The translations under genes and the position numbers were made by a program. The notes beneath the pieces were generated by a model. That model ran no database searches. It was given only the letters and a program-made list of their open reading frames with translations, and was not told the DNA's origin. 64,000 nt of DNA from Cystobacter ferrugineus (GTDB lineage: Bacteria > Myxococcota > Myxococcia > Myxococcales > Myxococcaceae). The stretch spans positions 887,956 to 951,955 of the forward strand of contig NZ_MPIN01000003.1 of NCBI RefSeq assembly GCF_001887355.1. Direction: 5' to 3'. Positions 1-64,000 of the stretch are shown one piece after another (position 1 is the stretch's first letter; each line of letters begins with the position of its first letter).

Positions 1-198
1 CAGTCCCGCCTCGGGCGCGGCTTCCAGGGGCAGGCGGGCCATGGAACGGCGCACGCCGCGAATCCCCCGAAGGGTCTCCGCGCACCGCGAGCAGTCCTGG
101 AGGTGCTGCTCCACCGCGCGCGCCTCGGACAGCGGCAGCTCGTCATAGGCGAAGTCCAGCAGCCGATCCTCGTTCGCATGAGCGTTCTGGGTCTTCAT
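1..198 (-). CDS. Zinc-finger anti-sigma factor (partial, N-terminal part only)
   Basis: The visible 66 residues begin with MKTQNAHANEDRLL and carry the zf-HC2/ZAS motif H-x3-C-x2-C (EQHLQDCSRC), the zinc-binding helix by which such proteins hold an ECF sigma factor inactive at the membrane. The start codon at 198 overlaps the stop of the upstream sigma gene in an ATGA junction, so the two are translationally coupled, as expected for a cognate sigma/anti-sigma pair. The rest, including any transmembrane segment, lies beyond the window edge. Confidence 0.85.
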   Translation of the reverse strand, partial: MKTQNAHANEDRLLDFAYDELPLSEARAVEQHLQDCSRCAETLRGIRGVRRSMARLPLEAAPEAGL

Positions 199-866
199 CC
201 CGCCACCGTCCTTCCATCCTCTGCCAGATCGCCATCCACGCCGAGTTCGGCCAGCCGCCGGCGCAGGCCCTCCAAGGCATAGCGCATGCGGCTCTTCACC
301 GTGTTCTCCGACACGCCCGTCACCTCGGCGATGTCCTTGAAGGGAATGCCGCTGTACTCGCGCAGCACGAAGACCTCACGTTGCTCCTCGGGCAGACCGG
401 CCAGGGCGCGCTCCAGCAAGGGCCTCACCCGGGCGTTGTAGGCGCCACGTTCGGGGCTCGCGCCCTCGTCGGGAAGGGCCTCGCCCAATGGACGGCTGTC
501 CTCTCCCTCGGAGCCCGCCGTGGGTGACTCCAGCGAGGCGGCCTGCCGATAGCTCTCTTTGCGCGCGCTGTCCACGCAGAGGTTCCTCGCGATCGTGTAC
601 AGCCAGGTGGTGAACTTCGCCTTCGTTTCGTAGTCCGGTGCGCCGCGCACCACCTTCAACCACGTCTCCTGAAGGACGTCTTCCGCCCGGGCGCGGTGGC
701 CCGTGAAGCGCAAGATGAAGTTGAACACCGGGGCCCGGTGCCTGCGCACCAATACCTCGAACGCCCGGACGTCTCCCGCCCGGAAGGCGAGCATCAACCG
801 TTCGTCTGAGAGATCCGGTTCCAACACTCCCCCAAGCCCGGGGCCCCGCGCCCCGCCTCGTCCCAT
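195..866 (-). CDS. ECF-type RNA polymerase sigma factor
   Basis: 223 aa. Sigma region 2 covers about residues 22-103 (RLMLAFRAGDVRAFEVLVRR, then the RAEDVLQETWLKV core) and region 4 about 148-207 (LPEEQREVFVLREYSGIPF followed by the helix VSENTVKSRMRYAL). An acidic linker of about 40 residues separates them. It would direct RNA polymerase to a small stress regulon and be held by the overlapping downstream anti-sigma factor. The ATG at 866 lacks a clear ribosome-binding site. Upstream on the minus strand there is a GGAAAACTT element that could be an ECF -35 box, which would suit autoregulation; this is inference. Confidence 0.9.
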   Translation of the reverse strand: MGRGGARGPGLGGVLEPDLSDERLMLAFRAGDVRAFEVLVRRHRAPVFNFILRFTGHRARAEDVLQETWLKVVRGAPDYETKAKFTTWLYTIARNLCVDSARKESYRQAASLESPTAGSEGEDSRPLGEALPDEGASPERGAYNARVRPLLERALAGLPEEQREVFVLREYSGIPFKDIAEVTGVSENTVKSRMRYALEGLRRRLAELGVDGDLAEDGRTVAG

Positions 867-962
867 CCGCCCGATTCAACGGACAAGGGAAGATTCAGGT
901 CTAAGTTTTCCGCGCGCCCCGTAAGTGCGCAGAATGACAGGGAGTGCCGCCGCTGTCACCCC

Positions 963-1373
963 TCAGGGGCCGGGGTTGGACTTCCTGGAGGTGGCGAGCA
1001 GCACGGGCACGGCGACACCGGCCACCAGGGCCGCCTGCCACAGGAGCACCGCGGGCAGGGGCCGCTGGAGGTGGATGAACAGCGAGCGGCCGAGGGCCAC
1101 GCCCAGCAGCACCCCGGTGAGGGTGCGCACGGCATTGGAACCCCCGGTGGGACGGAAGCGGCCCACGGCCCAGTCCACGAGCGCGGGCAGGGTGAGGCCC
1201 AGCACCACCGGCACGTCCCAGGACCACGTCAGCGGGGCACGCAGCTTGAACAACCCCACCAGAACCGCCAGCAGGACCGGATAGGTGCCCAGGCAGCGGG
1301 CACATACCCGGATGCCCCCGAGCACATAGGTGCGGTTGTACTCCTCGGGATGATGGTGACTGAGCCAGAACAC
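963..1373 (-). CDS. DUF2085-like small membrane protein
   Basis: About 136 aa. The N-terminus reads VFWLSHHHPEEYNRTYVL and is followed by the Cys motif VCARCLGTYP and at least three hydrophobic segments, the layout of DUF2085 membrane proteins, whose function is unknown. I place the start at the GTG at 1373: it lies one base after the stop of the preceding oppF-like gene and has a GGGAGGG ribosome-binding site just upstream. An alternative ATG at 1403 would overlap oppF by 29 bp. It is the last gene of the ABC-ATPase operon. Confidence 0.7.
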   Translation of the reverse strand: MFWLSHHHPEEYNRTYVLGGIRVCARCLGTYPVLLAVLVGLFKLRAPLTWSWDVPVVLGLTLPALVDWAVGRFRPTGGSNAVRTLTGVLLGVALGRSLFIHLQRPLPAVLLWQAALVAGVAVPVLLATSRKSNPGP

Positions 1374-1374
1374 C

Positions 1375-2403
1375 CTACCCTCCCTCGTGGCTGGGGGAAG
1401 CATCCGGGGCGGAGGTTGGACGCTCGCGCGCGTCGTTCTCCACCAGGAAGCACGCGGCGGTATGCCCCCGCTCCAGCGAGTAGAGGGGCGGCGTCTCCCG
1501 CCGGCAGCGCTCCATGGCGAAGGGGCAGCGCGGATGGAAGGCACACCCGGGAGGGGGCGCGAGCGGAGACGGGACATCCCCCTGGAGCAGGATGCGCGCC
1601 CGGCGCCGCTCGGGATCCGGCACCGGCACCGCCGACAGCAGGGCCTGGGTGTAGGGGTGCCGGGGCGTGCGGTAGAGGTCCGCCGCGTCCGCCAGTTCCA
1701 CGATGCGGCCCAGGTACATCACCGCCACGCGCGTGGAGACGTACTCGACGATCTTCAGGTCGTGCGCGATGAAGACGTAGGTGAGCCCCAGCTCGCGCTG
1801 CAGATCCACGAGCAGGTTGACGATCTGCGCCTGGATGGAGACGTCGAGCGCGCTGATGGGCTCGTCGGCGACGACGAGGTCCGGCCGCAGGGCGATGGCG
1901 CGGGCGATGCCGATGCGCTGGCGCTGGCCTCCCGAGAACTCGTGCGGGTAGCGGTCCAGGGCCTCGCGCGGCAGGCCCATCATGTCCAACAGCCCGGCCA
2001 CCTTCGCCTCGCGCGCGGCGCCCCGCTCCAGCCCGTGGATGGCGAAGGGCTCGCCGAGCAACTCCCGCACGGACATGCGCGGATTGAGCGAGGCATAGGG
2101 ATCCTGGAAGACGAGCTGCATGCGCCGCCGCAAGGGGCGCAGCTCGCGCTGGGACAGGCCCGTCAGCTCCCGTCCCTCGAAGCGGATGGAGCCCGCCGTG
2201 GGCCCCACGAGCCGCAGGAGGGTGCGCCCGAGCGTGCTCTTGCCACAGCCGCTCTCGCCCACCAGCCCGAGCGTCTCGCCGCGCCGCACGTCGAAGCTCA
2301 CGCCGTCCACCGCCTTCACGCTGCCGCGCACGCGTCCCCACGGCCCGCCCCGTACCGGGAAGTGGGTCTTCACGTCCCGCACCTGGAGGAGGGGCTCGGT
2401 CAT
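1375..2403 (-). CDS. Oligopeptide/dipeptide ABC transporter ATPase, OppF/DppF type
   Basis: 342 aa. Walker A is GESGCGKST, the ABC signature is [14 protein letters not shown], and Walker B is LVVADEP followed by the D-loop SALD. The C-terminal oligopeptide-transporter extension has the Cys pattern [10 protein letters not shown]...ERC that in OppD/DppD proteins can bind a [4Fe-4S] cluster. The family powers peptide import with an OppD partner. The ATG at 2403 gives an ATGA overlap with the stop of the oppD-like gene, so the two ATPases are coupled. No permease or peptide-binding protein gene lies next to them here. Confidence 0.9.
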
Positions 2404-3395
2404 GGCGCGGGCACCGGGTTGTGACATGCGGCCTCCTGGCCCTCGCGCTTGGACTCCAAGGGGGGGTCCACCCGCGCGCAGATGTCCAGGGCGCGCTCGC
2501 ACCGGTCGCGGAAGCGGCAGCCCCCGGGCAGCCGGTGCAGGCCCGGCACCATGCCGGGAATCGTCTTCAATCGCGGACGCGCTCCCGGTGGCCCCTCCAC
2601 CGTCTGGAGCGCCGGAATGGAGCGCAGCAGGCCCGCGGTGTACGGATGCGCCGGCTGCCGGAAGAGCGCCTTCACCGGGGCGCGCTCCACCACGCGGCCC
2701 GCGTACATCACCACCACCGCGTCACAGTGCCCCGCCACCACGCCCAGGTCATGGGTGATGAGCATCACCGCCATGCGGCGCTCGGCCTGCAGCCGCTTGA
2801 GCAGATCGAGGATCTGCGCCTGGATGGTGACATCGAGCGCGGTGGTGGGCTCGTCCGCGATGAGCAGCTCCGGGCCGCTGGCGAGCGCCATGGCGATCAT
2901 CACCCGCTGGCGCATGCCGCCGGACAACTCGTGGGGGTAGCTGTCCACGCGCTGCTCGGGGGCGGGGATGCCCACCTGCCGCAACATCTCCACGGCGAGC
3001 TCGCGCGCGGCGGAGCGCGACAGGCCCTGGTGCAGCCGCACGCCCTCGGCGATCTGCTCACCCGCCGTGTAGACGGGGTTGAGGGACGTCATCGGCTCCT
3101 GGAAGACCATGGAGAGGTGACGCCCGCGCTTGCGGCGCATCTTCTCCTCGGGGAGCGCGAGCAGATCCTCGCCCTGGAAGAGGATGCGCCCGCCCACCAC
3201 CCGGCCAGGAGGCTCGGGCACCAGGCGCATCACCGAGAGCGCGGTGAGGCTCTTGCCGCAGCCACTCTCCCCCACCACGCCCAGGGTGCCCCCGGGCGGC
3301 AGGGAGAAGGACACGTCATCCACGGCCAGCACGGGACCCGCCTCCAGCGAGAGCTGGGTCTTCAATCCGCGGACGTCGAGAAGAAGTTCGGACAT
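2400..3395 (-). CDS. Oligopeptide/dipeptide ABC transporter ATPase, OppD/DppD type
   Basis: 331 aa. Walker A is GESGCGKS, the signature is [14 protein letters not shown], Walker B is LLIADEP followed by TTALD, and the C-terminal oligo_HPY region has Cys residues ([16 protein letters not shown]). It pairs with the overlapping OppF-type subunit as the heterodimeric ATPase of a peptide importer. A GTG at 3404 in the same frame is an alternative start; the ATG at 3395 ([12 protein letters not shown]) matches the usual N-terminus better. Permease genes would normally be expected on one side of this pair and are absent. Confidence 0.9.
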
Positions 3396-3435
3396 GGGGT
3401 GCACGGGAGGGCCTGAGAACAGCCGGCCCGGGCCT

Positions 3436-4434
3436 TCACTTCCGGGACAGCTCTTCCAGGAACTCCTCCTCGTGGATGAGGCGCTTGCGGATGAGCAGAC
3501 GGATGAGGCTGGCCACCATGCGCGCGGGCTTCACCTTCTCCGTGTGCAGCTCCGCATCGGCGCCATCCGCCATGCGCTCGATCTCCTCGAGCACCTTCAG
3601 GTCTTCCTCGGAGATGTCGGGAAGCTCGGGCCGGGGAGGCGGCAGCGGTGTGCCCTTGGCGGCCCCTCCGAAGACGACCACGGGCACGCCCTTCTTCGGT
3701 TCCTCGAGGGGGGCCGCGTCGTCGGCCGCGTGCGCGCCCTCACCGAGCAGCTCGTCGAGCACCTCCCCACTCGCCTGGGGAGGAGGGGGCGGCGGCAGCG
3801 CGGTGTTCCGGGCCTTCGTGACGGCGCGAGGGGTGATGAGGGTGATGTCCTCGTCCTCGTCGGAGAAGGGAGGCGGCGTGGGGGGCCTGGGCATCACGGA
3901 GACTGGCGGCTCCCAATCCAGCATGGACACGTCGGTCCGGCCGCCGTGCTCCACCTCCAGCGGCTCGTCCTCATCATCCACGAGCCCATCCACCACCCGG
4001 CCACTCACGAGCTCCAACACCCGATCCAGATCGTCCTCGGCGGCCACATGCACGCGGATGGGCTTGTTGAGCTGGAAGCTCAGCTCCTCCACGGGCCGCA
4101 GGTCCGAGGGATCGTCCACCGCCACGTGCAGCCGCTCTCCGCGCCCCTCGCGCTCGAGCCGGAACGGCACGAGGCGGTGCTCGATCTGGAACTCGATCGG
4201 CACGAGCGCGCGCACCTCGGGGGGAATCTCCGGCAGCTCGACGAAGGGGAGGTTCGCCTGCCGGGCGAGCGCCTTGGCCACCTCGGGCAGGGAGGCGAAG
4301 CCCAGGGTGACGATGACCGAGCCCAGCCGCACGCCACGGGCCCGGGTGCGTTGCTGCTTACCGAGCGCCTTGCGGATCTGCTCCGGATTGATGACGCCGG
4401 ATTCGAGGAGGAGCTCGCCGATCTTCTTGCGCAT
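3436..4434 (-). CDS. GspE/PilB N-terminal-domain (MshEN-type) protein, orphan
   Basis: 332 aa. Residues 1-145 form a GspE N-terminal domain (starts [20 protein letters not shown]; later [16 protein letters not shown] and [16 protein letters not shown]). This domain precedes the ATPase in type II secretion and type IV pilus motors and in some cases binds c-di-GMP. There is no Walker motif, so it is a stand-alone sensor or adaptor. The middle (about 165-290) is acidic and proline-rich, likely disordered. The C-terminus ends with a short helical motif ([20 protein letters not shown]) that recurs in the neighbouring paralogue. It lies 20 bp downstream of that gene in the same operon. Confidence 0.8.
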
Positions 4435-4454
4435 GGAGGACCGAGGGAGAGGGC

Positions 4455-5183
4455 CTAACGCTTGACCTTCGCCAGGTACTCATCGCGGGTGAAGACGCCC
4501 TTCTCGATGAGCAGCTCCACCATGGCCTTGAGGGCCGCGACCTCCTTGCGCTGCACCTCCTCCACGCCGCGCAGCATCTCCACCGGGCTGGCGCCCGAGC
4601 GCACCGAGGGCGACTCGCGCGAGGCCATGGGCGGCATGGGGGCCGGAGCGGGCTGGGCGGCGGGCGAGTCCTTCATGTTCCGCACGACGGTGCGGCCATG
4701 GGAGTCCACCACCTTGAAGTTGGTGTCCGCGTCCTCCAGCTCGCCCCCGTCCTCGTAGAAGCGCGCCATGGCGCGCGCGATGGCCGTGCGGCCCGCCACG
4801 TTGGGGACGATCCGGCACTTGGTGATGGCGCGCAGCTCGTCCAACTGCCGCACGTTGAGCGGATCCGCGATGGCCACCACCAGCGTCTTGCCGTCATCGC
4901 GCAGTTGCATGGGCAGCAGCGCGAAGTCCCGTGCCGTCTGGACCGGAACCCGGTTGAGCACGTGCTTGGGGACGTCCTTGAGCGCGTCCAGGTTCACCGC
5001 GGGGATGGCGAGCTGCTTGGAGAGCGCCCGGACCAGGATGTCCTCGGACACGAAGTTCATCCGGACCAGGATTTCTCCCAGCTTTCCGCCCCATTTCGCC
5101 TGCTCCGCGAGCGCCGCCTTGAGCTGGCTCTCCTGGAGAACGTTCGCCTTGATCAGCAGTTCGCCGAGCTTGATCTGTGCCAT
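4455..5183 (-). CDS. GspE/PilB N-terminal-domain (MshEN-type) protein, paralogue
   Basis: 242 aa. It starts MAQIKLGELLIKANVLQESQ; the GspE-N fold covers about residues 1-145, including LVVAIADPLNVRQLDELRAI. A polar proline/alanine linker follows, and the C-terminus has the motif MVELLIEKGVFTRDEYLAKV, clearly related to the end of the adjacent gene. No ATPase domain is present. Myxobacteria carry several such free-standing domains; a c-di-GMP-responsive adaptor role is inferred from the family and not shown. First gene of a two-gene operon. Confidence 0.8.
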   Translation of the reverse strand: MAQIKLGELLIKANVLQESQLKAALAEQAKWGGKLGEILVRMNFVSEDILVRALSKQLAIPAVNLDALKDVPKHVLNRVPVQTARDFALLPMQLRDDGKTLVVAIADPLNVRQLDELRAITKCRIVPNVAGRTAIARAMARFYEDGGELEDADTNFKVVDSHGRTVVRNMKDSPAAQPAPAPMPPMASRESPSVRSGASPVEMLRGVEEVQRKEVAALKAMVELLIEKGVFTRDEYLAKVKR

Positions 5184-5256
5184 GTCACGGTCGTGGGGGC
5201 CCGAACGGACCCGCCGGTCGCCTCACTCTACCCCGAGATGCCGGGGGTTGCTCTTT

Positions 5257-5273
5257 TCTTGAGCCGCTCAAGA
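5257..5273. terminator. Stem-loop at the end of the DUF4292-like gene
   Basis: A perfect 7-bp stem (TCTTGAG / CTCAAGA on the minus strand) with a 3-nt loop overlaps the stop codon of the lipoprotein gene at 5268. There is no U-run after it, so it could be a weak terminator or an mRNA-end stabiliser. Confidence 0.4.
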
Positions 5274-6089
5274 GCCGGGCGCGGCGGGCGGCAGGGCGAC
5301 CGGAGGCAGGGCCTGACCTCCCTCGTCCACCTCGACCACGGGAACGCCCTCGGGGGCGGAGAGATCGAAGAGGGTCAGGTCCGGGGCCCCGTTGAGGGTG
5401 ACATCGGTGTAGCGCAGCCCCAGGGAGGTGTCCGCCGAGGCCGCCCGGAGCGTCACCTGGTGGGGGAAGACGGCATCCCCCTGGGGCTCGAAGCGGCCGT
5501 ACTCCAGCGAGTAGGCGCGCACGCCCTGGACCTCGCTGCGCACCACCCGCAGGTGACGGGGGTGGATGTGCAGCACCTGGGACACGTCGCCGCGCACCAG
5601 GGTGAGGACATAGAGCGCCTCCTTCTCGTCCACCCCGAGCGTCATGCGCTCGGTGGGGATGAAGGGCACCCGGCCGAGCATCACGGAGACCAGCTCCTCG
5701 CTCGGCAGGGCCAGGGGCAGGAAGCGCGACAGGTTCTGGGGGGTGGCGGGCCCCTGGTAGAACTTGTTCTCCTGGAATTGGAGGAGCCCGAAGCGCTGGC
5801 CGTCGGTGACGAGCACGGCGATGGGGCGGTTGAAGAAGTCGAACATCTCCACCCGGAGCAGGCCCGGCCGGGAGGCGGCCAGGAAGACCGACACGGTGCC
5901 GGTGCCCTGGGGGGACTCGATACGCAACTTGCCGTCCCCCTGGAGGGTGGCCGTGACGTCCTGGGCCTCGCGCGTCAGGCGGAAGAGCTCCTCGGCCTGG
6001 GTGATACGTCCCCGGGGCCCGAAATCCAGGCGCTTGGGACAGCCTGAACAAACGAGGGCCAGGAAGATTGCGACGGCAGCGCGGTTCAT
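5268..6089 (-). CDS. LolB/DUF4292-like lipoprotein
   Basis: 273 aa. An N-terminal signal sequence MNRAAVAIFLALVCSGC ends in a plausible though atypical lipobox. The body has the pattern of DUF4292/LolA-LolB-fold lipoproteins: an early GDGKLRIESPQGTGTVSVFL strand, LRVEMFDFF, then LVTDGQRFGLLQFQENKFYQG. Such proteins bind acyl chains or act in outer-membrane lipoprotein handling; here that is family-based inference. It is divergent from the ExbB-like gene, with 42 bp between starts. The C-terminus is Ala/Pro-rich. Confidence 0.6.
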   Translation of the reverse strand: MNRAAVAIFLALVCSGCPKRLDFGPRGRITQAEELFRLTREAQDVTATLQGDGKLRIESPQGTGTVSVFLAASRPGLLRVEMFDFFNRPIAVLVTDGQRFGLLQFQENKFYQGPATPQNLSRFLPLALPSEELVSVMLGRVPFIPTERMTLGVDEKEALYVLTLVRGDVSQVLHIHPRHLRVVRSEVQGVRAYSLEYGRFEPQGDAVFPHQVTLRAASADTSLGLRYTDVTLNGAPDLTLFDLSAPEGVPVVEVDEGGQALPPVALPPAAPGS

Positions 6090-6131
6090 GGCTTAAGTCT
6101 CGCGCCCGACGACCTCCCTGGCCACTTCCGT

Positions 6132-6833
6132 ATGAGCCTTTCCGACATCCTCCATTACCTGCGCATCGGCGGCTTCACCCTCGCCTTCCTCCTGCTCTCC
6201 TCCACGGTGGCGCTGGTGGTGGCCATCGAGCGGCTCATCACCCTCTGGGGGGTGAGCGAACGCTCCCGACAGCTCGGGGACACCGTCCACAAGCACCTGT
6301 TGCGCGGAGACATCGCCGCGGCCCGCTCCGCCACCGAGCGCTCCAACGCCGCCGTGGCCGACATCTTCCTCGCCGGCTTCGATCGCTTCGAGCGCACGCG
6401 CGGCAGTTGTGAGGGCGTGGACTCGGCGGTGGAGCGCGAACGGGCCCAGGTGGGCCTGCGCCTGCGCCGCAACCTGTGGCTGCTGGCCACCATCGGCTCG
6501 CTGACGCCGTTCGTGGGCCTGTTCGGCACGGTGGCCGGCATCATGAAGTCCTTCAAGGACCTGGGCCTGGACGTGGCGGCGGGAGGCACGGGCGGCACCG
6601 GCGCGGTGATGACGGGCATCTCCGAGGCGCTGGTGGCCACCGCGGTGGGCATCCTCGTGGCCGTGCAGGCCATGGCCTTCTACAACTACTTCCAGGCCCG
6701 GCTGTCGCGCGTGCTCGTGGAGCTGCGGCTGCTGGGAGAAGAATTCGTCGAGCTGTTGCGCGAGCGTCCCCTGGGCGCCCCCGCCATCGCTCCCGCGGCT
6801 CCCGCGGAAGCGCGTTCCCCCACGGACACCTGA
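6132..6833 (+). CDS. ExbB/TolQ/MotA-family proton channel
   Basis: 233 aa. Three hydrophobic segments lie at about residues 13-35, 115-137 and 165-187; the last two contain the conserved TPFVGLFGTVAGIM and SEALVATAVGILVAV motifs that form the proton path with the ExbD/TolR Asp. It would energise a TonB- or Tol-like outer-membrane process. The partner gene follows after 11 bp. No tonB, tolA or TonB-dependent receptor is adjacent, so which system it serves cannot be told from the window. Confidence 0.9.
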   Translation: MSLSDILHYLRIGGFTLAFLLLSSTVALVVAIERLITLWGVSERSRQLGDTVHKHLLRGDIAAARSATERSNAAVADIFLAGFDRFERTRGSCEGVDSAVERERAQVGLRLRRNLWLLATIGSLTPFVGLFGTVAGIMKSFKDLGLDVAAGGTGGTGAVMTGISEALVATAVGILVAVQAMAFYNYFQARLSRVLVELRLLGEEFVELLRERPLGAPAIAPAAPAEARSPTDT

Positions 6834-6844
6834 GGTTCACTCAC

Positions 6845-7297
6845 ATGGCGATGGGCAAGGTACCCGGAGACTCCGAGGGGGGTGACGAGGTCGGGTTCGC
6901 GGAGATCAACATCACCCCGCTGACCGACATCTTCCTCGTGCTGCTCATCATCTTCATGGTGACCAGCTCGGTCATCGTCCAGCAGGCACCCAGCGGCGGA
7001 GCCCAGACGGGCCTCAAGGTGAACCTGCCCAAGGGCGGCGCCACGGACGTCACCGCGCGCGCCACGGACATGTCCGTGGCGATCCTCTCGGACGGGCGCT
7101 TCGTGCTCGGCGGAAACATCGTCACCGAGGACGAGCTCAAGCGCGCCTTCAACGATGCCCAGCAGAAGGATCCGGACACCATCGTCATCGTCCAGGCGGA
7201 CGAGGGCGTGCCCCACGGCACGGTGGTGCAGGTGATGGAGCTGGCCAAGGGCGCGGGACTCGGACAGCTCGCCATCGGCGTGCGCGAGCCCCAATGA
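6845..7297 (+). CDS. ExbD/TolR-family biopolymer transport protein
   Basis: 150 aa. The single N-terminal membrane helix contains the essential Asp (NITPLTDIFLVLLIIFMVTS). The periplasmic part has the ExbD pattern SVAILSDGRFVLGGNIV...DPDTIVIVQADEGVPHGTVV. The ATG at 6845 follows the exbB-like stop by 11 bp. It works with the upstream ExbB-type protein as the force-transducing channel. A convergent terminator-like stem follows before the acyl-CoA dehydrogenase gene. Confidence 0.9.
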   Translation: MAMGKVPGDSEGGDEVGFAEINITPLTDIFLVLLIIFMVTSSVIVQQAPSGGAQTGLKVNLPKGGATDVTARATDMSVAILSDGRFVLGGNIVTEDELKRAFNDAQQKDPDTIVIVQADEGVPHGTVVQVMELAKGAGLGQLAIGVREPQ

Positions 7298-7301
7298 AGA
7301 A

Positions 7302-7344
7302 CCGCCCCCGCCCTCTTTCCCGGAAGGAAGAGGAACGGGGGCGG
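7302..7344. terminator. Bidirectional hairpin between exbD-like and acyl-CoA dehydrogenase genes
   Basis: Inverted arms CCGCCCCCG (7302-7310) and CGGGGGCGG (7336-7344) enclose a second, imperfect CCTCTTTCC/GGAAGGAAGAGG pairing. The element sits between two convergent genes, which fits a shared terminator. Confidence 0.6.
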
Positions 7345-7370
7345 CGGGCGTCACACCCGTCGGCGCGGGC

Positions 7371-9209
7371 TCAGATGGCGCCGAATGCCTGCGTGGAGAT
7401 GTCCACCGAGGAGGTGTCCTCGAGGGCCATCATGCGCGCGGCCTGCTCCACGTTGGGCAGCACGTTGCGCGCGTACCACAGCGCGCTCCACCTCTTGCCC
7501 TCGTAGAAGGCCTTCTCGTCGCCCGTGGCCTTCTCGCCCACGCGCTCGGCGATGACGGCCGCGTCCAGGAGCAGCCAGCCCACGGCCACTTCCGACATCA
7601 TGTTGAGGAAGCGGTTGGCCGACAGCGGGATGAGCGTCATCTTCGCCGGATCCTGCGACCAGCCGAGGATCGCCATGGCGCTGGCCATCAGGCCTTCCTG
7701 CGCGGCGGCGAGCTGCTTGACGGCCTCGCCGTAGATCTTGTGCTCGCGGTGGGCCTCGATGAAGGAGCCCACGTCGGACATGAACTGCTGGAAGTGCGCG
7801 CCGCCGGCCTGGCCCATCTTGCGGCCCACCAGATCCATGGCCTGGATGTGGTTGGTGCCCTCGTAGATGGAGAAGATCTTCGAGTCACGCGTGTACTGCT
7901 CCACCGGGTAGTCCTGGCAGTAGCCCGCGCCGCCGAACACCTGGATGGCCTGGGCGCACAGCCGGAAGGACTGATCCGAGCCGTAGGACTTCACCAGCGG
8001 GGTGAGCAGCTCCACCTGGCCGCGGTGGTAGGCCGCCTGGGTGTCGTCCTTGCCCGCGAGCTGGTGCGCCTTGTCCGTGTGCATGGCCAGCTTGACGAGG
8101 AGCGCGCGGATGCCCTCCACGTGCGACTTCATCTCCAGCAGCATGCGCCGCACGTCGGCGTGCTCGATGATGGCCGCGCGGGGCGCCGTGGGGTCCTTCC
8201 ACTTGTGCGCCGGAGCGCCCTGCTTGCGATCCTTCGCGTACTCGAGCGCGTTGAAGTAGGCCGTGCTCGCCAGCGCCAGGCCCTGGATGCCCACCGCGAT
8301 GCGCGCGCCGTTCATCATCTTGAACATCTGGCTCATGCCGACGTTCTCGATGCCGCCCACGAGCTCGCCCACACAGCCGTCGTTCTCGCCGAAGTTGAGC
8401 ACACACGTGGCCGAGGCACGGATGCCCATCTTGTGCTCGATGGAGCCCAGGGTGACGTCGTTGGGGCCCTGGAGCGAGCCGTCCGGCTTCACGCGGATCT
8501 TCGGCACGATGAAGAGCGAGAGGCCCTTGGTGCCGGGCACCGCGCCCTCGATGCGCGCGAGCACCAGGTGGATGACGTTCTCGGCGAGATCATGATCGCC
8601 GCCGGAGATGAAGATCTTCGTGCCGCGGATGTTGTAGGTGCCGTCCGCGTTCTTGCGCGCCGTGGACTTGGCCGCGCCCACGTCCGAGCCCGCCTGGGGC
8701 TCGGTCAGGCACATGGTGCCGCCCCAGGTGCCGTTGAGCATGCGCTCCACGTACAGCTTCTTCTGCTCGGGCGTGCCGCACTCGGCCACGAGCTCCGCGG
8801 CGCCGTAGGCCAGGCCCGGGTACATGTTGAAGGCCGAGTTGGCGCCCGAGAGGATCTCCTCGACGAGCACCGAGAGCATCATCGGGCCGCCCTGGCCGCC
8901 GTGATCGGGGCTCGCGGAGATGGACTTGAAGCCCTGCTCGTAGACGCCCTTCCACGCGTCCTTGAAGCCCTTGGGGGTGATGACCGAGCCGTTCTCCACC
9001 CGGCAGCCCTCGCGGTCACCCGAGGCGTTCAGGGGCCCGAGCACGTCCTTGGCGAAGCGGTACGTCTGCTCGAGCACCGCCTTGGCCTCATCCGGGCCCC
9101 AGGCGTCAAACGGCGCTTGTCCGGCGACCTGGCCGAAGCCGAACTGCTCGAACAGCGTGAAGTAGAGTTCCCGAAGGTCGATCTTGTACGTGTTGATGCC
9201 GGCGGACAT
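7371..9209 (-). CDS. Acyl-CoA dehydrogenase with long C-terminal extension
   Basis: 612 aa, longer than the ordinary 380-aa family members. It matches the class with an extra C-terminal domain. FAD/substrate motifs visible are CLTEPQAGSDVGAAKSTA and KIFISGGDHDL; YEGTNHIQAMDLVGRKMGQ contains the usual catalytic Glu region. It oxidises acyl-CoA to the 2-enoyl-CoA, passing electrons to ETF, in fatty-acid or branched-chain catabolism. The ATG at 9209 has GGGGAA upstream. It is a single-gene unit; a palindrome lies about 80 bp upstream of the start. Confidence 0.92.
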   Translation of the reverse strand: MSAGINTYKIDLRELYFTLFEQFGFGQVAGQAPFDAWGPDEAKAVLEQTYRFAKDVLGPLNASGDREGCRVENGSVITPKGFKDAWKGVYEQGFKSISASPDHGGQGGPMMLSVLVEEILSGANSAFNMYPGLAYGAAELVAECGTPEQKKLYVERMLNGTWGGTMCLTEPQAGSDVGAAKSTARKNADGTYNIRGTKIFISGGDHDLAENVIHLVLARIEGAVPGTKGLSLFIVPKIRVKPDGSLQGPNDVTLGSIEHKMGIRASATCVLNFGENDGCVGELVGGIENVGMSQMFKMMNGARIAVGIQGLALASTAYFNALEYAKDRKQGAPAHKWKDPTAPRAAIIEHADVRRMLLEMKSHVEGIRALLVKLAMHTDKAHQLAGKDDTQAAYHRGQVELLTPLVKSYGSDQSFRLCAQAIQVFGGAGYCQDYPVEQYTRDSKIFSIYEGTNHIQAMDLVGRKMGQAGGAHFQQFMSDVGSFIEAHREHKIYGEAVKQLAAAQEGLMASAMAILGWSQDPAKMTLIPLSANRFLNMMSEVAVGWLLLDAAVIAERVGEKATGDEKAFYEGKRWSALWYARNVLPNVEQAARMMALEDTSSVDISTQAFGAI

Positions 9210-9289
9210 TGCGCTTCCCCATGAGTGGGGGGCTCACGGCCGAAAAAAGGCGCGTGACCCCGAGTGGGATGAGGGGAAGGTTACGTCGA

Positions 9290-9305
9290 TTGATTCTAGA
9301 GTCAA
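9290..9305. promoter_or_regulatory. Near-perfect palindrome upstream of acyl-CoA dehydrogenase
   Basis: TTGATTCTAGAGTCAA pairs with itself at 14 of 16 positions. It lies in the 169-bp gap upstream of the acyl-CoA dehydrogenase start, where a TetR- or GntR-family fatty-acid regulator could bind. The regulator is not in the window. The rest of the gap shows nothing I recognise. Confidence 0.4.
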
Positions 9306-9378
9306 CCCGGAATGACGCCTCGCGTTGGGTGGGACATTGCCCACCATCCCGCGGGGCGCCTGACAGGCGGGAAAGACC

Positions 9379-10014
9379 CTATTTCTTGGCCTTTTTGGCG
9401 GCGTCCGGGGCGGTCGCCGTCTTGGCGGCGGGCTTGGAGCCCGTCGTCTTCTTGCCCGACAGGGCTCCCTCGTCCTCGGTGCCCTCGGGAGGGGTGGCGG
9501 CGCCGGAGGACTGCAGGAGGCTCTCGCGCGGCACGTCCACGACGATGGGGGACTGGCCCGAGCGCTGCCGGTTCTCGTCCTCGAGTGAATAGAAGAGCTG
9601 GATGCTGGAGTGGCCCTTCATCACCAGCTCACCGCGCTGGTTCTCCGCCCACAGCTCCACCTCGACGAAGTAGCGGCCGCCCTCGCCGTAGCGGTCGCTC
9701 ACCCGGCCCTTGCAGACCACGGTGTCGCCCGGCCACACCATCTTGATGAAGCGCACGTGGTAGCGCCGGAGCTGGCCGCCCCGGGCCCAGTCGCTGATGA
9801 GCTGGCCGAGCATGCCCATGACGAGCATGCCGGGGGCGTAGACGGATGGCATGCCCACGCTCTTGGCGTACACCTCGTCCACGTGCACGGGGTTGAAGTC
9901 GCCGGAGGCGCCGGCGTAGCGCGCCAGTTGCACGCGATCGATGGGGGCCTTGGCGAGCGCGGGCAGCTCGTCACCCACGCGAATGCCTTCGAAGTAGAGC
10001 TTGCGCGCGGGCAT
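9379..10014 (-). CDS. MaoC-family (R)-specific enoyl hydratase/dehydratase, catalytic subunit
   Basis: About 211 aa. The hot-dog hydratase-2 motif is complete: YAGASGDFNPVHVDEVYAKS, with the Asp and His needed for catalysis. The first about 145 residues form the domain; the remainder is a low-complexity tail ending AAKKAKK, not seen in typical MaoC proteins and probably disordered. The start is ATG at 10014 (TGATG overlap with the upstream gene) or GTG at 10017. It is coupled to the non-catalytic hot-dog protein upstream, resembling the HadA/HadB arrangement of mycobacterial fatty-acid elongation; the substrate is unknown. Confidence 0.85.
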   Translation of the reverse strand: MPARKLYFEGIRVGDELPALAKAPIDRVQLARYAGASGDFNPVHVDEVYAKSVGMPSVYAPGMLVMGMLGQLISDWARGGQLRRYHVRFIKMVWPGDTVVCKGRVSDRYGEGGRYFVEVELWAENQRGELVMKGHSSIQLFYSLEDENRQRSGQSPIVVDVPRESLLQSSGAATPPEGTEDEGALSGKKTTGSKPAAKTATAPDAAKKAKK

Positions 10015-10463
10015 CACGGATTCTCCTTGGCGGCGCGGACGATGAGGGTGCGGCGGGCACGGAACACCAGGTTGCCCTCCTCGTCGCGGCCCTCGTCCTC
10101 GATGACGGCGACGTCCATCTTGCCCGCGGGCCCCGTGCGCTCGAGCACCTCGGCCACGCGCGTGGCGACGAAGATGCGATCGCCGGCGAAGATGGGCCGC
10201 TCGTACTCGAAGGATTGCTCGGCGTGCAGCAGGCTCTTGATGCCCACGCCGAGCAGCTCGCGCAAGTCCGCCGCCGAGCTGAAGGACGCGGGGAACGTGG
10301 GCGGCGCCACCACGGTGGGGTAGCCCGAGGCGCGCGCGTACTCCTCGTCGTAGTAGATGGGGTTGTAGTCACCGAGGGACTCGGCGAAGCGCCGGATGGC
10401 GCCCTTCTCCACCTCGTTCAGGAATGGCGGGGAAGCCCGGCCAATCGCATTCTTGTCCAGCAT
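10014..10463 (-). CDS. FAS1-like/MaoC dehydratase partner subunit
   Basis: 149 aa. Hot-dog protein with the motif ESLGDYNPIYYDEEYARASG, in which the catalytic His is Tyr. This is the hallmark of the substrate-binding, non-catalytic subunit of heteromeric dehydratases. It overlaps the catalytic MaoC gene by the stop codon and follows the DapB-like dehydrogenase by 16 bp, giving a three-gene operon. I infer a heterodimer with the next gene product. Confidence 0.85.
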   Translation of the reverse strand: MLDKNAIGRASPPFLNEVEKGAIRRFAESLGDYNPIYYDEEYARASGYPTVVAPPTFPASFSSAADLRELLGVGIKSLLHAEQSFEYERPIFAGDRIFVATRVAEVLERTGPAGKMDVAVIEDEGRDEEGNLVFRARRTLIVRAAKENP

Positions 10464-10479
10464 GTCCCTCTCCCTTTGA

Positions 10480-11481
10480 CTAACGACCGGCTGGCAGCTC
10501 GAGCACGGTCAGAAGGCCGGCCTCGGCGGCGGTCACGCGCGGGGCGGCATTCACCAGCATGTGTGCGGTGGCCCGGTCGCCGGGCACCCCCCCACGGATC
10601 TCCAGAACCAGCTTCGGCTCCGCTTCAATCTCGATGCGATCGCCCGGCTCGTCCGCGCCCACCGCGATCGTCAACTCCAACCGCACCCGCTCCTGCCCCT
10701 CTTCCAGACCCACCGCGGACTGGAAGATACCCGCCACGCGGCCCTTCTTCACCGGGAAGGCGCCCCCGGTGATGTCCTCCTCGGCGAAGACGGGGACGAT
10801 CTCCTCCTCGAAGTCGTCGCAGTCCATGCCCAGCCCCAGCGCGCACAGGGCCGCGCTCTCCACCAGCCCCACGTGGCCGAGCTGCTCGCGGTCCACCAGG
10901 GCGAAGAACTCCTCCTCGGAGAGGCCCGCGCCCACCTTGCGCTGCAGGGCCTCGCGGCGGTTGCGCGCGTCCACCACGCGCGTCACCGTGGCATGGCGCA
11001 CCGGCCCGCACGCCTGGCCCGCCGTGGCCACCAGGCGATCCATCACGAAGCCAGGGTTGACGCCCGTGCCGAGCACCGCCACCCCCGCGCGCTGCGCCGC
11101 CTGCTCCAGCTTCTGCGCCAGCTCCGGGTACTTCAGGAAGGGAAACGCCAGCTCCTCGCAGGTGGAGACCACGGACAGGCCGAGCTGGATCGCTGGCAGG
11201 AGCTGATCCATGACGCCTTCCAGACGCGACCCCGTGGCATGCAGCAGCACGACGCCCTTGCGCCGTCCCACGGCCGCTTCCAGGCTGCCCGCGACCTTGC
11301 CCTTCAGTCCCGCGACCCCCACCACGTCCGACAAGGGTCGCCCCACCAGTTGGGGGTTGGCGTCCATCGCGCCGAGCAGCTCGACCTCGGGTGAAAGCAG
11401 GGCCGCCCTGACGATCTCCTGCCCGATGACTCCCAACCCCATGACCACCACCGGGACCGGCCCTGCGGAGGCTCTAGGCAT
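10480..11481 (-). CDS. DapB-like NAD(P)-dependent dehydrogenase
   Basis: 333 aa. An N-terminal Rossmann motif VVVMGLGVIGQEIVRAAL is followed by a dihydrodipicolinate-reductase-like fold (VVSTCEELAFPFL, GTGVNPGFVMDRL). The layout resembles 2,4-diaminopentanoate dehydrogenase-like proteins more than true DapB (about 270 aa). The ATG at 11481 has a GGAG nine bases upstream; a TTG at 11496 is less likely. First gene of the operon with the two hot-dog dehydratase subunits, so it may act on the same acyl or amino substrate. That substrate cannot be named from sequence. Confidence 0.7.
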   Translation of the reverse strand: MPRASAGPVPVVVMGLGVIGQEIVRAALLSPEVELLGAMDANPQLVGRPLSDVVGVAGLKGKVAGSLEAAVGRRKGVVLLHATGSRLEGVMDQLLPAIQLGLSVVSTCEELAFPFLKYPELAQKLEQAAQRAGVAVLGTGVNPGFVMDRLVATAGQACGPVRHATVTRVVDARNRREALQRKVGAGLSEEEFFALVDREQLGHVGLVESAALCALGLGMDCDDFEEEIVPVFAEEDITGGAFPVKKGRVAGIFQSAVGLEEGQERVRLELTIAVGADEPGDRIEIEAEPKLVLEIRGGVPGDRATAHMLVNAAPRVTAAEAGLLTVLELPAGR

Positions 11482-11739
11482 CGGAGAACTCTCCAAATTT
11501 CAAGGAGTTACAACACGGTGCAGCACTGGGGCGCACCATAGACCACCCCCCGCCGGACAGGCAAGCGGCTCGTGAGGCGAGGGGGTGCTCATTTTCCGAA
11601 AACCCCGACGGTCGCGAGGGCTCGTCGGGCAGGCAGGTACACGGCAGACCAGACCCGAGGGTGTGACCTTTGGGTGGGAAGCCGTGTATAACGGCCCGGT
11701 TCTTCAACATCCGTTCTTCAGGGTTGGGAGGCTGTATTC
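11482..11739 (+). promoter_or_regulatory. Divergent intergenic region upstream of the HD-GYP regulator
   Basis: The 258-bp gap separates the dapB-like operon from the HD-GYP gene. A TATAAC hexamer at about 11689 may be a -10 element for the rightward gene, which has a good GGGAGG ribosome-binding site 9 bases before its ATG. I see no gene in the gap. Confidence 0.4.
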
Positions 11740-12846
11740 ATGGACCGCATCCTCGTAGTGGATGACGATCCGCTCATTCTGGCCGCGCTGTCGCGGATCC
11801 TCCAGTCGGAGGGCTACGAGGTCGTCACCCACACGGATCCCGCCCAGGCCGCCAAGGAGCAGGGATTCCAGGTGGTGCTGACGGACTTCATGATGCCGCT
11901 GCTCAACGGCGTGGAGCTCTTGCGCACGCTGCGTGAGAAGAACCCGCGCGCGGTGCGCCTGATGCTCACGGCGGCGGCGGACTTCCGCACCGCCTCCGAG
12001 GCCGTCAACCGGGGCGAGGTGTTCCGCCTGCTCGGCAAGCCGTGGTCACTCAGCGAGCTGACCAGCGCGGTGCGCCAGGCCATCGAGCACTACCGGCTGG
12101 TGGAGTCCAACGAGCGGCTCACGCGCGAGGTGGCGGAGAAGAACGCGGAACTGACGGCCATCAACCGCGACCTGGAGCGCATGGTGGTCGAGCGCACCAA
12201 CGGCCTGCTCGATGGCCTCATCAGCGCGCTCGACTACCGCGATACCGAGACCCAGTGGCACTCACGCCGCGTGTCGCTCTACTCGCGCCGCATCGGCGAG
12301 GAGATCGGTCTGACGCCCACCCAGCTCGAGGTGGTGGAGCAGGGCGCGCTCCTGCACGACATCGGGAAGATCGGCGTGAGCGACACCATCCTGCTCAAGC
12401 CCGGCCCGCTCTCGCCCGAGGAGTGGGTGGAGATGCGCAAGCACCCCGAGTACGGCTACAAGATCCTCGCGAAGATGCCCTACCTGCACGACGCCTCGCT
12501 CATCGTGCTGCACCACCAGGAGCGCTGGGACGGCAAGGGCTACCCCCAGGGGCTCAAGGCCCGGGACATCGTCATCGGGGCGCGCATCTTCGCCATCGCC
12601 GACACCGTGGACGCCATCACCTCGGATCGTCCCTACCGCAAGGGCCGGCCGCTGTCCGTGGCGCGCGATGAGATCCGGCGCTGCTCGGGCACGCAGTTCG
12701 ATCCCGAGGTGGCCGAGGCCTTCCTGCGCATCCAGGACGCCGAGTGGCAGCGCATCCGCAAGAAGGTCGAGGACATGGAGAACGCGGAGAACGCGCTCTG
12801 GGCCGGCTTCACGCCGGGCAAGGTCCCCAACCGCGTGGCGAGCTGA
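11740..12846 (+). CDS. Response regulator with HD-GYP phosphodiesterase domain
   Basis: 368 aa. Receiver domain at residues 1-120 (VDDDPLILAALSRIL; TDFMMPLLNGVELL with the phospho-acceptor Asp; LLGKPW). A coiled linker (about 125-155) leads to an HD-GYP domain (about 160-340) with LLHDIGKIGVSD, HHQERWDGKGYP and DTVDAITSDRPYRKG. It likely hydrolyses cyclic di-GMP under control of an unlinked sensor kinase. The last about 25 residues are extra. Monocistronic, ending in a hairpin shared with the convergent gene. Confidence 0.95.
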   Translation: MDRILVVDDDPLILAALSRILQSEGYEVVTHTDPAQAAKEQGFQVVLTDFMMPLLNGVELLRTLREKNPRAVRLMLTAAADFRTASEAVNRGEVFRLLGKPWSLSELTSAVRQAIEHYRLVESNERLTREVAEKNAELTAINRDLERMVVERTNGLLDGLISALDYRDTETQWHSRRVSLYSRRIGEEIGLTPTQLEVVEQGALLHDIGKIGVSDTILLKPGPLSPEEWVEMRKHPEYGYKILAKMPYLHDASLIVLHHQERWDGKGYPQGLKARDIVIGARIFAIADTVDAITSDRPYRKGRPLSVARDEIRRCSGTQFDPEVAEAFLRIQDAEWQRIRKKVEDMENAENALWAGFTPGKVPNRVAS

Positions 12847-12877
12847 GCCCCCCGCTTCGCCCGCCCCCCTGGCTCAG
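12843..12877. terminator. Bidirectional stem spanning both stop codons
   Basis: The arms CTGAGCC (12843-12849) and GGCTCAG (12871-12877) are perfect complements, and each contains the stop codon of one of the two convergent genes. The C-rich loop is 21 nt. Confidence 0.5.
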
Positions 12878-14964
12878 GGCGACACCTCCACGTCGATCAG
12901 GGTGTCGCCCTCCAGCAGCAGATCCACCACCTCCAGGCCGCGCGTCACCTCGCCGAACGCCGTGTAGCGGCCGTCCAGGTGCGGCTGCGGCGAGTGCGTG
13001 AAGAAGAACTGGCTGCCCCCCGTGTCCTTTCCCGACAGCGCCATGCCGATGACGCCCCGCGCGTAGCGCCGGTGGGTGACTTCACAGCGGATGGAGTAGC
13101 CCGGTCCGCCCTCCCCGTCTCCTCGCGGATCTCCCCCCTGGGCCACGAAGTCCGGCACCACACGGTGGAAGGTGAGGCCCCGGAAATAGCCCTGGCGCGC
13201 GAGCGCCACGAGGTTGCCCGACGTCAATGGCGCCTCCGCGTCCAGCGCCACGGTGATGTCCCCCTTGTGGGTGCGGAAGGTGAGGGACGTTCCCGCCGGC
13301 GCGGGCTCGGGACGGTGCGCCTCCTCCGAGACTTCCACCCAGGGCGCCCGCACCGGCTGTCCCGTGAGGCGGGTGAGCGCCTCGGCGGCCACGCGGCGCA
13401 CGTTCGCATGCGGGTGTTGCAGCCATCCGCGCAACACCTCCTCCGCGTCCCGCCCCGCGAGCGCCACGAGTCCCGCCGCCACCGGCTCGGCCAGCTCCGG
13501 CTCCCGCGGCACGCGCTCGGCGAGAGCTCGCACCCGGGGCAGCGCCTCCACGTCCTTCAACTCCGCGGCCGTGCCCGCCGCCGCGGCCGCCACCACCGCG
13601 TCCGCGCCCGCCAGGAGCTCGCGCACGGGCCCGGCCGCCTCGGGCACGGGGCGCCCCGCCACCGCCGCGAGCGCCGCCAGCCTCACCCGCGCATCCGCGT
13701 GCGTCAGGTAGCGCACCGCCTCGCCCGCCCCCCGCGCCACGCCGGACTGCGCCACCTCGCGCAGCCCCAGCGCCAACCGCGAGGCCTCCGCCACCCGGCC
13801 GCCCCCACAGCGCAACACCTCGTCGAGCCGCCCGTGTTGCCGATCCATCGCCGCCGCCAGGCGGCAGTCCAGGTTCATCAAATCTCCACCCGCCCGCTCG
13901 GACACCGCCCCGGGCGCCGCCTCCTGGAGCGCGCGCCGCAGGGACACCAGCACCCGGCGCCCCGCCTCGGGAAGGCCCTGCTGCGCGAGCGCGAGCCATG
14001 CATGGCCCGCGGCGGAATCCCCACGGGCCATACGTCCCGCCCCCGGAACGAGTCCCGCCAGCGCATCCAATGCCGTGCAGTCCCCCGAGCACCGCGAGGC
14101 CAGCTTCGCGAGCGTCCGCGCCGCCTCGGCCGCCACGCGCGGCACCTCGTCCGCGAGCAGCGCGCCCACCACCGCCGCGTCCTCCGGAGCCCCCACATCG
14201 CCCAGGCCCTTCGCGCACACGGCCCGGACATCCGGCGCCCCATCCTCCAGGCAGGCGCGCAATGGCCCCAAGGCGTCGGCGCGCTTCAGGTTCGCCAGCA
14301 GGTAGGCCCCTCCATACCGGGTGGCTTCGGGCAGACCCGCCTGGAGCAACCCCTCCACCCGAACGAGCGGAACCCCCGCCAGCGACGCCCCCCGGCGCGC
14401 CGCCACCCCGAGCGCCAGGGCCGCGCGACCCGCGACGACGGGGCCGAGCGACAGCCGCTCCACCAGACGAGCCAGCGCATCGGGCGTGCCGAGTTTGCCC
14501 AGGGAGTCGAGCAGCGTCAGGTACGCGCCCGACTCCGCTTCCAACGCGCGAGCATCACCTCCCGCCTCCTGGCGCGTCCGGTACTCGCTGGCAAGCAACG
14601 CCCGGGCCAACCGGGACTTCTCCTCCGGGGTGAGGGGCTCCCACGACAGCGCGAGCACCCCCGCGGCGAAAGCGGCCGCTTGCCTCACGGAAGGCTCGCC
14701 GTCCTTCAATCCCGCCTCCAACGCGTCCAGCGTCGAGGGCGCCTGGAGGCGGGCGAGCGCGAGAAACGCCCGGACCCGGACCGGCGTGCTACCCCGGAGC
14801 GCTCGCTCCACCAGCCGGCCGTCCGCCAGCGAGCGGCGATCCTCCCACCGGGCGATCTCCGCGAGCGACTCCTCCCGCGCGGGGGGCGGGACGGAGTGGA
14901 CACAACCCGAGAGCACGGCCCCCGCCAACAGCCAGGCGGTGAACGAGGCATACAGAGAGTTCAT
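12874..14964 (-). CDS. HEAT-repeat lipoprotein with C-terminal cyclophilin-type peptidyl-prolyl isomerase
   Basis: 696 aa. The signal peptide ends in a lipobox (AGAVLSGC). About 500 residues of Ala/Leu/Arg-rich HEAT-type helical repeats follow (for example PDVRAVCAKGLGDVGAPEDA, HANVRRVAAEALTRLTG). The last about 140 residues are a cyclophilin domain with FHRVVPDFVAQGGDPRGDG and GSQFFFTHSPQPHLDGRYTA, retaining the catalytic Arg and the Gln/Phe pocket. This would be an envelope-anchored folding factor with a large protein-binding scaffold. I chose the ATG at 14964 because it yields the signal peptide. Confidence 0.88.
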   Translation of the reverse strand: MNSLYASFTAWLLAGAVLSGCVHSVPPPAREESLAEIARWEDRRSLADGRLVERALRGSTPVRVRAFLALARLQAPSTLDALEAGLKDGEPSVRQAAAFAAGVLALSWEPLTPEEKSRLARALLASEYRTRQEAGGDARALEAESGAYLTLLDSLGKLGTPDALARLVERLSLGPVVAGRAALALGVAARRGASLAGVPLVRVEGLLQAGLPEATRYGGAYLLANLKRADALGPLRACLEDGAPDVRAVCAKGLGDVGAPEDAAVVGALLADEVPRVAAEAARTLAKLASRCSGDCTALDALAGLVPGAGRMARGDSAAGHAWLALAQQGLPEAGRRVLVSLRRALQEAAPGAVSERAGGDLMNLDCRLAAAMDRQHGRLDEVLRCGGGRVAEASRLALGLREVAQSGVARGAGEAVRYLTHADARVRLAALAAVAGRPVPEAAGPVRELLAGADAVVAAAAAGTAAELKDVEALPRVRALAERVPREPELAEPVAAGLVALAGRDAEEVLRGWLQHPHANVRRVAAEALTRLTGQPVRAPWVEVSEEAHRPEPAPAGTSLTFRTHKGDITVALDAEAPLTSGNLVALARQGYFRGLTFHRVVPDFVAQGGDPRGDGEGGPGYSIRCEVTHRRYARGVIGMALSGKDTGGSQFFFTHSPQPHLDGRYTAFGEVTRGLEVVDLLLEGDTLIDVEVSP

Positions 14965-15051
14965 GGCGCGCTCGCGTAGGCCAATTCCCCGCGAAAATCC
15001 AGGGGTTAGCACCCGCTTGCCGTTTGACTTGGGGCTCCCGGGCACCAGAAG

Positions 15052-16143
15052 ATGCGGGGCGCTTTCCAGACTCAAGGAGTACCGGTCCTGAAATGCCCTG
15101 GCTGCGGCACCAAGGTCGCGGATGGCACCGCCATCTGCCCTTCGTGCGATTACATCATCGATGCCTCGTTCATCTCGACGGATGCTCCCCGGAGGAGTCT
15201 CGTGGAGGAGGGGGAAGAGGAGATGACCGGGTCACTCTCGGCGATCCCTCCGCCGCCCCGGCCCGTGAGCACCAACTCCGGCACGCGCGGCGCCCCCTCG
15301 AAGGTCACCACGTCCTCGGGCGTGCGGGTCTCGTCCGCGGGCATGCGCGTCACCACGGCCTCGGGCGTGCGCCCCAAGGGCGCCTCCGGCACCACGGGCT
15401 CGCGTCCCGCCGTGTCCCCGACCACGGGCTCGCGTCCCGCCGAGCCCCCGAACGATGACGTCACCAACATCCGCTCCATGGAGGACATCGTCCGCAGCGC
15501 CCCGCCCCGCGCCTCGAACGGACGCCCCATCCCAGCCGTGCGTTCCGGGACTCCCACGGGCTCGCGTCCCGCCGTGACCCCCCGCCGCGAGGCGGACACC
15601 GAGCTGGATCCCTCCGACGTCAACTACGTCCCTCCCCGGCCAGCGCCCTCCTCCGTCAACACCACCGGGCAGATCATGGCGCCCGAGGAGCTCGCCGCGG
15701 ACCTCAAGGACTTCCTCGGCGAGCTGGGCCGCTCCGACAAGATCGTCTTCTTCAGCGCGATCGCCGTGGTCCTCTCGGCCTTCACCCCCTGGAAGGAGAC
15801 GGCCGAGGACGGCGACATCCTCGGACTGATGAGTCTGGGCATCATCGCCATCCTGGGCGCGCTCGGCATCGTGGGCGCCCTCGCCGTGCGCGTGCGCCGC
15901 ATCATGCCGCGCCTCAACGTGCTCGTGCCCTGGATGGCGCAGCTCGGCCTGTCCATCGCCTGCATCCTCTGGTGCCTCATCTTCATGAAGCTCTCCACCG
16001 ACAACACCGAGGTGCCCTCGAGCGTGGGCAAGGAGATCATCTACAACTCCTCCCCCAGTTTCGGCGCGCTCCTCGCCCTGCTGGGCTCGCTGGGCTGTCT
16101 GGCCGGCACGCTGCTCGGCCTCAAGGAGAGGCCGGGATCATGA
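15052..16143 (+). CDS. Zinc-ribbon membrane protein
   Basis: Up to 363 aa. Near the N-terminus there is a zinc ribbon (CPGCGTKVADGTAICPSC). A low-complexity stretch with the repeated phrase TTGSRPA/PTGSRPA follows (about residues 80-190), then four hydrophobic helices (about 225-360) with no recognised domain. The start is uncertain. ATG 15052 has a poor ribosome-binding site, whereas a CTG codon at 15088 (giving MKCPGCGTK) has AAGGAG eight bases upstream and would put the ribbon at the extreme N-terminus, as in similar proteins. It overlaps the MoxR gene (ATGA), so the three genes to 18415 form an operon. Confidence 0.7.
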   Translation: MRGAFQTQGVPVLKCPGCGTKVADGTAICPSCDYIIDASFISTDAPRRSLVEEGEEEMTGSLSAIPPPPRPVSTNSGTRGAPSKVTTSSGVRVSSAGMRVTTASGVRPKGASGTTGSRPAVSPTTGSRPAEPPNDDVTNIRSMEDIVRSAPPRASNGRPIPAVRSGTPTGSRPAVTPRREADTELDPSDVNYVPPRPAPSSVNTTGQIMAPEELAADLKDFLGELGRSDKIVFFSAIAVVLSAFTPWKETAEDGDILGLMSLGIIAILGALGIVGALAVRVRRIMPRLNVLVPWMAQLGLSIACILWCLIFMKLSTDNTEVPSSVGKEIIYNSSPSFGALLALLGSLGCLAGTLLGLKERPGS

Positions 16144-17093
16144 TGCCGTCCCCCTCGCCGGCCAGCGTTTCCTCCCTCGACCGGCTGCTGCGGGCCCTGA
16201 GCGGGACGGTGCTCGGCCAGGCGCACGTCGTGGCCGACCTCGTCACCGCGTTCCTCGCGCGGGGCCACGTGCTGCTCGAGGGCGTGCCCGGCGTGGCCAA
16301 GACGCTCACCGCGCGCAGCATGGCCTCGGCGCTCGGCCTGGGCTTCACCCGCGTCCAGTTCACCCCGGATCTGATGCCGAGCGACATCCTCGGCACCCAC
16401 GTCTTCCGGCCCCAGGAGGGCGCCTTCCAGCTCATGAAGGGCCCCATCTTCACCGAGGTGCTGGTGGCCGATGAGATCAACCGCACCCCGCCCAAGACGC
16501 AGTCCGCGCTCCTGGAGGCCATGGAGGAGCGCCAGGTCACCCTCGAGGGCACCGCGCACGCGCTGCCCCCGCACTTCTTCGTGGTGGCCACGCAGAACCC
16601 GCTGGAGCTCGAGGGCACCTACCCCCTGCCCGAGGCCCAGCTCGACCGTTTCCTGATGCGGGTGCGCGTGGGCTACCCGCCGCCCGAGGCGGAGCTGGAC
16701 ATGGTGCGCGCCTTCCACCAGCGCCAGGGCCGCGCGCCCCAGGTGGAGCGGGTGCTGGACACGCCCGCGCTGCTGGAGTTGCAGGACCGCGCGGCGGCCG
16801 TGGCCTGTGACGACTCCATCCTCGACTACACGGTGCGCCTCATCCGCGAGACGCGCGCCAACCCCCGCGTGCGCCTGGGGGCGTCGCCGCGCTCGGCGCA
16901 GGCCCTGCTGGCGGCGGCCAAGGCCCGCGCGGCCCTTCACGGCCGCGACTTCGTCACCCCGGACGAGGTGAAGGCCGTCTGCCCGAGCGTCCTCAACCAC
17001 CGCCTGCTGCTCAAGGCGGAGGCGGAGGTGGAGGGCCTCACCGCGGATGACGTGCTCCGCCACACGCTGGAGCGCGTCCAGGTTCCCCGGTGA
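16140..17093 (+). CDS. MoxR-family AAA+ ATPase
   Basis: 317 aa. Walker A is GVPGVAKT and Walker B is VLVADEINR; the MoxR-typical FTPDLMPSDILGTHVFRPQE, ATQNPLELEGTYPLPEAQLD and LGASPRSAQALL are all present. MoxR ATPases act as chaperones, usually with DUF58/VWA partners in envelope or metal-centre maturation. The start at 16140 overlaps the zinc-ribbon gene by four bases, and the DUF58 gene overlaps its end (GTGA), so all three are translationally coupled. Confidence 0.93.
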   Translation: MMPSPSPASVSSLDRLLRALSGTVLGQAHVVADLVTAFLARGHVLLEGVPGVAKTLTARSMASALGLGFTRVQFTPDLMPSDILGTHVFRPQEGAFQLMKGPIFTEVLVADEINRTPPKTQSALLEAMEERQVTLEGTAHALPPHFFVVATQNPLELEGTYPLPEAQLDRFLMRVRVGYPPPEAELDMVRAFHQRQGRAPQVERVLDTPALLELQDRAAAVACDDSILDYTVRLIRETRANPRVRLGASPRSAQALLAAAKARAALHGRDFVTPDEVKAVCPSVLNHRLLLKAEAEVEGLTADDVLRHTLERVQVPR

Positions 17094-18415
17094 GCGCCGG
17101 CCGGCCCGTCCCCACGGGACTCGCCGTGGCCCTCGTCGCGCTCGCCCTGGTGCCCGCGGCGCTCGCCGTGGCGGGGGATGTCTTCCTCTGGCTCGCGCTC
17201 GCCCTGGACGGGGCGGTGCTCGCGCTGTGCGTGGGAGACTTTCTCGCCGCGCCGCGCGCCTCGGACGTGGCGGTGCGGCGCGAGGTGGAGCCCGTGCTCT
17301 CCTCGGGCGTCGCCCAGACGGTGCGCCTGGTGGTGGAGTCACGCGGCGCGCGGGCCCTGCGCGGACGGGTGCGCGACGAAGTGCCCCCCGGCGTGGAGGT
17401 GCGTGGGCACGAGCAGCCCTTCTCCCTCACCCCCGAGACGCCGTCCGTCACCCTCCCCTACTCGCTCACGCCCCTCACGCGGGGAGACTTGCGCCTGGGG
17501 GACGTGCACCTGCGCCTGCTCGGGCCGCTGGGCCTGTGCGCTCGGCAGGTGCGCGTGTCCGCGGCCCAGGGCGTGAAGGTGTACCCGGACCTCACCGCCC
17601 TGTCGCGCGAGGCGCTCGCGCTCACCCTCGCCTCGGATGCGCCCGCCGAACGGCTCCTGCGCCGCTCCGCCGAGGGCCGTGAATTCGAATCCCTGCGCGA
17701 GTACCGCCCGGGTGACGACTACCGCTCGGTGGACTGGAAGGCGACGGCGCGGCGGGGCCGCACCACCGTGCGCGTGTACCAGCCCGAGCGCAACCAGCCC
17801 GTCCTCCTGATGCTCGACTGCGGGCGCCACATGGCGGGCCGCGTGGAGGGCCGGCGCAAGCTCGACCATGCGGTGGACGCGGCGCTGCGTCTGGCCAAGG
17901 TGAGCCTGGACGCGGGGGACCTGGTGGGCGTGCTCGCCTTCGCCAGCGACGTGCGCGCGAGCCTCCCTCCGCGCAAGGGCCACGAGCACCTGCGCCTCAT
18001 CACCGAGTCGCTCTACCGCGCCGAGGCGGCCCTCGAGGAGAGCGACTACGGGCGCGCCTATGACTTCGCCTTCGCGCGCTCCTCGCGCCGCTCGCTGGTG
18101 GTGCTCTTCACGGACCTGGTGGATCCGGACGCATCGGGCACTCTGCTCTCGCGCACGCTGGCCCTGCGCCCCCGGCACCTGCCCGTGGTGGCCTCGCTGC
18201 TGGACGAGGATCTCCAGACGGCCGCCACCGCGATTCCAGACTCCGTGCCGGATGCCTACGCGCGCCAGGCCGCCGCGCGCCTGGAGGAGGACTACCAGCG
18301 CACCGCCCTCACCCTGCGCGACGCGGGAGCGCTCGTCGTGCGCGCCTCGGCGCGAGGCTTTGGCGCCGCCGCCGTCAATACCTATCTCCACGTGAAGGCC
18401 CGGGGACTGCTGTAG
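17090..18415 (+). CDS. DUF58 (VWA-like) protein, MoxR partner
   Basis: 441 aa, GTG start overlapping moxR. Two hydrophobic N-terminal helices are followed by the DUF58 core EFESLREYRPGDDYRSVDWK and a VWA-like MIDAS region (LLMLDCGRHM). Standard partner of MoxR in this operon type. An internal segment (18014-18224) is found again at 21747-21957 beyond the toxin island, at high identity. The gene itself looks intact. Confidence 0.9.
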   Translation: MSAGRPVPTGLAVALVALALVPAALAVAGDVFLWLALALDGAVLALCVGDFLAAPRASDVAVRREVEPVLSSGVAQTVRLVVESRGARALRGRVRDEVPPGVEVRGHEQPFSLTPETPSVTLPYSLTPLTRGDLRLGDVHLRLLGPLGLCARQVRVSAAQGVKVYPDLTALSREALALTLASDAPAERLLRRSAEGREFESLREYRPGDDYRSVDWKATARRGRTTVRVYQPERNQPVLLMLDCGRHMAGRVEGRRKLDHAVDAALRLAKVSLDAGDLVGVLAFASDVRASLPPRKGHEHLRLITESLYRAEAALEESDYGRAYDFAFARSSRRSLVVLFTDLVDPDASGTLLSRTLALRPRHLPVVASLLDEDLQTAATAIPDSVPDAYARQAAARLEEDYQRTALTLRDAGALVVRASARGFGAAAVNTYLHVKARGLL

Positions 18416-18448
18416 CGCCGTGTGCCCCATGACTGGAGTCCGGCCGGT

Positions 18449-19969
18449 ATGAGCACCGACTCGCTGCGAGCCCTCTGGGCGGGCCTGCTGCTCGCCACTG
18501 CCCTGATGTCCACCGGCTGTGCGTCTCAGCCACCACCTGGAAGGAACCTGCGCTACACGCCGCGCGAGGCCCTGGGGCCTGCGTTGGCGGAAGAGCCGCG
18601 CGAGGAGTTTGCGCATCCCCTCGCGTCACGACCACCCGCCCCGTCCAAGCCCGGCGCTTCAGCACTACTGAACCGTCGCCGGGGCTCCCAGGAGACAGTG
18701 ACGGCAGTGGGCCCTGACAGCGCCAAGGGGACTACGAGGCAGAACGCCCTCGCGGCCCAACTGGCGTTTCGCGGTGCCATTGGCGACGTGTCCGGCTCCA
18801 TGCGCAGCGTCTCTGGAGCTCTCTCCAGACTCAAGGCAAGCCACCTGGGTGCGGGCCCTTTCGGGCGCTATGTCGACTATGGCGAACGTCAACGACAGTG
18901 GATTGACGCCGAACTCGCCACCGCCACCCGGCTGGCCAACACCGCCTCGGAGGTGGAGGACCCGGACATGCAGCTTGCCCTCCTCCGCCTCGCTGGCCCA
19001 CGGCTCGAAGCCGCGATGATGGGCTCTCTCCTGCTTGAGGCATGGCTTGACTTCCTCAATCTCGTCAATGTGGTGCTCAAGCAGGGCTTCTTCAGCGTGG
19101 AGATGCTGTTCGTGAACATGGACCGCTGGCAGAAGATGATTGCGCCTGCCATGACCGCGCTCTCCTCTCTGGATCCAGGGCAGGTGGAGGCTGCGGCGAA
19201 AGACATCCCCGCGCTGATGGGCTATCTCTCTGGTGAGTTCAATTCGGCCGCTGAGTCCGCGCGCGTCGCAATGAAGCGCGGCGAGCAGGCGATGTTGTTG
19301 GCGCAACTCGTCGAGATGGTCACCATGGTGTCGGCGATGAAGTTCTCGCTGCCCTCACTGCCGCCGTCCGCTCCCGCGACAGTCGGACTGAGCCTGATGA
19401 TGGGAGGCGACGGCGTGATGATGGGCACGCGGATGGTTGTCTCCGCCGAGTGGGTGGAGATGATGCGCCGGCTGGTACAGGCGGGCGTCCTCTCCCTTCC
19501 TGCGGTCAGCGCCGCTGTGCGGATTCACGCTGGCCAGGTGATGATGGCCAGTTCGCACGACGAGCTGCCGCAGGGCGTTCGCGACGCATTGGGCGACGGT
19601 CCCGAGGTGCGCGGCATGCGCGTGACGGATCGAGCGGGGGCCGGCATGGCCGAACCACCGCGACATCACGTCCTGCCGCGAGAATTCCGCGAGTGGTTCG
19701 AGAAACGAGGCTTCACTGGCGAAATGAGCATCGATCAGTTCTGCGTCAAGATGGAGCAGGCACGCCACGAGGCAATTCATGGCGGCGGCAACTGGCGCCT
19801 GGGTCGCACATGGCCCGGCGAATGGAATCAGATGATCATGGAGACCCTGCGTGATGCCGAGACCAAGGCAGGCCGGATGTTGACGCGGGATGAGGTCCTG
19901 AACATCGTCGCGGAGAACATGCGGGACTACCATATACCAATGAAATTCTCTCCTTGGATGGCGCGATGA
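18449..19969 (+). CDS. SitA/DUF2380-like polymorphic toxin lipoprotein
   Basis: 506 aa. Signal peptide with lipobox STGC (Cys 24). A long helical, Ala/Met-rich middle (about 100-390) has hydrophobic stretches. The C-terminal 102 residues begin RHHVLPREFREWFEKRGF and contain ARHEAIHGGGNW; this HH...H...H pattern resembles HNH/LHH-type nuclease toxin domains and the myxobacterial paralogous lipoprotein family DUF2380 (TIGR02269). By homology with the Sit toxins of Myxococcus it would pass between kin by outer-membrane exchange and kill non-immune recipients. The next gene overlaps it (ATGA), as expected for immunity. The ATG at 18449 has GGAG ten bases upstream. Nuclease activity is inferred. 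Less GC-rich than neighbours. Confidence 0.7.
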   Translation: MSTDSLRALWAGLLLATALMSTGCASQPPPGRNLRYTPREALGPALAEEPREEFAHPLASRPPAPSKPGASALLNRRRGSQETVTAVGPDSAKGTTRQNALAAQLAFRGAIGDVSGSMRSVSGALSRLKASHLGAGPFGRYVDYGERQRQWIDAELATATRLANTASEVEDPDMQLALLRLAGPRLEAAMMGSLLLEAWLDFLNLVNVVLKQGFFSVEMLFVNMDRWQKMIAPAMTALSSLDPGQVEAAAKDIPALMGYLSGEFNSAAESARVAMKRGEQAMLLAQLVEMVTMVSAMKFSLPSLPPSAPATVGLSLMMGGDGVMMGTRMVVSAEWVEMMRRLVQAGVLSLPAVSAAVRIHAGQVMMASSHDELPQGVRDALGDGPEVRGMRVTDRAGAGMAEPPRHHVLPREFREWFEKRGFTGEMSIDQFCVKMEQARHEAIHGGGNWRLGRTWPGEWNQMIMETLRDAETKAGRMLTRDEVLNIVAENMRDYHIPMKFSPWMAR

Positions 19970-20436
19970 ACGAAGACCGATCCTGGGACGGTAACTGGAA
20001 GGTCCGCCTCTATGAGCGTGTCCGAGAGCGTGGTTATGATTCACTCACCGCTTTTGCGAAGGCTCGCCCTGCCGTCCCGCTGTATTTGCTGGCCGAGGAA
20101 CTTGGCGAGGACGATGTCGCTGCGGTGCAGGTGTTGAGCGGATTGCTCGCTGAGGCGGAGCGCAGCCATCAGGTGACACGCCTGGTGCGCGATGTGCTCA
20201 CGCGCGAGCTATCCCAGAGCGTTCCTGACGGCTGGCCGGCCGTGCTGGACGACGCCAACCGCTTCAAGGTCGCCAAGGCACTTGGCCGCTGGACGGCCTA
20301 CTCCCCGGAAACGCATAAGGAGCGCGTAAGACAAATCGGCGATGCACTCATCGCCACACCACCGCCGCCAGGTTGGCGGCCACTCGGTCCCGACGATGAG
20401 CTGCTGCGCACGCTCTTGCCAGACGAGGAGGCTTGA
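19966..20436 (+). CDS. Predicted immunity protein for the SitA/DUF2380-like toxin
   Basis: 156 aa, soluble, no signal peptide, mixed charge. Begins MNEDRSWDGNWKVRLYERVR; conserved-looking stretches are FAKARPAVPLYLLAEELGED and LPDEEA at the end. I recognise no enzymatic motif. The four-base overlap with the toxin gene and its size fit a cytoplasmic immunity protein; this rests on position. Confidence 0.6.
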   Translation: MNEDRSWDGNWKVRLYERVRERGYDSLTAFAKARPAVPLYLLAEELGEDDVAAVQVLSGLLAEAERSHQVTRLVRDVLTRELSQSVPDGWPAVLDDANRFKVAKALGRWTAYSPETHKERVRQIGDALIATPPPPGWRPLGPDDELLRTLLPDEEA

Positions 20437-20471
20437 GCTTCACCTCTCCCCAGGCCAAGCCACTCCCTCGC

Positions 20472-20846
20472 CTATGTGCCCAGCTGCCTTTCCAGTGGAA
20501 CGGTTTGCGGCACGATCAGATCGCCTGTGTGCAGGGTGGTAACGGTCTCGATCAGCATGATGCCGCACTCTTCGGTGGCTACAGGATTGTGCCTGGTCTT
20601 CTTCGGCACAACGCAGAACTGGCCGGGCGAGAGGTGCACGTCGCGATCCTCGAACTGGATCGTCAGCTTGCCGTAGATGACGAAAAACATCTCGTCTTCG
20701 TTGACGTGGTCGTGCCAAACCAACTCACCCTTCAGCTTGGCGACCTTGATGTACTGGTCATTGACTCGCCCGATGATGCGCGGCGTCCAGTACTCCGTGA
20801 CTTGTTCCAGTGCTTCCGCGATCCCAATGACACTTCCATTCAGCAT
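20472..20846 (-). CDS. Cupin-domain protein
   Basis: 124 aa single cupin. Motif 1 fits G-x4-H-x-H-x4-E-x6-G (ligand candidates His45, His47, Glu52), and motif 2 is GQFCVVPKKTRHNP with the third His (His86). A metal-binding beta-barrel, possibly a small dioxygenase, isomerase or sensor; the substrate is not predictable. Convergent with the immunity gene and not obviously related to it. Confidence 0.85.
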   Translation of the reverse strand: MLNGSVIGIAEALEQVTEYWTPRIIGRVNDQYIKVAKLKGELVWHDHVNEDEMFFVIYGKLTIQFEDRDVHLSPGQFCVVPKKTRHNPVATEECGIMLIETVTTLHTGDLIVPQTVPLERQLGT

Positions 20847-20910
20847 GGCCTGTCTCTAGCGCTGGTCCTCTGTTCGGTATAGTCGACGACGGCCCTCCAA
20901 GAACGTGCGC

Positions 20911-21642
20911 TCAGGGCTGAATAGAGGTCGGCTCGGGGTCCGGCTTCTTGACCGCCACGTAGCACCCGCCCTGATACTCAGCCGTTCCTGGAGGACAAGG
21001 AGCGTCACTTCGATGGCGCACCCAGCAACCACCTCGAAGTTCCACTTCCGTTTTGGGCGTGCAGGGCGGCCTGGCCTGCTCCTTCAAGGGTTTCTCCGGC
21101 ATCGGATAGGCGATGGCTGGAAAAGAAAGGCCCGGTCGATTCACGAGGACAGGAGTATCGACGGGTGAGTTGCGCATGTCCGGAGGCGTGGACGTGCGCG
21201 GCCAGAGCAGGAAGGCGAGTCCCACCGCCAGGGCCACGCCCGCGAGTCCCCAGCGCGTCGCCCGGTGCCGTGAACGGATGGGCCGTGGCCCACGCATGAA
21301 GTGGGCCCGCACATCCGCCCGCTCATCGATTTGCGCCAGGGAGCCCGCGAGGCGGATGAAGCCCAGGGTCAGTTCGTGGAACCTCGGCGGCTTCGCCCCG
21401 TCCGTGTGCTTGGGGTGAAGAACAAGGGCGTCCGGGTCGGTGAACCTCGTGGCTTCCGCACACCAGGGGGTAGACGAACTCCAGTCGTCGCCAGAGCCCG
21501 GCATCACGACCAGCGCGGGCTCCCCCGTGTCGACATGATGCGCCGCATAGAGACGCCCTTCATCCTCCGGGATGTCCGGGAACCGATCACCCAGTTCATA
21601 CGAGCCCAGACGACGTCCCTTCCACTCCGGCGTGTCGCTCAT
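20911..21642 (-). CDS. Single-pass membrane protein of unknown function
   Basis: 243 aa. The cytoplasmic N-terminal part (1-125) contains GSYELGDRFPDIPEDEGRLY and a hydrophilic stretch without known motif. One membrane helix lies at about 131-148 (RWGLAGVALAVGLAFLLW). The C-terminal proline-rich part has a double Cys motif (PCTPKTEVELRGGCW...PCPPGTAEYQGGCY). The N-terminus faintly recalls the first lobe of a Ser/Thr kinase, but no kinase motif is present. Not recognised. Confidence 0.6.
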   Translation of the reverse strand: MSDTPEWKGRRLGSYELGDRFPDIPEDEGRLYAAHHVDTGEPALVVMPGSGDDWSSSTPWCAEATRFTDPDALVLHPKHTDGAKPPRFHELTLGFIRLAGSLAQIDERADVRAHFMRGPRPIRSRHRATRWGLAGVALAVGLAFLLWPRTSTPPDMRNSPVDTPVLVNRPGLSFPAIAYPMPEKPLKEQARPPCTPKTEVELRGGCWVRHRSDAPCPPGTAEYQGGCYVAVKKPDPEPTSIQP

Positions 21643-22000
21643 TCCATGCCTCCTGATGAGCGGCTCTTCCTACTCGCGATGTCGGACTACTGTCCAGACC
21701 CAATGGGTCAGAATGCCCGGAAGTGGAACTGGACTCCCGATCGCCGTACCGCACCGAGACAGCCCTTGAGGAGAGCGACTACGGACGCGCCTATGACTTC
21801 GCCTTCGCGCGCTCCTCGCGCCGCTCGCTGGTGGTGCTCTTCACGAACCTGGTGGACCCGGACGCATCGGGCACGCTGCTCTCGCGCACGCTCGCTCCGC
21901 GCCCCCGGAACCTGCCCGTGGTGGCCTCGCTGCTGGACGAGGATCTCCAGACGGCCTCCAACGCAGGAGCCCCAGCTCCATGTGCCACGGAGACGTGGGG
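21643..22000 (+). other. Intergenic stretch carrying the DUF58 copy
   Basis: These 358 bp between two leftward genes hold the 211-bp DUF58 remnant described separately. Outside it I see nothing but a short GC-rich spacer; the reading frame through the remnant runs on without stops to 22148, but that part is antisense to a better-supported gene. Confidence 0.6.
21747..21957 (+). pseudogene. Remnant copy of the DUF58 gene interior
   Basis: These 211 bp align without gaps to 18014-18224 at a constant offset of 3733 bp and with few mismatches. They still read ALEESDYGRAYDFAFARSSR...LVDPDASGTLLSRTLA...LPVVASLLDEDLQTA. Both ends of the gene are missing. The fragment and the intact gene bracket the toxin, immunity, cupin and membrane-protein genes. 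Confidence 0.9.
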
Positions 22001-22846
22001 CTACTCTCCCCCTTCTTCGGTCTCCTCCGCCGCCCCCTGGGCCCGCTCTCGCTCGGCGGCTCGTTTCGTCTCTGCCCACTCCGTCAAGGCGGAGGCCACG
22101 GGGTGGAGCGTGTGGCGCATCAGCCGCTTGTGGTGCACCGCCAAGTAGTGCTCCCCGGCGATGGACACGAAGTCAAAGGGAGAGGCGGGGTGGTTCTTCA
22201 ACCACCCCTCTGCTTCCGCACGGGTTTCGAAGGCGGGCGTCGAGGGAGGTATTCCTCTCGCGGCGAGTTCTTCGATGTATGGCTCTATGATGTAGTCCCG
22301 GTATATGCCGCGAACGTTCTCTTCACGAGAAGACCAAGCCAGATAATACTCATCGCCAATGAGTATGCGTGCCGGACTGGGTGGCTCCGCGAGACCCTTC
22401 AGCCAAGCCTCCGCCTCGTCACGTGTTGTGAAATGAGCGATGGCGAGTGGAGCGTAATCGAGACGATTGTTGATGTAGTCCTCGACTGCGGCGAGTTGTT
22501 CGGTATCGGCGATGAAGTTGACCAGGTTGATGAGGACAATCACGGACTGCTTCTGTTCAGGCTCAGGCGCCTCGTCGAACGCCTTCAGGAGAAGCCTCAT
22601 GACCTTATATGAGGTCGCATCTTTGCTCACGTCGAAGGCGAGGCTCGCGTGCGGACGTGGCGTGGGAGGAATCCCCCTGAGGTAGTCTTCAAACAGGTAG
22701 ACTTGGCCTGTTTCGCCGATGAATGCCCTGTATTCGTTCACCTGGGGCCAGAGCCGCTTTTCTTCTTCCCTGCCCTCGAGTCGAGCTGCTTGCCACCGGG
22801 ATGCGGCGAACCGTGATGCGCTGATCAAGGCGTCATGGATTCTCAC
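22001..22846 (-). CDS. Cytoplasmic protein coupled to a lipoprotein; candidate immunity or partner protein
   Basis: 281 aa from a GTG at 22846 that overlaps the lipoprotein stop (GTGA). Soluble and charged. The C-terminal half contains a degenerate internal duplication: FTTRDEAEAWLKGLAEPPSP...IGDEYYLAW and FETRAEAEGWLKNHPASP...IAGEHYLAV. The end is Glu-rich. No known domain recognised. The lipoprotein-plus-overlapping-soluble-gene layout matches that of toxin/immunity cassettes such as the one at 18449-20436, hence the tentative call. Confidence 0.6.
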   Translation of the reverse strand: MRIHDALISASRFAASRWQAARLEGREEEKRLWPQVNEYRAFIGETGQVYLFEDYLRGIPPTPRPHASLAFDVSKDATSYKVMRLLLKAFDEAPEPEQKQSVIVLINLVNFIADTEQLAAVEDYINNRLDYAPLAIAHFTTRDEAEAWLKGLAEPPSPARILIGDEYYLAWSSREENVRGIYRDYIIEPYIEELAARGIPPSTPAFETRAEAEGWLKNHPASPFDFVSIAGEHYLAVHHKRLMRHTLHPVASALTEWAETKRAAERERAQGAAEETEEGGE

Positions 22847-23535
22847 CAGGTCGCCTCCGCGATGTGTGGAGTGGTGGGCAATGCGGAGGGATTCTTCGCA
22901 ACGAGCACGATCGGCATCAGGATGAGAACACCTCCGCCCGAGGCGGCGACCGCGGCAACGAAGGCGACTCCAGCGATGACGATGACGGAGCCCACGAGAA
23001 TCTCCTCGCGGTGATTCTTGATCCAATCCACCGCGGGCTCTATCGCATTGAACTCCGCGGTATATTCCTCGGCCCATTTGCCCATTCGCCGCTTGCACAT
23101 GTCTGCCTGCTTCATGCAATGCTCTGGACACCACCACTTCCTGGCTTCGCGCCACGGCTGTATCTTGATGGCGTCATATCGCCAATGCCCGACCCACACC
23201 GGCCTGCTACTCGCGAGGCAGTCCTCCTGGCACTGGACTCGTCGGCCTTCGCAGTACTCGTCCAGCCCCGTCGAGGAGACGCGCACGGTGCCTCGGTTCG
23301 AGTTCATCGCGCGCATGGTGTACTGGAACGTCGTCAGGTCGAAGTCCTCAAGCGGCTTCCAATCGTGGATCACCCGCCCATCCGGCATCTCCCGGATGAG
23401 GAGCGCGTACCTGGCGAGATCGTGCTGACCAGTGGGGCCCCAAGCCGCGACAGTGGGTCGGGTGACACTACAGGAAACAAGGAGAAGGCTGAGACCCACG
23501 GCAACAAGCTTCCGTGGGAGCGTTCTGGTGGTCAT
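22843..23535 (-). CDS. Cys-rich lipoprotein with C-terminal hydrophobic segment; possible toxin-type lipoprotein
   Basis: 230 aa. Signal peptide with lipobox LLLVSC. A central Cys-rich region (YCEGRRVQCQEDC...WWCPEHCMKQADMC) may form disulphides. One long hydrophobic segment lies near the C-terminus (about residues 180-212: ILVGSVIVIAGVAFVAAVAA and on). No known domain. Could be a pore-forming or membrane-inserting effector of the Sit type, or an ordinary envelope protein. Less GC-rich than flanking genes. Confidence 0.6.
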   Translation of the reverse strand: MTTRTLPRKLVAVGLSLLLVSCSVTRPTVAAWGPTGQHDLARYALLIREMPDGRVIHDWKPLEDFDLTTFQYTMRAMNSNRGTVRVSSTGLDEYCEGRRVQCQEDCLASSRPVWVGHWRYDAIKIQPWREARKWWCPEHCMKQADMCKRRMGKWAEEYTAEFNAIEPAVDWIKNHREEILVGSVIVIAGVAFVAAVAASGGGVLILMPIVLVAKNPSALPTTPHIAEATW

Positions 23536-23769
23536 GTAGGATTCTCGGGGTTGCGCCGGTGTCCGCCGCGTCTATGTCGAGGTGGTCTCCGCGCACCAGG
23601 GGGTGGAGCGCGCACGACCTGGAGTGAAATGGGAGCCCCATGTACCCCAGGCTTCCGCGAGGCGCACGCACCTCCGCGGATCCCGGTTGCGCGGCGGCGC
23701 TCCTGAAAAAAATCCGTGCCAAGCCCGCCGGGGCCGATTTGTTGGCCCCCGCGAAGACCCCCTTTACAG

Positions 23770-26622
23770 ATGCGTTTCACTCCCCAAAATGGCCGCCCAA
23801 TCGTGCTACACGCCTGTGTAGCGACGCACGACACGGACGGAGACAGGCGCTTGGCGGAGGCGAGGGAATTCAGGGAGTTGCGGGTGGTGGCGGACGCGGC
23901 GGCGGTGATGGCTTCGGAGGAGGCACTCTCCTCGGAAGCCGGGCAGCAGGCGCAGGCGTTGACGCCCTTCCACGAGCGGCTGCTCGCGGAGGAGCTCACC
24001 ATCAAGAGCTCGGACTCGCGCGAGCGCCTCGCCGGGGCGCTGGCCGAGGCGCGCGTGGACTTGAACCCGCACCAGCTCGAGGCCGCGTGCTTCGCCCTGG
24101 ACTCGCTCTCGCGCGGCGGATGCATGCTCGCGGACGAGGTGGGCCTCGGGAAAACCATCGAAGCCGGCATGGTGCTCGCCCAGCTCATGGCCGAGGGCAA
24201 GACGCGCATCCTCATCCTCGCCCCCGCCGTGCTGCGCGCGCAGTGGAACAGCGAGCTGCGCGAGAAGTTCGACCTCGAGTCCGTCATGGTCGACGGCCGC
24301 ACCGTGCGCGCCACCGGAAACTGCTTCGATCAGCCCTTCCCCGTCATCTGCTCGCACCCGTTCGCCGCCAACAAGGCCGCGCTCGTGGCGGAGATCCCCT
24401 GGGACGTGGTCGTCATCGACGAGGCCCACCGGCTGCGCAACGCCTACAAGGCCGGACACAAGACGGGCCAGGCCCTGCGCGCCGCGCTCTCCGGCCGCCC
24501 CAAGCTGCTGCTCACCGCCACGCCCCTGCAGAACGACCTGATGGAGCTGTTCGGCCTCGTCACGCTCCTGGACGAGCAGATCCTCGGCCCCGAGCACGCC
24601 TTCCGCAGCCGCTACCGGCTGGAAGGCGAGACGGGCGGACTGCCCGGCGACGTCGCCACCGAACTCAAGGAGCGGCTGGCCCCCGTGGTGCAACGCACGC
24701 TGCGCCGCCAGGTGCGCGAGTACGTGCGCTACACCAACCGGCGCTCCATCGTGGAGGACTTCGCGCCCTCGCCCGAGGAGCATGATCTCTACGAGAAGGT
24801 GAGCGAGTACCTGCGGCGCTCCGAGGTGGCCGCCATCGAGCCGGGCAAGAAGACGCTGCTCACGCTCTGCTACCGCAAGCTCCTGGCCTCCTCCACCTAC
24901 GCCATCGCCCCCACCCTACGCCGGCTCTCGGAGAACCTCACCAAGCGCCTGGAGGCGGCGCGCCTGGGCCAGCGCGCCCTGGGCTTCTTCGAGCCCGAGG
25001 AGGCCAAACAGTTCGCCGAGGAAGGCGAAGAGTGGCTCGAGGACTCCTCGGCCAAGCCCGTGAGCATCCGCACGCTCGAGAACGAGATGTGGGAGCTCAA
25101 GCAGTACGCGGACCTCGCCGACTCCATCAAGGTCAACGCCAAGGGCGAGGCGCTCCTGCGCGCGCTGGAGCGCACCTTCAAGGTGATGAAGGGCCAGGGC
25201 TGGCCGGAGAAGGCGCTCATCTTCACCGAGTCCAAGCGCACCCAGCAGTACCTGTGCACGCTGCTGTCGCAGAACGGCTACGAGGGGAAGATCTCCCTGC
25301 TCTCCGGTGACGCGGCCGGTGGCCCCGAGGAGCGCCGCGCGCTGGTGAACGAGTTCCGCGAGAAGACGCAGATCCTCATCTGCACCGAGGCGGGCGCCGA
25401 GGGCCTCAACCTCCAGTTCTGCAACCTGGTGGTGAACTACGATCTGCCGTGGAACCCGCAGCGCGTGGAGCAGCGCATCGGCCGCTGCCACCGCTATGGC
25501 CAGCAGCGCGACGTGCTCGTCATCAACTTCCTCAACCGGCGCAACGCCGCGGACGCGCGGCTGTACGAGCTGCTCGAGAAGAAGTTGAACCTCTTCGACG
25601 GCGTGTTCGGCGCGTCGGACGAGATCCTCGGCGCGCTGGAGAGCGGCGTGGACTTCGAGCGGCGCATCCTCGACATCTACCAGTCCTGCCGCCACCCGGA
25701 CGACATCAACGCCGCGTTCGACAAGCTGCGCTCGGACATGGAGGGCCGCATCAGCGAGCGCATGACGGAGGCGCGCTCGGTGCTGATGGAGCGCTTCGAC
25801 GGGGACGTGCGGCGGCGGCTGCGCATCGCGGGCGCGCAGACGAAGGAAGCGCTGGAGAAGCGCCAGCAGGGCGCGCGCGCGCTGACGGGCTCGGTGCTGG
25901 GCAGCCACGCGTCGGGCCGGCTCCAGGTGGCCAAGGCCGCCTACGCCGTGCGCGACAGGACGCACGACGCCATCAACTACCTGCAGCTCAACGCGGCGGG
26001 CCTGCCCGCGCGGCTCGCGCGCCTGGCCGGCAGCGAGGGCTGGTGGTTCGTCTACAAGTGCGAGACGACGGGCCTCAAGGCCGAGGAGCGGATGCTCCAC
26101 CTGGTGCTGGTGCTCGAGCGCGACGGCAAGAGCTTCCGTGCCCTGCCGCTCGAGGACGGCGAGCACTTCATGAAGCTGGTGGGCAAGGAGGAGCGGCGCC
26201 GCCAGCCGCCGCCCGTGTCCGTGACGCTCATGCAGGAGCAGGCGCTCATGGCCGCCAAGGACGAGGTGCTGCGCGCCGCCGAGCGCCGCAATGCCCTGGA
26301 GTTGGATCTGGCGCGCGAGCGCGCCGACCGCTTCGCCGAGGACTGTCTCCTGGAGTCGCGCGAGGCGGTGGAGCGCTCGCGCGAGGCCTGGATGGAGGCG
26401 CGCCGCCATGTGTGCGCCGAGGAGGAGCCCTCCGAGCGGGTGAAGGCGCGCGCCCACGCGGAGCGGCTCGAGCGCGAGTACCGCAAGAAGCTCGCCTCGC
26501 TGCGCAACGAGGAGGAGAAGCGCTACGCGGCCAAGGATCGGCAGATCGCGGACCTCGCCAACAAGGCCAAGGTCACCGAGAAGCGCTCCCTCATCGCCTC
26601 CGCCTACTTCTGGCTGTCCTGA
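23770..26622 (+). CDS. SNF2/RapA-type superfamily 2 helicase
   Basis: About 950 aa. Helicase motifs in order: LADEVGLGKTIEAG (I), VVVIDEAHRLRN (II, DEAH), LLTATPLQN (III), IFTESKRTQQYL (IV), EAGAEGLNLQ (V) and PQRVEQRIGRCHRYGQQRDV (VI). The C-terminal about 300 residues include charged coiled-coil. Related proteins include RapA, which recycles stalled RNA polymerase, and SNF2 ATPases of defence systems (for example DISARM DrmD). No companion defence genes are present. The start is uncertain: the ATG at 23770 lacks a ribosome-binding site, whereas the GTG at 23884 has AGGGAG six bases upstream. Monocistronic. Confidence 0.85.
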   Translation: MRFTPQNGRPIVLHACVATHDTDGDRRLAEAREFRELRVVADAAAVMASEEALSSEAGQQAQALTPFHERLLAEELTIKSSDSRERLAGALAEARVDLNPHQLEAACFALDSLSRGGCMLADEVGLGKTIEAGMVLAQLMAEGKTRILILAPAVLRAQWNSELREKFDLESVMVDGRTVRATGNCFDQPFPVICSHPFAANKAALVAEIPWDVVVIDEAHRLRNAYKAGHKTGQALRAALSGRPKLLLTATPLQNDLMELFGLVTLLDEQILGPEHAFRSRYRLEGETGGLPGDVATELKERLAPVVQRTLRRQVREYVRYTNRRSIVEDFAPSPEEHDLYEKVSEYLRRSEVAAIEPGKKTLLTLCYRKLLASSTYAIAPTLRRLSENLTKRLEAARLGQRALGFFEPEEAKQFAEEGEEWLEDSSAKPVSIRTLENEMWELKQYADLADSIKVNAKGEALLRALERTFKVMKGQGWPEKALIFTESKRTQQYLCTLLSQNGYEGKISLLSGDAAGGPEERRALVNEFREKTQILICTEAGAEGLNLQFCNLVVNYDLPWNPQRVEQRIGRCHRYGQQRDVLVINFLNRRNAADARLYELLEKKLNLFDGVFGASDEILGALESGVDFERRILDIYQSCRHPDDINAAFDKLRSDMEGRISERMTEARSVLMERFDGDVRRRLRIAGAQTKEALEKRQQGARALTGSVLGSHASGRLQVAKAAYAVRDRTHDAINYLQLNAAGLPARLARLAGSEGWWFVYKCETTGLKAEERMLHLVLVLERDGKSFRALPLEDGEHFMKLVGKEERRRQPPPVSVTLMQEQALMAAKDEVLRAAERRNALELDLARERADRFAEDCLLESREAVERSREAWMEARRHVCAEEEPSERVKARAHAERLEREYRKKLASLRNEEEKRYAAKDRQIADLANKAKVTEKRSLIASAYFWLS

Positions 26623-26702
26623 GCGCGCCCGGCCCCCTGCCTTCCAAGGGGGCCACACGCCCTGTCCGGGCCAACGCGAAGGCCGGTCGTTACCCTGCCT
26701 TC

Positions 26703-27023
26703 ATGTCTGACGCTCGTTCCGTACGTCCGCCCTGGAAGTCTGGCTTCGTGCTCGTGTGCAAGAAGTGCTCGGGCAACAAGAACCTGGACTTGAGGAAGTG
26801 GCTGGAGCGCCGGCTGGAAGCGGAAGGCCATGGCGACGAGGTGAAGGTGTTCAAGGTGAGCTGCATGGACATCTGCCCCAAGGCCCGGGTCATGGCGGTG
26901 GTGCCACCGGGCCCCGAGGGTACGCCGGGCGGCTGCTACGCGGTGGATCCCCTCCACGAGCGGGAGGGTTTCTACCGGCAGGTCCTGAAACTTCTTCCGG
27001 AGGACCATCCGAAGACGCACTAG
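26703..27023 (+). CDS. Thioredoxin-like [2Fe-2S] ferredoxin
   Basis: 106 aa. Cys residues occur as VCKKCSGNKNLDLRKWL and SCMDICPKARVMAVV, the spacing of thioredoxin-fold [2Fe-2S] ferredoxins, with a later GGCYAVDP. A small soluble electron carrier or Fe-S protein; its partner is not apparent. It ends three bases before the convergent Smr gene's stop. Confidence 0.8.
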   Translation: MSDARSVRPPWKSGFVLVCKKCSGNKNLDLRKWLERRLEAEGHGDEVKVFKVSCMDICPKARVMAVVPPGPEGTPGGCYAVDPLHEREGFYRQVLKLLPEDHPKTH

Positions 27024-27026
27024 GGA

Positions 27027-27368
27027 TTAGGACTCCCGGGGCTTGAGCCTCACCCAGGTCGCGCCCCAGCCGCCATCGGTCTCGGTCGCGGACCGGAAGG
27101 ACTCCACTTCGGGAAGCTTGGGGAGAAGCGACTGGACGGTGCGCCTCAGCGCGCCCGTGCCCTTGCCGTGGATGATGCGGATGTCGAGCACCCCGGCTTC
27201 ACGGCACGCCCAGAGATACTCGGTGACGACGTCCTTCACGTCCCGGGGGTGGAACGGATGCAGATCCAGGTTCCCATCCAACGGCAGCGCCACCGGCGCC
27301 TCGGGATCGAAACCGGCGTCCTCGTCCCCCTCGTTACTGGCCACGACGCACGCGGTCAGCCTCTTCAT
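27027..27368 (-). CDS. Smr-domain protein
   Basis: 113 aa. The Smr core is present: [19 protein letters not shown], then [16 protein letters not shown]. The family has nuclease or nucleic-acid-binding activity (free-standing Smr, as in the C-terminus of MutS2). The ATG at 27368 lies inside the 3' end of the next upstream gene (35-bp overlap), so the two are coupled. Confidence 0.88.
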
Positions 27369-27582
27369 GACGACGCACCGCGTCCAGGCGCCGCTGTTCC
27401 CGGGCCGCCTGGAACTCGGCCTCCAAGGTGGAGACTTCGTTTCGCAGGGCGGAGAAATGTTTACGCACGTCTTCCCAGGTATCACCCGCAGGCGCGATTT
27501 GCGCCTGCGCCTCGGCACCAGGGCCCGCACCACCGGCCGCTGCCATGCGTGCTACCAAAGCCGCAACAAGGACCGATCTCAT
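27334..27582 (-). CDS. Small exported coiled-coil protein
   Basis: 82 aa. [18 protein letters not shown] is a plausible signal peptide ending near AEAQAQ. The mature part is short and helical ([20 protein letters not shown]). The ribosome-binding site AAGGAGGGGG directly before the ATG at 27582 is among the strongest in the window and supports the gene despite its size. No family recognised; it overlaps the smr start. Confidence 0.6.
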
Positions 27583-27670
27583 ACCCCCTCCTTCAGCAAG
27601 CCACGTGCCATGCTCCATTGTCCCCCAGTGGCACACGCCCTCCCACACTGCCCCTCCACCCTCCAAGGAC

Positions 27671-28714
27671 TCACGGCTTCACGTCCGGATGGGATGCGGT
27701 GCGTGAAATGACGCTGCGCGCCAACTGAATGGCGGACAGCGGGGCACTGCCCTCGGCCTTGTTGTTGAGGGTGGCGAAGACGGGCCGGCCCAGGTTCAGC
27801 GCGGCGGTGGCGACGCGGGCGATGCCCTCCCGGGTGCGCGTGTCCTCGTCCACGAGTCGATCGAAGGGGAAGTAGCGCTTGCGTGCCTCCTCGTAGTCCA
27901 GGTTCGGCGGGAGCATCCAGCGCACCACGAGCGCGGGGGCCTGCAAGGCATGCAGACGTACGGCCTGCCGCTCGACAGGCGGCAGATCCTTCCAGACGGC
28001 GAGCACGGGGCAGGCCCCCGCGTCGGCGAGTACCTGGCCCAGGACCTCCGTCATCAGGGCCTCATTGCGGACCTCGACGGCGTACAGCGGACCCCGCGGG
28101 AGCGCGGCGAGGAAGGTGTGCAGCCGCTCCGTGAAGGGACCCACGCCGCCGAACTCCTGGATGTCCTGCGGCGGGAGTTGGAAGACGATCGGCCCGGCCT
28201 TCTCGCCCAGACCCTCGACACAGGGCCCCACGACGAGGTCGGCCGCGTAGGCGGCGTCGAGGAAGCGGGGATTGGGCTGACCTCGCACGTCGCCATAGCG
28301 CGCATGCACCGGCCAGCGCGCGAGCGTACAGGCCTCGTGGGCCTTCACGAGGAAGCGGAAGCCCGGAGGCACCTGGGCGGCGTATTCCGCGAAGGTGGAG
28401 GCGGGGATGGGCGCGTAGAAGGTCCGGTCCACCCCCACGGTGCGCAGGACCGGGTGCTGGGCGTACGCGGCGAGCCCCTCGCGCGACAGCCGCGCCGGCG
28501 TGGCTTCCCGGTCGTAGACGAGCCCCTTCCACCCGGGAAACGTCCACGAGGAGGTGCCCAGGTAGAGCGCCGGGGGAAGCCGCTCGCCCAGGGCCCGGAC
28601 GTCGTCGGGCAACTCGGCGGGACCGACGGGCTCGCCCTGCCCCCGCCGCCGTCCCCTGGCGGGAGTGGGGCTGGGCGCCCCGGTGAAGAGATCGAGTTGG
28701 GAGGAATCGGCCAT
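27671..28714 (-). CDS. DUF72 domain protein
   Basis: 347 aa. The DUF72 TIM-barrel signature is clear: LYLGTSSWTFPGWKGLVY, RTVGVDRTFYAPIP, FLVKAHEACT, FQLPPQ and YAVEVRNEALM. Function unknown in the family. The N-terminal 30 residues are Arg/Pro-rich and poorly conserved. The ATG at 28714 follows GGAGCG. Longer in-frame extensions to 28933 are GC-rich artefacts. Confidence 0.9.
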   Translation of the reverse strand: MADSSQLDLFTGAPSPTPARGRRRGQGEPVGPAELPDDVRALGERLPPALYLGTSSWTFPGWKGLVYDREATPARLSREGLAAYAQHPVLRTVGVDRTFYAPIPASTFAEYAAQVPPGFRFLVKAHEACTLARWPVHARYGDVRGQPNPRFLDAAYAADLVVGPCVEGLGEKAGPIVFQLPPQDIQEFGGVGPFTERLHTFLAALPRGPLYAVEVRNEALMTEVLGQVLADAGACPVLAVWKDLPPVERQAVRLHALQAPALVVRWMLPPNLDYEEARKRYFPFDRLVDEDTRTREGIARVATAALNLGRPVFATLNNKAEGSAPLSAIQLARSVISRTASHPDVKP

Positions 28715-28728
28715 GTGCGCTCCGGTGG

Positions 28729-28744
28729 ACTCTATTTCTAGAGT
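28729..28744. promoter_or_regulatory. Perfect inverted repeat just upstream of the DUF72 gene
   Basis: ACTCTA-TTTC-TAGAGT lies 15-30 bp before the start codon at 28714 and covers the likely 5' UTR or promoter end. It could be an operator or an mRNA hairpin controlling translation. Confidence 0.45.
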
Positions 28745-28850
28745 AAGCCCGAGCGGCCGCACTTCCAAGGTCTTGTCCGCGGAAATGACGAGGGCCGGCA
28801 TGCCGGGGGGCGGGCACCCGGCCGCGATGCACCGCGTCGTGCGCGGGCCG

Positions 28851-29132
28851 TCAGTTCGCTTCGGGCACGTCCACCGCGGCCTTGCGCACGGTGTGCACCG
28901 CGGCATCCACCTCGGCGAGGATGCGGCGGGCATGGGCGAGGAAGGCCGTGCCCGCGGGCAGCAGCCGCATGCCGCGCGGCGTGCGCTCGAAGAGCGGCGT
29001 TCCCAGCTCGTCCTCGAGCGACAGGATGTGACGGCTGAGCGGGGGCTGGGACAGGTGCAGCCGGCGCGCGGCGCGGCCCACGTGGCCTTCTTCGGCCACC
29101 GCGACGAAGGACTGGATGTGCGTGAGGCTCAC
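28851..29132 (-). CDS. Truncated LysR-type regulator (HTH domain only)
   Basis: 93 aa from a GTG at 29132. It contains the entire LysR winged-helix HTH and linker helix (HIQSFVAVAEEGHVGRAARR, LHLSQPPLSRHILSLEDELG, LFERTPRGMRLLPAG) and stops at VPEAN where the effector domain (about 200 aa) should begin. Full LysR proteins are about 300 aa. No effector-domain remnant is visible downstream, where the DUF72 gene begins. It is divergent from methionine aminopeptidase with a perfect T-N11-A palindrome between them, so DNA binding may be retained. Confidence 0.8.
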   Translation of the reverse strand: MSLTHIQSFVAVAEEGHVGRAARRLHLSQPPLSRHILSLEDELGTPLFERTPRGMRLLPAGTAFLAHARRILAEVDAAVHTVRKAAVDVPEAN

Positions 29133-29166
29133 GGCCCCGAGTCTAGCGCCGTCCCGGGCCTCGGAC

Positions 29167-29187
29167 CCAATGCCAAGACAGCATTGG
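29167..29187. promoter_or_regulatory. LysR-type T-N11-A operator palindrome
   Basis: CCAATGC-CAAGACA-GCATTGG has perfect 7-bp arms and contains T-N11-A, the classic LysR box. It lies in the 90-bp gap between the divergent HTH-only lysR gene (start 29132) and map (start 29223). Confidence 0.7.
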
Positions 29188-29222
29188 ACGCCCGGGCGGC
29201 CCCAGGTCCACCTTGCCCCGCC

Positions 29223-29996
29223 ATGGGAACTCCACTGATCAAGGGAATGGACGTCGAGCGTCTGCGGCGTGCGGGACAGGCCGCGGCCGGGACGCTCGCG
29301 CATGTCGGGGCCCGGCTCGCCCCGGGCATCTCGACGGCGGACATCGACGCGTGGGTGCGCGAGGACACGGCGCGGCGTGGCGGCACCCCCAGCCAGCTCG
29401 GCTACAAGGGCTTTCCGGCGGCGGTCTGCACCAGCCGCAACCACGTCGTCTGTCACGGCATCCCCCGCCCGGACGAGCGGCTCGCGCCCGGAGACATCAT
29501 CAACGTGGACGTCACCACGTGCCTCGGGGGCTTCCATGGGGACACCTCGGCGACGTTCCTCATTGGCGAGGTGTCCGCGGAGGCGCGTCATGTGGTGGAC
29601 GTGGCGCGCCGGTGCCGCGACGCGGGCGTGGCGGTGGTGCGCCACGGGGCCCGGCTCGGAGACATCGGCGCCGCCATCGAGGAGCTCGCCCGCCAGGAGG
29701 GCTGCAGCGTGGTGCGCGAGTTCGGCGGACACGGCATCGGCCACCAGATGCATCTGCCGCCCCATGTGTCGCACGTGGGCAGGCGCGGCACGGGCATCAC
29801 GCTGCGCTCGGGCATGGTGATCACCATCGAGCCCATGGTGAACCTGGGGCGCGCGGAGATCCGGGTGCTGCCGGACGGGTGGACGGTGCTCACGGAGGAC
29901 GGGAGCCTGTCGGCCCAGTTCGAGCACACCGTGCTGGTGACGCGCGAGGGCTGCGAGATCCTCACCCCCACGCCCCCGGCCGGGGAGATGCTGTAG
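29223..29996 (+). CDS. map: Methionine aminopeptidase, type I
   Basis: 257 aa, normal for the short bacterial type. The five metal ligands are visible in INVDVT (Asp), FHGDTSATF (Asp), HGIGHQMHLPPHV (His), ITIEPMV (Glu) and FEHTVLVT (Glu). Removes the initiator Met from nascent proteins. It is not in the usual ribosomal-protein/adk operon, so it is probably a second, specialised copy; its control by a LysR box is unusual for a housekeeping enzyme. Confidence 0.95.
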   Translation: MGTPLIKGMDVERLRRAGQAAAGTLAHVGARLAPGISTADIDAWVREDTARRGGTPSQLGYKGFPAAVCTSRNHVVCHGIPRPDERLAPGDIINVDVTTCLGGFHGDTSATFLIGEVSAEARHVVDVARRCRDAGVAVVRHGARLGDIGAAIEELARQEGCSVVREFGGHGIGHQMHLPPHVSHVGRRGTGITLRSGMVITIEPMVNLGRAEIRVLPDGWTVLTEDGSLSAQFEHTVLVTREGCEILTPTPPAGEML

Positions 29997-30047
29997 GGTC
30001 CGCTCCCGCGCCCATCCCAAGAGAGCCCGGGCGCGCCAGGAGCGAGC

Positions 30048-30509
30048 GTGCGGCTGACCTTCATCGACACCGAGCACCCGCTGTACCCGGAGGAGCTGGA
30101 GCTGCGCTACCAGGTGCTGAGGGCCCCCCTCGGCTTCGATCGCTCCTCGGTGAAGTTCCCCTTCGACGCACAGAGCCTGCACCTGGTGGCCGTGGACGCG
30201 GGGCGGGTCGTCGGGTGCGTGCTCTTCCATCCGGAGAGCGAGCACTCGGGCCGGCTCTTCCAGATGGCCATCGACCCCATGCGGCAGCGGACCGGCCTGG
30301 GCGCCCGGCTGGTGCGTGCCCTGGAGGAGGAACTCGTGGCGAGGGGCTTCCGGGAGATCACCCTGCATGCGCGCGCCCACGTGGCGGGCTTCTACGAAAC
30401 ACTCGGCTACGAGGTGTACGGCGAGCCGTTCGTGGAGGTGAACATTCCGCATGTTCATATGCGGCGCGGTCTGAACGAGACGCGGCGGAGCGGACCGGGG
30501 GAGCGTTAG
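30048..30509 (+). CDS. GNAT-family N-acetyltransferase
   Basis: 153 aa from a GTG at 30048 (VRLTFIDTEHPLYPEELELR). The acetyl-CoA motif A is MAIDPMRQRTGLGARLVRAL, and motif B ends in VAGFYETLGYEVYGEPF. The end FVEVNIPHVHM is the C-terminal pattern of ElaA/YitI-like GNATs. Substrate unknown. Same direction as map and the next gene. Confidence 0.85.
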   Translation: MRLTFIDTEHPLYPEELELRYQVLRAPLGFDRSSVKFPFDAQSLHLVAVDAGRVVGCVLFHPESEHSGRLFQMAIDPMRQRTGLGARLVRALEEELVARGFREITLHARAHVAGFYETLGYEVYGEPFVEVNIPHVHMRRGLNETRRSGPGER

Positions 30510-30518
30510 GCTTCGAGG

Positions 30519-31430
30519 ATGTCCGAGCCGTCCGCCGCGCTGCCACCCTCCGATCCACTCGCCACCCTCAACGCGGCCTTCCGCGAGGCCTACGCGGCGC
30601 GCCGGGACGCCGTCCTCGCGGAGATGGGCCCCGTCATCGCCCAGATCGATGACCTGCTCATCCTGCGCATGCGGGGCAAGCGACACGAGGGTCCCGCCCG
30701 CACCCGGCGCTACCACGAGTTCAAGTCGCTCGCCCACCTGCCGCTCGCCCTCTACGTGCTGCTATCGGGCCGGCGCGGCGCGCTCGACGAGGCCACGCGC
30801 GAGCGGCTCACCACCCTGCGGCGGCTCGTCACCGACACCGAGGCCAGCCTCGCCCAGCGGGCCTTCTCTCCGGAGGAGCGCACCCGCCAGCATCGCCTCC
30901 TGGGCGCCGCGCGCGACCAGTTCGACCAGGTGCTCTCGAGCGGAACCATCTCCGCCGGAACGCTCGCCGCCTATGTCCGTGCCCAGGCACCGGATCTGCT
31001 GCGCAACGCCGAGGACGCCGCGAGGGATCAGCTCGAGACCATGCACGCCACCGTCGAGGCCTGGAAGCAGCGGATGACCCCGGAGGAGCGCGACCAGTTG
31101 CGCGCGGTGGTCGCCGTCTCGCACATGTCCCGCCCGGGCAACGTGGCCGTGCAGTACTTCTCCGTCACCCTCGGCGAGCGCTGGGAGGGCCGCTTCGACC
31201 AGGAGGGGCTGGAGCCGGGCAAGCGCGTGCTGGCGGCCGAGACGACCTTCGACGAGGAGGCTTCCTTCGCGCTGCTGGCCACCCACGTGCTCGACGCCAA
31301 CGTGGGCACCCGCTTCTTCGGCGAGGAGACCCGACTGTCTCGCGACGCGCTCGCGGACGCCGCGGAACGGCTCCTGGCGAAGATGTTCCACCAGGAGCCC
31401 GCGCCCCCATCTCCGCCCACCGGCGTCTAA
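30519..31430 (+). CDS. Hypothetical protein
   Basis: 303 aa, soluble, highly charged and mostly helical, with no signal peptide. Not recognised. Notable stretches are ILRMRGKRHEGPARTRRYHE, an apparent helical hairpin in the middle, and SVTLGERWEGRFDQEGLEPG near the C-terminus. It starts nine bases after the acetyltransferase stop and overlaps the convergent receiver gene's end by four bases. Confidence 0.75.
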   Translation: MSEPSAALPPSDPLATLNAAFREAYAARRDAVLAEMGPVIAQIDDLLILRMRGKRHEGPARTRRYHEFKSLAHLPLALYVLLSGRRGALDEATRERLTTLRRLVTDTEASLAQRAFSPEERTRQHRLLGAARDQFDQVLSSGTISAGTLAAYVRAQAPDLLRNAEDAARDQLETMHATVEAWKQRMTPEERDQLRAVVAVSHMSRPGNVAVQYFSVTLGERWEGRFDQEGLEPGKRVLAAETTFDEEASFALLATHVLDANVGTRFFGEETRLSRDALADAAERLLAKMFHQEPAPPSPPTGV

Positions 31431-31792
31431 CGCCCCGGAGGGGCACCGATGACCTGGTGGATCACCGCCAGCAAGGGTCCCAACCGGAAGGGCTTGGGCA
31501 GGAAGGCGGTACACGGCAGGTGCCGCCAGAAGCTCGGGGGCGCCGAACTCATGATGACCACGGGGATGTCACGCAACTCGGGCGCCTTCTTCATGGCATC
31601 CAGCAGCTCGGGTCCATTCATCAACGGCATCATGTAGTCGGCGAGCACCAGCGAGGGACGCTCCACCGCCATACGCTCCAGCGCCTCGCGTCCGTCGAAC
31701 GCCTCCATCGTCGGGTAGCCCTCGTCCTGGAGCAGATCCCGGATGGATTCGACCATGCCGAATTCGTCATCGACGATGAGGATGGGCCCCAT
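31427..31792 (-). CDS. Single-domain response regulator
   Basis: 121 aa, receiver domain only: ILIVDDEFGMVESI, LADYMMPLMNGPELL with the phospho-acceptor Asp, VVIMSSAPP, and FLPKPF with the Lys. It has no output domain. Two bases separate its start from the stop of the KaiC-like gene, so the two are co-translated and probably work together; the histidine kinase is elsewhere. Confidence 0.92.
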   Translation of the reverse strand: MGPILIVDDEFGMVESIRDLLQDEGYPTMEAFDGREALERMAVERPSLVLADYMMPLMNGPELLDAMKKAPELRDIPVVIMSSAPPSFWRHLPCTAFLPKPFRLGPLLAVIHQVIGAPPGR

Positions 31793-31794
31793 GC

Positions 31795-33261
31795 CTATTG
31801 GCCCCGATGCGTCGGGACCCGTGCCTGTCCCGTCAGGAGTTGCTGCCCGTCCTCGATGATATCACCCACGGCCAACCCCTTCTCCCCGATGAGCAACTCG
31901 CGGAAGGAATGATCGTAGCCGCTGTTGCGCACCTTCATGGCACAGATGAAGCGGCGCAGTTGGGACCGCAGCTCGACGGAGCGCAGAAAGAGGATGTTCT
32001 CCGCCACCAGGGATAGGCCCTGGAGTGGGAACTTCAGCTCCGGACCGAAGGCGGCCGACGTCTCGGCCGTGTAGATCAACGTCACGTCCCGCTGGCGGCA
32101 CTCGTTGACGAGCGCCGCCAGGAAGCGCGTGACCCGGCCCCGCTGGGCGCTGGCCTTCTGCAGCCCGTCGTACCCATCGAGGAAGAGCCTGCGCACGCCC
32201 CGCTCGCGGATGAGGGACAGCAACTGCGCCCCGAGCTTGTCGAGGACGTTCTCCAGCGGCGGATGGTAGCTGACTCCGAGATTACCGCGCTCGATCAAGG
32301 GATCGAGGTCCAGACCTACGCCGCGCGCCTGGACCCGCATGCGCTCCGGAGAGTCGTAGAAGGCGAAGTGGTGGCCGCGCTCGCCCTGGCGCGCCCCCTG
32401 CGCGAGGAAGCTCACGCCCAGCAGCGTCTTGCCGCTGCCCGGAGGGCCATACAGCAGGGTGGTGGAACCGGACAGAATGCCCCCGAGCAACATCGCGTCC
32501 AGCCCGGCGATGCCGAAGGCGCACCGCGTGTGGCCCGAGGGGGTATAGGCGATATCCTCGCGCGGAAGCGACTCCAGGCGGGGGTAGACGACGAGCCCGT
32601 CGGAGGTGATGTCGAAGCTGTGCCATCCGAGCAGGTGCGCGCTGCCCCGGAACTTGCGCACGTCCAGCTCCCGGAGCATGCGCGCGCCCAGCGTGCGCTG
32701 CCGCAGCACGATCAACCCATCCACCATGGTGTGCTCGGCGCGCAGCCCCTTGCCACCGCCCGTGGTGAGGATGAGGGTGGTGCACCCCAACATGCCCGTC
32801 ACCACCTGGAGGTTGTGGATGAACTTCTTGAGTGCCTGGGGGGACGGGGCCATCTCCTCGGCGGCCACCAGGCCGTCGAGCACGAGCAGCGAGGCGTCGC
32901 GGGCCTTGATCTCCTTGCGGATGAGCGCGAGCAGGGCATCCAGTCCGCCCTGCTCCAGCACGTTGAACGCGCTCACGTACGTGGCGGTCTGCCCGACGCG
33001 GGAGGCATCGAAGAACGAGAGCGGCTCGAGGTTGGAGATCAGATCCGTGTGCGACTCGGCCAGCAAGGTGACGTACAGCACCCCGTGTCCCTGCCGGATG
33101 TGATGGAAGCAGGTCTGGTTGGCGAGGATCGTCTTTCCCGCCCCCGGCAGCCCCATCAGCATGTAGGTCCGGCCTCGGAGGAACCCTCCGTGCAGCACCG
33201 TGTCGAGGCCCGGAACGCCCGTGGAAATCCGCTCCTGAGGACCTGGACCGTACTCTGTCAT
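31795..33261 (-). CDS. Two-domain KaiC-like RecA ATPase
   Basis: 488 aa, two KaiC/RadA-type domains. Domain 1: Walker A GLPGAGKT and Walker B SLLVLDGL. Domain 2: Walker A GPPGSGKT and Walker B RRLFLDGYDGL. It lacks KaiA/KaiB neighbours, so it is a KaiC homologue of the kind widespread in non-cyanobacteria rather than a clock protein by default. The ATG at 33261 is preferred over the GTG at 33282. Coupled with the downstream receiver protein, suggesting phospho-signalled ATPase control. Confidence 0.88.
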   Translation of the reverse strand: MTEYGPGPQERISTGVPGLDTVLHGGFLRGRTYMLMGLPGAGKTILANQTCFHHIRQGHGVLYVTLLAESHTDLISNLEPLSFFDASRVGQTATYVSAFNVLEQGGLDALLALIRKEIKARDASLLVLDGLVAAEEMAPSPQALKKFIHNLQVVTGMLGCTTLILTTGGGKGLRAEHTMVDGLIVLRQRTLGARMLRELDVRKFRGSAHLLGWHSFDITSDGLVVYPRLESLPREDIAYTPSGHTRCAFGIAGLDAMLLGGILSGSTTLLYGPPGSGKTLLGVSFLAQGARQGERGHHFAFYDSPERMRVQARGVGLDLDPLIERGNLGVSYHPPLENVLDKLGAQLLSLIRERGVRRLFLDGYDGLQKASAQRGRVTRFLAALVNECRQRDVTLIYTAETSAAFGPELKFPLQGLSLVAENILFLRSVELRSQLRRFICAMKVRNSGYDHSFRELLIGEKGLAVGDIIEDGQQLLTGQARVPTHRGQ

Positions 33262-33442
33262 CACTCGTTCTCTCCCACGCACAGACTAGCGGCCAGTGTT
33301 CGGTACGTGCGTAGCTGGAACGGCATTCTCGCGCCAGCGTCATCTGCCGAACGCCCCATTTCCGCCCGCGGTCCCCCGGTCCCCGCGCGGCTGGTAATCG
33401 GGTCCGTGGCCGCCACACCCCACCGCCAACGAGGAGCCGCGC

Positions 33443-35806
33443 ATGTCTGGTCCACTGAGTGACTCGGAGTTGGAGAAGATCGACGCCTACTGGCGCGCCG
33501 CCAACTACCTCTCGGTGGGACAGATCTATCTCAAGGACAACCCGCTGCTCACGCGCCCACTCGTGCTGGACGACATCAAGCCCCGACTGCTCGGGCACTT
33601 CGGCACGACCCCCGGGTTGAACTTCATCTACGTCCACCTCAACCGCATCATCCGGCTGAACCAGGCCAACATGATGTATGTGATTGGCCCGGGACATGGC
33701 GCCCCCGGCATCATCGCCAACACGTTCCTCGAGGGCTCCTACACGGAGACCTATCCCAACATCGAGCGCAACGCCGATGGAGTGAAGCGGCTGTTCCGCC
33801 AGTTCTCCTGGCCCTACGGCGTGCCCAGCCATGACTCACCGGAGGTGCCCGGCTCCATCAGCGAGGGCGGCGAGCTGGGCTACAGTCTGCTGCACGCCTA
33901 CGGCGCCGCCTTCGACAACCCGGACCTCATCGTCGCCTGCGTGGTGGGAGACGGCGAGGCCGAGACGGGCCCGCTGGCGGCGAGCTGGCACTCCAACAAG
34001 TTCCTCAACCCCATCTCCGATGGCGCGGTGCTGCCGATCCTCCACCTCAACGGCTACAAGATCGCCAACCCCACGCTGCTCGCGCGCATCGATCCGGACG
34101 AGCTCCAGGCCCTCTTCCGCGGCTACGGCTACCACCCCTATGTCCTGGAGGGGGATGACCCGAGGACGATGCACCAGCGCATGGCGGAGGTGCTCGACAC
34201 CATCTACCGGGAGATCCGCGACCTCCAGCGCAAGGCGCGCGAGAACAACGACGCCACCCGGCCCCGCTGGCCCATGTTGATCCTCCGTACCCCCAAGGGC
34301 TGGACGTGCCCCGCCGTGGTGGACGGCAAGCCGGTGGAAGGCACCTGGCGCGCCCACCAGGTCCCGCTCGACGAGGTGCGCACCAACCCCGAACACTTGA
34401 AGCTGCTCGAGCAATGGCTGCGCGGCTACAAGCCCCACGAACTCTTCGACGAGCACGGCACCTTCCGAGAGGAACTGGCGGAGATCGCGCCCAAGGGACG
34501 GCTGCGCATGGGCGCCAATGCCCACGCGAATGGGGGGCAGCTCCTGGTGCCGCTCGTGCTGCCCCACTTCCGCGACTACGCGGTGGAGTGCGGCACACCG
34601 GGCGCCCACGTGGTGAGCGCGACGAGCGTGCTGGGCAAGTACCTGCGCGACGTCATGCGCCGCAACCTCTCCCAGCGCAACTTCCGCATGTTCGCGCCGG
34701 ACGAGAACGCCTCCAACCGCTTGCAGGCCGTCTACGAGGCGAGTGGCAAGCGGTGGAATGCCCGCTACGAGGACGTGGATGAATCCCTCTCCGTGGAGGG
34801 CCGGGTGATGGAGGTGTTGAGCGAGCACCTGTGCCAGGGATGGCTCGAGGGCTATCTGCTCACCGGACGCCACGGCTTCTTCTCCTGCTACGAGGCGTTC
34901 ATCCACATCGTCGACTCGATGTTCAACCAGCACGCCAAGTGGCTCAAGTCCGCCAAGGACCTGGCGTGGCGCAAGCCCATCGCCTCGCTGAACTACCTGC
35001 TCAGCTCCCACGTGTGGCGGCAGGATCACAACGGGTTCTCCCACCAGGATCCCGGCTTCATCGACCACGTGGCCAACAAGCGCGCCGACACGGTCCGCAT
35101 CTACCTGCCCCCGGACGCCAACACGCTCCTGTCCGTGACGGACCACTGCCTGCGCACGAAGAACTACGTGAACGTCATCATCGCGGGCAAGCAGGCCGCT
35201 CCGGTGTGGCTCGACATGGAGAGCGCGGTGCGCCACTGCGCCGCGGGCATCGGCATCTGGGAGTGGGCGGGCAACGAGGCGGGAGGCGAACCGGACGTGG
35301 TGATGGCCTGCGCGGGGGACGTGCCCACCCTGGAGACGCTCGCCGCGGTGACGGTGCTACGCGAGTGGGCGCCGGAGTTGAAGGTCCGCGTCATCAACGT
35401 CGTGGACCTCTTCACCCTGGAGCCCGTCAACAGCCACCCCCACGGGCTGAACGATGAGGACTTCGACCGGCTCTTCACCGTGGACAAGCCCGTCGTCTTC
35501 GCCTTCCACGGCTACCCCACCATCGTGCACAAGCTCACCTACAACCGGACCAACCACGGCAACATCCACGTGCGCGGCTACAAGGAAGAAGGCACCACCA
35601 CGACGCCCTTCGACATGACCGTGCTCAACGACATGGATCGCTACACGCTGGCGCGCGATGCGATCCGCCTCTCTCCCGCCACGGCCCACCGGGTGAAGGA
35701 CGCCGAGCAGCGGCTGTCGGAGGTCCTCCAGCGGCACAAGCTCCACGTCACCGAACACGGTGAGGATCTGCCGGAGGTGCGCGACTGGAACTGGACGGCG
35801 CGATGA
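33443..35806 (+). CDS. xfp: Xylulose-5-phosphate/fructose-6-phosphate phosphoketolase
   Basis: 787 aa, the usual length. Phosphoketolase signature [20 protein letters not shown] then [14 protein letters not shown] (thiamine-diphosphate region) and an early [11 protein letters not shown]. Cleaves xylulose-5-P (or fructose-6-P) with phosphate to acetyl-phosphate. The overlapping acetate kinase gene (ATGA) converts this to acetate and ATP, forming a complete phosphoketolase shunt module. Confidence 0.96.
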
Positions 35807-36972
35807 ACGGCCCCCTGCTGGTCATCAACAGTGGCTCGTCCTCGCTGAAGTTCGGAGTGTATGCGCACCGCGAGGGTCATGAGGCCGTGCTGTTCAAGGG
35901 CGTGGTGCGGCACATCGGGGGCGAGCGGGGCACCCTGTCCCTCCAGGACGCCCACGGACAGAAGGTGTTCGAGAAGTCCGCGCCCTACCCCACCCAGCGC
36001 GAGGCGTTCGAGCGGGCCATGGACCGGCTGGAGTCCCTCGGGCACACCCCACCCGTGGCGATCGGTCACCGCGTCGTCCATGGAGGGCCGCACCTGCGGG
36101 AGCATCGGGCGCTCACCGAGGAGGTGCTTCACACCCTGGAGGCGACGACGCACTTCGCGCCCCTTCACGTGCCGCCAGCGCTCGAGTTGATCCACCACGC
36201 GCGCGAGCGCTACCCGTCCGTGCCCCAGTTCGCGTGCTTCGACACGGTCTTCCACCGCACGCTGCCCGAGGAAGCGGCGGTCTTCCCGGTGCCGCGCCAG
36301 TACCGGGACCAGGGCGTGGAGCGCTACGGCTTCCACGGGCTCTCCTACGAATCCATCGTGGAGCGGCTCAAACCCCGCGTGCCCGAGCGCACCGTCGTGG
36401 CGCACCTGGGCAGCGGAGCCAGCCTGGCCGCGCTCCGGCACGGCATCTCCGTGGACACCACCATGGGCTTCACTCCCACGAGCGGCATTCCCATGGGCAC
36501 GCGCACGGGCGATATCGACCCCGGCGTGCTGCTCTGGTTGCTGCGCCAGGGCCACGTGGATGCCGGGGGGCTCGAATCCCTGGTGAACCACGACTCGGGG
36601 CTCAAGGCCCTCTCCGGAGGGACGAGCGACATGTCCGAGATCACGCGGGCCGCGGGGTTCGGGGATGCATCGGCGGCGCTGGCGCTCTCGGTCTTCGTGC
36701 GGAGCATCGCCAAGACGATCGGGGCCTATGCGGCGGTGCTCGGCGGAATCGACCTGCTCGTGTTCACGGGAGGCATCGGCGAGAACAGTCCCATCGTGCG
36801 CCAGCGCGTCTGCGCGATGCTCGGCCACCTGGGACTGGCTCTCGACGACGCCCGCAACCGGGATGGCCAGGGAGTCCTCTCGGCGCCCGGCTCGCGCGGG
36901 ACGATCCAGGTCCTCCCCAGCGAGGAAGAGGAGCAGATCGCCCGCCATACGCGCCGGCTGATGCGCGGATGA
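35803..36972 (+). CDS. ackA: Acetate kinase
   Basis: 389 aa. Motifs [44 protein letters not shown] and [14 protein letters not shown] are the ASKHA-fold acetate kinase signatures. Interconverts acetyl-phosphate + ADP and acetate + ATP. Translationally coupled to xfp, so acetyl-phosphate from phosphoketolase is its immediate substrate. Confidence 0.96.
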
Positions 36973-36980
36973 GGACGACC

Positions 36981-38177
36981 TCAGGCCGGGTGCAGTTCCA
37001 GGGGAAGTACCGCGGGCCCACGGGTCGTCACCGCCACGTTCCACGTCACGGGACCGGGCTCGCGCACCAGCCGGTCACACCGCTCGAGCAGCACCTCCAT
37101 GGCCAGGCGCGCCTCCAGCCGGGCCAGGGGTGCCCCCACACAGAAATGAATGCCCTGGCCGAAGGCCAGACTCGGTACGCCCGTGCGATCCATGTCGAAG
37201 CGGTGGGCGTCGCGATAGACGGACTCGTCCCGGTTGGCCGAGACGAACTGCACGAGCAACACGGCCCCCTTGGGCAGCTTCACCCCGCCCAGCTCCGTCT
37301 CCTGGGTGGTGGTGCGGATGGTGGACTGGGAGGGTGACTCGAAGCGCAGCACCTCCTCGATGAACCTGGGCACGAGCGTCCGATCCTTCTTCAGCCGCGC
37401 CCAGATGTCCGGGTTGTCCGCCAGGGTTAGCCCGCAGAGCCCCAGCAGGTCATACGTCGTCTCCAGTCCCGCGATGAGCAGCAGGACGAGGAAGCCCATC
37501 AGCTCGTCATCCGACAGCACCCCGCCTTGCGCCCGGGCCTGCAGCAGATCACTCACCACGTCGTTGCCGGGCTCGCGTCGGCGCAGCTCCAGGACGCCGT
37601 TCAGGTGGTGCTTCATATCGTCCAGGGCGGCGACCAGCTCGGCCCGTCGCTCCGTGGCCTCCGCGGGGATGATGCCAACGCCCGTCACCGCGTCCGCCCA
37701 GCTCTTGAAGCGCGGCGCCAACGAGGCATCCAACCCCAGCAGCGCGCTCATGGCTCGCGAGGGCAGCGCCAGGGCCATCGACTCGACGAAGTCCACCCGG
37801 CGGCGCGCCAGCATGTCGGCGACGATCGACTCCGCCGAGGCGCGGATGAAAGGCTCCAGACGGGCCACGCCCGGAGCCGAGAAGGTCCGGGTGATGAGCG
37901 ACCGCAAGCGGGTGTGGGTCGGCGGATCCGTCATCAGAAGGGAGTCGATCACCGGGTTGCGCTGCTCGAGCCAGGCCGGCTGCACGGAGGGACGGAAGCC
38001 CTCGGACGAGAAGAGCTGCGGATTCTTGAGGACATAGAGCACGTCCTCATAGCGGGTCACCGCCCACATCCCTCCCGGCTCCACCTGGCTGACCGGCGCT
38101 TCCCGCCGAAGTGCCGCATAGAAGGGGTGCGGATTGTTCCAGATCTCGGGCGCGTAGATATTGGGTCGCTGGGTCAT
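36981..38177 (-). CDS. Cytochrome P450
   Basis: 398 aa, soluble bacterial class. I-helix motif LLIAGLETTYDLL (AGxET), K-helix EEVLRFESP (ExxR type) and heme loop FGQGIHFCVGAPLARLE with the axial Cys. The start MTQRPNIYAPEIWNNPHPFY at 38177 is typical of this class. Substrate unknown; no ferredoxin or reductase gene is adjacent, so electrons come from elsewhere. Convergent with ackA. Confidence 0.95.
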   Translation of the reverse strand: MTQRPNIYAPEIWNNPHPFYAALRREAPVSQVEPGGMWAVTRYEDVLYVLKNPQLFSSEGFRPSVQPAWLEQRNPVIDSLLMTDPPTHTRLRSLITRTFSAPGVARLEPFIRASAESIVADMLARRRVDFVESMALALPSRAMSALLGLDASLAPRFKSWADAVTGVGIIPAEATERRAELVAALDDMKHHLNGVLELRRREPGNDVVSDLLQARAQGGVLSDDELMGFLVLLLIAGLETTYDLLGLCGLTLADNPDIWARLKKDRTLVPRFIEEVLRFESPSQSTIRTTTQETELGGVKLPKGAVLLVQFVSANRDESVYRDAHRFDMDRTGVPSLAFGQGIHFCVGAPLARLEARLAMEVLLERCDRLVREPGPVTWNVAVTTRGPAVLPLELHPA

Positions 38178-38301
38178 GAAGGGGACTCGAGCAAGGACAT
38201 CAAGGATAGGTCCGGCCGCGCACCGGCGGCAATGAGCCCTCTCCCGCACCTTGGCGGAGAAGCGCACCATGCGGGCATGATGAGGCCAGGAAGGGGCGAA
38301 G

Positions 38302-38766
38302 ATGATCCAGGTCGTCGAGGGAGATCTGCTGGACCAGCGTGCGGATGCGATCGTCAATGCCTGGAACCGGAACATCATCCCCTGGTGGCTGCTGCTGCCG
38401 CAGGGGGTGTCGGGGGCCATCAAGCGGCGAGGGGGTCTCCAGCCCTTTCGCGAGCTGGGGCGCGTGGGCCCCATGCCGCTGGGCTCGGCGGTCGTCACCT
38501 CCGCTGGGCGGCTGCCCTACCAGGGCATCATCCACGTGGCGGGCATCAACATGCTGTGGCGCGCCTCGGAGCGGTCCATCCGTGACTCGGCGCGCAACGC
38601 GCTGGCCCGGGCGCGCGAGCGCTCCTGGCGCTCGCTGGCGTTCCCCGTCATCGGCGCGGGTAGCGGCGGATTCAACGAAGAGCGAGCGCTGAGCTTCCTG
38701 CTCTCGGCGCTGGAGGAGGAAGCCGCGGAGTTCGACCTCACCGTGGTGCGCTACCGGCAACACTGA
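38302..38766 (+). CDS. Macro-domain protein
   Basis: 154 aa. It begins MIQVVEGDLLDQRADAIVNA, the typical start of Macro domains; GVSGAI is the diphosphate loop and FPVIGAGSGGF the second loop. Binds ADP-ribose or acts as a hydrolase of ADP-ribose conjugates. The usual NAANxxL reads NAWNRNI here, so the distal-ribose contacts differ. Monocistronic. Confidence 0.88.
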   Translation: MIQVVEGDLLDQRADAIVNAWNRNIIPWWLLLPQGVSGAIKRRGGLQPFRELGRVGPMPLGSAVVTSAGRLPYQGIIHVAGINMLWRASERSIRDSARNALARARERSWRSLAFPVIGAGSGGFNEERALSFLLSALEEEAAEFDLTVVRYRQH

Positions 38767-38837
38767 GCGCGCCCTACCCGAGCAGCCAGACGAGCCCAGG
38801 ATGCCCGCGCGCCTCTCCGCGAGGTGTCTCTCCGCGA

Positions 38838-38882
38838 GGTGTCTGATGACACCACCCGGCGAGTCGCCTGAAATTCAGGCGA
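38838..38882. terminator. Two adjacent hairpins between macro-domain and sulfatase-family genes
   Basis: First GGTGTC-TGAT-GACACC (38838-38853), then the 19-bp palindrome TCGCCTGAAATTCAGGCGA (38864-38882). The latter ends four bases before a possible GTG start at 38887. A tandem CTCTCCGCGAGGTGT lies just upstream. Either a terminator or a leader hairpin of the next gene. Confidence 0.45.
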
Positions 38883-38904
38883 GGGGGTGTCAGTCGCCTC
38901 CCCG

Positions 38905-41031
38905 ATGAACACCCTGTCCGGTGAGATGAGGCCCCCTACCCCGCTCCCTTTCGTGCGTGTGCTCACCTGGGCCTGCCGGGGCGGGCTGTGCGCCTTCATC
39001 GGCCTCTACACCCTGTGTGCCGTGCTCAACATGCAGTTGGGCTATCAGGGCAACGAGAACACCGATCTCACCACCCTGGTGTGGCGGGAGTGGCGGCACG
39101 TGGTGTTGGGACAGGTGGCCCGACTGCTCACGGCGCATACGGTGCTGGGGCTGCTCGCGGGGCTCTGCCTGGGACTGGGCGCATGGGGCGTGGGCGTGAA
39201 GCGTTGGAGCACGGCCTTCCTGTGGGGGCTCGGCGGAAGCCTGCTCCTCGCATTGCTCGCCCTCCTGGGGGACATGGCACACCATCCCCATCTCTATGCC
39301 GCCACGCTCTACACGCGCGCGGAGTGGACGCGGGCCCTGCTGCTGGCTGTCAGTCAGACATCTCCCGCGCCCTGGCGCGCCCTGGCCGCGCTGCTCATCA
39401 CGATTGCTCCCGTGTTGGCGCTCTGGCGCCTCGGCAGGGAGCCTCGAGGGGAGGTCCAGACGCCACGGCGTGCGCCGGCCGCGCTGAAGCCCTTGGGAGT
39501 GGCCGTCCTGGGCGCGCTCCTCATGGGCTTGCTGCTCGCGTGGAATCCCCGCTCCGCGTCCTCCTCCGAGCGGCCCCGCCGCCCCAACCTGCTCATCCTC
39601 GCCTCGGACGGGCTGCGGCCGGATCACCTCTCGGGCAATGGCTATCCCCGCCCGACGTCGCCTCACATCGATCGGCTCATGCGCGAGGGCAGTCACTTCG
39701 AGGAGACGCTCGTGCAGATTCCGCGCACGGGGCCCTCATGGTCGACGCTGCTGAGCTCCCAGTGGGCGGGCCAGCACCCCATCCGTCACACCATGGTGGG
39801 CCCCGAGGCACGAACTCAATCCTTTCCCACGCTCGCCACCGCGCTGCGCGAGGCGGGCTGGCGGACGGCGGTGCTGTCTGACTATGCGGGTGACATCTTC
39901 TCGCGCCTGCCGCTGGGCTTCGAGCACGTGAGCGCCCCCGCCTTCAACTTCCCCGAGCTCATCCGCCAGCGCATGCTCATCACCCAGGTGACGCTGTTGC
40001 CGTGGACCGCGCTCGTGCCCTCGTTCTTCTCCGAGCGGCAGCAGTTTCCCGAGCTCACCGATCCCTCCCCGCTCGCGGCGAGCACCCGCCGCGCGCTCGA
40101 GGGCTTCGGCTCCGACGAGCCCTTCGCGCTGCTCGTGTTCGCCTCGGTGACGCACTTCCCCTACGCCGCGCCGCATCCGCACGAAGGCCAGTTCCTCGCG
40201 CCCGGAGAGCAGGGGCCCTGGCGCTTCGGGGCCACGCCCCTGATGGAGGCGCCGCGCTCGCCTCCGAGCGACTCGGACAAGGCGGCGCTGGTGGCCAACT
40301 ATGACGCGAGCGTGCTCGCCTTCGATGCGTTCGTGGGGCGGACGATGGAAGAGCTGGAGCGGCGGGGGCTCGCGGAGGACACGCTGGTGGTGGTGGTGTC
40401 GGACCACGGCGAGCACCTGGAGGAGAGCGACCGGGGAATGGGCCATGGGGAGCACCTGTGGGGCGGCGAGGCCCTGCGCGTGCCCTTCATCCTGCGCTGG
40501 CCCGGCAAGGTGGCGGCGGGCCGGGAGGTGGCCACGCGCGCGCGGGCCATCGACGTGGCGCCCACCCTGCTGGAGCTGCTGGGCGTGGAGGCCCCGGAGC
40601 GCTTCCAGGGGCGCTCGTTGGCTTCCCAGCTCACGCCGGGGCGGGCGCCTCCCGCGCTGGAGGAGCTGCCCGCGCTCATCGAGACGGACCTCTGGTTCTC
40701 GGATCGAGATGACCAGCGCTACCAACAATTCCGCCTGCCCTACCCCTGGCTCTACGAGACCATGAGGGCCGAGCCTGGCACGGGGGACCTTTCACTCAAG
40801 CCCGAGTGGGAGGAGGCGGTGGAGCGCGCCAGGCACCGGGGCCTCTACCTGGGCCGCTGGAAGCTGTTGGAGCTGCCCATGCGAGAGGGCGTGCGCGTGG
40901 AGCTCTATGACGTCCGAGCGGACCCCGGGGAGCGGCACGAGGTGTCCGCCGCGCATCCCGAGGTGGTGGCCGAGTTGCGCGCCCGGCTCCACCGGGAGCG
41001 CACCTGGGGCGAGGCCACCGGGTCGTTCTGA
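38905..41031 (+). CDS. Membrane alkaline-phosphatase-superfamily (sulfatase-like) protein
   Basis: About 708 aa. Four or five N-terminal membrane helices (residues about 15-220) precede a periplasmic AP-superfamily domain: NLLILASDGLRPDHLSG (metal Asp), VVVVSDHGEHLEE and MGHGEHLWGG (metal Asp/His). At the nucleophile position the sequence is RTGPSWSTLL. There is no C/S-x-P-x-R, so it is not a formylglycine sulfatase; the Thr suggests an LtaS/EptA-like phospho-transferase or hydrolase on envelope glycans or lipids. Start choice between GTG 38887, ATG 38905 and ATG 38926 is open. Confidence 0.8.
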   Translation: MNTLSGEMRPPTPLPFVRVLTWACRGGLCAFIGLYTLCAVLNMQLGYQGNENTDLTTLVWREWRHVVLGQVARLLTAHTVLGLLAGLCLGLGAWGVGVKRWSTAFLWGLGGSLLLALLALLGDMAHHPHLYAATLYTRAEWTRALLLAVSQTSPAPWRALAALLITIAPVLALWRLGREPRGEVQTPRRAPAALKPLGVAVLGALLMGLLLAWNPRSASSSERPRRPNLLILASDGLRPDHLSGNGYPRPTSPHIDRLMREGSHFEETLVQIPRTGPSWSTLLSSQWAGQHPIRHTMVGPEARTQSFPTLATALREAGWRTAVLSDYAGDIFSRLPLGFEHVSAPAFNFPELIRQRMLITQVTLLPWTALVPSFFSERQQFPELTDPSPLAASTRRALEGFGSDEPFALLVFASVTHFPYAAPHPHEGQFLAPGEQGPWRFGATPLMEAPRSPPSDSDKAALVANYDASVLAFDAFVGRTMEELERRGLAEDTLVVVVSDHGEHLEESDRGMGHGEHLWGGEALRVPFILRWPGKVAAGREVATRARAIDVAPTLLELLGVEAPERFQGRSLASQLTPGRAPPALEELPALIETDLWFSDRDDQRYQQFRLPYPWLYETMRAEPGTGDLSLKPEWEEAVERARHRGLYLGRWKLLELPMREGVRVELYDVRADPGERHEVSAAHPEVVAELRARLHRERTWGEATGSF

Positions 41032-41189
41032 AAAATGGCCCGGCTGCCTGGGTGCATCTGCCTTGTGCTGGGTCGGGTGCAGGGGACCACTATATCTTGG
41101 GCCTGCTTACCTCTTCTCAACACCCTCTAACGTGCCCACACGAGGAACCGCTTCTCGCCGTCCATCGTTGGAGTCTCCTGCTACCCCTC

Positions 41190-43121
41190 ATGCGGTTCAA
41201 AGTGTCCACCATGTCCTGGCGCATGGTCTTTGTCTTCTGCATCCTGTCGCTGCTGCCCCCCCAGGCGGTGGCCCAGGAGGCGCGTCCGGCTGGAAAGTCC
41301 GTGCTCCTGCTCATTCCCGAGGATACGGCGCTGCCCGCCATGGCGACGCTCGTCGCCAGTCTCCGCTCCTCCTTGTGGGAGGCCCGGGACGGCCCGATCA
41401 CTCTGGATGTCGAGAGCCTGGATCTGGGTTGGGCCCGCGGGCCTGCCTACACACACGCCCTGCACACCTGGTATCTGGCCAAGTACCGGGAGCGTCGGCC
41501 GGATGCCCTCATCGCGTTCCGCTCTGACGCCATCCAGTTGGCCCTGCAGCTGCGCCGGGAGCTGTGGCCGGATATCCCGATGATCGTCCTCTCCGAGGAC
41601 GAGCGGCTCTGGGAGCAGCAGCCTCGCCCGGAGCGGGTGGCGGGCCTCTGGCTGCATTATGACATGCGGGCCACCGCGGAGCTGGCCCTGCAGCTGCTGC
41701 CCAGCACACGGAGGCTGGCGCTCGTCAACGGCTCCAGTCCCTGGGAGCGCGCTCAGCAGGAGCAGATGGTGCGAGAGCTGCAACCGCTGCTGGCGCAGCG
41801 GGGGCTGGAGTTCATCGACCTGAGCAACCTGCCGCTGGCCGAGCTGCTCGAGCGCGCGAGGACCCTGCCGGACGATACCACTGTCCTCACCTTCACCTTC
41901 ATGACCGATCCCAGCGGGAGACCCTTCGTGGGGCGCGAGATCGCACGCCTGTTGCTCTCCGCCAGCAACCGGCCCTGCTTCGCCCTCCACGACACCGTCC
42001 TGGGTCTGGGGTTCGTCGGCGGAGCGCTCGTCAGCTACGAGGCCGTGGGCCAACAGCTGGGCATGCTCACCTCCCGCGTATTGCGTGGAGAACAGGAGGA
42101 ATTCCTCGCGCCCCTGAAGCCGGCCCCCGTGGACACGCGGGCGGTCGATGCCCGCGCGCTGCGGCGCTGGGGCATCCCCCGCGATCGGGTGCCTCCCGGG
42201 GTGCGGCTCGCCTTCGACGAGCCCACGCTCTGGGAGCGCTACCGCTGGTGGGTCCTGGGGGCACTGACGATCAGCGGCCTGCAGGCGCTGGTGGCCGGGG
42301 GGCTCGTGGTGGAGCGCCGCCGCCGCATGCGTGCCCAGGCCGAGCTCCTCGAGCGCCAACGCCTGGAGAAGCTCGCGGAGATGGAGGCGCGTCGAACCCT
42401 GGATCAACTGGCCCACGTGAGCCGGGTGGCCGCCCTGGGCGAGCTGGCCGCCTCACTGGCTCATGAACTCAACCAGCCCCTGGCCGCCATCCTCAGCAAC
42501 GCCCAGGCCGCACGCCGCCTGCTGAACACCACCCCCGCGCAGTTGGACGAGGTGCGCGAGGCCCTCGGGGACATCATCTCCGACGACAAGCGCGCGGGCG
42601 AAGTCATTCACCGCATGCGCGCGCTGCTCAAGCGGGGGGAGCCCCGGCAGGAGCTCCACTCGCTCAATGATCTGGTGCGCGAGGTGGCGCGCCTGCTGGC
42701 CAACGACATGCACCTGCGCGGCGCGACCCTGCAACTGGCGCTGGCCCCGTCGCTGCCCGCCGTCCAGGGGGACGGAATCCAGCTCCAACAGGTGGTGCTC
42801 AACCTGCTCATCAACGCCATGGATGCCATGGCGGATGTCCCCGCGGGCCAGCGCCAGCTCCAGGTCCGCACCGCCTCGCCAGGCCCGGGGCAGGTGGAGC
42901 TGAGCGTGCAGGACTCGGGAGGAGGGATCGAGCCGTCGCGGCTGGCCCTCATCTTCGAGCCCTTCTACTCCACCAAGGAGCACGGGCTGGGCATGGGGCT
43001 GTCCATCAGCCGCTCCATCGTCGAGGCGCACGGCGGCCGCTTGCAAGCCGAGAGCCCTCCGGGGCAGGGGGCTCTGCTACGGTGCGTGCTTCCCGCGCTG
43101 CACACGGAGTCCTCGCCATGA
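41190..43121 (+). CDS. Sensor histidine kinase with ABC-substrate-binding-like periplasmic domain
   Basis: 643 aa. Signal peptide (WRMVFVFCILSLLPPQAVAQ), then a periplasmic domain of about 300 residues similar to ABC_sub_bind proteins (VLLLIPEDTALPAMATLVAS). One membrane helix lies near residue 360 (WVLGALTISGLQALVAGGLV). FixL-type HisKA follows with ELAASLAHELNQPLAAILS (His in HELNQP) and an HATPase_c domain (GGGIEPSRLALIFEPFYSTK, GLGMGLSISRSIV). Senses a small extracytoplasmic ligand and phosphorylates the overlapping FixJ-like regulator (ATGA). Start at ATG 41190; 41211 is possible. Confidence 0.9.
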   Translation: MRFKVSTMSWRMVFVFCILSLLPPQAVAQEARPAGKSVLLLIPEDTALPAMATLVASLRSSLWEARDGPITLDVESLDLGWARGPAYTHALHTWYLAKYRERRPDALIAFRSDAIQLALQLRRELWPDIPMIVLSEDERLWEQQPRPERVAGLWLHYDMRATAELALQLLPSTRRLALVNGSSPWERAQQEQMVRELQPLLAQRGLEFIDLSNLPLAELLERARTLPDDTTVLTFTFMTDPSGRPFVGREIARLLLSASNRPCFALHDTVLGLGFVGGALVSYEAVGQQLGMLTSRVLRGEQEEFLAPLKPAPVDTRAVDARALRRWGIPRDRVPPGVRLAFDEPTLWERYRWWVLGALTISGLQALVAGGLVVERRRRMRAQAELLERQRLEKLAEMEARRTLDQLAHVSRVAALGELAASLAHELNQPLAAILSNAQAARRLLNTTPAQLDEVREALGDIISDDKRAGEVIHRMRALLKRGEPRQELHSLNDLVREVARLLANDMHLRGATLQLALAPSLPAVQGDGIQLQQVVLNLLINAMDAMADVPAGQRQLQVRTASPGPGQVELSVQDSGGGIEPSRLALIFEPFYSTKEHGLGMGLSISRSIVEAHGGRLQAESPPGQGALLRCVLPALHTESSP

Positions 43122-43732
43122 CGCAAGCCCCCGCCACCATCTTCCTCGTGGACGACGATGAGTCCGTGCTGCGGGGGATGGGGCGGCTGCTGCGGGCCGC
43201 CGGCTATGCCACGAAGCCCTTCGCCTCGCCCTCCGAGTTCCTCGCGCAGCTCTCCGGGGACACGCCGGGCTGCGCCGTGCTGGACCTGCGGATGCCGGGG
43301 CTGAACGGGCTGGAGTTGCAGCAGGCCATGGAGTCCAAGAATTGCCACCTGCCTGTCATCTTCATCTCCGGCCACGGGGATGTGCCGGCCAGTGTCAGGG
43401 CCATGAAGGCCGGCGCCGTGGACTTCCTCCTGAAGCCCTTTGATGAGCAACAACTGCTGGGAGCCATCTCCGAGGCCTTGCTCAAGGACGCGGCGGTCCG
43501 CGCTGGCCGCGCCGAGACCGCCGCGCTGCATGCCCGTCATGCCGTCCTCACTCCCCGCGAGCGCGAGGTCTGCGCGCTGGTGGCCCAGGGGCTGACCAAC
43601 AAGGAGGTCGCCCAGCGGCTGGGCACCACCGAGAAGACCATCAAGGTGCACCGCGCCCGCGTCATCCAGAAGCTGGACGTGGACTCGGTGGCGGAGCTGG
43701 TGCGGTTCGTGGACCGGCTGGGCCAGGGCTGA
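43118..43732 (+). CDS. FixJ/NarL-type response regulator
   Basis: 204 aa. Receiver (IFLVDDDESVLRGMGRLL, AVLDLRMPGLNGLEL with Asp, FISGHGDVPASVRAM, LKPFDEQQ) and a LuxR-type HTH (LTPREREVCALVAQGL, NKEVAQRLGTTEKTIKVHRA). Partner of the overlapping kinase. Its last about 20 codons plus the following about 40 bp are copied twice downstream, each time ahead of another gene. Confidence 0.93.
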   Translation: MTQAPATIFLVDDDESVLRGMGRLLRAAGYATKPFASPSEFLAQLSGDTPGCAVLDLRMPGLNGLELQQAMESKNCHLPVIFISGHGDVPASVRAMKAGAVDFLLKPFDEQQLLGAISEALLKDAAVRAGRAETAALHARHAVLTPREREVCALVAQGLTNKEVAQRLGTTEKTIKVHRARVIQKLDVDSVAELVRFVDRLGQG

Positions 43733-43775
43733 GCCCGCGCGGTGTAAGCACTAGGTCCAATATTCATGGTCTGAC
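43670..43775 (+). repeat. Repeat A: 3' end of FixJ-like gene plus leader
   Basis: The original copy: the codons for KLDVDSVAELVRFVDRLGQG, the stop, and the leader GGTGTAAGCACTAGGTCCAA and on. Copy B aligns without gaps at an offset of exactly 1600 bp. Confidence 0.9.
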
Positions 43776-43843
43776 ACGCTGATAGGTTCCGCGCTCGCCA
43801 GGAATGGAACTTCGAGCGATCCGCGCTCGAAGAAAAGGAGCCT

Positions 43844-45199
43844 ATGGCGACGAGCGCTGATTTGGACTTCGAGACTGCATACGAGATCGGCTGCGAGGGA
43901 TATACCTATCTCTATCCCCTCGTGTTGATGGACGTGACGCGCCGGCAGATGACGAACGTCAAGGAGATCGACAGCACCGCCCAGCGAGGCCCGGCCAACA
44001 TGTTCGTGAATAACCCGAGCTTCCCGGGGCCGGAAGACTACACCGTGGTGCGACCCAACTTCGACACGCTCTATTCGACTGCGTGGCTCGATCTCGTGCG
44101 CGAGCCCATGGTCATCAAGGTCCCTGCGTCCGATGGGCGCTACTACCTCTTGCCCATGCTCGACATGTGGACGGACGTCTTCGCCTGCGCCGGCCCCCGC
44201 ACGACGGGGACCGCGGCCCAGGAGTTCGTCGTCGTCGGCCCGGGGTGGAGCGGGACGATCAACCCGGCCCTGAACCTGCAACGGATCGACGCGCCAACGC
44301 CCCATGTCTGGATCATCGGACGAACGCAGTGCAACGGTGAATCGGACTACGCCAGCGTGCACGAGTTCCAGAATGGCCTCCAGATCATCCCTTACTCCGC
44401 CTACGAGGCCGGGCAGCAGCCGCCGCCGCCCGTCGGGTCAGACACCGATGACATCGGCCGCGAAGAGCCGTTGGTGATCGTGGAGAAGATGACGCCCGAG
44501 GCGTTCTTCGCCTATGGCGCGGACCTGATGCGCCAGAATCCCGCGCACTTCAATGACTACCCCATCCTCGCGCGTCTGGCGCGGGCAGGCTTCGTGGCGG
44601 GCCAGCCGTTCGACCTGAACGCAGCCCCGGCGGCGGTGCAAGACGCCTTCAGGAAAGCGGCCCCCGACGCCCTCGCCCAGATGAAGGAGAAGCAGACCTC
44701 CATCACGCCGCTGACGAATGGCTGGACATACGCGAACGAGCTGATGGGGACCTACGGGACGAGCTACCTCCGCCGCGCGATCATTGCCCTGATCGGACTG
44801 GGCGCCAATCTCCCGCAGGACGCCATCTACCCGGTCGCCTACGTGGATTCCACGAGCACCGTGCTGGACAGCGCCCTGTCTTACACGCTGCGCTTCGAGG
44901 CCAACAGCCTGCCACCGGTGAACGCCTTCTGGTCCGTGACGCTGTACGACGAGCAGGGATTCCAGGTCCCGAACGCCATCAACCGCTTCTCGCTGGGCAC
45001 GCGAAACAACCTGGCCGAGTCCGATGGCTACGTGACGGTGTACGTCCAGCGCTCCATGGACGAGGCCGATTCGAGGCGGTCGAACTGGCTGCCGGCACCA
45101 CAGCAGGGCGCGTTCAACCTCACCCTGCGGCTGTACTCGCCGAAGCAGGAGGCGATCAATGCGGATTGGCACCCGCCCGCGATCTCGCGAGCGACGTGA
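43844..45199 (+). CDS. DUF1254/DUF1214 protein
   Basis: 451 aa. N-terminal DUF1254 (AYEIGCEGYTYLYPLVLMDV, VVRPNFDTLYSTAWLDL, LLPMLDMWTDVFACAGPRT) and C-terminal DUF1214 (FWSVTLYDEQGFQV, NLAESDGYVTVYVQ). Family function is not established. No signal peptide, although many homologues are exported. An AAAAGGAG ribosome-binding site precedes the ATG at 43844. It lies directly behind repeat A, so it may be controlled by the FixJ-like regulator. Confidence 0.93.
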   Translation: MATSADLDFETAYEIGCEGYTYLYPLVLMDVTRRQMTNVKEIDSTAQRGPANMFVNNPSFPGPEDYTVVRPNFDTLYSTAWLDLVREPMVIKVPASDGRYYLLPMLDMWTDVFACAGPRTTGTAAQEFVVVGPGWSGTINPALNLQRIDAPTPHVWIIGRTQCNGESDYASVHEFQNGLQIIPYSAYEAGQQPPPPVGSDTDDIGREEPLVIVEKMTPEAFFAYGADLMRQNPAHFNDYPILARLARAGFVAGQPFDLNAAPAAVQDAFRKAAPDALAQMKEKQTSITPLTNGWTYANELMGTYGTSYLRRAIIALIGLGANLPQDAIYPVAYVDSTSTVLDSALSYTLRFEANSLPPVNAFWSVTLYDEQGFQVPNAINRFSLGTRNNLAESDGYVTVYVQRSMDEADSRRSNWLPAPQQGAFNLTLRLYSPKQEAINADWHPPAISRAT

Positions 45200-45494
45200 C
45201 CCTCGACAGCCGGGCGCGAGCTCGCGACTCCCGGTAGGCCAGACAGGGGCGGCGGAGGCCTGGTTCTGAAAGCTGGACGTGGACTCGGTGGCGGAGCTGG
45301 TGCGGTTCGTGGATGGGCTGGGCCAGGGCTGAGCCCCCGCGGTGTAAACACAAGGACCAATATCCACTTCCCGACATTCTAAGTAGAGAGCGGGGCGCAC
45401 GCTGGCTGTCTCCAGCGCAGCCCAGTGTGCGTCACGGAATGCTTGGCGACCGCTCGAACCCGGGCGGCGCCGCCATCTTTGGGGAGGAGAGTTC
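45200..45494 (+). other. Intergenic region carrying repeat B
   Basis: The 295 bp between the DUF1254 gene and the YWTD-type lipoprotein gene consist of a 70-bp spacer, repeat B (45270-45375) and a 120-bp leader with GGGGAGGAG before the next ATG. No gene seen. Confidence 0.6.
45270..45375 (+). repeat. Repeat B: copy of the FixJ 3' end and leader
   Basis: Aligned to 43670-43775; it still encodes KLDVDSVAELVRFVDGLGQG and a stop but has no gene upstream in frame. The leader keeps GGTGTAA-CAC-AGG-CCAATAT. Confidence 0.9.
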
Positions 45495-46202
45495 ATGTCC
45501 TATTTGCTTTCGAGGTGGCTCGCAGCGCCAGCCACCGCATTGCGCGCCGTACTGGTGCTTGGACTGGCTGCCAGCACCCTCGCCGCTTGTAACGACAGCG
45601 CACCGCCGATCAACGATACGCCCACCCTCTCCTCGGTGGCCAACCAGAGCATCACCGCTGGCAGCTCGACCGGCGACCTGGCCTTCACCGTGGGCGACGT
45701 GGAGACCGCCGCCGACAGACTCACGATCACCGCCACTTCCTCCAATACCGACCTGGTGCCCAACGGCCCCAGCAATCTCGTCCTCGGCGGCTCCGGCTCC
45801 AGCCGCACCCTCAACGTCGTCCCCGCCGCCGGCGCCAGCGGCTCCACCACCATCACCCTCTCGGTGAGTGACGGCTCCGCCACCACCTCCACCACCTTCG
45901 TGGTCGACGTTACCCGTCTTGCGAGCCTCTACGTCGACTCGAGCGGCGGGAAGGTGTACTACTCGACCCGCGGCAACAGTATCTATGTCGCCAACCTGGA
46001 CGGCTCCAACGCCACCACCCTGGTGACCAACCAGACCACAGTGCACGGAATTGCCATCGATGTCACGGCCGGGCGGCTGTATTGGGCGGATTGGCTGGCG
46101 GGAGTGCTCCGGAGCGCCAATCTGGCCGACGGCAGCGATAGCCAGGACGTGAACTCGGGCAGCAGCAGGAACTTGGGTCTGGCCTGGATGCCTGCGCCGT
46201 AG
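45495..46202 (+). CDS. Lipoprotein with Ig/cadherin-like and YWTD-propeller-like parts
   Basis: 235 aa. Signal peptide with lipobox (STLAAC). A Ser/Thr-rich Ig/cadherin-like region (TPTLSSVANQSITAGSSTGD, ASGSTTITLSVSDGSATTST) is followed by a partial LDL-receptor YWTD-type propeller (VYYSTRGNSIYVANLDGSNA, GRLYWADW). A full propeller needs about 250 residues and only about 90 are present, so it is either truncated or assembles with another protein. Envelope-anchored. Strong GGGGAGGAG before the ATG. Bracketed by repeats B and C. Confidence 0.7.
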   Translation: MSYLLSRWLAAPATALRAVLVLGLAASTLAACNDSAPPINDTPTLSSVANQSITAGSSTGDLAFTVGDVETAADRLTITATSSNTDLVPNGPSNLVLGGSGSSRTLNVVPAAGASGSTTITLSVSDGSATTSTTFVVDVTRLASLYVDSSGGKVYYSTRGNSIYVANLDGSNATTLVTNQTTVHGIAIDVTAGRLYWADWLAGVLRSANLADGSDSQDVNSGSSRNLGLAWMPAP

Positions 46203-46240
46203 CCAGGAAGCATAGGAAGGATTGAAGGCCTGTTGAGAGG

Positions 46241-46345
46241 TGGCGGACTGGGCTGGAGCGGCTGGTGGACCGGCTGGGCCAGGGCTGAGCCCGCGCGGTG
46301 TAAGCACTAGGTCCAATATCCAGGGCCTGACATTCCGAGTACGAG
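46241..46345 (+). repeat. Repeat C: copy of the FixJ 3' end and leader, more eroded
   Basis: From LVDRLGQG-stop (46261-46289) through GGTGTAAGCACTAGGTCCAA it matches repeat A perfectly; the coding part further upstream is scrambled. Its tail CCTGACATTCCGAGTA resembles copy B more than A. It lies just upstream of the BIG2-Kelch gene. Confidence 0.85.
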
Positions 46346-46434
46346 TAGCAGTGGCCATGCTGGCATGACCCGGCGCCTCCTCTGGCCGCTGGCCGTCTGG
46401 GCCTTTGCCCACCATGAACCCAGGGCCACTTCGC

Positions 46435-48582
46435 ATGAAAAACCTACCGCTCTCCCTTCTTGCCTTCTGCTTGACGCTGGCAGTCAGTGGCTGCCGCTGC
46501 TCTCCATCTCCATCAGACGATTTCTCGCTCCGTGTCGTCCTCGCGGAGACCCGCATCTCCCCGGGGATGAAGACCACCGCGAAGGCCCAGCGGGTCTATG
46601 ACGATGGCCGCGTCGTCGACCTCGACGCCTCCACTTCACGGCAATGGACATCATCCGCTCCTCAAGTGGCCTCCGTCGAACCGCAACCGGACGGCACTGT
46701 CACGGTGACGGCGCTCCAGCCCGGTAGTGCCATCATCACCGTCAACGCGGACGACGCCTCGGGCGAGGCAACCCTCGAGATCACCTCTCCACCGCCCGTG
46801 CTCACCTCCATCAAGCTCTCCCCCGCGACGGCTTCGGTGAGCGCGGGCTCGACACAGCAGTTCACCGCTCAAGGCAGCTACAGCGACGGCACCACGGCCG
46901 ACGTGACGAGCAACGCGGCGTGGACGACGAGCAACACCGCCATTGCCACCGTGAACAGCACGGGCCTGGGCACCGGCGTGGCCGCGGGAGGGCCCGTCAC
47001 CATCACCGCCACCCTGGGGGGCGTGAGCGGCACGGCTCAATTCACCATCACCCCGCCGCCGCCCGTGCTCACCTCCATCAAGCTCGCCCCCGTGACGGCT
47101 TCGGTGATCGCGGGCTCGACACAGCAGTTCACCGCTCAAGGCAGCTACAGCGACGGAACCACGGTCGACGTGACGAGCAGCGCGACGTGGACGACGAGCA
47201 ACACCGCCATTGCCACCGTGAACAGCACGGGCCTGGGCACCGGCGTGGCCGCGGGGGGGCCCGTCACCATCACCGCCACCCTGGGGGGTGTGAGCGGCAC
47301 GGCTCAATTCACCATCACCCGGCCGCCGCCCGTGCTCACCTCCATCAAGCTCACCCCCGCGACGGCTTCGGTGATCGCGGGCTCGACACAGCAGTTCACC
47401 GCCCAGGGCAGCTACAATGACGGCACCACGGCCGATGTGACGAGCAGCGCGACGTGGACGACAAGCAACACCGCCATTGCCACCGTGAGCAGCAAGGGCC
47501 TGGGCACCGGCGTGGCCGGGGGGGGGCCCGTCACCATCACCGCCACCCTGGGTGGCGTGAGCGGCACGGCTCAACTCAGCGTCACTGGGTGGACGTCCGC
47601 GGGGTCCATCTCCACGAGCCGCTACAACCACACCGCCACGCTGACCGACTCGGGCCGGGTGCTCATCGCTGGGGGGCGCAATGGGACGACCACCCTGAGC
47701 AGTGTGGAGTCGTACGATCCAGCGACCAACTCCTGGTCTCCAGTTCGTGCAATGGCTAACGGCCGCTTCGCTCACGCCGCCCTCTTGCTCCCCTTTGGGT
47801 ACGTGCTCGTCACCGGGGGGACCAATGGGACGACCCCCCTGCGCGCCGCGGAGGTGTACGATGAAGCGACCGACTCCTGGTTCAACGCCGGTTACTTCTT
47901 CGAGGGCCGCTACGATCACACCATCACGCTGCTCCCCTCGGGCAATGTGCTCGTCACCGGCGGCACCGATGGCACCAACGCTCTAGCCACCGCGGAGGTG
48001 TACGATCCGCTCGTCAACCGCTGGGATCGGGCAAGCCCCATGAGCACCGCCCGCGTCCACCACACCGCCACCTTGCTCCCCTCGGGCAAGGTCCTCGTCT
48101 CAGGGGGGTCCAATGGCTCCGGGAGCTTGAGCAGCGCCGAGGTGTACGACCCGGCCACCAATTCATGGGCTCCAGCTGCCACCATGGTGACGAGCCATAG
48201 CCTTCACACGGCCACGCTGCTCTCCTCTGACAAGGTGCTCATCTCAGGGGGGCAATCGCTCACCGGGCCCTCTTCCTCTGAGCTGTATGATCCAGACACC
48301 AACAGATGGTCCGCGGCTGGCTCCATGGTCGGAGGCCGCTCCCGCCACACCGCCACGCGACTCGCTTCGGGCCAGGTGCTCGTCGCGGGGGGCGACGGCA
48401 GCAGCTATTACAACACCGCGGAGTTGTACAACCCAGCCACCTCTTCCTGGTCCGCAACCGCCTCCATGGCCGCGGCCCGCGGAGCTCACACCGCGACGCT
48501 GCTGACCTCAGGCAGGGTTCTCGTCGTGGGTGGCGAAGATGGCACCCGCCCACTTGCCACGGCGGAGGTGTACGTGCCCTGA
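46435..48582 (+). CDS. BIG2-Kelch repeat lipoprotein
   Basis: 715 aa. Signal peptide with lipobox (LAVSGC). Residues about 25-120 form a first Ig-like domain, followed by three BIG2 domains of 89 aa each, nearly identical (VLTSIKL-P-TASV-AGSTQQF; VTITATLGGVSGTA). About six Kelch motifs complete a beta-propeller (VLIAGGRNGTTTLSSVESYD, VLVTGGTDGTNALATAEVYD and so on). Surface-exposed adhesion or binding protein. I place the start at ATG 46435, which begins the signal peptide. Confidence 0.88.
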   Translation: MKNLPLSLLAFCLTLAVSGCRCSPSPSDDFSLRVVLAETRISPGMKTTAKAQRVYDDGRVVDLDASTSRQWTSSAPQVASVEPQPDGTVTVTALQPGSAIITVNADDASGEATLEITSPPPVLTSIKLSPATASVSAGSTQQFTAQGSYSDGTTADVTSNAAWTTSNTAIATVNSTGLGTGVAAGGPVTITATLGGVSGTAQFTITPPPPVLTSIKLAPVTASVIAGSTQQFTAQGSYSDGTTVDVTSSATWTTSNTAIATVNSTGLGTGVAAGGPVTITATLGGVSGTAQFTITRPPPVLTSIKLTPATASVIAGSTQQFTAQGSYNDGTTADVTSSATWTTSNTAIATVSSKGLGTGVAGGGPVTITATLGGVSGTAQLSVTGWTSAGSISTSRYNHTATLTDSGRVLIAGGRNGTTTLSSVESYDPATNSWSPVRAMANGRFAHAALLLPFGYVLVTGGTNGTTPLRAAEVYDEATDSWFNAGYFFEGRYDHTITLLPSGNVLVTGGTDGTNALATAEVYDPLVNRWDRASPMSTARVHHTATLLPSGKVLVSGGSNGSGSLSSAEVYDPATNSWAPAATMVTSHSLHTATLLSSDKVLISGGQSLTGPSSSELYDPDTNRWSAAGSMVGGRSRHTATRLASGQVLVAGGDGSSYYNTAELYNPATSSWSATASMAAARGAHTATLLTSGRVLVVGGEDGTRPLATAEVYVP
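46798..47583 (+). repeat. Three 267-bp tandem repeats within the BIG2 region
   Basis: Units begin at 46798, 47065 and 47332 (spacing 267 bp = 89 codons, frame-preserving), with only scattered differences. A seven-to-eight-G run near 47520 in the third unit is a possible slippage site. Confidence 0.9.
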
Positions 48583-48637
48583 GCGCACAGCGCTACAGCA
48601 GACCCTCGCTGTCCGAGCGGGTGTCCCCCGAGCGCAG

Positions 48638-48718
48638 CCGAGCGGGTGTCAAAGAACTTGAGCCCCGAGCGGGTGTCAAAGAACTTGAGCGCCGAGCGGG
48701 TGTCAAAGAACTTGAGCA
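48638..48718 (+). repeat. Three 27-bp direct repeats at the 3' end of the RAYT gene
   Basis: Units at 48638, 48665 and 48692 with core CCGAGCGGGTGTCAAAGAAC; a partial fourth lies at 48613. The last unit enters the 3' end of the transposase gene. In reverse orientation the unit reads TTCTTTGACACCCGCTCGG. Confidence 0.9.
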
Positions 48719-49623
48719 GGCGCGACACGCGGCGGGAAGGCGAAGGGAGGAAAGCAGGCCAGGAAATCCCCCCGACGCCACCGCGCCGCCGCCTCTCGAA
48801 ATGCCGCGACGAAGGCCCGATATTGCTCGCGTAGCTCCTTCAATGCCTGCCGCGTGGAGGCATGGCCCAACGGCCTCGGGCTCCTCTTGAGGTGCTCGGG
48901 CCGGGTATGCGGGTGCTGCGCCTTCACGGCTCGTGCCCCCAGCACAGGCGTGCCCCGGGTTCGAGCCTTGGCTTCCACTTGCTCCACCATCCCCCGTACC
49001 GCACGCTGCCTCTGCTCCTCCTTCAGTCTTTCCCAGCACGGCAGTCGCGCGAGCTCCAGTTCCACCGGCTCGGCCCATTCCTGTGCGAAGCGCCCCTCAT
49101 CCGCCATGTCCTCGCTTCCCCGTTTGCTCCAGCGCTTCGTCCAGTTGAACCACTGGAACACTCTCCGCGCCGGCCCCAGCAATTGCGGCAGGCACGTGAG
49201 ACCCGGCCACTCAGCACTCCTCTGCACCAGTCCCTCCTTCACCCCATGGGCCAGCACGTAGCGCAGCCGGCCCACCAGTGCTGTGTCATCCAGCACCGGT
49301 TCCGCTGAGTAGCGCCGCTCCCAGAAACCTCCACTCCAGTCCACCAGTTTGCCCACCTTCTTGGACAGGTTGGTGCGCAAATACTGCATGAAGCCGGCAA
49401 GCGCGGCACCCCGTGCCCACACCAGTAAGTGGAAGTGATTGGAGGCGAAGGTAAAGGCGTACAGCCGGATGGTGCCCGCGCTCTGCTGGACGGCTCGTGC
49501 CAACACCCCTCCTACCACCTCGTTCACCTCCGCGCTGGGGCGCAACAGGAGTCGCCCCTGGAAGCACCTGGACGTGACGAAGTAGTAGCCCTCCTCCTGG
49601 AACATCCTCAGCGGCCAACCCAT
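48703..49623 (-). CDS. REP-associated tyrosine transposase (RAYT, Y1/IS200-like)
   Basis: 306 aa. The HUH nuclease motif is in FTFASNHFHLLVWARG; other family stretches are EGYYFVTSRCFQGRLLLRP, YLRTNLSKKVGKLVDWSGGF and VGRLRYVLAHGVKEGLV. RAYTs are domesticated single-strand transposases that cut REP palindromes. Start at ATG 49623 (MGWPLRMFQEEG) after a purine-rich run. Both flanks carry repeats sharing the core TTTGACACC in opposite orientations. The C-terminal about 130 residues are Arg-rich and variable. Confidence 0.85.
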   Translation of the reverse strand: MGWPLRMFQEEGYYFVTSRCFQGRLLLRPSAEVNEVVGGVLARAVQQSAGTIRLYAFTFASNHFHLLVWARGAALAGFMQYLRTNLSKKVGKLVDWSGGFWERRYSAEPVLDDTALVGRLRYVLAHGVKEGLVQRSAEWPGLTCLPQLLGPARRVFQWFNWTKRWSKRGSEDMADEGRFAQEWAEPVELELARLPCWERLKEEQRQRAVRGMVEQVEAKARTRGTPVLGARAVKAQHPHTRPEHLKRSPRPLGHASTRQALKELREQYRAFVAAFREAAARWRRGDFLACFPPFAFPPRVAPAQVL

Positions 49624-49707
49624 CCCCTTCCCCCCCTCGTGAGCACGTCGAGGCCGGATGCACCGCGCGCGCCAACTCGCAAGTCCGCGGAAGCATTTGA
49701 AGAGGGT

Positions 49708-49874
49708 GGGTTCCACCGTCCACGCCCCGTCTCGTTCTGGCCTGGGTCCCGCGTTTCGAGTCCTTTGACACCATCCCGGGACACCATCCCGGGTGTCGCC
49801 CGGGTTCCACCGTCCACGCCCCGTCTCGTTTTGGCCTGGGTCCCGCGTTTCGAGTCCTTTGACACCATCCCGGG
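49708..49874 (+). repeat. Two 73-bp direct repeats upstream of the RAYT gene
   Basis: Units 49708-49780 and 49802-49874 (offset 94 bp) are identical except for about one base. Both end TCCTTTGACACCATCCCGGG. Between them GACACC-ATCCCG-GGTGTC forms a REP-like hairpin. The shared TTTGACACC core runs opposite to that in the 27-bp repeats on the other side of the gene. Confidence 0.9.
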
Positions 49875-49916
49875 GGGCCCTCGGGCAAGTCCTGCGGCAC
49901 GACGCGTTTCCCGGTC

Positions 49917-50072
49917 ATGGACGCAGACAATCCGGGCTTCTGTGGTGCCATGAGCCTGGGCTCGGACGGGACCGTCCTTGAGACGCTGCCCTTGGAGGGG
50001 ATCTGGCAGCCGGAGGACCGCTCGACCTTCCACCGCTGCCGATTCCGGTGGTGGCCGGCCCTGTTCCGATAG
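49917..50072 (+). other. Possible coding remnant, 51 codons
   Basis: Reads MDADNPGFCGAMSLGSDGTV and on to a TAG at 50070. Third codon positions are almost all G/C, as in real genes here, but no ribosome-binding site or family is recognisable. It may be the tail of a gene cut by the repeats next to it, or chance. Confidence 0.25.
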
Positions 50073-50255
50073 ACGTCGCCGCGTACGGCCTCGCGGGCCC
50101 CTGCCCCGCCCGCCGCCGGGCAACAGGGCCCTCATTCCGCCTGTACTTTACTTTTAGCTGTTCTCGCTCCGCGAGGAAGGAGCCCGATGCCCATACATGA
50201 TGTTCTTGGTCTTCCGTCACCGCGGACAGCATAATAGAAAGCATCCCTTTTCCTC

Positions 50256-52328
50256 ATGAAAGGTGTGCTTGTGATTGCCTGTCTTCGTAAGCTGACGTTC
50301 GTTTTATGTCTGTGTCTGGGCGGTTCGGTCGCATCGGCGGCCACCGTCGCCGATGAGGTGATCGCTCGAGCCGCCTCGCCCGGCGACGTGCTGAGCGTCG
50401 AGGTGCTGCTGGATGCCACCGGACGGCTCGGCTACACCGTCAAGCGCCGCGGCAAGGAAGTCATCGCGCCGTCGCGACTGGGCTTCGTCCTGACCAACGC
50501 GCCGAAGCTCGACCGCGCCTTCACCTTGGCGAAACAGTCGGTGAGTGATCATGACGAGACGTGGGAGCAGCCGTGGGGCGAGCGGCAGTTCGTGCGCAAC
50601 CACTATCGTGAGCTACGCGTCGATGCGGTCCAGAAGGCGCGCGGCGATCGTCACCTGCTCGTCGTCTTCCGTATCTATGATGACGGTGTCGGCTTCCGTT
50701 ACGAGTTCCCCGACCAGCCGCAACTCAAGAGCGTGAAGATCAGCGATGAACTGACGGAATTCGTCGTCGCCGATCAAGCCACCGCCTGGTGGAGCGTGGC
50801 GGGTGAACGAGAGAACCTCGAGTATCCGGTGCAGAAGACACCACTCCATGCGGTGGCCCTGGCCAATACGCCGATGACGGTGAAGACCGACACGGGTGTC
50901 TATATCGCCTTCCATGAGGCGGCCCTGGTCGATTTCGCATCCATGTGGCTGCGCCGCGTGGACGGGCAGAAGTTCCGCGCCTATCTGACGCCAGGCGCCA
51001 CCGGGCCCGCCGTGGAGCGCCAGGCCCCGTTCACGACGCCGTGGCGGACGATGCAGATTTCCGACAGCGCACCGGGCCTCTACATGTCCGACCTGATCCT
51101 CAACCTCAATGAGCCCAACAAGCTGGGCGACGTGTCGTGGGTCAAACCCTACAAGTACGTCGGCGTGTGGTGGGAGATGCACGTGGAGAAGAGCACCTGG
51201 GGCACCGGGCCGAAGCACGGCGCGACCACGGCCAACGTCAAGCGCTACATCGACTTCGCCGCCAGGCACGGCTTCCGCGGCGTGCTGGTCGAGGGCTGGA
51301 ACAAGGGCTGGGACGGCGAGTGGTTCGGCAACGGCAGCGACTTCAGTTTCACGGAGTCCCATCCCGATTTCGACCTGCCGGCGCTGAGCGCCTACGCCGC
51401 GAAGAAGGGCGTGCGCTTGATCGGCCACCACGAAACCGGCGGCAACGCCGCCCACTACGAAGACCAGATGGCCGGGGCCTACAAGCTCTACGCCAGTCAC
51501 GGCGTCGACAGCGTCAAGTCGGGCTACGTGACCGAGGCGGGTACCGTGCAGTTCAAGGGGGCGGACGGTACGATCCACTACGGCTTCTCGGACTCCCAGG
51601 AAGGGACGCGCCACTTCCTGAAGGCCGTGACCGAGGCCGCCAGGTACAAGATCGCCGTCAACACCCACGAGCCGATCAAGGACACCGGCCTGCGCCGCGC
51701 CTATCCCAACTGGGTGTCGCGCGAGGGGGCGCGCGGTATGGAGTACAACGCCTGGGGCAACCCGATCAACGACCCCGACCACGAAGCCAATCTGGTCTTC
51801 ACGCGCATGCTGTCCGGCCCGATGGACTATACGCCGGGCATCCTGAGCCTCGCCGGCCAGAAGGGCCGTGCGATCCACTCGACCCAAGCCAGGCAGCTGG
51901 CCAATTTCGTGGTCATCTATTCGCCCATCCAGATGGCCGCCGACCTGCCCGAAAACTACGAGAAGTATCCGGCCGCCTTCAAATTCATCAAGGACGTCCC
52001 CGTCGACTGGGCCGACACGCGCGTCATCAACGGCGAGCCGGGTGATTACGCCACCTTCGCCCGCAAGGACCGCCATGGCCAGGACTGGTACGTCGGCGCG
52101 GTGACGGACGAAGAAGCCCGCACGCTCGAGCTGCCGCTCAGCTTCCTCGACGCGGGCAAGCGCTATCAGGCGGAGATCTACCGCGACGGAGATCAGGCCA
52201 ACTTCCGCACCGAAAAGCGCTTCGACCTGGTGGTCGAGAAGAAGAAGACGGTGACCTCGACCGACGTGCTGAAGCTGAAGCTGGCCCCCGGCGGTGGGCA
52301 GGCCATCCGTTTCACGCCACTCAAATAA
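50256..52328 (+). CDS. Glycoside hydrolase family 97 (SusB-like alpha-glucosidase)
   Basis: 690 aa. Signal peptide ending near VASAA. GH97 N-terminal domain (about 30-290), then the TIM barrel (VWWEMHVEKSTWG, GVLVEGWNKGWDGEW) and a C-terminal beta domain. Glu residues in HHETGG, NTHEPIK and SREGARGMEYNAW match the calcium-binding and catalytic Glu set of the inverting SusB type; the retaining-type Asp is not present (SGYV). Acts on alpha-glucan oligosaccharides in the periplasm. No other polysaccharide-utilisation genes are adjacent. Codon use is less GC3-biased than neighbours, suggesting transfer. Confidence 0.92.
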   Translation: MKGVLVIACLRKLTFVLCLCLGGSVASAATVADEVIARAASPGDVLSVEVLLDATGRLGYTVKRRGKEVIAPSRLGFVLTNAPKLDRAFTLAKQSVSDHDETWEQPWGERQFVRNHYRELRVDAVQKARGDRHLLVVFRIYDDGVGFRYEFPDQPQLKSVKISDELTEFVVADQATAWWSVAGERENLEYPVQKTPLHAVALANTPMTVKTDTGVYIAFHEAALVDFASMWLRRVDGQKFRAYLTPGATGPAVERQAPFTTPWRTMQISDSAPGLYMSDLILNLNEPNKLGDVSWVKPYKYVGVWWEMHVEKSTWGTGPKHGATTANVKRYIDFAARHGFRGVLVEGWNKGWDGEWFGNGSDFSFTESHPDFDLPALSAYAAKKGVRLIGHHETGGNAAHYEDQMAGAYKLYASHGVDSVKSGYVTEAGTVQFKGADGTIHYGFSDSQEGTRHFLKAVTEAARYKIAVNTHEPIKDTGLRRAYPNWVSREGARGMEYNAWGNPINDPDHEANLVFTRMLSGPMDYTPGILSLAGQKGRAIHSTQARQLANFVVIYSPIQMAADLPENYEKYPAAFKFIKDVPVDWADTRVINGEPGDYATFARKDRHGQDWYVGAVTDEEARTLELPLSFLDAGKRYQAEIYRDGDQANFRTEKRFDLVVEKKKTVTSTDVLKLKLAPGGGQAIRFTPLK

Positions 52329-52339
52329 AGAGAGGCAAA

Positions 52340-52370
52340 GGGCCCGGAACCGACTCCTGATTCCGGGCCC
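52340..52370 (+). terminator. Strong hairpin after GH97 gene
   Basis: GGGCCCGGAA (52340-52349) and TTCCGGGCCC (52361-52370) are perfect 10-bp arms with an 11-nt loop, followed by a pyrimidine-rich TCTCCTC. It begins 12 bp after the stop codon. Confidence 0.85.
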
Positions 52371-52429
52371 TCTCCTCACTACTTGTGGATGGTGTGGACG
52401 CACCCCGCCCAAGCCAGCTACACGGCCGT

Positions 52430-53620
52430 ATGGCGATTCAAGTCCAGGACCCGGCGCCCCCTCCCGCCCGCTTCCGCCGCCAGCTACTCACCGTCATGCT
52501 CCTCACGGGCCTGGTGCCGCTCGTGGCACTCGGTGTCCTCATGTGGCAGGGGCTCGAGGTGCTGCTGTCCATCTCGCTGGCCCCCGTGGAGCAGGTGCTC
52601 GAGGCGTTCTCCACGGGAGCCACGCCCGCCGAGCAGTCCCAGGCCGCGCTCGACGAGGCCCGGCTCAACCTCGCCCAGGCGGAACTGGCCCGGCGCTCCC
52701 TGGTGCGCTGGACGCCCCGGCTGTTCGGAGTCCTGCTGCTCGTCTCGGCCGCCGCCCTCACCGGGGCCGCCGTGCTCCTCGGCCGAGCCCTCACCCGTCC
52801 CGTCTCCATCCTCACCCAGGGCATGTGGGCCTATTCGCGAGGAGACCTCTCGCGCCAGTTGCCCGCTCCCGACGTGGCTCACGACGAGCTCCAGTTCCTC
52901 CTCGTCCAGTTCAACCGCATGGGCCAGGAACTCGCCGCCCAGCGCGAGCGGCTCAAGTCCTCCGAGCGGATCGCCGCCTGGCAGGACGTGGCGCGCGCGC
53001 TCGCCCACGAGCTGCGCAACCCCCTCACCGCCATGCGGCTCGCCCTGGCCCGGCTGTCGCGAGCGGACGCGCCCCCCGACGCCACGCGTCTGGCCGAGGC
53101 CGTCGCGCTGCTGGACGAGGAGCTGGAGCTGCTCTCGCGGATGACCCGGAGCTTCTCCGACTTCGCCCGCCTTCCCGCGCCGCGCTTCCAGCCCGTCGCC
53201 CTGCGGCCCCTGCTCGCCGAGGTGTGCGCCCTCTACGCGCCCACCTCGCCCGTCGCCGTGGAGCTGCTCGCGGGCCCCGAACCCCACCTGTCCGCCGACC
53301 CCGACGGGCTGCGCCGCCTCTTCGGCAACCTCCTCAAGAACGCCCTCGAGGCGTCCTCCCCCGGGGCCGCGCCGGTGCGGTTGTCCATCGAGACCCAGCC
53401 CTCACGCCTGCGGGTGCTCCTACGGGATGGGGGCGCGGGCATCGCCCGGGTGGTCGAGGGGGACGCCCTCACCCGGGGCCTCTTCAGCACCAAGCCCGAG
53501 GGCAGCGGCCTGGGGTTGCCCATCGCCCAGAAGATCGCCCACGAGCACGGGGGCTCCCTGCGTCTGGAGCCCCTGCCCGAGGGCGGCACGCTCGCGCTCG
53601 TGGAGCTGCCCCTGGAGTAG
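52430..53620 (+). CDS. NtrY-like sensor histidine kinase
   Basis: 396 aa. Two membrane helices (about 17-45 and 95-120) frame a short periplasmic loop, then HAMP, HisKA (IAAWQDVARALAHELRNPLT with the phospho-His) and HATPase_c (GNLLKNALEAS, GLFSTKPEGSGLGLPIAQKI). The sequence around AWQDVARALAHELRNPL is typical of NtrY kinases. It lies 9 bp before a sigma-54-dependent response regulator, its likely partner. Confidence 0.93.
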   Translation: MAIQVQDPAPPPARFRRQLLTVMLLTGLVPLVALGVLMWQGLEVLLSISLAPVEQVLEAFSTGATPAEQSQAALDEARLNLAQAELARRSLVRWTPRLFGVLLLVSAAALTGAAVLLGRALTRPVSILTQGMWAYSRGDLSRQLPAPDVAHDELQFLLVQFNRMGQELAAQRERLKSSERIAAWQDVARALAHELRNPLTAMRLALARLSRADAPPDATRLAEAVALLDEELELLSRMTRSFSDFARLPAPRFQPVALRPLLAEVCALYAPTSPVAVELLAGPEPHLSADPDGLRRLFGNLLKNALEASSPGAAPVRLSIETQPSRLRVLLRDGGAGIARVVEGDALTRGLFSTKPEGSGLGLPIAQKIAHEHGGSLRLEPLPEGGTLALVELPLE

Positions 53621-53629
53621 AGTGGCGCC

Positions 53630-55015
53630 GTGCCTTCCCTTCCGTCCATGCCACGCCCCGCGGTGCCCGGCCCGCGCATCCTCCTGGTGGATGACGACCC
53701 GGGCGTCCTCAAGGGACTGCGCGGCCTGCTCTCCGACGAGGGCTTCTCGCCCGTGGAGGCGCGTTCGGCCGCCGACGCCGCGCGCCTGCTGGACGCCCCC
53801 GGCCCCCCGCCGGCGTTGATGCTGCTGGATTTGCGCATGCCCGGGGAGACGGGACTGGAGCTGCTCGCGCGCCTGCCCCGGCCGCTGCCCCTGCCCGTGG
53901 TGGTGCTCTCGGGCGAGGCGTCTCCCGGGGAAGCCGTCCAGGCCCTGAAGCTGGGCGCCACCGACTTCGTGGAGAAGCCGCCCTCGCCCGAGCGGCTGCT
54001 CACGGCGCTGCGCAACGCGCTCGCCCTGGGCGAGCTGCGCGAGGAGCAGCAGCGTCTGCGCGAGGAGCTGGCCCGGCCCGGCCACCTCGTGGGGGACAGC
54101 CCGGCCATGGAGGCGCTGCGCCAGCTCATCGCCCGCGTGGGCCCGAGCGACACCGCCATCCTCATCACCGGCGAGACGGGCACGGGCAAGGAGCGCGTGG
54201 CGCGGGCGCTCCACCTGGCCTCGGGGCGCAAGGGCCGGCTCGTCGCGGTCAATTGCGCCGCCATCCCCTCCACCCTGTTGGAGAGCGAGCTGTTCGGCCA
54301 CGAGCGCGGGGCGTTCTCGGGCGCCACCTCGCGCCGGCTCGGCCGCATCGAGCAGGCCCACGGGGGCACGCTCTTCCTGGACGAGCTGGGCGACATGCCC
54401 CTGGAGCTCCAGGCCAAGCTGCTGCGCGTGCTGGAGACGAAGGAAGTGGAGCGGCTGGGCGGCAGCCTCCCCATCGAGGTGAACGTGCGCGTCCTCGCCG
54501 CCACGCACCGGGACCTGGCCCAGGCGGTGCGCGAGGGGCGTTTCCGGCAGGACCTCTACTTCCGGCTCAACGTGCTGCCGCTGGCCCTGCCGCCCCTGCG
54601 CGAGCGGCCCGAGGACATCCTCCTGCTGGCGCGGGCCTTCGCGGCGGAGCTCGCCGGGCCCCGCACGCCCCTGGAACTGGCCCCCGGCGCCGAGGAGGCC
54701 CTGCGTGCCTGGTCCTGGCCCGGCAATGTGCGCGAGCTGCGCAACTTCATCGAGCGGCAGAACCTGCTGCGGGGCGATGGCCCCCTCGTGCTCCGGCCCG
54801 AGCAACTCGCGGGCCCCACGCCCCTGGCGGACAGGAGCGGGCGGCTGGTGCCCGCCGAGAAGAGCTACCGCGAGCACGTGGACGGCTTCGAGCGCGCGCT
54901 CATCCAGGCCGCGCTGGACGAGGCCGGCAGCATCGCCGCGGCCGCGCGCCTGCTGCGCATGGACCGGGGCAACCTCTACCGCCGCGCCAAGGCGCTCGGT
55001 CTCTCCACGCCGTGA
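53630..55015 (+). CDS. Sigma-54-dependent response regulator (NtrC/NtrX type)
   Basis: 461 aa from GTG 53630 (ATG 53648 possible). Receiver domain (ILLVDDDPGVLKGL, LLDLRMPGETGLELL, VEKPPSPERL), AAA+ domain (GETGTGKERVARALH, ESELFGHERGAFSGATSR, GGTLFLDELGDMPLELQAK) and Fis-type HTH (AAARLLRMDRGNLYRRAKAL). The sigma-54 contact loop is GAFSGA instead of GAFTGA, a conservative change. Target genes may include the outer-membrane genes following. Confidence 0.94.
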   Translation: MPSLPSMPRPAVPGPRILLVDDDPGVLKGLRGLLSDEGFSPVEARSAADAARLLDAPGPPPALMLLDLRMPGETGLELLARLPRPLPLPVVVLSGEASPGEAVQALKLGATDFVEKPPSPERLLTALRNALALGELREEQQRLREELARPGHLVGDSPAMEALRQLIARVGPSDTAILITGETGTGKERVARALHLASGRKGRLVAVNCAAIPSTLLESELFGHERGAFSGATSRRLGRIEQAHGGTLFLDELGDMPLELQAKLLRVLETKEVERLGGSLPIEVNVRVLAATHRDLAQAVREGRFRQDLYFRLNVLPLALPPLRERPEDILLLARAFAAELAGPRTPLELAPGAEEALRAWSWPGNVRELRNFIERQNLLRGDGPLVLRPEQLAGPTPLADRSGRLVPAEKSYREHVDGFERALIQAALDEAGSIAAAARLLRMDRGNLYRRAKALGLSTP

Positions 55016-55160
55016 CCCGGGACGTCGGGATGTCATCCGCACATCCGCCCGGGCACATCGATGATGTGGAATCCACATCCTCCTCGCGCGGCGGGAGCCA
55101 TGGTTTCGCGGGGTTGCGCGCTCCCTCGCGTTGGAACGCCTCCTGCTCAGTCCTGTCCTC

Positions 55161-57395
55161 ATGACCCGAACCGCGTACCGCCTCCTCCTCCTCACGCTGC
55201 TTCCCTCGGGGGCCCTGGCCCAGGACAACGCCGAGTCTTCCGCGCCCCCCGTCCCCCTTCCACCGCTCCAGGCCCCGCCCTCCGCCGGGTCGTCCCCTGC
55301 CGGGGACGGGGAGGACGCCAAGGTGCTCGCCGCGCCGCGCTCGAGCACCCACGGCGAGGAGCACGCGCTGGCGGCCGTGGAGTTCCAGGGGCTGCGGCAC
55401 CTCACGGAGGCCCAGGTGCGCGAACTGGCGCAGGTTCCCCCCCAGGGCTTGTTGTCCTTGGTCCAGGCGGGCGCCCTGGTCCAGCGGCTCGCGCACACGG
55501 GACTGTTCTCGAAGGTGGATTCCACGGTGAGGCTCGCGCAGGGCTCGGCCCCGGTGTTGGTGGTGAGCCTCGAGGAGCAGCCCTTCATCACGAGCGTCGT
55601 CATCGAGGGGGTGAACGAGGGGGAACTCGAGGACCTGGAGGATGAACTCTTCCAGCTGCCTCGCCAGGGTCCGGACGACGAGGATGAGGATGAAGACGAG
55701 GACGAGGACGACCCGGTCGACGTGCGCATCGGGTTCGGGCCTGACCGGCTGTGGGCTTCGTCCTCGGAGGGCCAGTTCCATCCGGGGTTCGCGTGGAGGG
55801 GATTGTCGGCGGGATTGAAGCGGGTGGTGGAGCGGCTCCGGGACCGGGGCGATGTCCTCGCGAGCCTCGACGCCACGCTCTCGCCGGACGGCCAGTTGGT
55901 GCTCCGGGTGGACACGGGGTTCGTGGATGCGGTGGAGGTGGAGGGCGTGGACGAGGACGTGGCGGCGCGGGTCCGCGAGGCGCTGGGCATCCAGCCCGGG
56001 GATCCCCTGCTGCGCAGCGATCTCAAACGCGCCGAGGTCCGGCTCGAGGAGCGACTGCCCTTCCTGTCCCTGGAGGAGGTGAAGGCCTTTCCGCGGACGT
56101 CGGTCCGCTTCGTGGAGGAGCACCAGGCGGATGGCACGCGTCACTACCGCCCCGGGGAGGGGCCGCGGCCCTCGCGGGTGAAGACGTCGGGGGCCCGCTC
56201 CCGGCGGAAGCGGGACGGAGCCCCGAACTTCGCGCGTCGGAGCAACCGCGTGCTGGTGCGAGTGCACCCGCGGGGCCAGGAGCTCTCCTTGAGGCCGGCG
56301 CTCCTGCACACCCCGGTCACGGGCCTGGCGCCCGCGCTGTGGGGCTCGCTGAAGCTGTGGGACGCACGGGATCGGCTCCATCCCACCCTGGAGGCGGCCC
56401 TGGCGTTGCCCCTGCGGTTGGGCAACCAGCGCGTCCCTGGAGATCCGGAGCAGACGGCGCGCCAGCGCGAGATGTCCTGGCTGGTGGGAGCGAAGTTGGA
56501 GGTGCCGGCGCTGGGGCTGGCGGAGATCGGCCTCCAGGTGCACGACTTCACGGACAGCGCCGATCGCTGGCGCATCGGACTGATCGACTCGTCCCTCTAC
56601 TCCGTCCTCCTCAACCGTCCGGACGCGGAGTACTTCCGGCGCCGGGGCTACTCTGCCTTGGCCACCTGGCGACTGGGGCGGCGTTGGCTGTTCGGCGCGG
56701 AGTACCGCCGGGACACGTACTCCTCGCAGCAGAGCCTCTCTCCTCCCCTCCGCCTGCTCTGGCCGCATGGCGTGACGCCCTTCGTCAATTCCGCGGTGGA
56801 CGAGGGCCAGATGGCCTCGGTGGTGGGCCGCGTGGAGTACGCGAGCGACGCGGATCGCGTCCGCGACGTGGGCTCGCTCTTCCGGGCTCCGGAGCTCTCC
56901 CTGCTCGGGCACGCGGGGGGTTGGGCGGAGCGCTCGGCGTCACGCCACGTGCTGACGGTGGAGGTGGGCAAACCCGAGCTGGGGGGAGACGCCCGGTTCG
57001 ACTTCTGGCGGGTGGTGAGTGACAACGTGTTGTACGTGATGACCGGACACCACGAGGGGCTGCGGCTGCGCCTGCGCGGCGCGGGTGGAGAGAACCTGCC
57101 CCGGCAGAAGGAGGAGGGGCTGGGCGGCTGGAGCGCGCTGCGCGGCTATGACTTCAAGGAGTTCCGGGGAGACGCCTCGCTGCTGGCGAGCGGCGAGTAC
57201 CGGTTCGGCTTCGTGGGGGCCTTCGCGGACGTGGGGAGCGTGTACCGGAAGCAGGAGGGCTGGATGAAGGCCCGCCTGGGCGTGGGCGCGCAGGTGTACT
57301 TCGGGGACTGGGTGCACCTGGCGGTGGCGTGGCGCACGGACGCGCGGGCCACGGCCATTCCCGACGTGCGGCTGCTCTTCTCACGGCCCTTCTGA
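55161..57395 (+). CDS. Omp85/TamA-like outer-membrane protein with POTRA domains
   Basis: 744 aa. Signal peptide (LLLLTLLPSGALAQ). POTRA-like segments (VEFQGLRHLTEAQVRELAQV; ITSVVIEGVNEGELEDLEDE; a third near VEVEGVDEDVAARVREALGI) are followed by a C-terminal barrel ending in DVRLLFSRPF with terminal Phe. Between POTRAs there is an acidic run DEDEDEDEDEDD and a basic one (SGARSRRKRDG). The barrel contains the LRGYDFKEFRGD motif of Omp85 proteins (canonical RGF/Y). It would insert or export outer-membrane components. Start ATG 55161. The next gene overlaps by one base. Confidence 0.85.
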   Translation: MTRTAYRLLLLTLLPSGALAQDNAESSAPPVPLPPLQAPPSAGSSPAGDGEDAKVLAAPRSSTHGEEHALAAVEFQGLRHLTEAQVRELAQVPPQGLLSLVQAGALVQRLAHTGLFSKVDSTVRLAQGSAPVLVVSLEEQPFITSVVIEGVNEGELEDLEDELFQLPRQGPDDEDEDEDEDEDDPVDVRIGFGPDRLWASSSEGQFHPGFAWRGLSAGLKRVVERLRDRGDVLASLDATLSPDGQLVLRVDTGFVDAVEVEGVDEDVAARVREALGIQPGDPLLRSDLKRAEVRLEERLPFLSLEEVKAFPRTSVRFVEEHQADGTRHYRPGEGPRPSRVKTSGARSRRKRDGAPNFARRSNRVLVRVHPRGQELSLRPALLHTPVTGLAPALWGSLKLWDARDRLHPTLEAALALPLRLGNQRVPGDPEQTARQREMSWLVGAKLEVPALGLAEIGLQVHDFTDSADRWRIGLIDSSLYSVLLNRPDAEYFRRRGYSALATWRLGRRWLFGAEYRRDTYSSQQSLSPPLRLLWPHGVTPFVNSAVDEGQMASVVGRVEYASDADRVRDVGSLFRAPELSLLGHAGGWAERSASRHVLTVEVGKPELGGDARFDFWRVVSDNVLYVMTGHHEGLRLRLRGAGGENLPRQKEEGLGGWSALRGYDFKEFRGDASLLASGEYRFGFVGAFADVGSVYRKQEGWMKARLGVGAQVYFGDWVHLAVAWRTDARATAIPDVRLLFSRPF

Positions 57396-58012
57396 TGAAC
57401 ACGAGAGGCTCGAGAAAGAACACCGTCGGCAAGGGGCTCTTCGGGGTGGGGCTGGCGGTGGTGGGACTGCTCGCCACGAGCGCGGGGGCGGAGGAGGCCC
57501 CGCGGGTGGACTGCGTGGCGACGCGGGCCGGGCGGCGCGTGGTGGCCCGGTCCGAGGCGCTCGGGCTGGTGGCGCCCGAGTTGGAGCGGCTGATGCGGCT
57601 GGGACTGGCGGGGCGGTTGGAGGTGGAGCTGACGCTGCTGCGCCACCGGCCGTGGTGGTTCGCCGAGCGGGTGGAGACGGCGCGGCTGACCCTGGTGCTG
57701 GCGTACTCGGCGCGAGAGCAGCGCTGGGCGTTGGATGGGCGGGCCCTGGCCGCGGGACCGGGCGTGTTGGAGCTGGAGCGCGTGGCGTGGACGCTCACCG
57801 AGGAGCCCACGGGCGAGTCTCCGTGGTCGGTGGAGGTCTCGGTGCGGCTCCAGGTCGTGACACCGGCGAGCCTGGGACGCATGGCGCGCTGGCTCACCCA
57901 GGGAGAGCAGACGGAAGAGGAGCGCTCGGCGCTGACGCGCGGCCTGCTGCTCTCCCTGGCGGAGGATCTCACCCGGGGGGCCCAGGGACGGTGCACCGTC
58001 ACCGTGCCCTGA
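57395..58012 (+). CDS. DUF4390-like periplasmic protein
   Basis: 205 aa. TGATG overlap with the Omp85-like gene. Signal peptide or membrane anchor at about 10-35 (GVGLAVVGLLATSAGAEE). The stretch GRLEVELTLLRHRPWWFAER then LVLAYSAREQRWALDGR resembles DUF4390 proteins, which in many proteobacteria sit next to NtrY/NtrX. Here too the NtrYX-like pair is only two genes upstream. Function unknown. Confidence 0.65.
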   Translation: MNTRGSRKNTVGKGLFGVGLAVVGLLATSAGAEEAPRVDCVATRAGRRVVARSEALGLVAPELERLMRLGLAGRLEVELTLLRHRPWWFAERVETARLTLVLAYSAREQRWALDGRALAAGPGVLELERVAWTLTEEPTGESPWSVEVSVRLQVVTPASLGRMARWLTQGEQTEEERSALTRGLLLSLAEDLTRGAQGRCTVTVP

Positions 58013-58155
58013 CACCTCCCCAGCCCGCCGTCAGTGCTCGGCGACGGAAACGCGAGCCGAGCGTGACGGGCAGCACCGGGAACGAACTGGTCCTCAGGCT
58101 GAAGACCGAGGCGCGCGGGCCCAGGAGGCGCGGACCCGCCCGGAAATCTCAGCTA

Positions 58156-58623
58156 TCATGGCCTGTACACGAGAACGCCATTGATGTTCGCGATTCTCTC
58201 ATCGAGAACCTTGCTCGTTTCCTTGTAGCTCCCGTCTTTTTTCTTGCAGCTGAAGAACAGCTCGCTGGCGCGGGCACCGAAGATCACGAAAGAGCACGAG
58301 CGGTGGAACTGGCCGCCGAGGCCCCACCAGATATTCCCATCCTCGTTCACCAAATACTCTCCGAGATCGATCTCGCTGTAGACGAATTGGCCATCGGAGC
58401 GAGCACAACGAGCACTGAGATAGCGGTCGTTGAAGAACGTGATGTCGGTGCAGCTTTGCGAAAAATCGCCGCGAATGGCCTGCTCTGCGTGGGCGGAGTC
58501 TTCGTTGTCTTGCTCGGCGAACTCTCCCGCCCCGCCGCAGCCGGCTTGTACGAGTGCCAGCATCATTCCCGCCAGGAATCCAGTCATGGGATATTTGCTT
58601 TTCATTTTTCGCATGATTCTCAT
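58156..58623 (-). CDS. CVNH (cyanovirin-N homology) domain lipoprotein
   Basis: 155 aa. Lipobox (LVQAGC) after a basic N-terminus. The mature part is a CVNH lectin domain: GDFSQSCTDITFFNDRYLSA, SEIDLGEYLVNEDGNIWWGL, SCSFVIF and ERIANINGVLVYRP, where the LDERIANINGVL ending is diagnostic. CVNH proteins bind high-mannose glycans. An outer-membrane-anchored mannose-binding lectin would suit prey or self recognition. Three in-frame ATGs (58623, 58614, 58605) are possible starts. The gene and its upstream region are distinctly AT-richer than surroundings. Confidence 0.88.
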   Translation of the reverse strand: MRIMRKMKSKYPMTGFLAGMMLALVQAGCGGAGEFAEQDNEDSAHAEQAIRGDFSQSCTDITFFNDRYLSARCARSDGQFVYSEIDLGEYLVNEDGNIWWGLGGQFHRSCSFVIFGARASELFFSCKKKDGSYKETSKVLDERIANINGVLVYRP

Positions 58624-58934
58624 GTTTCGTGGTGGTGAGACATTTCCAAAGAAGACACGGACGTGGAAGCGTTCTCCAGTCGGCGTGGGAATGCGTGAGA
58701 GATTAGCACATACAGAGCAGAATACTACGGAGGAAACGATCACACAGCATATTTTGATTTATCGAAAACCAGCATCGGAATCTCGATGTCTGGGAGGAGC
58801 TTGGTTGGAGTTTTCTCACGACTCAAAAATCAAAAAAATTCATGAGGGGGCATGAGTGCGACTCCGTGTGGGACTTGCTGACCATCTCGGTTCGCGGTCG
58901 AGCGTATCGGGTTGCTGTCGAATGTCTCGGTGCC

Positions 58935-59080
58935 CGGAGCGCGAGACACCCGAACCAATTTCTCCCCCAGCGACATCGGGCCCACTGCGGTTTCGTCGTC
59001 ACCATGTACGATCCCGACGCGCCCACGGCGAGCGGCTTCTGGCATTGGGCCCGCCACGGAGTGGGCCCAGGTCTTGACGA
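58935..59080 (+). pseudogene. Fragment of a PEBP/YbhB-YbcL family gene
   Basis: One frame reads GFVVTMYDPDAPTASGFWHW, the PEBP signature. The expected preceding motif (N-x-SPP...SG) appears in another frame as PEPISPPATSGP, so a frameshift separates them. The remainder does not continue as PEBP, and no complete gene is present. Confidence 0.65.
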
Positions 59081-59252
59081 CCTCCGCCTCACCGTCCCGC
59101 TCCCGCCGGTGACACCCCGCCTCCGGCGTGCGGCTCGAGGGAGATTCAGGTGCTCACTGGATGGAACGTCCCGCCTGATGCTCGAGAGTGAATTCGAGAG
59201 ACACGGAGAGTGATTGGCCCTGGAGCACATGGGACCGTCACCCGAAACCAGA

Positions 59253-59299
59253 TTGCATCTGCAACACGATGGCACTTGACTGAATCGCAACTCGGTTGC
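59253..59299. promoter_or_regulatory. Operator-like palindromes upstream of the SbsA-like lipoprotein
   Basis: TTGCA-TC-TGCAA (59253-59264) and GCAAC-TCG-GTTGC (59287-59299) flank a TTGACT (59276-59281), a possible -35 box. The second matches the arms of the perfect palindrome at the hxlR promoter, suggesting the same regulator. Confidence 0.5.
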
Positions 59300-59310
59300 A
59301 TTTGCGGGGA

Positions 59311-60303
59311 ATGCACCTGCTCTCCCGCCTCCCGATGCGCCTGCCTTGCTCTTCCTTGTTGCTCGCCTCCAGCCTGCTGTTGCTCTCCGCCTGTGGAGAG
59401 GAGCCGGTCGCGGCCCCCCCCGCCACGCCGATCCAGGATCCGCAGCCTCCCACCGACCCGGAGCCCGGCCCCGCGCGGCCCTTCGTCACCTCGGCCAGCG
59501 TGGACGAGGGGGCCCGGGACGTGTACCCCCTGGAGTTGTTCGACGACGTGGAAGCCGGCCCCAGGCCCCTCACCATGCGCAAGCGGTTCTCGGTGACCTT
59601 CAACACCGCCATGAAGACCGCCGTCGCCACGGTGACGCTCCTCGACCGCTCCGGCGCGGATGTGCCGCCCCGTCCCCTCACCGGTACCTGGTCCGATGAC
59701 GCGCGCACCCTGCACGTCACCGTGCCCGAGCCCGCCGGTGTGGTCCCGCCCCTGGAAGAGGAGACGGCCTATGCGCTGGACCTCACCGCGCTGCGCGGCG
59801 CCGAGGCGGATGCGCCCCTGGACCCGGCCGTCTTCCTCGGGGATGGCGCGCTGGACTTCACCACCTCCGCGCGCGACTGGGACCTGGAGCACGCCTGCTT
59901 CCACGCCCTCAGGAACGAGCCCCGGGTCGTCGAGGCCGCGGCCCACCTGCCCGAGCAGGGCTTTCCGCCCCCCACCGACCGGGGCCACGCGCGCTACCGG
60001 GTGAAGCTGCCCGACGCGCCCCAGGGCTACACGGAGCTCGTGTCCCGGCCCTCGGGCGACGAGGACATCGTGCTGTACCTCGACCAGGGCCTCGTCGTGG
60101 GCGCCGTGGATGCCGAGACGAACGCGGAGCTGACGGTGGAGACACGCCCCGCGCCCCCTGCCTGCACCGGTATCTCCCACGTGGCGAGTTTTCCCGTCCA
60201 GGGCGGCGAGCGCGGCTACTACCTGCGCTTCACCGGCACGCCCGCCTCCACGTTCGATTTCGTCCTCGAACGGCACGCGCACCAGACGCCCGAGACGAAT
60301 TAG
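59311..60303 (+). CDS. Lipoprotein with SbsA/Ig-like domain
   Basis: 330 aa. Lipobox LLSAC; ATG 59311 with a GGGGA just before it. Residues about 50-190 form a bacterial Ig-like (SbsA-type) domain: FVTSASVDEGARDVYPLELF, FSVTFNTAMKTAVATVTLLD and RTLHVTVPEP. The C-terminal half (about 190-330) is beta-rich and not recognised, with GYYLRFTGTP near the end. Overlaps the convergent GST gene end by four bases. Confidence 0.75.
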   Translation: MHLLSRLPMRLPCSSLLLASSLLLLSACGEEPVAAPPATPIQDPQPPTDPEPGPARPFVTSASVDEGARDVYPLELFDDVEAGPRPLTMRKRFSVTFNTAMKTAVATVTLLDRSGADVPPRPLTGTWSDDARTLHVTVPEPAGVVPPLEEETAYALDLTALRGAEADAPLDPAVFLGDGALDFTTSARDWDLEHACFHALRNEPRVVEAAAHLPEQGFPPPTDRGHARYRVKLPDAPQGYTELVSRPSGDEDIVLYLDQGLVVGAVDAETNAELTVETRPAPPACTGISHVASFPVQGGERGYYLRFTGTPASTFDFVLERHAHQTPETN

Positions 60304-60953
60304 TCGCGGTCCGGCGCGCCGAGCGGGAAGTTGGGGCGGAAGGGCCGTGCTTCGTCCACGGCGCGCGCGAACGACGGCCGGGCCAGCAGGCGCTGGCGAT
60401 ACGCGCGCACGTGGGCGAAGCGCGCGTCGATCGCATGCGTCCAGTCCGCGTAGAACAAGAAGGGCGCGGCGGCGCAGTCCGCGAGGGTGAAGTCCCCGCC
60501 CGCCGCCCATTCCCGGTTCGCCATCACTCCGTCCAGCCAGCCGTAGGCCGTCTCGAGCATCGCCCGTGCCTCCGCCACTCCCTGGGGGTCGCGCTTGTCC
60601 TCGGGCCGGAGTTGGTTGAACACGATCTTCTGCTGCGGCGTGGACACGTAGTTGTCGAAGAAGCGGTCCAGGGCCCGTACCTCCAGCGCGGCCCGTGGCT
60701 CCTCGGGAATCAGCCGCACCGGGCCCGGGTGGTGGAGTTGGAGGTGCTCGATGATGATGCTCGCCTCCGCCACCGTGCGGCCCTCGTCCACCAACACCGG
60801 GAAGCGCTTGAGCGGCCAGCGCTCCGCCAACTCCTCCATCGCCCCGGGCTCGTCGACCCGGCGCCACTCGAACGGGATGGCGTTCTCGTAGAGCGCGATC
60901 AGCACCTTCTGGCAGTAGGACGAGAACGGGTGTGCATAGAACTTCAGGGTCAT
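60300..60953 (-). CDS. Glutathione S-transferase family protein
   Basis: 217 aa. N-terminal thioredoxin-fold GST domain (MTLKFYAHPFSSYCQKVLIA, FPVLVDEGRTVAEASIIIEH with the glutathione-binding Glu/Ala-Ser) and a helical C-terminal domain (AAGGDFTLADCAAAPFLFYA, the N-capping box region). ATG 60953 follows GGAGG by eight bases. Divergent from hxlR across a perfect palindrome, so it is a likely target of that repressor. Confidence 0.92.
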   Translation of the reverse strand: MTLKFYAHPFSSYCQKVLIALYENAIPFEWRRVDEPGAMEELAERWPLKRFPVLVDEGRTVAEASIIIEHLQLHHPGPVRLIPEEPRAALEVRALDRFFDNYVSTPQQKIVFNQLRPEDKRDPQGVAEARAMLETAYGWLDGVMANREWAAGGDFTLADCAAAPFLFYADWTHAIDARFAHVRAYRQRLLARPSFARAVDEARPFRPNFPLGAPDRD

Positions 60954-60994
60954 CGAGGGTTCCTCCGGCTGGGTCGCCTTGACTGCTTTCACTT

Positions 60995-61008
60995 CGCAAC
61001 CGGTTGCG
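60995..61008. promoter_or_regulatory. HxlR operator candidate (perfect 14-bp palindrome)
   Basis: CGCAACCGGTTGCG lies in the 105-bp gap between the divergent GST and hxlR genes, near a TTGACT at 60979. It fits a homodimeric winged-helix regulator controlling both directions. Confidence 0.65.
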
Positions 61009-61058
61009 TTCTAGGGAAACCGCTCCTATTTTGCAAGCAGTCCTCGGGAGTCCATTCC

Positions 61059-61598
61059 ATGGAAGGCGCGCGCCGCTCGGGCTGCCCCATCAATCTGACG
61101 CTGGAAGTGCTTGGAGATCGCTGGAGCCTGATCGTCATCCGCGACGTCATGTTCGGCAACCGGCGGCATTTCCGGGAGCTGCTCAACCAGTCCGAGGAGG
61201 GCATCGCCTCCAACATCCTGGCCGCGCGCCTCAAGCATCTGCTCGAGGAGGGTCTGCTGTCCAAGCGCGATGACCCCACCCACCGGCAGAAGGCCATCTA
61301 CAGCCTCACCGAGCCCTCCATCCAGCTCGTACCGTTGCTCGCCCAGATGGGGGCCTGGGGGGTGCGCCACACTCCCGTCACCGAGGAACTGGCGATCCGC
61401 GCGCGGCTGTTGGCGGAAGGCGGCCCTCCCCTGTGGGAGGCCTTCATGGCGGAACTCCGGGCCCTGCACCTCGGCGCGCCCGCTCCCTCGCGGTCGGTGA
61501 TCGCGGAACTCCAAGCCGCGTTCGAGAAGGTCCGCTCCAGGAAGACCGAGGCACGCCCGGGCAGGAGCCGCAAGCCGAGCGCATCCCACCCGCCATGA
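61059..61598 (+). CDS. HxlR-family transcriptional regulator
   Basis: 179 aa. HxlR winged helix: CPINLTLEVLGDRWSLIVIR, HFRELLNQSEEGIASNILAA and LLEEGLLSKRDDPTHRQKAI. These proteins sense oxidants, aldehydes or aromatic compounds. The C-terminus is basic (RSRKTEARPGRSRKPSA). Divergent from GST and overlapping aadA by four bases (ATGA). Confidence 0.93.
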   Translation: MEGARRSGCPINLTLEVLGDRWSLIVIRDVMFGNRRHFRELLNQSEEGIASNILAARLKHLLEEGLLSKRDDPTHRQKAIYSLTEPSIQLVPLLAQMGAWGVRHTPVTEELAIRARLLAEGGPPLWEAFMAELRALHLGAPAPSRSVIAELQAAFEKVRSRKTEARPGRSRKPSASHPP

Positions 61599-62425
61599 CC
61601 ACCTCGCCACCCGCCGAAATCGCCGCGCAACTGGCCAGCGCCCGCGCGGTACTCGAACGCCACCTGGGCGCCAATCTGCGGGCCCTTCACCTGTTCGGCT
61701 CGGCCGTCGAGGGTGGGCTCGGGCCGCACAGCGACATCGATCTGCTGGTGACCGTGAGCGCGCCGCTGGCCGAGCCCGTCCGCCTCGCGCTGATGACCGA
61801 CCTGCTGGCGGTCTCGGCCTGGCCGGCCTCCGGCGCGCTCCGTCCACTCGAAGTCACCGTCGTGGTGCGGGACGCGGTGGTGCCCTGGCGCTACCCGCCG
61901 CCGCGCGAACTGCAGTTCGGCGAGTGGCTGCGCGAAGAACTGCGGCACGGCCATGCCGAGCCCGCCGTCGTCGATCACGACCTGGCGATCCTGCTGACCA
62001 AGGTGCGGCTGCACGGCGTGAGCCTGGCGGGGACGCCGGCCGCCGAGCTGTTCGAGCCGGTGCCCCGGGCCGATCTGACAAGGGCGCTGCACGACACCGT
62101 CGCCCAATGGAACGAGCCGGCGGACTGGCAGGGGGACGAGCGCAATGTGGTGCTGGCCCTGGCGCGTATCTGGTTCAGCCTGGCCACCGGAGGGATCGCG
62201 CCCAAGGACGTCGCCGCCCAATGGGCCCTGGAGCGCCTGCCAGCCGAGCACAGGCCGGTCCTGGCCACGGCACGGGCGGCGTACCAGGGGCGGGCCGAGG
62301 ACGACCTGGCCGGGCGCGTCACGCAGGTCGACGCGTTCGTGCGCCACACCCGAGCCGTGATCGAGGGCCTTCGCCCGGCGCAGCCTTTCACCGGCGGCGC
62401 CCGCGGTCCGGGAGACGCTCGGTAG
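61595..62425 (+). CDS. Aminoglycoside adenylyltransferase-like protein (AadA family)
   Basis: 276 aa. Nucleotidyltransferase motif LHLFGSAVEGGLGPHSDIDL with GS and D-x-D, later PWRYPPPRELQFGEWLREEL and ALARIWFSLATGGIAPKDVA with C-terminal WALERLP, all typical of ANT(3'')/(9) enzymes that adenylylate streptomycin or spectinomycin. Chromosomal, not in an integron; whether it confers resistance cannot be told. Translationally coupled to hxlR. Confidence 0.85.
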   Translation: MTTSPPAEIAAQLASARAVLERHLGANLRALHLFGSAVEGGLGPHSDIDLLVTVSAPLAEPVRLALMTDLLAVSAWPASGALRPLEVTVVVRDAVVPWRYPPPRELQFGEWLREELRHGHAEPAVVDHDLAILLTKVRLHGVSLAGTPAAELFEPVPRADLTRALHDTVAQWNEPADWQGDERNVVLALARIWFSLATGGIAPKDVAAQWALERLPAEHRPVLATARAAYQGRAEDDLAGRVTQVDAFVRHTRAVIEGLRPAQPFTGGARGPGDAR

Positions 62426-62504
62426 GCTCACGTTCAAGGCTCCCTCCACCGCATGTGGCCCCGAGGGAAGAAATCACCCCCAGGGCCGGGCACTGCTTCA
62501 CACA

Positions 62505-63362
62505 TCAGGGCTCGAGGGTGGCCGTGATGGACACGCCGCTGTAGGCCGCGTGGCCGTGCATCATCACGTAGTAGGTGCCCGGGCTGATGACGTAGGTGGC
62601 ACACGACTCCGTGGTGCCGCCATTGTTGGACTTGTTCTCGTAGGTGGACGTGGTCGGCTGGACATCCCGGCTGACATACACGTCCGAGTCCCCAGTGCCG
62701 CCAGTGGTCCGCACGGTCAGGAAGTTCTGGCCGGACGGCACGGTGACGCGCCAGTAGCGCACCGAGTCCTTCGCCCCGGACAGTCCGGACACCGTCTGGC
62801 CGAGCGTCAGCACACCCGTGGGGGGATTGGGATTCCCGCCGCCGGTGACGTAGTTGCCGCGCAGGGTCGCGTTGTTGAGTGTCTGGGACGAACCCGCGTT
62901 GTAGACGCGCACGTGCCAGGTGCCAGCCGCGGGCGAGTTGACGGTGCACGACTGGTTGTTGTTGCTGGGGCTGCCCAGCGTGCCCTTGCAATCATAGGAC
63001 GACAGCGTGGGCACGGCTTCGTGCTTCACGTACAGGTGGGCGGTGCTCCCGGAGCCGCCGTAGGTGTTGAAGGTGACGCTGGCGGCCCCCGACGGGACGT
63101 AGAGCGTGTAGTCGCAGGAGAAGTCCCCCGGCGGCGCGCTCACGCCGTACGTGGGCGAGTTGTTGGTGAGCGGGCTGGTGGACGTGCACCCCGCCAGGGT
63201 GTAGGTGTCCGTGATGCTCACGCTCGCCACCGGGGCTTGTTCGACGGCCTCGGGGGTGGGATCCGCTGCCGCCTCCGAGCCCTGTTCCAGCTCCGCGCCA
63301 CAGCCCGTCAGGACACACGTCAGCCACGCCGCGGCCAAAGCCTTCCATGCAAGACGTTTCAA
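62505..63362 (-). CDS. Lipoprotein with two pre-peptidase C-terminal (PPC) domains
   Basis: 285 aa. Lipobox VLTGC. PPC-like domain 1 at about 50-165 (FSCDYTLYVPSGAASVTFNT, AGTWHVRVYNAGS) and domain 2 at about 180-285 (DSVRYWRVTVPSGQNFLTVR, GDSDVYVSRDVQPTTSTYEN, SPGTYYVMMHGHAAYSGV). PPC domains usually trail secreted proteases, but no protease domain is present, so this is an accessory or surface-binding protein. Confidence 0.85.
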   Translation of the reverse strand: MKRLAWKALAAAWLTCVLTGCGAELEQGSEAAADPTPEAVEQAPVASVSITDTYTLAGCTSTSPLTNNSPTYGVSAPPGDFSCDYTLYVPSGAASVTFNTYGGSGSTAHLYVKHEAVPTLSSYDCKGTLGSPSNNNQSCTVNSPAAGTWHVRVYNAGSSQTLNNATLRGNYVTGGGNPNPPTGVLTLGQTVSGLSGAKDSVRYWRVTVPSGQNFLTVRTTGGTGDSDVYVSRDVQPTTSTYENKSNNGGTTESCATYVISPGTYYVMMHGHAAYSGVSITATLEP

Positions 63363-63519
63363 GGTGTTCCTCGTTTTGTGAGAATGCGCTTCACCCGGGG
63401 CGGCGAAAGCCTGTCGTCACCGGCCGCTGGGTGATGCGAAAACTATCAAGCGTGTCTGACATTCCGGCTGGGGCCGGCACCGCGCGGCGGGTACGGGTGC
63501 AAGATAGCGGACGTGCGGC

Positions 63520-64000
63520 TCACTTCATGGGGGCAAGGGCGGTCACCCAGAACTCGCGGGGGGTGGCCGCCTCCGGGCCTCGCAGGATGCGGTCGCGGAT
63601 ACGGGCCTCGGAGATCCACACCCGGCCATCCGTGGCCACGGTGAGGTTGACCGGTGATTCGAGACCGGAGACAAGCACCTCCAGGGGCCTTGGTCCTCGC
63701 GCCGACCCGAGCACGTCGATGCGGAGCAGGCGCCCGTCACCGCTGTTCAAGGCTCCCTCCACCAACAGCAGCCGCCCATCGGGAGCGAAGTACATCCCAT
63801 CCGGGTTCTCCAGACGGCGCGGCAACTCCAGCTCGGTCACCGAGGGTGACGTTCCCGCCGCGCCGGGGCGGACGAGGAAGAGACGCCCAGGCCCATAGGT
63901 GTTGATGGCGAGCGTGCGCCCGTCCGGAGCCAGCGCGATGCCCGCGGGTCCGACGGCGGCCATCCCCGCTCCCTTCGCCTGGAGACGTGGATCGGACACG
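63520..64000 (-). CDS. SMP-30/NHL-type beta-propeller protein (partial)
   Basis: The C-terminal about 160 residues are visible; the 5' end lies beyond the window. Blade repeats PAGIALAPDGRTLAINTYGP, NPDGMYFAPDGRLLLVEGAL and PVNLTVATDGRVWISEARIR are typical of SMP-30/gluconolactonase-like or NHL propellers. Function cannot be assigned from this part. Confidence 0.7.
   Translation of the reverse strand, partial: VSDPRLQAKGAGMAAVGPAGIALAPDGRTLAINTYGPGRLFLVRPGAAGTSPSVTELELPRRLENPDGMYFAPDGRLLLVEGALNSGDGRLLRIDVLGSARGPRPLEVLVSGLESPVNLTVATDGRVWISEARIRDRILRGPEAATPREFWVTALAPMK

Follow-up and report, generated by a model that had tools for sequence, protein, structure and literature searches.

A gene resembling those of REP-associated tyrosine transposases (RAYTs) lies between two sets of tandem repeats in the 64,000-nucleotide stretch of DNA analyzed here (the window), which is G000:C3:887956-951955 of a 12.05-Mb genome of 42 contigs. 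The locus raises the question of how these repeats arose and whether they mark the places at which the transposase cuts. The RAYT identity of the gene, assigned in the original prediction, was borne out, as the gene encodes a Y1 HUH protein with PDB 4er8 (a RAYT) as its nearest solved structure. A profile of 20 homologues of the window protein found 4er8 at E 1.6e-7, and 4er8 was also the top Foldseek match of the predicted structure, a low-confidence model (pLDDT 48.6) of which the core alone is usable. The residues N93 H94 x H96 and the catalytic Tyr153 were invariant in 20/20 homologues, all of which were matched by NCBIfam REP_Tyr_transpos at E <= 0.01 (best, 1.5e-25). The window protein itself scored 48.9 bits (E 5.9e-13) against this family, short of the curated cut-off of 80, and narrowly missed the cut-off of 23 for Pfam Y1_Tnp with 20.6 bits. 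Its Y motif reads YVLAHGVKEGL and lacks the class 2 motif, given as Y---NP in the available text of PMC6006769; the 16 nearer homologues have Y---H or Y---Q, and Y---NP was found only in three remote outgroups (L106-L108). Since the conserved part starts at MGWPLRMF, the downstream ATG is the likelier start (Table 1). We conclude that the encoded protein is closest to RAYTs and plausibly works like one, and that the system departs from known RAYTs and REPtrons; we call it a variant because it misses three marks, namely the score cut-off, Y---NP and the REP feet.

As predicted, the gene is bordered by related repeats in opposite orientation, with two pairs of inverted arms of 81 and 80% identity. 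The predicted 27-bp units on the 3′ side (three, 96–100% identical, with a fourth, 13-bp core copy) and 73-bp units on the 5′ side (two, 99% identical) are both present; they are not two distinct types, however, but one repeat type with short or long tips, the 73-bp repeat arising from the long tip of the outermost unit of the 5′-side array. Their shared core is real and longer than the 10 bp first noted (GAGAR-GGTGTC-AAAGRACTYGA). The sequence described as a REP-like hairpin between the 73-bp units also exists, but we reject its reading as a REP hairpin: it is a by-product of the array, and it was absent at the four other RAYT loci whose borders were written out. The two gene ends folded no better than shuffles (z +0.85 and +0.06), and on reading the end consensus we saw no GTAG/GTGG (GT[AG]G) foot. 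Shortly before the 3′-side array ends an ORF of 725 aa that by eye looks lipoprotein- and Kelch-like; its repeats are of two kinds, tandem ones of 267 bp (94% identical) and six looser ones of 86 bp (63–71% to one copy).

Table 1. Positions, in window coordinates, of the transposase gene, its repeats and the neighboring ORF.
Feature	Position	Strand	Remark
ORF of 725 aa	46405-48582	+	
13-bp core copy	48613-48625		3′ side of gene
3′-side array	48614-48704	+	four units CGAGCG-GGTGTC + tip; cores 48620, 48645, 48672, 48699; C at 48613
Three 27-bp units	48637-48717		3′ side of gene
RAYT-like Y1 HUH transposase ORF	48703-49716	-	337 aa from GTG at 49716
Likelier start of this ORF	49623	-	ATG; 306 aa
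Inner 73-bp copy	49708-49780	+	element tip + unit
5′-side array	49767-49872	-	three units CGGGAT-GGTGTC (GACACC-ATCCCG on +); cores 49767, 49780, 49861
Palindrome GACACC-ATCCCG-GGTGTC	49780-49797		array unit meeting end of outer unit's tip
Outer 73-bp copy	49802-49874	+	duplicated element tip + unit
Inverted arms, first pair	48663-48688 and 49850-49875		
Inverted arms, second pair	48664-48688 and 49756-49780		

The original prediction had further suggested that the repeats define a mobile unit or a REP family. The genome-wide search proposed with it found that they recur elsewhere: CTTTGACACC occurs in 87 exact copies in the 12.05-Mb genome, against 1 for the reversed pattern, and the stricter end GGTGTCARASRAYTYG in 88 copies, against 0. 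The window RAYT protein had 27 matches in the genome, four of them close to full length, one of which has a stop codon; a fifth covers about two thirds of the protein, and the others are fragments. The longer copies were 77–88% identical to that in the window. A non-autonomous palindrome with the same end is usually 52 bp long, and lengths of 39, 51, 53 and 64–69 bp occur among the 16 elements listed (24 rows, as 8 elements were read from both strands). Its inner motif GAATCGTCTGACACC had 68 copies with <=2 mismatches, a count that includes some other ends of the RAYT family, against 0 in the control. Eleven copies, aligned with L075 in the opposite orientation and L061 off by one base, had one common 16-pair stem; none of the 16 pairs was changed on both sides, so the pairing rests on conservation. 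The dispersal supports the view that autonomous and non-autonomous elements form one family, defined by its inverted ends, and the dispersed copies and fragments suggest that this family has moved. The mobile half of the suggestion is thus supported, and the REP half is not, as the two ends tested form no REP hairpin and a GTAG-type foot is lacking.

Several features of the palindromes and their surroundings were seen in passing. Their lengths cluster at 39, 52 and 65 bp, in 13-bp steps near the array unit length, with exceptions at 51, 53, 64 and 69 bp. By eye, a 52-bp-type palindrome at about 485-545 of L242 (G000:C4:198900-199900) continues in frame into the end of a gene-like sequence, whose stop codon it appears to provide. 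In the 5′ flank of the RAYT at L038, at about 12300-12500, a second palindromic repeat (CGAGTCCTTTGACTCGACTTTCGCCATTTTT ... AAATGGCGAAAGTCGAGTCAGACGACTCGTAG) adjoins the RAYT array, and pieces resembling it also lie in L236 and L065.

The ends were found together with the gene across genomes. When the strict end was counted in 96 genomes of the family, 819 copies fell in the ten genomes whose RAYT matches reach at least about 70% identity: 88 in G000 (this genome), 171 in G032, 160 in G033, 64 in G002, 165 in G003 (Archangium lansinium, one of the relatives carrying the RAYT gene), 16 in G004, 7 in G005 (fragments only), 45 in G006, 58 in G007 and 45 in G080. The other 86 genomes together had 11, spread over nine genomes, and the reversed control had 1 in all 96. 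No strict end was found in G034, despite one short RAYT fragment of the 70% class, or in four genomes with more distant RAYTs (G046, G081, G082 and G088).

The structure of the repeats was read from the five RAYT loci whose matches were longest. Units there consist of six bases fixed per border, GGTGTC and 0 to about 70 bases of element tip, and the last unit enters the element. The ends are inverted at four of the five loci written out, the fifth (L038) having no 3′ end, and the six bases differ between the sides at all four loci that keep both. In general terms, the tandem unit is C|N-GAGAR-GGTGTC followed by element tip of variable length. Defining an array as a cluster of GGTGTC preceded by the same six bases, with one mismatch allowed, we counted 33 arrays (102 units) among 52 loci of this genome, which span 410 kb, and 56 arrays (187 units) among 46 loci of relatives, which span 264 kb; these counts split a few long arrays into pieces, and one or two clusters look accidental (L182). 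Since the loci were picked for carrying an end or the gene, permuted cores in the same DNA are the fair control, and the 59 other letter orders gave means of 0.53 and 0.92 arrays (maxima, 3 and 7) in this genome and the relatives, respectively. Random local repeats are excluded by this comparison and by the reversed-pattern control.

We then asked where a unit begins, numbering bases backwards from GGTGTC. In 84 arrays, defined here by the five bases before the core only, base -6 agreed with that of the first unit in 163/188 cases, -7 in 160/188 and -8 in 77/188, and agreement beyond was about 0.25–0.37. A C stood at -7 in 83% of the 99 single ends and in 80% of the 130 inner array ends. When 192 ends from different loci were compared in pairs, which are not independent of each other, the similarity of -5..-1 rose from about 0.3–0.6 to 0.71–0.84 where the tips were alike; that of -6 stayed near 0.3 whatever the tips (0.38 in the 103 closest pairs). 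As only -5..-1 track tip similarity, they behave as part of the element, or as chosen by it, and -6 and -7 behave as host bases. The array unit nevertheless includes -6, and one base of each unit therefore seems to come from the host site.

Among 192 junctions in 86 arrays, 93 were clean, that is, an exact element prefix joined to a flank suffix. They break mostly right after GGTGTC, the element part being exactly GGTGTC in 68/93, and near the C seven bases outside. The two sides share a single C in 46/93 and nothing in 24/93. Both cuts can be placed after a C in 63/93, compared with 0.246 for random cuts, or in 63/69 of those with an overlap, compared with 0.516; the other 30/93 violate this rule. 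The remaining 99/192 junctions have extra or unmatched bases, often C runs, or mixed units, and the two-part model fails there. At L056 and L092, a single array has many tip ends on one fixed outer border.

The arrays were also compared with those of relatives. At L055, three species of the genus (G000, G032 and G033) share a palindrome at the same position, with one, two and four units on the left, respectively, two, three and two on the right, and different tips. At L238, the left side carries two degenerate units in G000, one unit in G032 and three in G033, and the right side one, two and one, respectively. Because unit number and tips differ among the three species at two orthologous loci, the arrays appear to grow in place. 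At L042 and L249 a relative has the element with its array unchanged, and at L246 a relative differs by 8 nt only, at the border. The comparison of insertion sites suggested earlier thus revealed varying arrays but no clean empty site when joined flanks of 13 loci were compared with 8 relatives and those of 16 loci with 7 relatives; homology to the element-free relative generally ended at one side, and the flanks were never both contiguous. Relatives without the element were compared at 25 borders, and homology entered at most three of the six bases before GGTGTC. Homology with the nearest relative ended <=3 nt from the C-N border at 17/25 of them, although L046 left and L248 right lie in repeated DNA and at several of the 17 other relatives stop further out; at the other 8/25 (L046 right, L054, L056, L076, L081, L238, L249 and L250) it ended 6–36 nt short.

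The layout is not confined to one family. At RAYT loci of 40–54% identity, at least two units were seen by eye in 6/10 (L175, L176, L177, L179, L180 and L181), some of which use the core GGTGC; L174 and L126 had no units, and L178 and L182 were ambiguous. When 37 loci from other families in the phylum were scanned for hexamers containing three or more different letters, GGTGCC was the top array core, with 15 clusters, compared with 5 for the next same-letter permutation (mean, 1.0). Fourteen of these clusters come from genomes G098-G103, whose RAYTs have about 35–45% identity, and in 14 loci of this group the shared flank starts with C in 25/32 repeats. The layout, with core GGTGC, is found with RAYTs of another Myxococcota family as well. 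Many of the 37 loci had no long repeat on one or both sides. RAYT-like genes at L324, L342, L344 and L321 (G129, G131 and G148) have some flanks with an unrelated core (CCGACCGAGAG-like). At L308, CCATAAAAAG units form a 5′ array ahead of GTCTCACCCAAATTTC, and one end on the 3′ side carries GTCTCACCCAAATTTC, a similar layout with another core. At L177, L179 and L180, in the more distant group, the bases before the core can pair inside the element into a REP-like hairpin, for example ACGAGGTGT-CAA-ACACCTCGT in L179.

On these grounds we lean slightly towards a model in which a Y1 HUH family with ends 5′-GAGAR-GGTGTC-AAAG builds the locus-specific arrays by cutting and rejoining. The element end, 5′-GAGAR-GGTGTC-AAAG..., would adjoin a host C-N dinucleotide, and the window RAYT, or a relative in the same cell, would cut single-stranded DNA after C (C^N-GAGAR-GGTGTC^AAAG), that is, on both sides of a 12-nt terminal segment. 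The free 3′-OH end (...GGTGTC, or a C deeper in the tip) would then be joined to a 5′ end whose first base is the host N; single strands at the replication fork may be where this happens. Each join would add one copy of the terminal segment, so that locus-specific arrays would grow in place, alike at autonomous copies, fragments and the 52-bp non-autonomous palindromes. We read the arrays as a record of such events because two after-C cuts 12 bases apart, joined head-to-tail, give the minimal unit. The available text of PMC8266576 reports that RAYTs of E. coli, Stenotrophomonas and Marinomonas cut single-stranded repeats at C|T, one of them also at C|A, and perform strand transfer; in one of the RAYTs studied in vitro, the foot tetranucleotide acts as a guide. 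The original prediction that the repeats may be cleavage sites is in keeping with the array junctions, which suggest cut sites at the repeats. The reciprocal product, host C joined to AAAG, was not seen among 38 RAYT-type tips, 37 of which keep the core or a one-mismatch version of it (the exception follows A), in a set biased to loci picked for the core or the gene; its absence would favor a one-way, copying version of the reaction.

The main rival to this cut-and-join model is replication slippage, or unequal exchange, beside terminal inverted repeats, such that the arrays are passive minisatellites for which the RAYT only placed the ends. We consider it less likely, even though the C common to both sides of half the clean junctions, the slipped appearance of C runs at some junctions (L076) and the palindromic nature of the small elements (z -2.8 for one tested for folding) would suit it. 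Slippage copies existing units, yet the arrays at L056 and L092 mix many tip ends on a fixed outer border; it also has to contend with the exact element-side break after GGTGTC, with the clean junctions that share no base and with the few arrays that permuted GGTGTC gives in the same DNA. Other single-strand enzymes, or slippage, could still contribute to the arrays. That each unit is instead the remnant of a separate element, inserted at the same preferred site and deprived of its body, is very improbable: tips of very different length between units and the abundance of element fragments would be in line with it, but independent insertions would give a common -6 in only about 0.30 of units, far from the agreement found.

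A further question is whether the 5–6 nt before GGTGTC belong to the element at all. They might be a target chosen through a guide and lying outside the element, in which case the array would duplicate target plus foot, a reading we find doubtful. These bases do vary between loci in the G098-G103 family and differ between the two ends of L311, L313, L331 and L332, IS200/IS605 elements select targets through guides (PMC8266576, in the part available), and the rise of -5..-1 similarity with tip similarity is also expected if each end type picks its own target. On the other hand, L329 of the G098-G103 family has the same six bases at both ends. The points at which homology ends at the 25 borders speak against the six bases being old host sequence, although they are not decisive since the other side is non-homologous. 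The simpler notion that the six nucleotides are plain flank is weakened by the tip-similarity and border comparisons, and we retain it as a rival in view of the variation of these bases in the G098-G103 family.

Set beside known systems, the elements resemble the 'REPtrons' of RAYT/TnpA-REP (PMC2817692, PMC3116915 and PMC8266576, each in the part available to us), with which they share a Y1 HUH protein near 4er8, a gene between inverted copies of a dispersed repeat, dispersal linked to gene presence and, judging from PMC8266576, the cutting after C on either side of the repeat that is proposed here. They differ in having no GT[AG]G foot in the end consensus and no REP hairpin at the two ends tested, in YVLAHGVKEGL instead of Y---NP and in locus-specific border arrays. 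The TIRYT/TIRtron, as far as described in the accessible text of PMC3733652, likewise has a RAYT-like gene between terminal inverted repeats rather than REPs, and small dispersed repeat families; its repeats are single, dimeric or grouped, whereas the units here are site-specific. The TIRYT motif GGGGWSAS given there contains GGGGACAC, whose complement, GTGTCCCC, is formed at some of the array junctions described above. GGGGWSAS occurs, on either strand, in 5/192 ends, once in the window 3′ array and not in its 5′ array. At window 48620-48628, GTGTCCCC forms where GGTGTC meets C runs, and some TIRYT repeats might share the core. IS200/IS605 elements differ in having Y---Q, where Y---H is found here, in a short single-domain protein rather than one of 306–337 aa, and in near-identical copies rather than the 77–88% seen among the longer copies.

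The delta-proteobacteria formerly included the myxobacteria. TnpA-Y1 subclass 2.1 was placed partly in delta-proteobacteria, and subclasses 2.3/2.1 share with the window protein its length (median of 325 aa in 2.3), a long C-terminal tail and a WE motif, according to what is available of PMC6006769; the window protein differs in NHFH versus NHYH (2.3) and YVLAHG versus YVDLNP. The same portion reports these subclasses without REP-like flanks, whereas the window gene has repeat borders. Neither PMC6006769 nor PMC3733652 mentions Myxococc-, Anaeromyxobacter or Stigmatella in its main text. Tandem REPIN clusters of Pseudomonas fluorescens SBW25 are also amplified together with flanking sequence, but there, in the available part of PMC3116915, whole REPINs or REPs spaced 72–112 bp are repeated, which is larger than the arrays here, where the unit is usually a 12–15-nt terminus with one host-like base and variable tips. 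Among the literature matches listed, which covered few subscription papers, there was no description of border arrays like these or of RAYTs of myxobacteria.

The way in which RAYTs spread their repeats has yet to be explained, the mechanisms of REP dissemination being described as poorly understood in the accessible text of PMC8266576. The arrays resemble a record, left in nature, of numerous cut-and-join events; they predict two cut sites to the base and suggest where a little-studied enzyme cuts. Because the predicted cut sites are defined at base level, the core is changed in another family and arrays vary between species, the reaction can be tested with short oligonucleotides or by resequencing. 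More tentatively, we propose a Myxococcota-wide RAYT lineage with additive DNA writing, in which a short terminus plus one host base would be appended in place, without reciprocal loss, generating site-specific minisatellites and copies recoded by their location. If the cut-and-join reading is confirmed, very large bacterial genomes would have in such arrays a source of minisatellites that change and are marked by locus.
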